Below are positions 1-32,891 of a stretch of 32,891 nt of DNA, one piece after another. The stretch is from positions 1-32,891 of the forward strand of contig JAADYV010000110.1 in assembly GCA_010092855.1 (NCBI GenBank), read 5' to 3'. Numbering within the stretch: position 1 is the stretch's first letter; every line of letters begins with the position of its first letter. A program made the translations under genes and the position numbers. Origin of the DNA: Chloroflexota bacterium (lineage in GTDB: Bacteria > Chloroflexota > Anaerolineae > Aggregatilineales > Aggregatilineaceae). The notes beneath the pieces were generated by a model that had not been told where the DNA came from, ran no database searches, and worked only from the letters and a program-made list of their open reading frames with translations.

Positions 1-555
1 CTGTGCGCGCACTTCCGCAAGATGCCCTATATCGATCATATTCCGATCCTGTTTCTAAGCGTGCACCAGGGCGCACACCATGTTGCCAAAGCGCTGGACT
101 GTGGCGGCGATGATTATCTCCGCAAACCGTTCGCTGCATGCGAACTGAATGCACGGGTCCGCGCCTTGCTGCGCCGGGGCGGGATCAAAACCACGCGCCC
201 TACCACGCTTCGCCTGGACTCGGAAGCCTGTTGTATTTTTGTGAATAATCGACGGGTGGATCTGACCCCCACCGAATTCGCGCTGTTAGGACATCTATGC
301 AGCCGTCCCAACCAACACCACACGGCGGCCAGCCTGTTGGAAGCGCTGTGGCACTACCCATCGGGGGATGGTGACCCAGCGCTGGTGCGCAACCATATCC
401 GGAACTTACGACGGAAAATTGAACAAGATGCCACCCATCCCAAGATCATCGTCTCACTGCATGGCCGAGGCTACACTATCAAGGCTCAGGTGGTACACGA
501 ACAAGCATCCAGCGCGACCAACTCAACGGTGATATCGCCTGTTTTGCACGCCTAA
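1..555 (+). CDS. OmpR/PhoB-family response regulator, 5' partial
   Basis: This is the C-terminal part of a two-component response regulator; its start lies before the window and frame 1 is open from base 1. The visible receiver portion ends with the beta5 Lys of the K-P-F motif (DDYLRKPF, about residues 37-44 of the visible 184). The phosphoacceptor Asp must lie upstream. A winged helix-turn-helix DNA-binding domain follows (about residues 68-165), recognisable from LTPTEFALLGHL, a recognition helix around VRNHIRNLRRKIE and the wing GRGYTI. The usual arrangement is cytoplasmic, with a cognate histidine kinase, but no kinase is adjacent here. It ends 139 bases before the Tad-like genes, so it could control them, though nothing shown here proves it. 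The family call is firm; the regulon is unknown. Confidence 0.93.
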   Translation: MCAHFRKMPYIDHIPILFLSVHQGAHHVAKALDCGGDDYLRKPFAACELNARVRALLRRGGIKTTRPTTLRLDSEACCIFVNNRRVDLTPTEFALLGHLCSRPNQHHTAASLLEALWHYPSGDGDPALVRNHIRNLRRKIEQDATHPKIIVSLHGRGYTIKAQVVHEQASSATNSTVISPVLHA

Positions 556-614
556 AACTCCCTCAGGTTGCTGACAAATCCTTATCATCTCCTCACAATT
601 GGATACAGGGCATG

Positions 615-646
615 TGGTATGATTCAAATGAGGGGCAATCCGCCCC
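615..646 (+). promoter_or_regulatory. Candidate extended -10 promoter and 5'UTR hairpin before the TadE-like gene
   Basis: TG-N-TATGAT at 615-623 fits an extended -10 element (TGnTATAAT), for which a good -35 is not needed; none is seen. Just downstream, GGGGC (632-636) and GCCCC (642-646) form a short hairpin with a five-base loop. The next start codon is at 695 with GAGGTG as ribosome binding site. Inferred from sequence only. Confidence 0.4.
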
Positions 647-694
647 ACTTTGGTGTTATGACCTATTTGTCCAGGGAAGTTACTGAGGTGAACC

Positions 695-1657
695 ATGCGC
701 GCCATGTTTCGTAGGATAATGGCCATTTTGGATGGCACCCCAACCGGCACTCGCGGCCAAAGCCTGGTCGAACTAACCCTGACCTTGCCTGTTCTGTTGG
801 TTATGTTGTTGGGTTTGGCCGAGATAGGTTGGTATGCCAACAACTACCTGACCTTGTTGGATGTCGTGCGCGAGGCAGGTCGTTTTGGGGCTACTCGTGA
901 CCCAACGCTGTGGGCCGACGGTGAGGAATTGAACTACAGTCGGCTCGACTGTGAAGAGATTTCTACCGTTTACGACAAACTACCGTTTGAAAATAACTCT
1001 ACGCCACTCGGTCCAACGTCGGACTACGGTTATTCCGACCGTGGTGAGCGTCCCATCGGTTTTTATGACGGGGTAGCGTGTTCCGTCATCCGCAACATGG
1101 CTCCGCTTGTGTTTGATGACGAAGAAGATGACATCGCAGTCTCGATCTTCTCATTTGTGATTGTAGATAAAGGGACCAGCTCGGCAGACCTGCGGATCGT
1201 TGGTCGTTACCCAGCCCGAGCCAATGAATGCGAAGGGGACGACACCCACGATCCATTCGATTGGCGTGGCGGCACCGACCGAGATCCACCGAATGGCAGT
1301 GGAAACGACTCGGATGAGTTTAGTACGTTGTGGGAAGCCGACTGGGACAACGTGCGCGGCTATGTCTTCCGGGGTAACCATACGATGGACTATGGGGCCA
1401 GCCAGGAATGTATCGGTTCTGAGTTCTCGACAGACGCCATACAGGAAATGCTCAACTTTGAGGGGAATGCCGACCGCGAACGCCGGATGGAACAGGCCTC
1501 ACCATATGGCCTGGTGCTGGTCGAAATCTTCTGGTCGCATAACCAACTGTTGGGGCTGCCCTGGTTCAATCTCGGCCCGCTGGACGAAGCGCAGGTCATC
1601 CATGTGTGGGCCTTCTTCCCAGTTTCGGCTGCTGAACCAGACATTGAAGGGTACTAG
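695..1657 (+). CDS. TadE-like pseudopilin / surface protein
   Basis: A 320-residue protein with a short basic N-terminus, the motif RGQSLVELTLTLP (about residues 20-32) and one hydrophobic helix (about 31-48). This is the pattern of TadE-like minor pseudopilins of Tad/Flp pilus or secretion systems, including the conserved Glu (E26) inside the segment. The rest (about 60-320) is an acidic, Asp/Glu/Gly-rich domain expected outside the membrane, with several cysteines. TadE-family proteins are normally processed by the TadV/CpaA prepilin peptidase; neither that gene nor the TadA ATPase is in the window. The start is supported by GAGGTG six bases before the ATG. It is the first of three related genes in the same direction. 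The ectodomain function is not recognised. Confidence 0.8.
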   Translation: MRAMFRRIMAILDGTPTGTRGQSLVELTLTLPVLLVMLLGLAEIGWYANNYLTLLDVVREAGRFGATRDPTLWADGEELNYSRLDCEEISTVYDKLPFENNSTPLGPTSDYGYSDRGERPIGFYDGVACSVIRNMAPLVFDDEEDDIAVSIFSFVIVDKGTSSADLRIVGRYPARANECEGDDTHDPFDWRGGTDRDPPNGSGNDSDEFSTLWEADWDNVRGYVFRGNHTMDYGASQECIGSEFSTDAIQEMLNFEGNADRERRMEQASPYGLVLVEIFWSHNQLLGLPWFNLGPLDEAQVIHVWAFFPVSAAEPDIEGY

Positions 1658-1681
1658 GCTGTGTTGCCATTCTCGCCTGAC

Positions 1682-1779
1682 GTTGACGAATCTGACGCAT
1701 TTCCTGAGGATGACCGTCAACATGGCCTAAGGGAAGTACGACCGGGGCGTTGGATTGTGGCACGGGCTACCACCCGTGC
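1682..1779 (+). repeat. Two inverted repeats in the TadE-like / vWA intergenic gap
   Basis: The 175-base gap before the vWA gene holds GTTGACG (1682-1688) with CGTCAAC (1715-1721), and a compact perfect hairpin GCACGGG (1760-1766), loop CTACCA, CCCGTGC (1773-1779). No T-run follows the second, so it is not a standard intrinsic terminator. An mRNA stability or processing element, or an attenuator between cistrons, is possible. This is inference from base pairing alone. Confidence 0.45.
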
Positions 1780-1832
1780 AGCCACCACTCCATCTACATA
1801 CGCCACCAGGAACTTCTAATGTGAGGTTTTCA

Positions 1833-3878
1833 ATGAAACGTTTGTTGTTACACAATCCACTTTCAAGACGCTTGAGTCGGAGTCAGCGAGGGCAATCCAT
1901 TCTGTTGATGGCCTTTGCCTTCATCGCCCTGGTAGCGTTTGTGGGCCTGGTAACCGACATTGCGTTGTTGTTTGTGCGCTATGCTGCGCTGCGGCGCGCC
2001 GTCGACTCGGCGGCTATCGCGGCTGCCGGCCAGATCCGTGAAGGCACGGACTACGGTGAAGTGACGGTCGCGGCCCAGCAGTATATCGAACTGCACAACC
2101 TGGAAACAGACAGTATCCTGGTCGAAACGTGCGAAACCGACATCTACCAGTGGCGCACCGGATTGGGTCCCTGGCAAGGTGTTCCGCATTCCGAAGCAGC
2201 CTATCCACCGCCTGTCAGCCAGCACATGCCCGAGACCGAGTTGTGTGACTGGGACGATCCGCACAAACTCGTGCGCGTGAGCGCGCAAGTCGACTCGCCG
2301 ACCACCTTCCTATCGTTGATCGGCATTGACACGATCACGCTGGAAGCAACATCCGTGTCGGAAACCGCCGTGATCGACATCGCCCTGGTGCTCGACACCT
2401 CGGAGTCGATGTCGAACGAAACCTCTATCGTCGACTATGTCAATGTTGGCCTGGGTCCCAATCCCGACGGCGGACCGACCAATGTGCGGCCTGGTTGCGT
2501 GAGCGAGACTGGTGACAACTCGCTGGAGCGGTGGGGGGGCTGCTGTAACGATCCGGGCACTGGCAACGTGGGGGATGGTGAACGACAGAGCAACGGCATC
2601 GTAGTCCCCAATGGCCTGGTCTGGCACGATACCAACGGCAACTCGATGTGGGACGGGGCCTTTGAAAACGGCCTCAGAAACAACAGCCCGCAAAGCACCA
2701 ATCCCTACGACCCGGATGCACGCAACTTTACCACGTTGATCTGCCAGCCATTCAAGGACGTGAAAGATGCGGCGCGAATGTTCATCAAACGGCTCGACTT
2801 CGTGCGCGGGGACCGCGTGGTGCTGGTCACGTTTGATCGCCAGGGCATTCCCTACGACCCCGATGGGGATGCCGGCCCGATGCGCCCGCTCATGCGCAGC
2901 GAAGCGACCGCGATCCATACGCTGAATACGCGAATCGGCGTCCAGATCAACGGGCTTGGCGTCTGGAACCGCTGTGCCGCCAACCTCGATGCCCTGGCCG
3001 AATGGGATGCATGGATAAATGGTGGTATGGTCGACCCAGAACCGGAAGTCCGCCCCCTGGCGTATGAGTCCGTAGCGGCCTGCGGTAACACCAACGTCGG
3101 CGGGGGCATCCTGGCCGCCAACAACTCCCTGACCGATCCGCTGGACATCCGGCGCGAAGCGGTGTGGGTCATGATTGTATTGAGCGACGGGGCGGCGAAC
3201 GTGACCAACGCTGCCGACGATGTAGGGCCAACGGACTATGGCTACCATGGCTACTGCCCGTGGTGGACGTTCTGTGACCTGGGGCCCGGTACGCCCTATG
3301 TTGCCCCAGGAGAGAGTCCACAGTTTGTGTGGCCGGAATGTACCAATAATAACCCGGCGCAAACCGAGACCCAACCACCGGTCTGTAATGATAACAACCC
3401 CGATACCCGCTTCTTCTGTCTGGATTGGGGCACCGGGCTGCCCGACGACTCGAATCCGGAATGCGGCTCGGCAGGCCATTACGACGCCGATGACTATGCA
3501 CGTGACATGGCAGACTTCGCCGGCTTAATCGAAGTAGCCCCCGACGGCTCGCCGGGGAACTTTATCGCTATGTTCGCTATCGCGTTTGGTAACGATGTGG
3601 TAAACGAGCCTACCGGTGCACCGCTGTTGCGCTATATTGCCGACGCTGGAGACAACGGCTTCATCGACAACAATCTCCAGCAAGATTGGCGTGATAACCA
3701 GCAGCTTGACTACCTATCGGGCACCTATCCGCCCAGTTTCGGTGATCCAGGTCCGTGCGAAGGTGAGAGTAACCCGCGTGCGCAGTGCGGCCAATACTAC
3801 TTCGCCTCAGACCTTGATACGCTCAATGAAGTGTTCGAGGAAATCGCGGGCCGTCTGTTCACCCGCCTATCTCGCTAA
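1833..3878 (+). CDS. Tad-like protein with von Willebrand factor A domain (TadG-like)
   Basis: A 681-residue membrane-anchored surface protein. The N-terminus carries RSQRGQSILLMAFAFIALV and a transmembrane helix (about 20-48), followed by YAALRRAVDSAAIAAAG (about 50-66), typical of the Tad domain of TadG-like proteins. A von Willebrand A domain begins near 182 with the metal-site motif D-T-S-E-S (D188, S190, S192); a second metal-site Asp is likely in VMIVLSDGAAN. Long Asn/Asp/Cys-rich insertions interrupt the fold, suggesting a large disulphide-bearing adhesive domain. The ATG at 1833 is chosen because GAGG lies six bases upstream and it gives the basic N-terminus plus helix; an in-frame start at 1755 would add a non-conserved tail and swallow the hairpin. 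The expected role is surface adhesion or pilus assembly, inferred from TadG homology. Confidence 0.82.
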   Translation: MKRLLLHNPLSRRLSRSQRGQSILLMAFAFIALVAFVGLVTDIALLFVRYAALRRAVDSAAIAAAGQIREGTDYGEVTVAAQQYIELHNLETDSILVETCETDIYQWRTGLGPWQGVPHSEAAYPPPVSQHMPETELCDWDDPHKLVRVSAQVDSPTTFLSLIGIDTITLEATSVSETAVIDIALVLDTSESMSNETSIVDYVNVGLGPNPDGGPTNVRPGCVSETGDNSLERWGGCCNDPGTGNVGDGERQSNGIVVPNGLVWHDTNGNSMWDGAFENGLRNNSPQSTNPYDPDARNFTTLICQPFKDVKDAARMFIKRLDFVRGDRVVLVTFDRQGIPYDPDGDAGPMRPLMRSEATAIHTLNTRIGVQINGLGVWNRCAANLDALAEWDAWINGGMVDPEPEVRPLAYESVAACGNTNVGGGILAANNSLTDPLDIRREAVWVMIVLSDGAANVTNAADDVGPTDYGYHGYCPWWTFCDLGPGTPYVAPGESPQFVWPECTNNNPAQTETQPPVCNDNNPDTRFFCLDWGTGLPDDSNPECGSAGHYDADDYARDMADFAGLIEVAPDGSPGNFIAMFAIAFGNDVVNEPTGAPLLRYIADAGDNGFIDNNLQQDWRDNQQLDYLSGTYPPSFGDPGPCEGESNPRAQCGQYYFASDLDTLNEVFEEIAGRLFTRLSR

Positions 3879-3911
3879 TCGCCAGTGTGCGTTGTTATAA
3901 GGGGGCTCTTT

Positions 3912-6023
3912 ATGAACCCAACACCAGAACCGACCGTAACACCCCGCCGCAGCAGACGCGGGCAGACTCTAGCCGAGTTTGCCCTGACTCTGCCCATCCT
4001 GCTGCTGCTGATGTTCGGTGTCATCGAGTTCGCGCGCATCTTCCATGCCTGGATCACACTGCAAAACTCTGCGCGCGCCGCTGCCCGGTATGCCATCACC
4101 GGACGCTGGGATCCGGACGACATCGCCAATCTCATGGACGTCGATATTCCCGGCAGTCTCACCGCCGAGGAAGCACGCAAAGATTGGATGTTGAACCAGT
4201 TTGTTGCGTGCCCAGAAAGTGGCAGCGATACCGTCTTTTATGAGCACTGGGGACACCACTGTGAACCCGGTGACGACGAAGACCAGGGTTTGCGCGCGGA
4301 CCTGGCGCGTATCCCATCCATTGTGGTACGGGCACGACAGGGGGCAGCCAGTCTCGGCCTGGCCGACGGTGATCGTTATGTCGGGCTTAAGGGTCCCAGC
4401 GGAGACGTATACAATACCGAAACGGGCAGCGAAAACGAGCCCGGCTGGTTCCACGTCTGGATCTGTTCCTCGCGCCCACCCATGTATGATGTAGAAAACC
4501 AACGGTTCCGCTACGAACCGAGCGATGACCGCGGTGACCGGTTATGCGAAGTGACCGAAGGCATTAACCTGGGTGAAAACCAGTATGATGCAGGCGGGCC
4601 GGGCGATGCAGTTGAAATCATCGTCTTCTTCAATCACCCGCTCATTACCCCGTTGAACCTGGTCGATCTCAAGTATGTCCAGTTGCGGGCCCGGCGTGTG
4701 ATGATCAACGAGTCGTTCCGTTCGACGCGCGTCGTCAACCTGCCGCCGCAGCTCGCGCTGCCGACGTTTACACCGTCGAATACGCCGCTGCCGTCGAACA
4801 CGCCGCTGCCATCGGAAACGCCAACGCCAACCAATACCCCGTCCCAAACATTCACGCCACCGCCGACGGAAACCACGACTCCGACACCCACCCCGGACTG
4901 CTCCTTGGTCACTATCGACAGTGTACGGCTGACGGACCGGTTCTTGCAGATTCGCATCAACAACGCGAACACTTATGCACCGGTATTCATTACCAGGGCA
5001 GAAGTCCAGTGGAGCAAACATGGGTTGTATCCTGGTATGTATGCCGACTACATGAGCATCGCTACCCGGAGTTCGTTCTGGCGTGGCCCAGATTATAACC
5101 CGCCCACCATCGCGGAAAACGGCGATCCGGTCGATCCACGCTGGAACGATGATGCGCCTGATTTCGAACTGCGTATGTTCGACGCTAACGAGATCACAAC
5201 CTGGCAGATCAAGTTCTCGAACGGCCCGGCGACGCTGAGTGACTACTTCACGATAGGCCACTTCGCCGGCACTAAACTGTACTTCGGTACCGAATGGGGC
5301 GGGATCAACCAGGATTGCATCGTTGAACTGACCGGCTATCCGACGCCAACACCGCCATCCGAAACCCCAACCGACACACCGACTCCGATTTGCACAAACT
5401 ATGAAGTGGAGTTCCGGAGCTTCGAAAACAACGGTGTCGTGCGCTACAGGATCCACAATACCGATGTGGCGCTGGCCTACATCACCGGCTTTACAATCAG
5501 CTGGAATACCTATGGGCGTACCTTGCCACCCATCCTGCTGGACTTCGTATCGGTAGGTGGTACCCATGCCTTCGACCCGGCAGGTGTCGTCATATGGGAC
5601 GGAAGCGACAATACATCGCCACACTCCGTCACATCTGGCGGCCCCGGATGGCGTGTTGATGCTGCCATCGAGCCAGGGCAGACGATAGATGTCTGGATCG
5701 ACTTCGATGGGACCGCTAAGAAGTTGGACCGCGAGTTAGGGTATGACGAATCGGACTTCAACGGTACCTCGTTCCAGATCAACTTCGACTGTGACGGCGA
5801 ACCGCCCGATGTTCCGACTCCGGTTGATACACTGCCGCCAACGGCCAGCTATACCCCATCCATCACGCAAACCCCTAGCAAGACTAACACGCCGGGGCCG
5901 ACCCACACGCCGACGCCAGTGACGCCAAGCCGCACCCCCACCGACACCTACACCCCGCGCCCGGCCACTGACACACCGGAAAATACACCGGCACCGACGC
6001 CGACACCAATTATCTGGGACTAA
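3912..6023 (+). CDS. TadE-like protein with long Thr/Pro-rich ectodomain
   Basis: A 703-residue protein. The N-terminus reads RRGQTLAEFALTLPILLLL (about 15-33) and leads into a transmembrane helix, matching TadE-like pseudopilins with the conserved Glu (E22). After a domain of about 220 residues comes a Thr/Pro/Ser-rich linker, a Cys-bounded globular domain, a second short TP-rich linker, another Cys-bounded domain of related pattern, and a C-terminal TP-rich stalk of about 70 residues. Such linkers are common in exported Chloroflexota proteins and may be O-glycosylated. The start has AAGGGGG six bases upstream; an ORF extension to 3885 lacks this. It is the last gene before the terminator at 6074. 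The order of domains suggests an anchored, extended surface fibre or adhesin; its ligand is unknown. Confidence 0.8.
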   Translation: MNPTPEPTVTPRRSRRGQTLAEFALTLPILLLLMFGVIEFARIFHAWITLQNSARAAARYAITGRWDPDDIANLMDVDIPGSLTAEEARKDWMLNQFVACPESGSDTVFYEHWGHHCEPGDDEDQGLRADLARIPSIVVRARQGAASLGLADGDRYVGLKGPSGDVYNTETGSENEPGWFHVWICSSRPPMYDVENQRFRYEPSDDRGDRLCEVTEGINLGENQYDAGGPGDAVEIIVFFNHPLITPLNLVDLKYVQLRARRVMINESFRSTRVVNLPPQLALPTFTPSNTPLPSNTPLPSETPTPTNTPSQTFTPPPTETTTPTPTPDCSLVTIDSVRLTDRFLQIRINNANTYAPVFITRAEVQWSKHGLYPGMYADYMSIATRSSFWRGPDYNPPTIAENGDPVDPRWNDDAPDFELRMFDANEITTWQIKFSNGPATLSDYFTIGHFAGTKLYFGTEWGGINQDCIVELTGYPTPTPPSETPTDTPTPICTNYEVEFRSFENNGVVRYRIHNTDVALAYITGFTISWNTYGRTLPPILLDFVSVGGTHAFDPAGVVIWDGSDNTSPHSVTSGGPGWRVDAAIEPGQTIDVWIDFDGTAKKLDRELGYDESDFNGTSFQINFDCDGEPPDVPTPVDTLPPTASYTPSITQTPSKTNTPGPTHTPTPVTPSRTPTDTYTPRPATDTPENTPAPTPTPIIWD

Positions 6024-6073
6024 AACAAGCTGCAACTCATCCTGGATAAGTGGGTAGCAACCAAGTAGCAAAC

Positions 6074-6116
6074 AAGGCCCTGGTAACAACCGGGGCCTTC
6101 TCTTTTCCTGTTTTTG
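6074..6116 (+). terminator. Intrinsic terminator after the Tad-like genes
   Basis: An 11-bp stem (6074-6084 with 6089-6099, one T-G wobble) closes an AACA loop and is followed by CTCTTTTCCTGTTTTT. It ends the plus-strand genes and lies between converging transcription units, so it may also help stop the minus-strand DUF2085 message, though the T-run on that side is poor. Confidence 0.88.
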
Positions 6117-6212
6117 GCTACCGTTTGGGGTTATGTCACAATCACTCGCTTACAGGCAAGTAGCATACGCTCGGGGCCGGGGTATCCGTTTTCATCCTGG
6201 CGCGTCAGTGGC

Positions 6213-6986
6213 CTACTGCTCACGGTCGACGGCGACCAGTTGCTGTTCGGCAAACGCCAGCTTTTCCTCCAATTCGGTGATTGTCTCGCGTACCGAGCGT
6301 TCAATGTACGGGAAAGCCAGCCACACGTTCATAATGCCAAACAGCGCGCCCGTTGCTGCCCGAAAAACAGGAATCGTCTCGCGCACTGGCCACATCTCCA
6401 GGGGCGGATAGCTGAACAACTGGCTGGTGCCGTCCAACCCGATCGGGCCTAACCCCAAAATCAGGTACAGCCAGATCGGAGCCGGACGCAGCCAATCCCG
6501 CACAGGGATGAACGCCAACCCGGCCAGGAACATAGCCAGGTAAATGGCCACATCCCGCTCGCAAAGGGCGGTCTTATAGCCCATCTCTTCGTTGCCGTGG
6601 AATGTGCGCGCCTTGACCATCAGCTCATCGGACCAGTCAGACAGATTAACGCCGTCAAAATGCTCATCACGCGCTGCGTAGTCCTCAAACGAGTCCAGGT
6701 TGGAACCCGCTGTTTCGCGCGGGTAGGCCACCTGGTCGCCGAAGAAAAACCACGACCGGAATGCGAACTGGTGGCACATCGGGCTGTAGATTCTATAAAT
6801 GACGTTTGCTGGGCCTTCCATACCGAGCTTCATAAACACTGGTGCAGTCAATGACAGGCCCGTATACACAAACAGAAATACCAGGGCGATGACGATCCAG
6901 TTGCGCGACACGCTGAGCAAGCGCCGGTTGCCGCGCATGGTTTTTTCGATTTCGGCCCTGGTTGGCTGCGGTTGTGGTTCACTCAT
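6213..6986 (-). CDS. DUF2085 family membrane protein
   Basis: A 257-residue integral membrane protein of unknown biochemical role. The family signature is visible: SPMCHQFAFRSWF (C71, H72), a later C-E-R-D (C142), and GLDGTSQLF near 183. The conserved Cys/His residues next to membrane helices suggest a metal or redox site, but this is not established. Hydrophobic helices lie at about 30-50, 147-163, 170-186 and 205-225; the C-terminus (about 229-257) is charged and probably a coiled coil. GAGAGG lies 11 bases before the ATG. It starts 21 bases after the CcdA/TlpA fusion gene, so the two are almost certainly co-transcribed, which suggests a link to thiol-disulphide or cofactor handling at the membrane. 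Confidence 0.82.
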   Translation of the reverse strand: MSEPQPQPTRAEIEKTMRGNRRLLSVSRNWIVIALVFLFVYTGLSLTAPVFMKLGMEGPANVIYRIYSPMCHQFAFRSWFFFGDQVAYPRETAGSNLDSFEDYAARDEHFDGVNLSDWSDELMVKARTFHGNEEMGYKTALCERDVAIYLAMFLAGLAFIPVRDWLRPAPIWLYLILGLGPIGLDGTSQLFSYPPLEMWPVRETIPVFRAATGALFGIMNVWLAFPYIERSVRETITELEEKLAFAEQQLVAVDREQ

Positions 6987-7007
6987 TGACCGGTTGTCCT
7001 CTCACGA

Positions 7008-8957
7008 TCAGCCTTGCTCCAGGCTTTCAAGTGCTTCACTGATGTCGGCTGCACTAATCTCGCCGAGAAAGTGTTGGATGATGACACCATCGGCGTCTAG
7101 CAGAAAACTCTCCGGATATCCGGAGACCTGGTACTGATCATCGTTGATCTCACCTGATTCGTCCAACAATATCGGGAAGGTCAGCTCGAATTCGTCGGCA
7201 AAATCCTGCACATCACCGCGACCATCACGGTAGTTGACAGCCAGTATCGTGAACCGCTCCTGGTCAACATTGCTATAGAAACGCTGAAAATCTGGCATCT
7301 CTGAGCGACAGGGCTCACACCATGTTGCCCAAAAGTTCACAAGCACCACCTTGCCCCGGAAATCAGACAGGGAAACCGTCTGACCATCCAGGGTTTCCAC
7401 GGTGAAGTCTGGTGCGCGCTGGCCTGTTTCCAACCCAACCGACAGGCGGGCCACTTCCGGCGGCAAGACATACCCGGTTTCCAGTTCGCTGCCCAGGTCA
7501 TTGGACGCAATCCCCGGCGAATCGGGAGACTGCGTATCGAGTGGAGCTGCATCGAGCGGGGTCACATCGAGTGCTGTTGCCGAAAGGGTCCCATCGGATT
7601 CGACTGCGTCACCCTCGCTCTCCAGACCAGACGGACCAGCAGAAACCGTATCCTCAGCTTCAGTCGAATCTGCATCTGGTGCAACACTATTGGCTACAAA
7701 ATACTCATCGTAGGTGGGCAGGGGTGCCAGCGCCCGTGCTGTCGGGATCGGTTCAACCGACAGCCCCGCCAGAGTTTCGGTCAGATCAAGCTGCTTGCCT
7801 TCGCTCAGGGCGACATATGGCACATCGATGTTTCGGGCAGTCGCAACTTTGGTATTGGAGACGAAGAAGTCGTCCTTCAGCCCTTCATCCATACACTCTC
7901 TGAAGTTATCCCACTTGAAGAGCACATCACCCTCGTACACACCGGCCACACAGTGTTCGAGCGTTAATGAGGTATCGTCTGCGCCACCAATCTCGGATAG
8001 GCGCTCCATCTGGCCGCTGAACACCAGCACACCAATCGCAATCAGGAACACCCCGCTGAAGACTTCGATGGTGCGCATGTTACGCTGCAAACGTCGGAAC
8101 ACCCCCTGCGCCTGGTCCAGCGCCAGCGCCGTCAGCAAGAAGGGAATGCCCAGCCCCAGCGAATAGGCCGTGAGCAGCGTCCCCGCTTGGCCAACGGAAT
8201 CACCGGTTGCTGCCAACGTCAGCACTGCCGCATAGATCGGACCGATGCACGGCGTCCACCCGGCAGAGAATACGACCCCCATAAACAGCGAGCCAAAATA
8301 ACCATACCGCTGCTGGTTCTGGGCCTGGGACTGGCGGCGCGTATCGACATACAGCGCGGTCTGGATGCGCACCAGCACCCGCATCCAGAATTCGCCGGAC
8401 GTATCGGCCTTGAATGCGTCCCGGAACAGCAGGATAAACAACAGTACCATCACCAGCACCATAAACCAGGATTCGATCATCAACCAATAGGTCACGCCCA
8501 GCAGCGCCAGCGTCACTGCCAGCGAGATGATGTTACCGTACTGCGTCTTGTCCAGCTTCGTTACCTGGTTCATCAGCCAGGTCAGCACCCGGTTGAGGAT
8601 GCCCATAATGTGCAGGCCGAACAGGATCACCGCCGTGCCGCCTACGCGCGCGATGCCGTCGGTCAAGTCTGTTTCGGACACACCGAATGACTCCAGCGAC
8701 GACACCGCAGCCGTTGTCAGCAAACCAAAGGCCACAAAAAACAACGTGAATCCCAGTACAAAGAAGATGCCGTGAGTAAAGGTATGAAACCGCTGGCGGA
8801 ATGTGCGGCTGGGTTGGTCGCCACCTGGCGTGATCTGCTGGGTAAGCTGGCCGCCCATATAGCCGATATACGCTGGCACCAACGGCAGCACACACGGGGA
8901 AATAAACGAGATGATCCCCGCCACAAACGCCAAACCAAGTGTTACATCACCACTCAT
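7008..8957 (-). CDS. CcdA/DsbD-like transmembrane reductase fused to a TlpA/ResA-like thioredoxin
   Basis: A 649-residue protein that probably carries electrons from cytoplasmic thioredoxin across the membrane to an external thioredoxin domain, as in cytochrome c maturation. The membrane part (about 1-315) has both CcdA cysteines: SPCVLPLVPAYIG (C22) and GWTPCIGP (C237). Two additional hydrophobic segments (about 143-180) sit between them, so this part is longer than the usual CcdA of about 230 residues. After the last helix comes an acidic, low-complexity linker (about 415-500) preceded by two extra cysteines (about 336 and 355). The C-terminal TlpA/ResA-like domain (about 512-649) has the active site WATWCEPCR (C547, C550) and a cis-Pro motif in SGYPES. 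ATG 8957 is preferred over TTG 8960 because GGAGAGG is five bases upstream. It is the first gene of a two-gene operon. Confidence 0.92.
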   Translation of the reverse strand: MSGDVTLGLAFVAGIISFISPCVLPLVPAYIGYMGGQLTQQITPGGDQPSRTFRQRFHTFTHGIFFVLGFTLFFVAFGLLTTAAVSSLESFGVSETDLTDGIARVGGTAVILFGLHIMGILNRVLTWLMNQVTKLDKTQYGNIISLAVTLALLGVTYWLMIESWFMVLVMVLLFILLFRDAFKADTSGEFWMRVLVRIQTALYVDTRRQSQAQNQQRYGYFGSLFMGVVFSAGWTPCIGPIYAAVLTLAATGDSVGQAGTLLTAYSLGLGIPFLLTALALDQAQGVFRRLQRNMRTIEVFSGVFLIAIGVLVFSGQMERLSEIGGADDTSLTLEHCVAGVYEGDVLFKWDNFRECMDEGLKDDFFVSNTKVATARNIDVPYVALSEGKQLDLTETLAGLSVEPIPTARALAPLPTYDEYFVANSVAPDADSTEAEDTVSAGPSGLESEGDAVESDGTLSATALDVTPLDAAPLDTQSPDSPGIASNDLGSELETGYVLPPEVARLSVGLETGQRAPDFTVETLDGQTVSLSDFRGKVVLVNFWATWCEPCRSEMPDFQRFYSNVDQERFTILAVNYRDGRGDVQDFADEFELTFPILLDESGEINDDQYQVSGYPESFLLDADGVIIQHFLGEISAADISEALESLEQG

Positions 8958-9050
8958 CAATACCTCTCCTGGGCTGTGAACAAACCCTATGCAGGACCCT
9001 GTGGGACACTATAGTTTTGATGCCAGCCCGTTCTATTTCGTCACATCTCG

Positions 9051-9056
9051 ATTATA
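9051..9056 (-). promoter_or_regulatory. Candidate -10 element for the CcdA/TlpA operon
   Basis: A perfect TATAAT on the minus strand lies about 95 bases before the start codon at 8957. The upstream stretch is AT-rich but has no good -35 hexamer. The gap 8958-9110 holds nothing else that I recognise. Confidence 0.45.
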
Positions 9057-9110
9057 GCGCACGATATTGATGTATTTATTAACAGAACCTAACGGATCGC
9101 AACCGGAGCA

Positions 9111-9683
9111 TCATAGCGATGCGCGCTGACGCAGCACCAACCCCTGCACGATAATACCCAGCCCAACCGTAACCAGCATTACGCCCATCACGGTTTCTTC
9201 GAACTCGGCAATATCCTGGGAATTCATCAGCAAGCTAAGGCCAAGTCCGGCCAGCGCACATGCCCCCAGGAAAGAAGCAACGCGCCGCCGGGCCAGCGCC
9301 GCCCCCATCCACAACACCGCACCGGCCAGAATCACCGCTGGCCACCACATCTCGGCCTCGCCGCCCACACGGTCCAGATTCAGCAGCGTGGCGAAACCGC
9401 CCTCCGCCACCAGGCACACCACCAATACCAGGTATTGCACGTGGATGCGCGGCAAGCTGGGGCGCGGTAATTGGCGGCGCGGCAATCGGCGGCGTGCACG
9501 TCGCTCTGGCACAGGCGGAGTATACATGGCCTCATCGTCCAGCGTTTCATACGCTGCACTGGCCTCAACGGGCACAAACGGCGCGAACTCGTCCGCACCA
9601 ATATCGTTGGTAAGAGCCTCGCTGAAATCGGTATCGTCAGATCGCCGGGCGCGGCGCCGGCGTGATGGTAACAAACGACGCAT
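9111..9683 (-). CDS. Small membrane protein, unknown function
   Basis: A 190-residue protein I do not recognise. A strongly basic N-terminus (MRRLLPSRRRRARR) is followed by an acidic segment (about 15-60), an Arg/Pro-rich stretch with repeated LPR units (about 62-82), and then four predicted membrane helices (about 85-104, 114-128, 133-150 and 163-183). The arrangement suggests a cytoplasmic tail of mixed charge ahead of a four-helix membrane bundle. The ATG at 9683 is chosen because AAGGGGAG lies just upstream, whereas an extension to 9743 would run into the hairpin after the cupin gene. It is downstream of the cupin on the same strand but separated by a terminator-like hairpin, so it may have its own promoter. 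Confidence 0.65.
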   Translation of the reverse strand: MRRLLPSRRRRARRSDDTDFSEALTNDIGADEFAPFVPVEASAAYETLDDEAMYTPPVPERRARRRLPRRQLPRPSLPRIHVQYLVLVVCLVAEGGFATLLNLDRVGGEAEMWWPAVILAGAVLWMGAALARRRVASFLGACALAGLGLSLLMNSQDIAEFEETVMGVMLVTVGLGIIVQGLVLRQRASL

Positions 9684-9717
9684 CGCTCTCCCCTTTTTTC
9701 TACATGCACAAACAGAA

Positions 9718-9748
9718 CCAGGGTGAAAACCCGCTGGCCTCACCCTGG
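9718..9748 (-). terminator. Terminator-like hairpin after the cupin gene
   Basis: CCAGGGTGA and TCACCCTGG form a nine-bp perfect stem with a 13-base loop, starting about 33 bases past the cupin stop codon. On the minus strand it is followed by TTCTGTTTGT, a broken T-run, so termination may be partial. Confidence 0.6.
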
Positions 9749-9781
9749 CAACTGTACATCAAAACTATCAATCTTGAAAAA

Positions 9782-10111
9782 CTATAGCTGGCTTCCCTCG
9801 ACACACTGCGCTCCGGTCGGCCCGATAATGGTGCCGTACCGCACACCGCGCGGCACATCGACGCGATCACCAGACCGTAAGGTCACGCGCTGCCGGGTCT
9901 TGGAAAAAACAAGCTCAAGGGAACCCTGGACGCAATAAAGAGTTTTGTCGTAACCATGACTGCGGACGGGATAGCGGAAATTGGGGGTGTTGGTCCACAC
10001 GTAGGGACGGAGACCTTCTGTTCTCATCTGGCGGGTGATGTTGTCGAGAGTAGGATGCTGCCCGCCACGCCAACGGGTAACGCGAACCTGGTTTGCGGTT
10101 GCCACTGCCAT
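9782..10111 (-). CDS. Small single-domain cupin protein
   Basis: A 109-residue protein with a cupin-like pattern. The first conserved region is near 51-70 (RSHGYDKTLYCVQGSLELVF) and the second near 80-95 (GDRVDVPRGVRYG). The expected metal ligands are incomplete: one His (H52), then Asp/Lys where other cupins have H-x-E, and no His in the second motif. It may therefore be a structural or ligand-binding cupin rather than a metalloenzyme. The ribosome binding site is weak (GCAGG about ten bases before the ATG). It lies downstream of the tRNA nucleotidyltransferase gene with a 176-base gap. Substrate unknown. Confidence 0.75.
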   Translation of the reverse strand: MAVATANQVRVTRWRGGQHPTLDNITRQMRTEGLRPYVWTNTPNFRYPVRSHGYDKTLYCVQGSLELVFSKTRQRVTLRSGDRVDVPRGVRYGTIIGPTGAQCVEGSQL

Positions 10112-10224
10112 AGAATGTTTGCCTGCGAACGATTCGATATTTGCCGGACGATGAATGAATATCGACCGATTTTCTGCTGTGTGAGTGTTGGGCGACGAAA
10201 AATCTAGCCGATTAAAAGAGAGTG

Positions 10225-10243
10225 TTGACTATCATACTGTCAA
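10225..10243. repeat. Inverted repeat TTGAC-N9-GTCAA upstream of the cupin gene
   Basis: The 176-base gap before the cupin gene contains TTGAC (10225-10229) and GTCAA (10239-10243), which could be an operator. The minus-strand arm reads TTGACA like a -35 box, but no convincing -10 is found 16-18 bases later. Confidence 0.3.
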
Positions 10244-10287
10244 TTTACAACTTTTTACAGGTTTTCGGGCAGCTTTTTAAGCAATCT

Positions 10288-12900
10288 CTAATCTAACTCA
10301 CCATACAAACGGTTCAATAGCGCTTTTTCATCGTCCAAAGTGGTGATTAAGCCATCTAGCCGTGCCTGCCGCAGCGTATGTAGCAGTTCGCCGTACACCG
10401 GTCCCGGTTTCAAACCCGTCAGCGCCTGGATCGCGCGCCCGTCCAGCGCCGGTTGGACGAAGCGCCAGGTGCACGCGAACTGGGTGATAAGATCGCGTGC
10501 GATAGCGGTGGGTGCTGCAGCCCATGCTGACAACCAGCCCACTTCGTTCAATGGCTCCAACTGCTCCACGACGGCGCTAGGGGGCAAGGGCTGACTCAGG
10601 TCTGGCAGAAAGGCAATCGCCGTCCGCGCGTCTTGCAGGTGATCCAGGTATTGCCGCGGAAACTGGAGTCGCCGCCCCAGGTGTTCGAGGTCCGGCTCGT
10701 TCAGGCGGCTCGTGAGCAGGGAGAATGTGGTCAGCATCCAGTTGTCGAACGTTTCCAGCGACGGCCAGGGCGGAAACTGACGCGCATAGCGGATAGCATA
10801 GAAAGCGGCCCGCGCCCATTCGTCCACGCGCAGATCGGGATGCAACGCGCCCAGAATCCCCAGCTTCTCCAGCCGGACCAGCGCGCGCAGCGGCTGCAGC
10901 TCGGCCAGGATCAAAGCCAGTTCGTGCCGGACGCGATCCCCGCTCACCCGGTCCAGCAGCCATAGCGCCCCCTGGATCAGTTCTTCCGTGCGCGGCTCGA
11001 TCTGAAAACCCAGCCGCTGTTCCAACCGCACAGCGCGCAACATGCGCGTGGGATCATCAACGAAGCTAAGGCTGTGCAGCACGCGAATGACGCCGTCTTG
11101 CAAGTCTTGCTCACCGGTGTAGAAATCCAGCAGTTCCCCAAACGGTTCTGGTGCCAGACGCAGCGCCAGCGTGTTGATCGTAAAGTCACGGCGGTGCAGG
11201 TCGAGTTTGATCGAGCTGCGCTGGACGGTCGGCAGGGCCGTAGGCTGCTCATAGAACTCGGTGCGCGAAGAGACAAAATCCAGGAACTCGGGCCAGCCGG
11301 ACTGCGCCCAAGCTACATCGAGTCCTTCCGCGACGGTTTTGTCCGGCATCCACTTGGCCGTGCCGAACTGAGTATGGCTGCGCATGTCGCCCCCGTAGCG
11401 CTGTTGGAGCGCGCGCACCAACTCAATTGCGTCCCCTTCAACCACCAGGTCAATGTCCATACTGGGGTTATTCAGTAGCAGGTCTCGCACGAAACCTCCC
11501 ACCACATACAACCCGACATTCAGTGCCTGGGCCTGGGCTGATATCGCTTGAAGCAACGACCAGAGACCTGGCGTCAAAACAGTTTGCATCCGCTGGATGA
11601 TGTCTTCGCGGCGGGCGTTGTCCGGTTGTTGGCCCCAATGCTTGATCAGGTCAGTGCGCGTTACAATGCCAGTCGGGTGCCCGGCGTCATCCACAACCGG
11701 GATTTGTCCCCAGCCAGACCGCATCATGCGCTGCTGCAAAATCTGGACCGAATCGGAGGGCCGCACCGTGACCCGCCCGGCTTCCATAATCTCGCGCACA
11801 TGCTGGCGGCGCAACCCATGACTCATGGCGCGATCTACCGCCCGGCGCGTCAGCAAGCCCACCACCTGCCCGCCTTCAACTACGGGGTACCCCTCGTGCC
11901 CGGTACGCTGCATACGTTGTGCGGCGGATTCCACGCGATCCGTAACCTTCACCGTCTGGACACCATGCGACATCAGCGTTTCCACCCGCACCACCGCGCT
12001 AATGATCTTCGGCAGCATGTCAAGCAGTTCAGTGTGCGCGCCCGCCAGGTCCCGATCCCGGACCAGGGCCGCCGCTGCCCGGCCATGCCCACCACCGCCG
12101 AAATGTCGCGCCACAATCGAGACATCGACCGCATCGGTGGTACCGCGCGCCACCAGTTGGATATCGCCGTCGAGTTGGACCAGTACAAACACGGCGGCAG
12201 GCTCGAACAATTCGCGCAGCTTGTGCGCGAGCGTCGCGATCTCGTCCACCGGCTGTTCGGTCATGGCGTGGGCTACCACGATTGCGTGGCCATTGATTAC
12301 GTGAGTGGCGGCATTTTCAAGCAAGCGTTCGTAGAGTACACGCTGTTCCGGAACGAGGGGGTGCTGCAAAAAATCGCGCACAATGTCCAGGTCGGCCCCG
12401 CGCTCCAGCAGCCAGGCCGCACATTGCACATCACGGGGGGTGGTCGTGCCATACGACAGCGACCCCGTGTCTTCGTAGATGCCCAACATCAACAGCGTAG
12501 CTTCGGGCGGAGTCAGGTTGATGTGTCGCGTGTGAACTTGCTCAACCAGCAGGGTTGTCGCCGCGCCAACTGTTTCACCTGTAAACTGCTGGTTTTCGCC
12601 CAGTTCACGGTGAAGTGGGTGGTGGTCGATGATGTGCACCGGAGTCTCGGGCCGCATCCCGCGCACCGTGGCATAGGTCTGGGTATCGACCACCGTCACC
12701 TGCTCGACGGTGCCAACGCGCCTGAGATCGTCGGGATGGGCAAAGGGCAAGTTCGCCCCATACAGGTTGAGGAAATGCTCCACATTACGATTGACGCGCC
12801 GGGGCAGCACAGGCAGCGCTGACGAATCCAGCTTGTGCGCGGCCAGCAGCGACGCCACAGCGTCAAAATCGGCGTTTTCGTGGGTCAGGATAAGCTTCAC
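10288..12900 (-). CDS. DHH/DHHA1 - CBS - CBS - tRNA nucleotidyltransferase fusion (CCA- or A-adding)
   Basis: An 870-residue three-part protein. The N-terminal DHH phosphoesterase domain (about 1-170) has THENADFDAVAS, VVDTQ and IIDHH, and is followed by DHHA1 with FGGGGHGRAAAAL (about 260-273), as in nanoRNase/NrnA proteins. Two CBS domains (about 308-425) could sense adenine nucleotides. The C-terminal half is a class II nucleotidyltransferase: GGFVRDLLLNNPSMDIDLV holds the catalytic D-x-D, RRDFTINTLAL is the B motif, and DDPTRMLRAVRLEQRLGF begins the tRNA-binding part. This architecture is known in several deep-branching bacteria and in cyanobacteria; some members add only A or CC. Whether this one makes whole CCA cannot be read from sequence. 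The start is GTG at 12900 with a weak ribosome binding site. It follows the dehydrogenase gene by 47 bases, probably in one transcript. Confidence 0.93.
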   Translation of the reverse strand: MKLILTHENADFDAVASLLAAHKLDSSALPVLPRRVNRNVEHFLNLYGANLPFAHPDDLRRVGTVEQVTVVDTQTYATVRGMRPETPVHIIDHHPLHRELGENQQFTGETVGAATTLLVEQVHTRHINLTPPEATLLMLGIYEDTGSLSYGTTTPRDVQCAAWLLERGADLDIVRDFLQHPLVPEQRVLYERLLENAATHVINGHAIVVAHAMTEQPVDEIATLAHKLRELFEPAAVFVLVQLDGDIQLVARGTTDAVDVSIVARHFGGGGHGRAAAALVRDRDLAGAHTELLDMLPKIISAVVRVETLMSHGVQTVKVTDRVESAAQRMQRTGHEGYPVVEGGQVVGLLTRRAVDRAMSHGLRRQHVREIMEAGRVTVRPSDSVQILQQRMMRSGWGQIPVVDDAGHPTGIVTRTDLIKHWGQQPDNARREDIIQRMQTVLTPGLWSLLQAISAQAQALNVGLYVVGGFVRDLLLNNPSMDIDLVVEGDAIELVRALQQRYGGDMRSHTQFGTAKWMPDKTVAEGLDVAWAQSGWPEFLDFVSSRTEFYEQPTALPTVQRSSIKLDLHRRDFTINTLALRLAPEPFGELLDFYTGEQDLQDGVIRVLHSLSFVDDPTRMLRAVRLEQRLGFQIEPRTEELIQGALWLLDRVSGDRVRHELALILAELQPLRALVRLEKLGILGALHPDLRVDEWARAAFYAIRYARQFPPWPSLETFDNWMLTTFSLLTSRLNEPDLEHLGRRLQFPRQYLDHLQDARTAIAFLPDLSQPLPPSAVVEQLEPLNEVGWLSAWAAAPTAIARDLITQFACTWRFVQPALDGRAIQALTGLKPGPVYGELLHTLRQARLDGLITTLDDEKALLNRLYGELD

Positions 12901-12947
12901 GCGGTTACATCTGCGTCACTTGAAGACATTAACGGAAGACATCGACC

Positions 12948-14027
12948 CTAGCCCAATGCATCCCATACGGCGAGTTTGGCCTGGGTGCGGCGGATCACTT
13001 CGTCGGTGAATTCGGACGTGGTTGCCTCGCCGCCCAGGTCAGAAGTGCGAATGCCGTCATAGACGGTCTCCAACGTCGACTCGCGGATGGCGCGGCACAC
13101 TCGTTGCACTTCCTTGTCCTCAAGGTAACACAACAACGCAGCCCCGGCCAGGATCATGGCCATCGGGTTGGCGAGGTTCTTGCCAGCCAGGGACGGCGCG
13201 GTGCCGTGTGTGGCTTCGGCAATGGCGGCGCGGGTTTTCAGGTTATCGTCCAGGCTCAGGATCACAGACTCCGAACCAGCTATGGTGCCAAACATTTTCA
13301 GCACCAGGTCCGACAGCGCATCCCCGTCACGATTCAGGGCCGGAATGACCAGTGCCTCGCCGGTGGTTTCCAGCAAGAAAGCATACGTCGCGTCGATAAG
13401 CTGGGGATCATAGCGCACCGACGGGTAACGTTCGGCGGCTGCGTCGAGCTCTTCTTTGAACATGCCCTCGTACAGTGGGCTGACGGTGAACTTGGGGCCG
13501 CCAAACACCTTTGCGCCTGTGCGCGCCGCATATTGAAACGCATATTCAGCCACTGCCTGGCATACACGCCGTTCAATGCGTTCGGTGCGATAGGCGATCT
13601 CGTTCAGGCCATCGCCCTCGCGCCACTCCTGCGCGCCATACGCACCACCCACCGCCATGCGCACTACCGCAATCGGGGCGTGTACGCCTGCCACCGGGCG
13701 CACCGGCGGGATACGGCGACCTACGCGCAAGATCACCTGGGCATCGACAGCTTCGCGCAAGATAGCATTAGGGCTACCCACATCGTCTGGATCGTCGGGC
13801 GTAATCGTGGCGGCCTTAAGACCCAGCCCGCACTGCTTGATGGCTTCCGCCGCTTCCAGGACAACATGATTCTTTGTTTGGCGACGGTTTTCCAGCGAAA
13901 GGTCAAAGGTGGTGAAATTGATCGACAACGAGTCGACGAATGGCTGCAAGACGCGCAGCGCCTCGTCGAGTAGTTCCTGGCCGGTTTGATCACCCTGCAA
14001 TACAACGATAGTACGATTCTGTTCCAC
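12948..14027 (-). CDS. Isocitrate/isopropylmalate dehydrogenase-family enzyme
   Basis: A 359-residue beta-decarboxylating dehydrogenase, expected to oxidise a 2-hydroxy acid such as isocitrate or 3-isopropylmalate with NAD(P) and a divalent metal. The likely catalytic Tyr is Y130 (GGAYGAQ), the catalytic Lys K179 (GGPKFTVS), and the metal-binding aspartates D212, D236 and D240 (NRDGDALSD). The nucleotide-binding segment reads ATHGTAPSLAGKNLANP (about 272-288). Arginines at 101, 105, 110 and 123 fit substrate binding. The N-terminal motif is LQGDQTGQE instead of the usual PGDGIGPE, and the usual G-G-L-G after the Asp motif is altered, so this is a divergent member and the substrate cannot be named. 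The start is GTG with GAGGAAG about nine bases upstream. It sits between the response regulator and the tRNA nucleotidyltransferase genes on one strand. Confidence 0.85.
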   Translation of the reverse strand: MEQNRTIVVLQGDQTGQELLDEALRVLQPFVDSLSINFTTFDLSLENRRQTKNHVVLEAAEAIKQCGLGLKAATITPDDPDDVGSPNAILREAVDAQVILRVGRRIPPVRPVAGVHAPIAVVRMAVGGAYGAQEWREGDGLNEIAYRTERIERRVCQAVAEYAFQYAARTGAKVFGGPKFTVSPLYEGMFKEELDAAAERYPSVRYDPQLIDATYAFLLETTGEALVIPALNRDGDALSDLVLKMFGTIAGSESVILSLDDNLKTRAAIAEATHGTAPSLAGKNLANPMAMILAGAALLCYLEDKEVQRVCRAIRESTLETVYDGIRTSDLGGEATTSEFTDEVIRRTQAKLAVWDALG

Positions 14028-14063
14028 TGCGTAAAAACTTCCTCTCGGGATGAAGGGAGCGCA

Positions 14064-14669
14064 TCAGGTTTGCTCTGGGCTAGAAGGTGGGACGGATGCT
14101 GGTTGTCCAGAAACGGCCTCTGACTCTTGCGTTTTTGCGGTTGCTGCCTGTGGCACACCATCCTCTGGCTTGTCCGCTGGTGAGACAGCGGCGGATGCGT
14201 TGGCAGACGCTTGCTCGTCCTCCGGCCCGGCTGCTGTACTGACGGCCCCGGCAGAACCATTGCCATCGGCGGACGATGTCCTCTTCCCACTGGCTAATCG
14301 CCGCTGGGCAACGACCTCGTTGATCGCTTCCAACAACAGGTCCATGTCGATTGGCTTGGAAATGACCATGTCAGCGCCCGCCTCCAGCCGCCGGTCTTCG
14401 ATGTCCAACGCCTGATACGCCGTCACGAAGATAATGGGCAGGTTGTGGGTTGCCGGGTGCACACGCATCATGCGACACAACGTAAACCCATCCAGCTTGG
14501 GCATCATGATATCCAGCAAGGCCACATCTGGTTTCTCTTTCTCGGCAATGCTAATCGCCTCGATAGAGTTTAGCGTGGTAATCGGCTCAAACCCACTAAT
14601 CTCCAAAATCGTGCGTAACAAGTTAAGGGTGTCAATTTCGTCATCGACGACTAAAATGCGTTCATCCAT
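14064..14669 (-). CDS. Stand-alone receiver (CheY-like) response regulator
   Basis: A 201-residue protein. The receiver domain (about 1-122) has the acidic pair D9-D10, phosphoacceptor D53 (LLDIMMP), T83 (FVTAY) and K105 (ISKPI), so all key residues are present. The remaining 80 or so residues are Ala/Ser/Pro/Glu-rich with no recognisable output domain, and are probably disordered. It therefore likely acts by protein contact or as a phosphate sink. It lies 101 bases after the histidine kinase gene and is the obvious partner. AAAGGTG precedes the ATG by seven bases. Confidence 0.9.
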   Translation of the reverse strand: MDERILVVDDEIDTLNLLRTILEISGFEPITTLNSIEAISIAEKEKPDVALLDIMMPKLDGFTLCRMMRVHPATHNLPIIFVTAYQALDIEDRRLEAGADMVISKPIDMDLLLEAINEVVAQRRLASGKRTSSADGNGSAGAVSTAAGPEDEQASANASAAVSPADKPEDGVPQAATAKTQESEAVSGQPASVPPSSPEQT

Positions 14670-14699
14670 GTCATATCACCTTTATTTTGACCAGGCAGC

Positions 14700-14749
14700 G
14701 GTGACATTGTCGCCCGAAACCAACGTCCGCGCCACGTACAAATGTCACC
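14700..14749 (-). repeat. Inverted repeat between the kinase and receiver genes
   Basis: GGTGACATTGT (14700-14710) and ACAAATGTCACC (14738-14749) pair over 11 positions with a single-base bulge and a loop of about 27 bases. There is no T-run on the minus strand after the hairpin, so it may act as an operator or an mRNA element between cistrons rather than as a terminator. Confidence 0.4.
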
Positions 14750-14770
14750 ATCCCCAATACCTTATCCAGT

Positions 14771-17700
14771 TCAGTTTGCTTTGGGCAACGTGAGGTGAAA
14801 ACAACTGCCAACCCCCGGCTCGCTTTCTACCCAAACCTGCCCGCGATGTCCTTCGACAACCTGCCGTACAATCGCCAATCCTAAACCCGTGCCCCCAAAA
14901 CGCCGCGTTGTCCCACTGTCTACCTGGTAAAAACGCCGGAATATCTTCTCGTATTGATCTACCTCAATCCCGATGCCAAAGTCCTGCACAAAAGCGTGCA
15001 GCATCGGCCCTTCCGTATCTTCGACCACCAGTTCAACCCGGTTCGCGTCTGGACTGAACTTGATCGCGTTCTCCAACAATTCCTCGAACACGGCTCCGAT
15101 ACGCACTGGATCGGCATGAACCAGCGGCAAGTCGGCGGGAATGTCAAACGCAATCTCAATCTCGCGTTCGCGTGTCTGACTGTTGACCGTGTGAATTGCC
15201 AGCTCGATAACCTGCTGCAGATTGATGGGTTTGGGAGCCAGGTGCTGGGCTTCTGTCTGCTGCACCGCCACGATATCTCTGACCAGGTTCGCCAACTGGA
15301 TGGACTTGTTGAGTACCAATCGGACCGTTTCTTGCTGCTCCAGATTGATGGAGCCGAAGGCTTCGTCTAGCAGCAGTCGCAGATAGCCCAGGATATGCGT
15401 CAACGGTGTCTGCAACTCGTGGGACAGATTTTGCAGCAGTTCATTCTTGATACGGTCGGACTCCTGCAATTCCCGGTATGCCGCTTCCAGGGCCGCTGCA
15501 CGTTGTTCTTGCGCTGCGTACAACTGGGCGTTTTCCATCGCGTTGCCCACCACGTTGGTAATGCCCTGGCACAAGGAGAGTTCGGCGTCGTCGAATACCC
15601 GGTTTTCGTGCTTGGAGTCGATGAGTTTAACCAGGCCGCCAGGTTCCCCACGAATGAGCAACGGTGCCACCAGGCAAATGCAGCCCCCGATCGCGCGCAA
15701 GTAATGCTGTTCTGCCAGGTCACTTTCCAACTCTTGCTGCTGTAGCGTGAGCGCGGTGCCAGTTTTCAGGACGCGCTCCAGGTTGGCGTAGCGCGCTACA
15801 TCCCACATTTTGCCAGTCTGTTTTAGCCATAGCGCATGTCCTACTTCGCGCAGAATACGCACCGCCTGCTCAGCGTGATCCCAATAACCAACGCTGCACC
15901 AGCGTGCCCCGCTCGCCTGCGACACGCGCTGACACAAATCGGTCAGGTTGGACCGCGACCACCACTCGTCTGTTCCATGGACCTCAAGCTCCGATTGCCA
16001 GGCGGTGACCACTTCCATCACGGCAGTGGTATAGGGTGAAGCCAGCTCGTTGTCGGAGCGCTCATCGTACAAGGCGACGATGCCGACGGTTGCGCCCACG
16101 ATTTTGATCGGGAACCCGGCTTTGATGCGCATCCCGGAGGGGTTCATCTCGTCTACCCAATCGGTGTCGCTGGTATCGCCCAGGTCATCGGCCAAGACTG
16201 GTGTACCGAATTCCAGCACTGCGCGCGTAATCGACAGCTGTTCGAACTGGCGCAATGGACCATAACCCGGTAGCCAGTAGGCATTCACCACTTCCACGAG
16301 AGTGCGCAGGCTGTTGGTCTGTTGTTTCCAATCGGTGATCAGCACCCGCTCGACGCGCAACGCCATGCTTAGCAGGCGCGCGATCCGCTCCAGGATGTCG
16401 CCAAAGTCCAGGGTGGACGACGCCGCTGCACTGGCATCCAACAATGTGCTCAATTCGGTCACCCGGCGGCGCATCTGGTCCAGCAGGTGCGCGTTTTCGA
16501 TAGCAATTGACGCAGACCCAGCCAGGTTTTCGAGCATTTCCAGGTCTTGTTCATCGAACGCGCCGTCAGTTTTGTTAACGACTTCCAACACACCGAGTAC
16601 CGTATCCGATGCGACCAACGGCACGATCAGCAACGAGTGCAAATCCGCGCTATAGGCCGCGGCGTATTCATCCAGAAATTGCACGTCATGGACTCCGTTC
16701 ACCACAAGCTGGGATTTACCTGTGCTGGCCACCCAACCAGCCAGACCTTCCCCCCAGACAACGGTATCCCGGCCAACATGTCGTCCATTGGGCCCGGCGG
16801 ATGCCACCGCATCCAGCGCATTGGTTCCCCCGTTGGTATGCAGCAGCGATGCCGACACCCCCTGCACAATCTCTAGCGCAGAAGCCACGCAGGTTACGAC
16901 CACTTCGTCAAACGAACGCGCTGATGTGATCGCGTCTGAGGCTCGCTTGATGGCCTGCAACCGCTGAGTCTGCCGGGTGAGCGCCGCTTCATTGCGCTGG
17001 ATATCGGACAGATCAGTGACCACCATTACCGTGTTATCGCCCTCTTCGTCCGGTGAGGGCATGATAGCCTGCGAGAGCAGCACCGGGACAACCTTCTCCT
17101 CGCTGGTAAACAGCATTTGAGAGAACGGCAATGTGCCGCGGCGCTCTCCAGTCAAACTCGCAACAAGCTGGTTCCGACTGCCGGGGTGAAAGATCACTCC
17201 CACGCTCTGGCCATACAGCGTAGTGCGCGAATAGCCGGTGAGTTGTAGCAAACGGTTGTTAACGTAGAGAATCCTGGCAGCCTGGTCTACGACAACCAGC
17301 CCTTCTCCCATTGTATCCAACACCATCCGCCGAAAAGCCTGTTCCGCGCGCATTTGTTCTTCGCGCACAGCCAGATCCGCTTGCAACCGGGCATTGGTGA
17401 CCACCATCGCGGCCTGATTACCTAGCGCGGTGATAAGCTGCTGGTGTTGCGCGGTTTCATTCAGGGGCGTTTCTGCTGTCGCCAGGACCATGATACCGAT
17501 GGTTTGCTGCGACATGCTAAGCGGCCAGACTGAGATGTAGTCCAATTCAAAAGCAGAACAAGCGTGAGACAGGCTTGCGCCAAACGCCGCCAACCCTTCC
17601 AGTTCGGTACAGGCGAGGTTGATCAAAGGCGTGCGTGAATCCATCGCCTGCACCAGCCGGTTTTCACTACCAGACAGCGGAAACCGTATCCCTGGCTGCT

Positions 17701-18307
17701 CGCCATACACGGCGGCCAAAAATTCATACAGGACTTCGGGAGCCTGGTTCATGGCCAGTGTCAGATGCGTCAGCCACTGGCTTTCGACATCCGCCACCAG
17801 CAGCCACACCAGGTCGCAGGGTAACGATGCAAGGGCTGCTTGCGCTGTTTCTGACAATAACCGGTGATAATCGGAGTGAGGTAGTTCATTGAAAAAGACC
17901 AGGCGCTCCAACCGGTCCATCAGGTCGGGCACCTGAAATGGTTTGTTGAGGTAGTCAACCGCTCCAGCCAGCAGCCCCTCCGCGCGTGCATCCACCATGC
18001 CGCGCTCCGACACCAGGATCACGGGAATGTTTGTTGTCTCCGGCATCAACCGCAAGCGGCGGCACATTTCGATGCCGTCTACTTCCGACAGCAAAACGTC
18101 CATCAAAATGACATCGGGCTGATACTCTGCTGCCAGGGTCAGGATAGGCTGTCCCTCAGTAGCGATCAGCGTGTCATATCCTTCGCGCTGTAACCACTCC
18201 GGCAGCAGCCCTACAGCCTCGGGTGTTTCGTTAATAATGAGTATTTTCGGACTTGTAGAGCTCATCTCATCGACAATCCATAATCGCACAGAAACGGGGA
18301 CGTTCAT
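14771..18307 (-). CDS. Multi-sensor histidine kinase (receiver - GAF - PAS - GAF repeats - HisKA - HATPase)
   Basis: An 1178-residue soluble sensor kinase with no clear membrane segments. Order: receiver-like domain (about 20-135; phosphoacceptor in LMDVLL, Lys in LNKPF), GAF-like domain (about 150-310), PAS domain (about 325-440, LDTMGEGLVVVD), two or three GAF domains (about 450-920), a HisKA domain with the H-box LSHELQTPL (His near 962), and HATPase_c with N-box ENAIKFS, G1 DFGIGI and G2 GGTGLGLAIV. The kinase part looks intact. In the receiver the usual paired acids are replaced (IINETPE). Many GAF domains suggest detection of small ligands, cyclic nucleotides or redox state in the cytoplasm. 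Start: ATG 18307 has GGGGA close upstream; an internal ATG at 18265 is an alternative. Its likely partner is the receiver gene at 14064-14669. Confidence 0.93.
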   Translation of the reverse strand: MNVPVSVRLWIVDEMSSTSPKILIINETPEAVGLLPEWLQREGYDTLIATEGQPILTLAAEYQPDVILMDVLLSEVDGIEMCRRLRLMPETTNIPVILVSERGMVDARAEGLLAGAVDYLNKPFQVPDLMDRLERLVFFNELPHSDYHRLLSETAQAALASLPCDLVWLLVADVESQWLTHLTLAMNQAPEVLYEFLAAVYGEQPGIRFPLSGSENRLVQAMDSRTPLINLACTELEGLAAFGASLSHACSAFELDYISVWPLSMSQQTIGIMVLATAETPLNETAQHQQLITALGNQAAMVVTNARLQADLAVREEQMRAEQAFRRMVLDTMGEGLVVVDQAARILYVNNRLLQLTGYSRTTLYGQSVGVIFHPGSRNQLVASLTGERRGTLPFSQMLFTSEEKVVPVLLSQAIMPSPDEEGDNTVMVVTDLSDIQRNEAALTRQTQRLQAIKRASDAITSARSFDEVVVTCVASALEIVQGVSASLLHTNGGTNALDAVASAGPNGRHVGRDTVVWGEGLAGWVASTGKSQLVVNGVHDVQFLDEYAAAYSADLHSLLIVPLVASDTVLGVLEVVNKTDGAFDEQDLEMLENLAGSASIAIENAHLLDQMRRRVTELSTLLDASAAASSTLDFGDILERIARLLSMALRVERVLITDWKQQTNSLRTLVEVVNAYWLPGYGPLRQFEQLSITRAVLEFGTPVLADDLGDTSDTDWVDEMNPSGMRIKAGFPIKIVGATVGIVALYDERSDNELASPYTTAVMEVVTAWQSELEVHGTDEWWSRSNLTDLCQRVSQASGARWCSVGYWDHAEQAVRILREVGHALWLKQTGKMWDVARYANLERVLKTGTALTLQQQELESDLAEQHYLRAIGGCICLVAPLLIRGEPGGLVKLIDSKHENRVFDDAELSLCQGITNVVGNAMENAQLYAAQEQRAAALEAAYRELQESDRIKNELLQNLSHELQTPLTHILGYLRLLLDEAFGSINLEQQETVRLVLNKSIQLANLVRDIVAVQQTEAQHLAPKPINLQQVIELAIHTVNSQTREREIEIAFDIPADLPLVHADPVRIGAVFEELLENAIKFSPDANRVELVVEDTEGPMLHAFVQDFGIGIEVDQYEKIFRRFYQVDSGTTRRFGGTGLGLAIVRQVVEGHRGQVWVESEPGVGSCFHLTLPKAN

Positions 18308-18375
18308 GTGTCCCCGCGATTAGGTTGTGTTGACATTTGTCCTCAGCGCAAAGTCGATTTCAGGCGAAAATGCCA

Positions 18376-18396
18376 ACACTAACTAGTGTCATTATA
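18376..18396 (-). promoter_or_regulatory. Candidate kinase promoter with overlapping palindromic operator
   Basis: Minus-strand TATAAT (18391-18396) lies about 85 bases before the kinase start. Directly after it is ACACTA-GT-TAGTGT read on the minus strand (18376-18389), a perfect six-bp inverted repeat with a two-base spacer, placed over the expected transcription start. The -35 is poor, as often at activated promoters. The geometry suggests a repressor site, but this is inference. Confidence 0.45.
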
Positions 18397-18746
18397 CTCT
18401 AATAAAGCAATCCAATGGAACCATAATCCTCTCTTTTTCCTAAATTTTTCGTTTATACCACACTATCCATACCCAAACGCAAGACATACTCATTCACAGC
18501 CAGCGACCGCTCTGTTACAGTGAGCAGTGCGTCTGCCAGCGGTTTGGTCTGTAACACAAGGGATTCCCCTGGTGATTAAGGCATATCGTATGGTGTTTAC
18601 GCATCACCTGCAGGAGAAGCCGCATGTGATACCAGCCCTCAAAGCATCCCAACAGGAGGTCGGTAGGTACCTCTAACACGACATAGGCTCCCGTAAGGCT
18701 GGGTTCCGAAGTGACACTGCGCATGGTGACAGGTGGCTTCTGCCAC
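18397..18746. other. Long intergenic stretch without a recognised gene
   Basis: This lies between the divergently transcribed kinase and aminotransferase operons. The part near 18400-18480 is AT-rich. Further on there are possible RNA hairpins: GAGGT/ACCTC near 18656-18673, and AGGTGGC-TTCT-GCCACTT near 18731-18748. A 91-codon minus-strand frame exists (18515-18790) but begins with TTG, lacks a ribosome binding site and has no recognisable motif. I recognise no riboswitch class or tRNA here. Confidence 0.35.
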
Positions 18747-18807
18747 TTGGCCGGGCTGCCGCTCTCCCGTATAGTAGATGTATAGTCCAAAACAGTCTGG
18801 TTAGACT
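18747..18807 (+). promoter_or_regulatory. Candidate promoter and hairpin of the amino-acid oxidation operon
   Basis: TTGGCC (18747-18752), a 17-base spacer and TATAGT (18770-18775) form a plausible sigma70 promoter about 70 bases before the aminotransferase start. Downstream, AGTCT-GGTT-AGACT (18794-18807) is an inverted repeat in the untranslated leader, possibly an operator or small hairpin. GAGGT precedes the start codon at 18845. Confidence 0.5.
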
Positions 18808-18844
18808 ACCCTAATAAAGATGTTAAGGATAAACGAGGTAGCTT

Positions 18845-20080
18845 ATGAGTATATTGTGGGAGTCGCGTTATGCGTTGCGCATGGAACGCATGACGAGTTC
18901 CATGATTCGAGAATTATTGAAACTCACCCAAAGACCCGAAGTTATATCTTTTGCTGGTGGCCTGCCTGCCGCCGAATATTTCCCAGTCAATAGATTTCAA
19001 GATGTGTGCCAGCGCGTGTTGGCTGACAACGCCCACTTTGCGCTGCAATATGGTCCCACCGAAGGATATCCCCCGCTGCGCGAATTTATCGCCGAACGCT
19101 TGAGTCGAGAGAACTTCTGCATTACCGCCGACAATGTGTTGATCACCTCTGGCTCGCAGCAAGCACTCAGCCTCATTGGTGCGTTGTTGATCAACCCCGG
19201 CGACAAAGTGCTGGTCGAACAGCCTACCTACCTGGGCGCGGTGCAGGCGTTTTCATCCTACCAGACAGGCTATATCGGTGTACCCACCGATGACGACGGC
19301 ATTCGCACTGATTTGCTGCCAGACGCCATGCGCCAGGGGCCGAAGTTCATGTATATTCTGCCCAACTTCCAGAACCCGGCAGGTGTCACCATCAGCTATG
19401 ACCGGCGCGTGGAACTGGTACGTTTGTCTCAGGAACAAGGCGTGCCCATCGTCGAAGATGACCCGTATGGCGAACTGCGCTATGAAGGAGAGCACATCCG
19501 ATCCCTGGTGGCTATCGACGCGGAGTTGAACACCTCCAGCGATGACTGCTATACTGGCAATGTGATCTACCTGGGCACGTTCTCCAAAACGCTGGCCCCC
19601 GGTCTGCGGATTGCGTATGTCGTCGCGCCGCCGGAGGTGATCTCCAAGCTGGTGCAGTTGAAGCAAGCCGCCGACCTGCATACCAGCACGTTCAACCAGA
19701 TGGTGATCTACGAGGTGGCCAAAGACGGCTTCATCGACGAACACGTCGCCAACCTGGTGGATGTTTACCAGAAACGCCGTGACGCGATGCTGGGCGCATT
19801 GGATCGCTTCATGCCGCCCGAAGTCCGCTGGACCCATCCGCAGGGTGGTCTGTTCCTGTGGATGCATCTGCCGCAGGGCATGTCGGACCGCGCCTTGTTC
19901 GAAGCGGCAGTGGAACGCAATGTCGCGTTTGTGCCTGGCGGTTCCTTTTTCACTGTGCCCGATCCCCCACCGACAGCCCGTTTGAATTTCTCGTGTGTGA
20001 ACGAAGAGCACATCATCGAAGGCATCCAGCGCCTGTGCGAAGCCTACCAGGAACAGGCGCGCACCCTGGCTGCTCACTAA
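18845..20080 (+). CDS. PLP-dependent aminotransferase, class I fold
   Basis: A 411-residue cytoplasmic enzyme that moves an amino group from an amino acid to a 2-oxoacid. The PLP-binding Lys is K248 in GTFSKTLAPGLRIAY. PNFQNPAGVT supplies the conserved Asn, DDPYGELRY the Asp that contacts the pyridine nitrogen, and the C-terminal part has LNFSCV with a likely substrate-gripping Arg just before it. The sequence is like the 2-aminoadipate/aromatic/branched-chain (LysN-like) group without a GntR domain, a group of broad specificity, so I do not name a substrate. It is the first gene of an operon with a CoA-transferase and a 2-oxoacid:ferredoxin oxidoreductase, which points to amino-acid catabolism through a 2-oxoacid. 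Confidence 0.93.
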   Translation: MSILWESRYALRMERMTSSMIRELLKLTQRPEVISFAGGLPAAEYFPVNRFQDVCQRVLADNAHFALQYGPTEGYPPLREFIAERLSRENFCITADNVLITSGSQQALSLIGALLINPGDKVLVEQPTYLGAVQAFSSYQTGYIGVPTDDDGIRTDLLPDAMRQGPKFMYILPNFQNPAGVTISYDRRVELVRLSQEQGVPIVEDDPYGELRYEGEHIRSLVAIDAELNTSSDDCYTGNVIYLGTFSKTLAPGLRIAYVVAPPEVISKLVQLKQAADLHTSTFNQMVIYEVAKDGFIDEHVANLVDVYQKRRDAMLGALDRFMPPEVRWTHPQGGLFLWMHLPQGMSDRALFEAAVERNVAFVPGGSFFTVPDPPPTARLNFSCVNEEHIIEGIQRLCEAYQEQARTLAAH

Positions 20081-20101
20081 CTTACGGAGAGATAACGCTA
20101 C

Positions 20102-21433
20102 ATGATGGATTGGTTAGGTCAATACGAACCCAAAAAAGTTACGGCTGAAGAAGCGGTCGGTGTGCTCAAATCTGGCTATCGCATCTTCGTCACCGGAAAC
20201 TGCTCAGTACCGCAGACGGTGATGGAAGCGCTCAATCAGCGCGCGCCGGAACTGGAGAACCTGTCGCTGATTCAGGTGTTGACCATCGGGAAAGCCGACT
20301 ACGTAAAGCCAGAGCTGGTGCCACACCTGCGCGTTAACAGCTTATTCATTAGCGCCAACGTGCGCGAAGCGGTCAACGATGGACGGGCCGATTTTACGCC
20401 CGTCTTTTTGTCCGAAATTCCCAGCCTGTTCAAATCTGGGCAACTGCCGCTCGATGTCTCGCTGATCCAGGTGTCGCCCCCAGACAAATACGGTTACTGT
20501 TCCTACGGCGTGGAAGTCGGCGTGACCAAAACCGCCGCCGAAAGCTCCAAGATCGTGATCGCTGAAGTCAACCCCAACATGCCCCGCACGCTGGGCGACA
20601 GTTTTATCCACGTATCCAAGCTGGACTACGTGGTCGAAGTTGACTATGCGCTGCCCGAAGTGCACATGGCAGTGTCCTCGCCAGAGCAGGAAGCCATCGC
20701 TAATCACCTGGCCGCCATGATTCCCGACGGCGCGACACTGCAAATGGGCATCGGTGGCATTCCCGACGCCGTACTGAAGAAGTTGCAGAACCACAAGCAT
20801 CTTGGCGTGCACACCGAGTTGTTTTCGGACGGTGTGGTGGACCTGGTGGAAGCGGGCGTGATCACCAACGAGCGCAAGACGTTCCACCCGGGCAAGATCA
20901 TCGCCGGGTTTATGCTTGGCACACAGCGCCTGTACGAATTCGTGGACGACAATCCCATTGTGGAACTGCATCCCACTGAATACATCAACGACCCGTTCAA
21001 CATCGCCAAAAACGACCGCATGGTGTCGATCAACTCCGCCATCCAGGTGGACCTGACCGGCCAGGTCTGCGCCGACAGCATTGGCCCCCGCTTCTATTCC
21101 GGCGTGGGCGGCCAGGTGGACTTTGTCCGTGGGGCAGCACGCAGCAAAGGCGGGATGCCGATCATCGCCTTCCCCAGCACCGCCAAAAATGGCGAAATCA
21201 GCCGTATTGTGCCCACGCTGACCCCCGGTTCCGGCGTGATCACGTCGCGCAACGACGTGCACTACATCGCCACTGAATACGGCGTGGCAGATTTGTATGG
21301 CCGCACGATCCGCGAGCGTGCCCGCAGCCTGATCGAGATCGCACACCCCAAGTTCCGGGCCGAACTCGCGGAAACCGCCGAAGAGTTATATCACGTACCA
21401 AAATTCTTTGTACCTGAAATGCCCACTGAGTAA
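20102..21433 (+). CDS. Acetyl-CoA hydrolase/transferase-family CoA-transferase
   Basis: A 443-residue enzyme of the family that includes 4-hydroxybutyrate CoA-transferase and acetyl-CoA hydrolase/succinyl-CoA:acetate CoA-transferase. These enzymes move CoA from an acyl-CoA to a carboxylate through a glutamyl-CoA intermediate. The probable catalytic Glu is at about residue 239 in HTELFSDG. Gly-rich family motifs are MGIGGIPDAVL and GVGGQVDFVRGA. Two adjacent ATG codons (20102 and 20105) are possible starts; GGAGAG lies about ten bases upstream. The stop of the aminotransferase is 21 bases before it. In this operon it probably turns the acyl-CoA made by the oxidoreductase into a free acid plus acetyl-CoA or a similar product; true substrates are unknown. 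Confidence 0.92.
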   Translation: MMDWLGQYEPKKVTAEEAVGVLKSGYRIFVTGNCSVPQTVMEALNQRAPELENLSLIQVLTIGKADYVKPELVPHLRVNSLFISANVREAVNDGRADFTPVFLSEIPSLFKSGQLPLDVSLIQVSPPDKYGYCSYGVEVGVTKTAAESSKIVIAEVNPNMPRTLGDSFIHVSKLDYVVEVDYALPEVHMAVSSPEQEAIANHLAAMIPDGATLQMGIGGIPDAVLKKLQNHKHLGVHTELFSDGVVDLVEAGVITNERKTFHPGKIIAGFMLGTQRLYEFVDDNPIVELHPTEYINDPFNIAKNDRMVSINSAIQVDLTGQVCADSIGPRFYSGVGGQVDFVRGAARSKGGMPIIAFPSTAKNGEISRIVPTLTPGSGVITSRNDVHYIATEYGVADLYGRTIRERARSLIEIAHPKFRAELAETAEELYHVPKFFVPEMPTE

Positions 21434-21456
21434 GAGAAGACGAGGAGTTCATTGGA

Positions 21457-21714
21457 ATGGCAGCAAAGGGACGGATCGAAATCAACGAAGAACGCTGCAA
21501 AGGCTGCACGCTTTGTGCGCTGGCCTGTCCGCAGACCATCATCGAAATGGCCACTGATCGCGTGAACGCTAAAGGATATTACCCGGCCTTGCTGGTTGAT
21601 CCCGACGTGAAATGCACCGGATGTGCGCTGTGCGCGGTTGCCTGTCCCGACGTCTGTATTACGGTTTACCGGCAAGTCCCATCCAAGACGCGCCGCGCCG
21701 AAGCAGCGGTCTGA
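21457..21714 (+). CDS. 2[4Fe-4S] ferredoxin-type subunit (delta) of 2-oxoacid:ferredoxin oxidoreductase
   Basis: An 85-residue protein with two Cys motifs, CKGCTLCALACP and CTGCALCAVACP, each binding a [4Fe-4S] cluster. As the delta subunit it would pass electrons from the thiamine-diphosphate site toward ferredoxin. GAGGAG lies nine bases before the ATG. Its place directly before the alpha, beta and gamma genes makes the subunit role nearly certain. The basic tail after the second motif (about 67-85) is typical of such subunits. Confidence 0.94.
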   Translation: MAAKGRIEINEERCKGCTLCALACPQTIIEMATDRVNAKGYYPALLVDPDVKCTGCALCAVACPDVCITVYRQVPSKTRRAEAAV

Positions 21715-21732
21715 GGAAGGAAAATTAGCATT

Positions 21733-22791
21733 ATGCCTGTTGAATTGATGAAGGGTAACACCGCGCTGGCCGAAGCCGCCGTTCGCGCAGGGGTCGAGGC
21801 CTTTTTCGGATACCCGATCACCCCCCAAACAGAATTACTGGAACACATGTCGAAGCGCATGCCAGAACTGGGCCGCGCGTTTGTCCAAGCCGAAAGCGAA
21901 GTCGCCTCGATCAACATGGTCTACGGTGCTGCCTGTACTGGCACGCGCGTGATGACGTCGTCCTCCAGCCCCGGCATCAGCCTGATGCAAGAGGGTTTCT
22001 CCTACATCGCGTGCTCCGAAGTACCGTGTGTTGTGGTGGATGTGATGCGTGGCGGGCCGGGATTGGGCAACATTCAGCCTTCGCAATCGGACTACTTCCA
22101 GGTCACGCGCTCCGCCGGGCATGGCGATTATCACGCTATCGTGCTGGCTCCGTCCTCCGTGCAGGAAGCCGTTGACTTGATGGGTGACGCTTTTGACCTG
22201 GCCGACCAGTATCGCCACCTGGTGTTTGTGGTGGCCGATGGCTTGCTGGGGCAGATGATGGAACCGGCGGAGCTACCGCCGATGCAGCCCCTGCGTACCG
22301 AACGACCTGACTGGGCGTTGACCGGCGCAAATGGTCGTGACCCCAATATCATCACCTCGCTAGAACTTAGCGCGCCGGCATTGGAAGCAGTGAACGACCG
22401 GCTGCAGGCCAAGTTAAAAGTGATCCGGGAAACCGAACAGCGCTCGACCGAGAACATGACCAAAGACGCCCGGCTGGTAGTCGTAGGCTACGGCACGGCG
22501 GGACGCATTGCCGAAACCGCCGTCAAACAGGCACGCCGCGAAGGAATGCAGGTCGGCCTGTTCCGCCCCATCACGCTTTGGCCGTTCCCCGAACAGCGGC
22601 TCTCTGCCCTGACCGACCATGTCGAAGCCTTACTGGTGGTCGAGATGAACGCAGGCCAGATGGTGGAAGACGTCAAGCTGGCGGCTGGTGGCCAGATTCC
22701 GGTCGAGTTCTATGGCCGGACGGGGGGCGTGGTCCCGGTTCCCGAAGAAATCTATGACGCCATCGTCGAGTCGTATGAGAAGCTAGCGTAG
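21733..22791 (+). CDS. 2-oxoacid:ferredoxin oxidoreductase, alpha subunit
   Basis: A 352-residue subunit that holds the pyrimidine-binding part of the thiamine-diphosphate site. [21 protein letters not shown] (split: [24 protein letters not shown]) at the N-terminus, the acidic QAESEVASI motif (about 57-65; Glu activates the cofactor), the [16 protein letters not shown] segment, and a C-terminal domain with VVGYGTAGR define the family. It resembles proteins called VorB or KorA, but branched-chain versus 2-oxoglutarate or aryl-pyruvate preference cannot be told by eye. AGGAAGG lies about 12 bases upstream; the gap to the next gene is only 12 bases. Confidence 0.94.
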
Positions 22792-22803
22792 GAGCATATA
22801 CAG

Positions 22804-23592
22804 ATGACATCCGCAGTAATGGTTGAAGAAAAAGTGGTTTACGAGCGGCCTGAATCGCTGGCCGACGTGGCAACGCACTACTGCCCCGGCTGCACGCACG
22901 GCATTGCCCACCGCATCGTGGCCGAAGTGTTAGACGAACTCGGCGTGCGCGACCGCACAATTGGGGTTTCCCCGGTTGGGTGTGCGGTGCTGGCCTATAA
23001 ATACTTTAATACTGACGGCGCAGAAGCCGCGCACGGACGCGCTCCCGCTATGGCCACCGGCATCAAGCGCGTGATGCCAGATCACGTTGTGTTTACCTAC
23101 CAGGGTGATGGTGATCTTGCCGCGATTGGCATTGCTGAGATCATCCACGCCGCCACGCGCGGTGAGAACATCACCACCATTTTTGTCAACAACGCAATCT
23201 ACGGCATGACGGGCGGCCAGATGGCGCCCACCACCCTCATCGGGCAGGAAACTACCTCGTCTCCCGGCGGACGCAGCCAGACCCTCACCGGCTTCCCAGT
23301 GCGCATGGCGGAACTGATGGCAGGCATCACGGGCAGCGCCTATATCGCGCGCCGCTCGCTGCACAATGTCAAAGAGATCAACACAGCCAAACGCGCGATC
23401 AAAACCGCGTTCCTGGCCCAATTGAATGGTCTGGGCTTCTCGATGGTTGAGCTGCTATCGACCTGCCCCACCAACTGGAAAGTGTCGCCTGCTGAAGCGC
23501 TGGCCTGGGTAGAAAGCGATATGGTGCCCTACTACCCATTGGGTGACTATAAAGTGGCCGAAGAAGTCAAGCCTTTGATGAAGAGAAGATAG
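22804..23592 (+). CDS. 2-oxoacid:ferredoxin oxidoreductase, beta (TPP-binding) subunit
   Basis: A 262-residue subunit binding the diphosphate of thiamine diphosphate. The cofactor motif is [10 protein letters not shown] followed by [16 protein letters not shown] (about 101-150). YCPGCTHG near residue 23 and GVSPVGCAV are typical of short beta subunits. This subunit probably also supports CoA-dependent cleavage together with the alpha subunit in the cytoplasm. The ATG has TAGGAG about ten bases upstream, and the gamma gene starts nine bases after the stop. Confidence 0.95.
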
Positions 23593-23600
23593 GGGCAACG

Positions 23601-24155
23601 ATGCACGAAGAAGTTATTTTTGCAGGTTTTGGTGGCCAGGGGGTGTTGTTCGCCGGACAGCTGCTGGCCTATACTGCGCTGGCCGAAGACAAGCATGTGA
23701 CCTGGATCCCATCGTATGGCCCGGAAATGCGGGGCGGTACGGCGAACTGCACGGTGGTTGTCAGCGACGAGCCAGTTGGCTCCCCGGTGACAAAATACCC
23801 CAGCATCGTGGTGGCGTTTAACAATCCATCGCTGGAAAAGTACGAAGACGAGGTCAAGCCGGATGGCTTACTGGTCGTGAACGAATCGCTGGTCATCCAT
23901 CAGGTCCAGCGCGACGACCTAGATCTCGTCCTGGTTCCGGCGACAGCACTGGCCACCGAACTGGGCGAAACGCGCATGACCAACATGATTCTGTTTGGCG
24001 CGATGCTGGCTCATCGCCCGATGGTAGCCCTGGACACAGCAGAGCATGTGCTGCTCGATAAGCTGGGTGAACGCAAAGCCCACCTGCACGAACTGAATCT
24101 GATGGCACTGCGCAAAGGCATGGAACTCGGTCTGGCGCAAAAAACAGAAGCCTGA
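23601..24155 (+). CDS. 2-oxoacid:ferredoxin oxidoreductase, gamma subunit
   Basis: A 184-residue subunit with the family's N-terminal GFGGQGVLFAGQLLA, WIPSYGPEMRGGTANCTVVV (about 37-56) and a closing region with a MGL-type end. The gamma subunit completes the complex and contributes to CoA binding. AGGGGC lies six bases before the ATG. The gene ends the operon, just before the hairpin at 24178. Confidence 0.94.
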   Translation: MHEEVIFAGFGGQGVLFAGQLLAYTALAEDKHVTWIPSYGPEMRGGTANCTVVVSDEPVGSPVTKYPSIVVAFNNPSLEKYEDEVKPDGLLVVNESLVIHQVQRDDLDLVLVPATALATELGETRMTNMILFGAMLAHRPMVALDTAEHVLLDKLGERKAHLHELNLMALRKGMELGLAQKTEA

Positions 24156-24177
24156 TCCATCGTCATCAACTCAACCT

Positions 24178-24215
24178 GCCCGTCATGTACCGCCTGGTCT
24201 GACGGGCGGTTGTGT
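24178..24215 (+). terminator. Terminator of the amino-acid oxidation operon
   Basis: GCCCGTCA (24178-24185) pairs perfectly with TGACGGGC (24200-24207) across a 14-base loop, followed by GGTTGTGTTTTCT. Position 23 bases after the last stop codon fits an intrinsic terminator; the T-run is interrupted. Confidence 0.78.
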
Positions 24216-24245
24216 TTTCTGACGAATCTTTCCCAGCAATCGATG

Positions 24246-24275
24246 TTGACGCACCGCGTTGCCGTATGGTACGCT
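24246..24275 (+). promoter_or_regulatory. Candidate sigma70 promoter of the T-box/aspS unit
   Basis: TTGACG (24246-24251), an 18-base spacer and TACGCT (24270-24275) lie about 20 bases upstream of the first paired base of the T-box Stem I. The predicted start near 24282 is consistent with a transcript that begins with the leader. Confidence 0.55.
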
Positions 24276-24295
24276 GGGCTGCACAAAGTGATGAT

Positions 24296-24570
24296 GGAGA
24301 AGAGTAGCGGGACCCACCAGGAGTCCAGAGAGCCGCCACCGGTGAGAGAGCGGTCTGCTGGCCCCGTGAAAGACTCTCCGGAGCGCGGGAAGAACGCCAC
24401 GGGGATTTGACCTCCTGGCCAGTAAGTCCCGACGGTTCGCCCCCGTTATCAGGTTATGATGAGGCTATCCCGCACTTGGTCCAGGGTGTGGTGATGGCGA
24501 ACTTGCAGTGGCACCACGAATGCCCCCTTCTTCGTCTGCATACGAGAAGGGGGCTATATGTTGTGGAGGT
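24296..24570 (+). promoter_or_regulatory. T-box leader with probable Asp (GAC) specifier
   Basis: A T-box element senses the charging state of a tRNA in the nascent message. Stem I base pairs GGAGA (24296-24300) with TCTCC (24375-24379). The specifier loop has the classical AGTA (24303-24306) opposite GAA (24368-24370), followed by A and then GAC (24372-24374), the Asp codon. Further up are CGGG/CCCG and CCAG/CTGG pairs, the conserved AGAGAG (24327-24332), and GGTG (24341-24344) in the distal part, framed by CCGC/GCGG. The acceptor-binding T-box core is TGGCACC (24509-24515). TGGC would pair with a 3' end GCCA, which fits a G73 discriminator base as in tRNA-Asp. The downstream gene is an aspartyl-tRNA synthetase, so specifier, discriminator and gene agree. 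The codon position within the loop is my reading. Confidence 0.88.
24522..24554 (+). terminator. Conditional hairpin of the T-box leader
   Basis: GCCCCCTTCT (24522-24531) and AGAAGGGGGC (24545-24554) form a perfect ten-bp stem just after the T-box core. The sequence after it (TATATGTTGT) has few consecutive T, so the hairpin may terminate weakly or act differently. GGAGGT of the aspS ribosome binding site starts at 24565. Confidence 0.75.
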
Positions 24571-24580
24571 GTCACTCATC

Positions 24581-25882
24581 ATGCAACGCATCTGGACAAC
24601 CCAACTGGGGAGTTATGCCGGCGAACGAGTCCAAATCGCGGGCTGGCTCCATCGTCTGCGCCAACTCAGCAATGTCACGTTTCTGATCCTGCGCGATGGC
24701 CAGGGCCTGGCCCAGGTGGTCATCGACGATCCACGACTGACGGACGAGTTGGCGAACTGGTATCATGAATCGGTGCTCTTGGTCGAAGGAGTCGTCGTGG
24801 TGGAACCACAGGCTCCTGGCGGAATGGAAATCCACCAGCCATCGATCAAACTGCTGGCTAACAGCGCCGAGCCGCCCCCCTTCGACTTGTTCCGCCCGGC
24901 GCTAAAAGCTCAACTCCCCACCATCCTCGACCATGCGCCGCTGTCACTGCGCCATCCCCGGCGACGTGCTCAGTTCCTGATCGCGTCGGCGTCGATCAGT
25001 GGTTTTCGTAGTGCGCTGCAAACCCTGAACTTTGTCGAAATCCAGACACCCAAGATCGTCGCCTCGGCCACCGAGGGTGGGGCCAATGTATTCAAGATCG
25101 ACTACTTCGGCACCCCCGCCTACCTCGCCCAGAGTCCGCAGTTCTACAAGCAAATGATGGTGGGCGTTTTCGAGCGCGTGTTTGAGATTGGACCGGTCTT
25201 CCGGGCCGAGCCGCACTCGACCACGCGCCACATCAACGAATACGTCTCGCTGGATGCCGAGATGGGCTTCATCGATGACCACCGCACGGTGATGACAACA
25301 TTGACCGAAGTGATACGCGGGATGCTGGACACCGTCCGCCGCGACGCGCACGATGCCACTGCCTTACTGGGCATTGACCTGCCGCAGGTCCCGCCCACCA
25401 TCCCGATCATTCATTTTTCCGGTGCGCAAGACCTGATCTGGCGCGAAACGGGCGAAGACCCGCGCGGCGAACCTGATCTGGCCCCGGCACACGAACGCTG
25501 GCTGGGCGATTGGGTCCAGCGGGAGTATGGCTCGGACTTCTTGTTTGTAGAAGGCTACCCGATGGCCAAGCGCCCGTTCTATACCCATCCCGCGCCCCAA
25601 CATCCGGAGTATTCCAACAGCTTCGATCTGCTGTTCCGAGGGCTGGAGCTGGTCACGGGCGGGCAGCGCCGCCACCTGTACGATGACTACCTGGCCGCGC
25701 TCGCTACACATGGCCTGCCAGTTGAACCCTTCGTGGGCTACCTGCAGGCGTTCAAGTATGGGATGCCGCCGCATGGGGGGTTCGCCATCGGCCTGGAGCG
25801 CTGGGTGGCCCAACTCACCGGCGCGAGCAATATCCGCGAAACGACGCTTTTTCCGCGTGACATCCACCGCCTGACGCCGTAA
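24581..25882 (+). CDS. aspS: Aspartyl-tRNA synthetase, archaeal-type (possibly non-discriminating)
   Basis: A 433-residue class IIb synthetase that charges tRNA-Asp, and perhaps tRNA-Asn, with aspartate. An N-terminal OB-fold anticodon-binding domain (about 1-95) is followed by the catalytic domain: FVEIQTPKIVASATEGGAN as motif 1 neighbourhood, FRAEPHSTTRHINEY as motif 2, and GLERWVAQLTGASNIRE as motif 3. AQSPQFYKQ and SLDAEMGF match AspRS rather than AsnRS. The length fits archaeal-type AspRS and lacks the large insertion of the typical bacterial enzyme. ATG 24581 is chosen because GGAGGTG lies about ten bases upstream; an in-frame ATG at 24407 would put the T-box inside the coding region. 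Non-discrimination would need a tRNA-dependent amidotransferase elsewhere in the genome. Confidence 0.93.
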   Translation: MQRIWTTQLGSYAGERVQIAGWLHRLRQLSNVTFLILRDGQGLAQVVIDDPRLTDELANWYHESVLLVEGVVVVEPQAPGGMEIHQPSIKLLANSAEPPPFDLFRPALKAQLPTILDHAPLSLRHPRRRAQFLIASASISGFRSALQTLNFVEIQTPKIVASATEGGANVFKIDYFGTPAYLAQSPQFYKQMMVGVFERVFEIGPVFRAEPHSTTRHINEYVSLDAEMGFIDDHRTVMTTLTEVIRGMLDTVRRDAHDATALLGIDLPQVPPTIPIIHFSGAQDLIWRETGEDPRGEPDLAPAHERWLGDWVQREYGSDFLFVEGYPMAKRPFYTHPAPQHPEYSNSFDLLFRGLELVTGGQRRHLYDDYLAALATHGLPVEPFVGYLQAFKYGMPPHGGFAIGLERWVAQLTGASNIRETTLFPRDIHRLTP

Positions 25883-25903
25883 AGCACCTGAATGATGACG
25901 CAT

Positions 25904-25952
25904 CGCCCGCCGGATTCGCATGTTTTAGAGCACTTCGGCGGGCGTGTTTTTT
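25904..25952 (+). terminator. Terminator of aspS
   Basis: CGCCCGCCG (25904-25912) pairs perfectly with CGGCGGGCG (25936-25944), and is followed by TGTTTTTT. The stem is strongly GC-rich and sits 22 bases after the aspS stop codon. Confidence 0.88.
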
Positions 25953-25991
25953 GCCGGTTTCGACGCGCTGGCGATACCCCGAACATGAGTC

Positions 25992-25997
25992 TATACT
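25992..25997 (+). promoter_or_regulatory. Candidate -10 element of the hypE-like gene
   Basis: TATACT is 48 bases before the start codon and directly after the aspS terminator, where a promoter is needed. The -35 region (TGGCGA, 17 bases away) is weak. Confidence 0.35.
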
Positions 25998-26044
25998 GAA
26001 TGCGACAATCAATGGACTAATCGTTGGCGTATCCAGAGAGACTG

Positions 26045-27103
26045 ATGGCTGAACAACCCAATTTTGAAGGTTTTGTATGCCCGCTCCCGCTGCGAGACTA
26101 TCCTCAGATCGTGTTGGGACATGGCAGCGGGGGACGTTTATCATCCGAGTTAATCCAACACCTGTTTGTACCCTTGTTCGACAATCCCGCGCTGGCAAGT
26201 CTCAATGACCAGGCGGTGCTGGATATCAACGGCACGCGGCTGGCCTTCACCACCGACTCGTTCGTGGTGCAACCATTGTTCTTCCCCGGCGGTAACATCG
26301 GCAGCCTGGCAGTACACGGCACCATCAACGACCTGGCCATGAGCGGCGCGCAACCACTCTTCATTTCGGCAGGTTACATCCTGGAAGAGGGGTTGTTAAT
26401 GGACGACCTGGGCAATATCGCCACGGCCATGGCGAACGCCTGCCGGGACTCAGGAGTATTACTGGTGACAGGCGACACCAAAGTGGTGGACAAAGGCAAG
26501 GGGGATGGCGTCTTCATCAATACAGCAGGCATTGGCATCGTTCCAGACGGCGTGAATATTGCCGCCAATAATGCGCAGCCGGGTGACGTGATTATCGTCA
26601 GCGGCACGATTGGCGATCATGGCATGGCGATTATGTCTGTGCGCGAGGGGTTAACCTTCGAGACGGAACTCGTCAGCGACAGCGCCGCGCTGCACACGCT
26701 CGTAGCCGCCATGCTCGACGTAACTAATGACCTGCACTGCCTGCGCGACGCGACTCGGGGTGGGGTTGCTGCTGTGCTCAACGAATTAGCTGCCAGTTCG
26801 CAGGTGGGCTTTGTGCTGGACGAAACCGCGCTCCCGGTCCGGCCAGCGGTCCAGGCCGCGTGTGAAATGCTGGGCATGGACCCGCTGTATGTTGCTAACG
26901 AGGGCAAGCTGGTAGCTGTTGTCCCGGTGGCACGGGCGGATGCGGTATTGGCGGCTATGCGCAAGCATCCACTAGGCCGGGATGCAACCATCATTGGGCA
27001 AGCGGTCAACGAACATGCTGGTATGGTAATTGCCCAAACGGCTATCGGCGGACGGCGTGTTGTCGATATGCCCCTGGGAGAAATCTTACCCCGGATCTGT
27101 TAG
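26045..27103 (+). CDS. hypE: HypE-like carbamoyl dehydratase (hydrogenase maturation family)
   Basis: A 352-residue protein of the AIR synthase-like fold. In hydrogenase maturation HypE takes a carbamoyl group from HypF onto its C-terminal Cys and dehydrates it with ATP to a thiocyanate, the source of the CN ligands of [NiFe] sites. The N-terminal LGHGSGGRLSSELI, the DSFVVQPLFFPGGNIG and HGTINDLAMSGA segments, GDTKVV and the DATRGGVAAVLNELA motif are all typical, and the protein ends in PRIC, the exact terminal motif that carries the reactive Cys. ATG 26045 with GAGAGA just upstream is preferred over the in-frame TTG at 26024. No other hyp or hydrogenase gene is in the window, so the cellular role rests on distant genes. 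Confidence 0.88.
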   Translation: MAEQPNFEGFVCPLPLRDYPQIVLGHGSGGRLSSELIQHLFVPLFDNPALASLNDQAVLDINGTRLAFTTDSFVVQPLFFPGGNIGSLAVHGTINDLAMSGAQPLFISAGYILEEGLLMDDLGNIATAMANACRDSGVLLVTGDTKVVDKGKGDGVFINTAGIGIVPDGVNIAANNAQPGDVIIVSGTIGDHGMAIMSVREGLTFETELVSDSAALHTLVAAMLDVTNDLHCLRDATRGGVAAVLNELAASSQVGFVLDETALPVRPAVQAACEMLGMDPLYVANEGKLVAVVPVARADAVLAAMRKHPLGRDATIIGQAVNEHAGMVIAQTAIGGRRVVDMPLGEILPRIC

Positions 27104-27117
27104 GAAGAGGAGAGGGT

Positions 27118-28536
27118 ATGGACGCACAAACACTCTTTCGTCAGGGGGTTCTGGCCATCCGCGATCAGAAGGATGTCGCGCAGGGCCGCAAACTCCTGCA
27201 ACAATCGCTGCGCCTTGATCCGAAAAACGACATGGCCTGGCTGTGGCTGACGCGCACGGTGAGTGATACCGAAACTCGCCTGAAATACATCGATTACGCG
27301 CTCAAGGTGAATCCAGCCAACGAACACGCGCTTAAGCTCAAGCAACAACTGCTGCAACATGCGGTCCCCGCGGCGGCTCCACCGGTTGCTGCCCCGGCTG
27401 CTTCGCCCCCCCAACCGCAAGTCGCATCCGTTCCAGCCGTATCACAACCGGAACCGGTCGCGGCAGTACAATCCGACGCGCTGACCATGGCCTCCCCGAT
27501 GAAACCATCGGAACGGAAGCAGGTTATGCAGTTGCTCGAACAGGCCGAAGTCTACCGTGAAGAGGACAATATTGAGGCCGCCATTGGCGAGTGGGTATCC
27601 GTGCTTGGTATCCGCGTTGACCACGATGTCGCCATCCGCAACGCCACCGGTCACTTGTGGAAGATGAACTACCGCGAAGATGCTCGCGAGTTAATCCACC
27701 GCGCTATCGACGCCGGTACTGCGGTGCCCTTCATCTACATGACCGCCATCGACATGGCCGAACGCGAGCATGACTATGAGGTCGCAGACCAACTGCGAGA
27801 AACCATTCCCGCAATGCCGAACGCGCCAGAGGAGTTGATCATCAACATCGTTGATCAGCATATGGAAGCCTATAAAATGGACCAGGCGCTCAAGGCATTA
27901 GAAGCCGCCGTCGAAAGCCATCCTGACAGCCAGGTACTGCTGGTCAAACTCGGCGATGTGTACACGGAACTCCAGCGCACGACCGAAGCCATGAGTTGTT
28001 ATGATCGCGCTGTACGATTAGGCTCGCGCTCAACCTTCGGGAAAGAAGCGGATAAGCGGTTGGCCAGTTATGTCCCCGTGCTCACGGACCAGGAACGGGG
28101 CAGCATCCTGTTGGCTGTACGCGAGGCGACTGGCTTCGGCATTGCCGCGTTCCTGCTCGGCATTCAGGACGCAGGACTGGACCTGCCATCAATGTCGGGC
28201 TTACATTGGATGGGGATCGGCCTATCCTTGCTGGGTGGCTATTTTTTGGTCACGGCCACTTCGTCGCCCCAGCAGCGACCGCTAGCCGGGTTGTTGGGCG
28301 GCAAAATTCCGCCCCCCACTGAAATTGATCCCGATGAAAAGAAAGAGGTTGAAAACACCTTTGGTGAGGCGATGGCAGAAGACAGCCAGATTCCCATTCT
28401 ACCCATGGCGGCACGCTATTTCCTGGGCTTCGTTGGCCTGGTGATGATCATTGCGGCCCTGGGGTTGGTGCTCAACCAAAGCCTTGGCCTGGTGATGGAT
28501 TATACCCAGCCACCCTACCCGGAATCCTTGCGGTAA
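27118..28536 (+). CDS. TPR-repeat protein with C-terminal membrane helices
   Basis: A 472-residue protein. The N-terminal part (about 1-80) has a TPR-like helix pair (FRQGVLAIRDQKDVAQGRKLL). A low-complexity Ala/Pro/Val linker (about 81-125) follows. The middle (about 130-310) has TPR-like helices including VLLVKLGDVYTELQRTTEAM. Near the C-terminus are hydrophobic segments at about 335-350, 362-378 and 430-455, so it is probably anchored in the membrane with the repeats inside the cell. TPRs bind other proteins; the partner is not known. GGAGAGGG lies just upstream of the ATG. It lies between hypE and a rhomboid protease with short gaps, 14 and 31 bases, so the three are likely one transcript. 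Confidence 0.82.
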   Translation: MDAQTLFRQGVLAIRDQKDVAQGRKLLQQSLRLDPKNDMAWLWLTRTVSDTETRLKYIDYALKVNPANEHALKLKQQLLQHAVPAAAPPVAAPAASPPQPQVASVPAVSQPEPVAAVQSDALTMASPMKPSERKQVMQLLEQAEVYREEDNIEAAIGEWVSVLGIRVDHDVAIRNATGHLWKMNYREDARELIHRAIDAGTAVPFIYMTAIDMAEREHDYEVADQLRETIPAMPNAPEELIINIVDQHMEAYKMDQALKALEAAVESHPDSQVLLVKLGDVYTELQRTTEAMSCYDRAVRLGSRSTFGKEADKRLASYVPVLTDQERGSILLAVREATGFGIAAFLLGIQDAGLDLPSMSGLHWMGIGLSLLGGYFLVTATSSPQQRPLAGLLGGKIPPPTEIDPDEKKEVENTFGEAMAEDSQIPILPMAARYFLGFVGLVMIIAALGLVLNQSLGLVMDYTQPPYPESLR

Positions 28537-28567
28537 TGCACTCCGAGTAACCATCGAGGTTGTCAGT

Positions 28568-29431
28568 ATGTGTCTAATTATCTCCTTTATATTACTGGTG
28601 CTGAGCGTCATCATTTCGATGTCGTTTATCTACCCACTACCGATCAATGATGCCCGGACCACGCGCTATCGCAGCCTGCCCTGGTCAACGTATCTGCTAA
28701 TCTCGATCAACGCCATCGTATTTCTCGCCTGGTTAGGCCCCGATCTATATGGCAGTGGAGATGAACCCCCTAACTGGCCGAGCTACGTGAACAAAATATC
28801 GTCCTACGGCTACCGCGAAGACCTGATCACGTCTCTCTCTGGCACCGAAACGATGGGCGGGATAGGGGCGCTGGCCACGTTTTCCAGCATGTTCATGCAC
28901 GCGGACATCTGGCACCTGTTTAGCAACATGATCTTTTTGTGGACCTTTGGCCGCCGCATTGAGGATGCCTGTGGTCATTCGCGCTTCCTGGTCTTTTACA
29001 TCTTCGCGGGCATGGTCGCCAATGTCGGCTCGGTGATGTTGAACCCTGCCGATCGCGACATCCCCGGTATTGGCGCGAGTGGGGCCATCTTTGGGGTCAT
29101 GGGCGCCTACCTGCTGTTATTCCCCAACGGCAAAATCATATCGTTGTGGGGGCTGGGGGCTATCTTCCGCATCCCCTTCGCAGCGGTCCGCATGGTGGGC
29201 GACAGCGACGTGAAACTGTGGCGGTGGGCGATGCCGTTACCAGCCTGGTTTTTGCTGTTGGTCTACGTAGCAATCAACATCGGGCCATCGCTGGAGACAA
29301 TCTTCTGGGGAGACAATACCGGCGGGGTCGATACTCTGGCCCACCTGACAGGTTTTGCCGCAGCCCTGACGATCTTCTTTTTCGTGCGCAAGGACCTGCT
29401 GGTCCGTTTCTTGTCGGGACGCACAGTTTAG
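28568..29431 (+). CDS. Rhomboid-family intramembrane serine protease
   Basis: A 287-residue membrane protein that would cut other membrane proteins within the lipid bilayer. The catalytic dyad is S171 in GIGASGAIFG and H259 in AHLTGF. The conserved H-x4-H-x3-N is H111, H116, N120 in HADIWHLFSNM, with N120 expected to help form the oxyanion hole. Seven or so hydrophobic segments fit a core of six helices plus an N-terminal one. GAGG lies 12 bases before the ATG. The gene precedes the str operon, with the strong promoter at 29492 immediately after its stop codon. Substrates cannot be inferred. Confidence 0.93.
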   Translation: MCLIISFILLVLSVIISMSFIYPLPINDARTTRYRSLPWSTYLLISINAIVFLAWLGPDLYGSGDEPPNWPSYVNKISSYGYREDLITSLSGTETMGGIGALATFSSMFMHADIWHLFSNMIFLWTFGRRIEDACGHSRFLVFYIFAGMVANVGSVMLNPADRDIPGIGASGAIFGVMGAYLLLFPNGKIISLWGLGAIFRIPFAAVRMVGDSDVKLWRWAMPLPAWFLLLVYVAINIGPSLETIFWGDNTGGVDTLAHLTGFAAALTIFFFVRKDLLVRFLSGRTV

Positions 29432-29491
29432 GGCTACTCAGAGCGGTTTAAGACACCGTAACCGAAAGGAACTGCGAACCCAGAATCAGTC

Positions 29492-29520
29492 TTGACAGGC
29501 CCAACCCGAACTGCTAATAT
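29492..29520 (+). promoter_or_regulatory. Near-consensus sigma70 promoter of the str operon
   Basis: TTGACA (29492-29497), a 17-base spacer and TAATAT (29515-29520) match the ideal spacing. The -35 is perfect and the -10 nearly so, fitting a strongly expressed ribosomal-protein operon. The start of transcription would be near 29527, giving a leader of about 190 nt before rpsL. Confidence 0.85.
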
Positions 29521-29545
29521 CAGTTCCTCGTAGACGCGGCGTTAT

Positions 29546-29706
29546 CCCTACCCAGTAGTAGGGCGCTGACGACCGAATTGGATCAGGTATCGTGCGTGAG
29601 GCCATCTGTGCCGTAGTCTATTGATGGCCTCACGTTGTGTCAGAAGCAGGCGGGCGTTTTGCGCCCGTGTGTTACGCTCAAAACCAGTATCGTTCTGGCC
29701 AGAACG
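29546..29706 (+). promoter_or_regulatory. Structured 5' leader of the str operon
   Basis: Four inverted repeats lie between the promoter and rpsL: CCCTAC/GTAGGG (29546-29551, 29558-29563); GTGAGGCCATC/GATGGCCTCAC (29596-29606, 29623-29633, 11 bp perfect); CGGGCG/CGCCCG (29651-29656, 29662-29667); and a perfect 16-nt palindrome CGTTCTGGCCAGAACG (29691-29706) ending just before GGAG of the ribosome binding site. This could be a ribosomal-protein binding leader for autogenous control or an attenuator; the palindrome might alternatively be a DNA operator. No conserved class is recognised by eye. Confidence 0.6.
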
Positions 29707-29719
29707 TTGGAGAAAAAGT

Positions 29720-30136
29720 ATGCCGACCATCAACCAACTTATTCGCAAGGGGCGCAAGCCGAAGAAAAAGAAGAGCAAGTCGCCTGCGCTGCAATATACC
29801 TTTAACTCGTACACGCAGCGGCGTACTCGCCAGCCGAAAGGCGCACCACAAAAACGTGGTGTCTGCACCCAGGTGAAGACGATGACGCCCAAGAAGCCTA
29901 ATTCTGCGTTACGCAAGGTGGCGCGTGTCCGCCTCACCAACGGGATCGAAGTGACGGCCTACATCCCCGGTGAAGGGCACGGGTTGCAGGAACACAGTGT
30001 GGTGCTGGTGCGCGGTGGTCGTGTGAAAGACCTGCCGGGTGTGCGCTACCACATCGTGCGCGGCACGTTGGACGCCGATGGCGTGAGCGATCGCGGCCAG
30101 GGACGCAGCAAGTACGGCACCAAAAAGCCGAAGTAG
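29720..30136 (+). CDS. rpsL: 30S ribosomal protein S12
   Basis: A 138-residue protein of the ribosomal decoding centre. The hallmark motifs are present: [29 protein letters not shown] (with the streptomycin-related Lys) and [10 protein letters not shown]. Two departures are visible. An insertion of about 14 residues, [15 protein letters not shown], follows SPALQ (residues 26-40), and GHGLQEHS replaces the usual GHNLQEHS. The start at 29720 has GGAG seven bases upstream; a start at 29621 would span the hairpins and the palindrome. rpsG follows after 19 bases, giving the classical str order. Confidence 0.97.
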
Positions 30137-30155
30137 AACCGGGGAGATTACGCAT

Positions 30156-30626
30156 ATGCCAAGAAGGAACAGCCCTCCGAAGCGCAAGGTCGAGCCGGAC
30201 GTCAAATACAACAACGTCCGCGTCGAAATGTTTATCAACCGCATGATGTACGGCGGCAAGAAAAGCACCGCCCGGCGTGTGATGTACGATGCGTTGGCAC
30301 TGGTTGAAGAACGCGCCAAGCGCGATCCGATTGAGGTCTTTGAACAGGGTCTGCGCAACGCGACGCCAGTCCTCGAAGTCAAGCCCCGCCGTGTGGGTGG
30401 CTCGACCTACCAGGTGCCGGTTGAAGTTGATCCCGCCCGTGCGCTGTCGCTGGCGATGCGGTGGCTGTTGGCCGCTGCACGCGCGCGCGGAGGCCGCAGC
30501 ATGGCTGAAAAACTGTCGGCGGAACTCATGGATGCCGCCAACAACCAAGGTTCTGCTGTCAAAAAGAAAGAAGACACGCACCGCATGGCGGAAGCCAATC
30601 GTGCGTTTGCACATTACCGCTGGTAA
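30156..30626 (+). CDS. rpsG: 30S ribosomal protein S7
   Basis: A 156-residue primary 16S rRNA binding protein of the small-subunit head. [10 protein letters not shown] at the start, [32 protein letters not shown] (written as [17 protein letters not shown]) and the C-terminal [21 protein letters not shown] are typical. The length fits the family. GGGGAG lies about ten bases before the ATG. In other bacteria S7 represses this operon by binding mRNA. fusA starts nine bases later. Confidence 0.97.
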
Positions 30627-30635
30627 AGGACAACC

Positions 30636-32741
30636 ATGGCCAAAAAAGCCGCTGCTGAACTTGCTCAGAATCTGGCCCAGGTGCGCAATATTGGCATCAT
30701 CGCCCATATCGACGCCGGGAAGACAACGACGACTGAGCGTGTGCTGTACTATGCGGGTATGATTCACCGTATGGGCGAGGTGCACGACGGAGCAGCCACA
30801 ACCGATTACATGGATCAGGAAAAAGAGCGTGGGATCACGATCACGGCAGCCGCGATCACGGCTTCGTGGCGCGGTCACCAGATCAACCTGATTGATACGC
30901 CCGGACATGTGGACTTCACCGCAGAAGTTCAACGCAGCTTGCGCGTGTTGGATGGCGGCGTCGTGGTGTTTGACGGTGTCGCCGGGGGCGAACCCCAATC
31001 GGAAACCGTATGGCGGCAGGCCAATGAATACCATGTGCCGCGCATATGTTTCATCAACAAGATGGACCGCACCGGTGCAGACTTCCAGCGCGCAGTCAGC
31101 ATGATTGTTGGCCGGCTCAGCGGCAATCCTGTGCTGCTCCAGTTGCCCTATGGCGCTGGCGCAGACTTCGCCGGCATCATCGACCTGATGAAGATGGAAA
31201 TGGTAGTCTATGGCGACGACCTCGGCACCGACATCCGGCGCGAAGATATCCCAGCGGATATGGCAGAAGAGGCCGACCTCGCTCGCGCAGAGATGATCGA
31301 GAAGATCGTCGAGCACGACGAGACGCTGATGGAAAAGTACCTGAACGAAGACCCCATCAGCAACGAAGAACTGATCGCGGCGCTGCGTGAAGCGACCATC
31401 AAAGGGTTGACGCATCCGGTGCTGTGTGGCTCGGCCCTCAAGAACAAAGGCGTGCAACTGCTGCTGGATGCGGTTGTCGATCTGTTACCCTCGCCGTTAG
31501 ATATTCCGCCTATCCAGGGGACGAATCCGAAATCTGAAGAGACGGAAGAACGCGGCCCATCCGATGATGAGCCCCTGTCGGCCCTGGTCTTTAAGATCGT
31601 GACCGACCCCTTTGTGGGACGCCTGGCCTTTTTCCGTGTCTACTCCGGCGTGCTCAAGAGCGGTTCTAGCGTAGTGAACACCTCGAAGGATCGCAAGGAG
31701 CGCATTGGGCGCGTGGTGCGCATGTTTGCGGATCGCCGCGAAGACGTAGAAGAAGTGCGCGCTGGCGATATTGCAGCCACACTCGGCCTAAAGCAAACCT
31801 TTACCGGTGATACCCTGGCAGCCGCGAACGCGCCAATTCTGCTGGAGGACATCCAGTTCCCCAAACCGGTGATCTCGGTGGCCATCGAGCCAGACACTAA
31901 AGCCGACCAGGACAAGATGGGTGAAGCCCTGGCTAAGCTGGCCGAAGAAGACCCCACCTTCCAGGTGAAGGTTGATGACCAGACCGGCCAGACCCTCATT
32001 TCGGGTATGGGCGAGTTACACCTCGAAGTACTGGTCGACCGGCTATTCCGCGAGTTTAAGGTGAGTGCACGTGTCGGCAAGCCGCGTGTTTCGTACCGCG
32101 AGACCATCACGGCTCCTGCTGAGGGCGATGGACGGTTCGTGCGGCAGACGGGTGGTAGCGGCCAATATGGTCATGCCGTCATCGAAATTGAACCGCTGGC
32201 CGACGACGAAGAGATCGAGGAAGATGTCGTCTTCGAAGACAAGATCGTGGGTGGAACGATCCCCCGCGAATTCATCAAGTCCGTAGAATCTGGGCTGCGC
32301 GAAGCCGCGCAGAGCGGCATCATGGCTGGGTATCCAGTGATTCGCATTCGCGCCTCGCTGGTCGATGGGTCGTATCACGAAGTCGACTCATCCGACATGG
32401 CGTTTAAGATCGCCGGATCGATGGCGCTGAAAGACGCCTTCATGAAAGGCTCACCGATCCTGTTGGAACCGTACATGCGCGTGGATGTCGTGGTACCCGA
32501 AGAATATGCCGGTGATGTGATCGGTGACCTGTCGGCACGCCGCGCCAACATCGGCGGCATCGAAACACGCAGTGACGGGGTGTCGGAGGTTCGTGCCGAA
32601 GCGCCATTGGGTGAGATGTTTGGGTATGCCACCAGCCTGCGCAATATGTCGCAAGGTCGCGGCAGCTTCACCATGGAGTTTGACCGGTACCAACCGGTAC
32701 CGGCTTCGATGGCAGATGAGATTATTAAAGGTGGCGGCTAG
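30636..32741 (+). CDS. fusA: Translation elongation factor G
   Basis: A 701-residue GTPase that drives ribosomal translocation. Motifs: G1 [16 protein letters not shown]2 ERGITI, G3 DTPGHVDF, G4 NKMDR and G5 GSALKNKG, followed by domains II-V including [10 protein letters not shown] and [15 protein letters not shown]. The length is standard. An acidic linker ([14 protein letters not shown]) after the G domain is slightly longer than in E. coli. A 52-base gap separates it from tuf. Confidence 0.97.
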
Positions 32742-32793
32742 CCCGCTGCCTTCTTTAACGACCTATTAGTCATTTTCGTTGCAGGAGGTATTC

Positions 32794-32891
32794 ATGGCCA
32801 AGGGTAAGTTTGAGCGGACCAAGCCGCATGTGAACATCGGGACAATCGGCCACATCGATCACGGCAAGACGACCCTGACGGCTGCGATCAC
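32794..32891 (+). CDS. tuf: Translation elongation factor Tu, 3' partial
   Basis: Only the first 32 codons lie in the window; the gene continues past its end. [19 protein letters not shown] and the P-loop GHIDHGKTT identify the factor that carries aminoacyl-tRNA to the ribosome. AGGAGG precedes the ATG. Position after fusA fits the str operon. Confidence 0.95.

Follow-up and report, generated by a model that had tools for sequence, protein, structure and literature searches.

Class I T-boxes of the kind described by the Rfam covariance model RF00230, such as those in B. subtilis aminoacyl-tRNA synthetase leaders, combine a long Stem I carrying an S-turn and the specifier with Stem II, Stem IIA/B, Stem III, a UGGNACC bulge, and a competing 3' hairpin. 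A long Stem I is typical of T-boxes that act on transcription (PMC7583486). Actinobacterial ileS leaders provide known examples of translational T-boxes (PMC1262725; review, PMC7583486), in which sequestration of the Shine-Dalgarno (SD) sequence is the predicted OFF state; which of the two classes evolved first is unknown according to the same review. Chloroflexota T-boxes are already in the literature (PMC2494555, PMC3766115). In Clostridium acetobutylicum, a T-box precedes genes of tRNA-dependent amidation (Saad et al. 2012, 2013, as cited in PMC4206432), and additional aspartyl-tRNA synthetases (AspRS) are rare in bacteria according to that survey (PMC4206432).

Here, we analyze the leader of a gene that we call aspS2, located in a 32,891-nt stretch of Chloroflexota DNA (the window). 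By computation, this leader belongs to the T-boxes, its specifier and tRNA match are established, and it contains conserved, alternative structures. It has every class I element listed above but differs from that class in its poor U-tract and its SD-complementary bulge. With the ileS leaders it shares the predicted OFF state; unlike them, it is specific for Asp rather than Ile, comes from Chloroflexota, has a long Stem I with apical elbow-binding elements, and is predicted to sequester the SD through the bulge itself. The C. acetobutylicum T-box, as far as the survey's citation describes it, likewise goes with an additional AspRS and concerns the charging of Asp/Asn tRNAs, whereas here a single gene with a GAC specifier is concerned, with AAC found only in one related clade.

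Architecture and specifier of the aspS2 leader

The RF00230 model aligns with the leader from end to end (24282-24542, model positions 1-219; 80.9 bits, E-value 4.4e-18). A default Rfam scan at the gathering cut-off, a curated reporting threshold of 93 bits, does not report the leader, given its 80.9 bits. However, six of the seven other T-boxes in the genome also score below 93 bits, leaving only one of eight that passes. Low RF00230 scores characterize this genome as a whole. The features are as follows.

24282-24384, + strand: Stem I (RF00230 positions 1-103; covariation in 20 orthologs)
24303-24306 and 24368-24370, + strand: AGUA and GAA, specifier-loop S-turn in Stem I (RF00230 alignment)
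24327-24332 and 24341-24344, + strand: AGAGAG and GGUG, distal elements of the tRNA-elbow-binding apex of Stem I
24372-24374, + strand: specifier GAC, which pairs with anticodon GUC of tRNA-Asp (covariance-model alignment; ortholog leaders)
24385-24448, + strand: Stem II, including a separate S-turn (AGUA, 24421-24424) (RF00230 alignment)
24431-24437 and 24443-24448, + strand: GACGGUU and CCGUUA, Stem IIA/B pseudoknot region (RF00230 alignment)
24455-24500, + strand: Stem III region, limits approximate (RF00230 alignment)
24504-24540, + strand: antiterminator/antisequestrator, UGCAG-UGGCACC-ACGAA ... UUCGU-CUGCA (RF00230 alignment)
24509-24515, + strand: T-box bulge UGGCACC, whose UGGC fits G73-CCA of tRNA-Asp and would fit tRNA-Asn
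24522-24554, + strand: alternative hairpin (-21.9 kcal/mol) followed by a weak U-tract, UAUAUGUUG; overlaps the antiterminator 3' strand
24565-24569, + strand: Shine-Dalgarno sequence GGAGG
24568-24574, + strand: GGUGUCA, 7-bp complement of the T-box bulge
24581-25882, + strand: aspS2, archaeal-type AspRS of the non-discriminating family, 433 aa, start ATG at 24581

The folding energy of the leader lies 3.5 sd below that of dinucleotide shuffles, none of 200 being as low. Since the minimum-free-energy structure of the whole leader as a single sequence does not show the T-box fold, we used comparative evidence. Among 20 orthologous leaders, 11 of the 14 predicted Stem I pairs show compensatory change, and both helices of the antiterminator/antisequestrator are perfectly complementary in the window. 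The 3' strand of this element (24531-24540) falls within the hairpin at 24522-24554, which makes the two structures mutually exclusive. The sequence features that mark T-box membership are present, namely the Stem I S-turn with GAC in front of an AspRS gene and a UGGNACC-type bulge matching G73 of the genome's own tRNA-Asp. The opposite strand contains only overlapping frames without known meaning. We judge the leader to be a genuine tRNA-Asp T-box of an ordinary kind, with the specifier switch and the divergent output among its relatives as the two features of further interest. An earlier note on this DNA, made from the letters alone, had proposed a T-box and suggested a scan with RF00230; the scan confirms the proposal, though below the gathering cut-off, and finds the landmarks where the note had placed them. 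Only its start at 24296 has to be moved, as the element begins about 6-14 nt earlier.

Using a model of Stem I derived from the orthologs, we recovered 37 ortholog leaders, including that of the window, and read their specifiers by eye from aligned ends: 32 have GAC, 3 have AAC, 1 has GAU, and 1 is unclear. In the covariance-model alignment, the specifier loop of the window reads GAA-A and then GAC, and GAC is kept in the loop-length variants GAA-GAC, GAA-A-GAC, GAA-U-GAC, and GAAC-A-GAC. The GAC specifier named in the earlier note is thus upheld, also against the alternative frames AAG and AGA that it had singled out for checking: these triplets disappear where the loop reads GAA-U-GAC or GAA-U-AAC, and L048 and L163 are among the orthologs without them. 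We also rejected GAAGAACG (24389-24396) as an Asn specifier, as it occupies a Stem II position in the covariance-model alignment.

The genome encodes tRNA-Asp(GUC) with G73 and tRNA-Asn(GUU) with U1-A72 and G73. Since both tRNAs carry G73, the UGGC core gives no independent support for Asp, although the earlier note had read it as a pointer to tRNA-Asp. The note had counted three independent cues, of which the specifier holds and is the only one that points to Asp alone; the G73 cue does not separate Asp from Asn, and neither does the enzyme, which belongs to a non-discriminating class.

The AspRS2 enzyme and specifier variants among its leaders

The aspS2 product matches the NCBIfam models PRK05159 (554 bits) and TIGR00458 (388 bits), both above cut-off, and its best PDB match is Thermus AspRS2 (1n9w/3kfu); these bear out the archaeal-type AspRS that the earlier note had read downstream. 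An identity as AsnRS or bacterial AspRS is excluded by the family scores. The protein lacks the bacterial insertion domain and has 433 aa, whereas the genome's bacterial-type AspRS has 591 aa. At two positions that we take to set tRNA discrimination, its residues H24 and P79 agree with Thermus AspRS2, in contrast to the W and K found there in the Thermococcus enzyme. By its family, AspRS2 is probably non-discriminating and could in principle charge both tRNA-Asp and tRNA-Asn.

Beyond the reach of the earlier note, aspS2 is the second AspRS gene of its genome, which also encodes a bacterial AspRS (C497), AsnRS (C279), GatB, and up to three asparagine synthetase-like proteins. This set resembles that of Thermus thermophilus, whose non-discriminating, archaeal-type AspRS2 is matched over its full length and likewise stands beside a bacterial AspRS, AsnRS, and Gat amidotransferase; here, in contrast, asparagine synthetases are present and aspS2 is under an Asp T-box. 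The gene is accessory, occurring in 20 of the 61 genomes searched in the same order. All 20 carriers have an AsnRS match (one only partial), and 18 have a bacterial AspRS.

In a tree of 59 AspRS2 proteins, the three genes with AAC leaders (L161, L164, and L166) form one clade (support 96/90), which adjoins L163 (GAC) and is nested within a larger set with GAC leaders. The simplest reading of this topology is one GAC-to-AAC (Asn) change in a nested clade. With a spare AspRS that is probably non-discriminating, the specifier alone would decide whether aspartate or asparagine charging is read out, and one nested clade appears to have made the Asp-to-Asn switch by a single base. A tie between AAC and missing AsnRS or asparagine synthetase was rejected. 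No clear pattern emerged among the 20 carriers searched: AsnRS occurs in all of them, and the strong AsnB match missing in G033 (AAC) is likewise missing in G057 (GAC).

Other variants were observed among these leaders. L090, a distant Bacillota leader, has a specifier that also looks like AAC. In three Catenuloplanes/Actinoplanes aspS2 leaders (L066, L070, and L078), GAC is kept while the bulge reads UGGU, implying a G-U wobble with G73. Before a Bacillota aspS2-type gene (L076, 1224-1327), the specifier loop reads GAA-U-GGC, neither Asp nor Asn, with a UGGCACC bulge. In the four f4-family leaders, a tRNA-Cys(GCA) gene precedes the aspS2 T-box by about 70-100 nt, so that transcription of these leaders may start from the tRNA promoter. 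The tRNA-Cys(GCA) genes lie at these positions.

L161: 984-1056
L163: 3238-3309, - strand
L164: 3244-3316, - strand
L166: 1003-1075

Termination versus Shine-Dalgarno pairing

The U-tract after the hairpin in the window is interrupted (UAUAUGUUG), with 5 U in the next 9 nt, and a terminator scan did not call this hairpin. Most other T-boxes of the same genome, unlike this one, have T-runs behind the hairpin. Seven base pairs can form between the bulge UGGCACC and GGUGUCA at the SD, and UUGCA in the leader is complementary to UGCAA around the start codon. Bulge:SD complementarity of at least 6 bp occurs in 11 of 37 ortholog leaders vs 0 of 149 SD-led control ORFs, counts that are supportive rather than a formal test, the leaders being related and not independent. 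Eleven is an undercount, as SD detection chose the wrong GGAGG in L045, L157, L158, and L049 (L157 and L045 apparently come from the same genome).

In the window, bulge and SD pair with a predicted probability of 0.89; the value does not exceed 0.04 in any of six f8 leaders (L160, L165, L168, L170, L171, and L172), a GAC branch with U-rich terminators. Shuffling of the SD side had an effect of 2.1-3.7 sd in eight relatives and of 1.1 sd in the window, where 26 of 200 shuffles were as low. The predicted OFF fold leaves part of GGAGG unpaired, and SD accessibility shows no clear difference between states. The hairpin that the earlier note had listed as a routine element is present; its U-tract is poor, and SD sequestration seems no less likely than termination. 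From these predictions we favor translational control, alone or with termination; that translation is the main output we put at about even chances. TBDB applied its translational model to Actinobacteria and to those class I hits that had certain predictions (PMC7778990); therefore, translational cases elsewhere could have been missed. Orthologous leaders with two output types offer a natural experiment on transitions between transcriptional and translational T-boxes.

Five Actinoplanes aspS2 leaders (L062, L070, L071, L072, and L078) have CACCUCC just after the antisequestrator strand, facing GAGGAGGU at the SD. They appear to have a third layout, ACCUCC vs GGAGGU, like that of classical SD sequestrators.

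The leader is very probably a tRNA-Asp-responsive T-box that raises AspRS2; we infer that tRNA binds, which way the switch works, and that it acts on translation. When Asp-tRNA-Asp is low, the anticodon GUC of uncharged tRNA-Asp would pair with GAC at 24372-24374, its elbow would dock on the Stem I apex, and its G73-CCA would pair with UGGC at 24509-24512. The bound tRNA would hold UGCAG-UGGCACC-ACGAA/UUCGU-CUGCA as the antiterminator/antisequestrator, which charged tRNA presumably cannot do. If uncharged tRNA is lacking, the hairpin at 24522-24554 would form and release the bulge, which would then pair with GGUGUCA at the SD while UUGCA pairs with UGCAA at the start codon, reducing translation. 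Some premature termination at the hairpin is possible. The fuller proposal is a long-Stem-I, Asp-specific translational T-box whose bulge itself pairs with the SD when uncharged tRNA is lacking, in a family whose members have changed what they read (GAC to AAC, matching the enzyme's two possible substrates) as well as their output (SD pairing vs U-rich terminator). We hold this tentatively, at slightly below an even chance.

An Asp T-box working by ordinary transcription attenuation, with 24522-24554 as an intrinsic terminator and the SD complementarity incidental, is a serious possibility that we also place below even, near two chances in five. The stability of the hairpin, the five U that follow it, the clear U-runs in f8 orthologs and in most other T-boxes of the genome, and the long Stem I (PMC7583486) would all fit such a terminator. 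However, the U-tract is interrupted and escaped the terminator scan, the complementarity among orthologs goes far beyond that of control SDs, and bulge:SD complementarity is absent from f8 leaders with U-rich tails.

Two further explanations concern the role of the switch. It might serve tRNA-dependent asparagine supply, AspRS2 and Gat amidotransferase making Asn-tRNA-Asn and the T-box sensing asparagine shortage either through tRNA-Asn, with an A-G mismatch tolerated at the first specifier base, or indirectly through aspartate. The enzyme family, GatB, the U1-A72 and G73 of tRNA-Asn, the AAC clade, and the C. acetobutylicum amidation T-box, as far as it is described where cited (PMC4206432), speak for this; we nevertheless consider it improbable, as GAC is the specifier in the window and prevails among widely differing orthologs, and the genome has AsnRS and asparagine synthetases. 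Far less probable still is a decayed remnant without regulatory role. Its score under the Rfam cut-off and the weak U-tract might suggest decay, but all domains are present, the helices covary, and specifier and bulge are kept in orthologs that share only 57-74% protein identity with AspRS2 of the window.

T-boxes in the genome and in the order

All 61 genomes searched in the order contain T-boxes. Together with the published cases, this removes the suggestion that a Chloroflexota T-box would be unusual; the assignment to a likely Chloroflexota genome was correct, the nearest AspRS2 orthologs being from Anaerolineae. The specifier loops of the eight T-boxes in this genome read Ile, Ser, Phe, Trp, Thr, Leu, and Asp, with one of the eight truncated. 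The Ile (AUC) T-box at L001 1501-1770 (- strand) precedes a GNAT acetyltransferase-like ORF, and the T-box at L008 1-222, cut by the contig end, precedes a methyltransferase-like ORF (both identities by eye).

Within Stem III of the leuS T-box (Leu, CUC) of the same genome, and upstream of its UGGUACC, lies a complete tRNA-Ala(GGC), which we find more surprising than the aspS2 T-box.

L007 1501-1826 (G000:C627:11720-12045), - strand: leuS T-box with tRNA-Ala(GGC)

The ORF downstream reads as LeuRS (by eye). When 30 relatives were searched at the DNA level, the arrangement proved widespread; counting this genome, it is seen in 18 genomes. Among the relatives' loci, 17 have a leader sufficiently complete for assessment (L182-L195, L197-L199): ARAGORN calls tRNA-Ala(GGC) in every one, UGGUACC follows the tRNA after 22-48 nt in the same 17, and GAA-CUC was found upstream in 15. 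An Rfam scan of nine of the relatives' nested loci gave T-box and tRNA matches in every one, the T-box reaching at least 75 bits in seven. In L200, from another family, tRNA-Ala is present and no T-box bulge follows it. The T-box review that we searched does not mention a tRNA nested in a T-box. The leuS leader is possibly a nested tRNA-in-riboswitch transcript. Since RNase P excision of tRNA-Ala would separate sensor and switch, we would guess that the T-box decision comes before excision or that tRNA-Ala output is coupled to leucine status. Divergent from the leuS T-box lies a SAM riboswitch (L007 2048-2155, + strand; 93.7 bits), which precedes an ORF resembling a PLP enzyme of Cys/Met metabolism.
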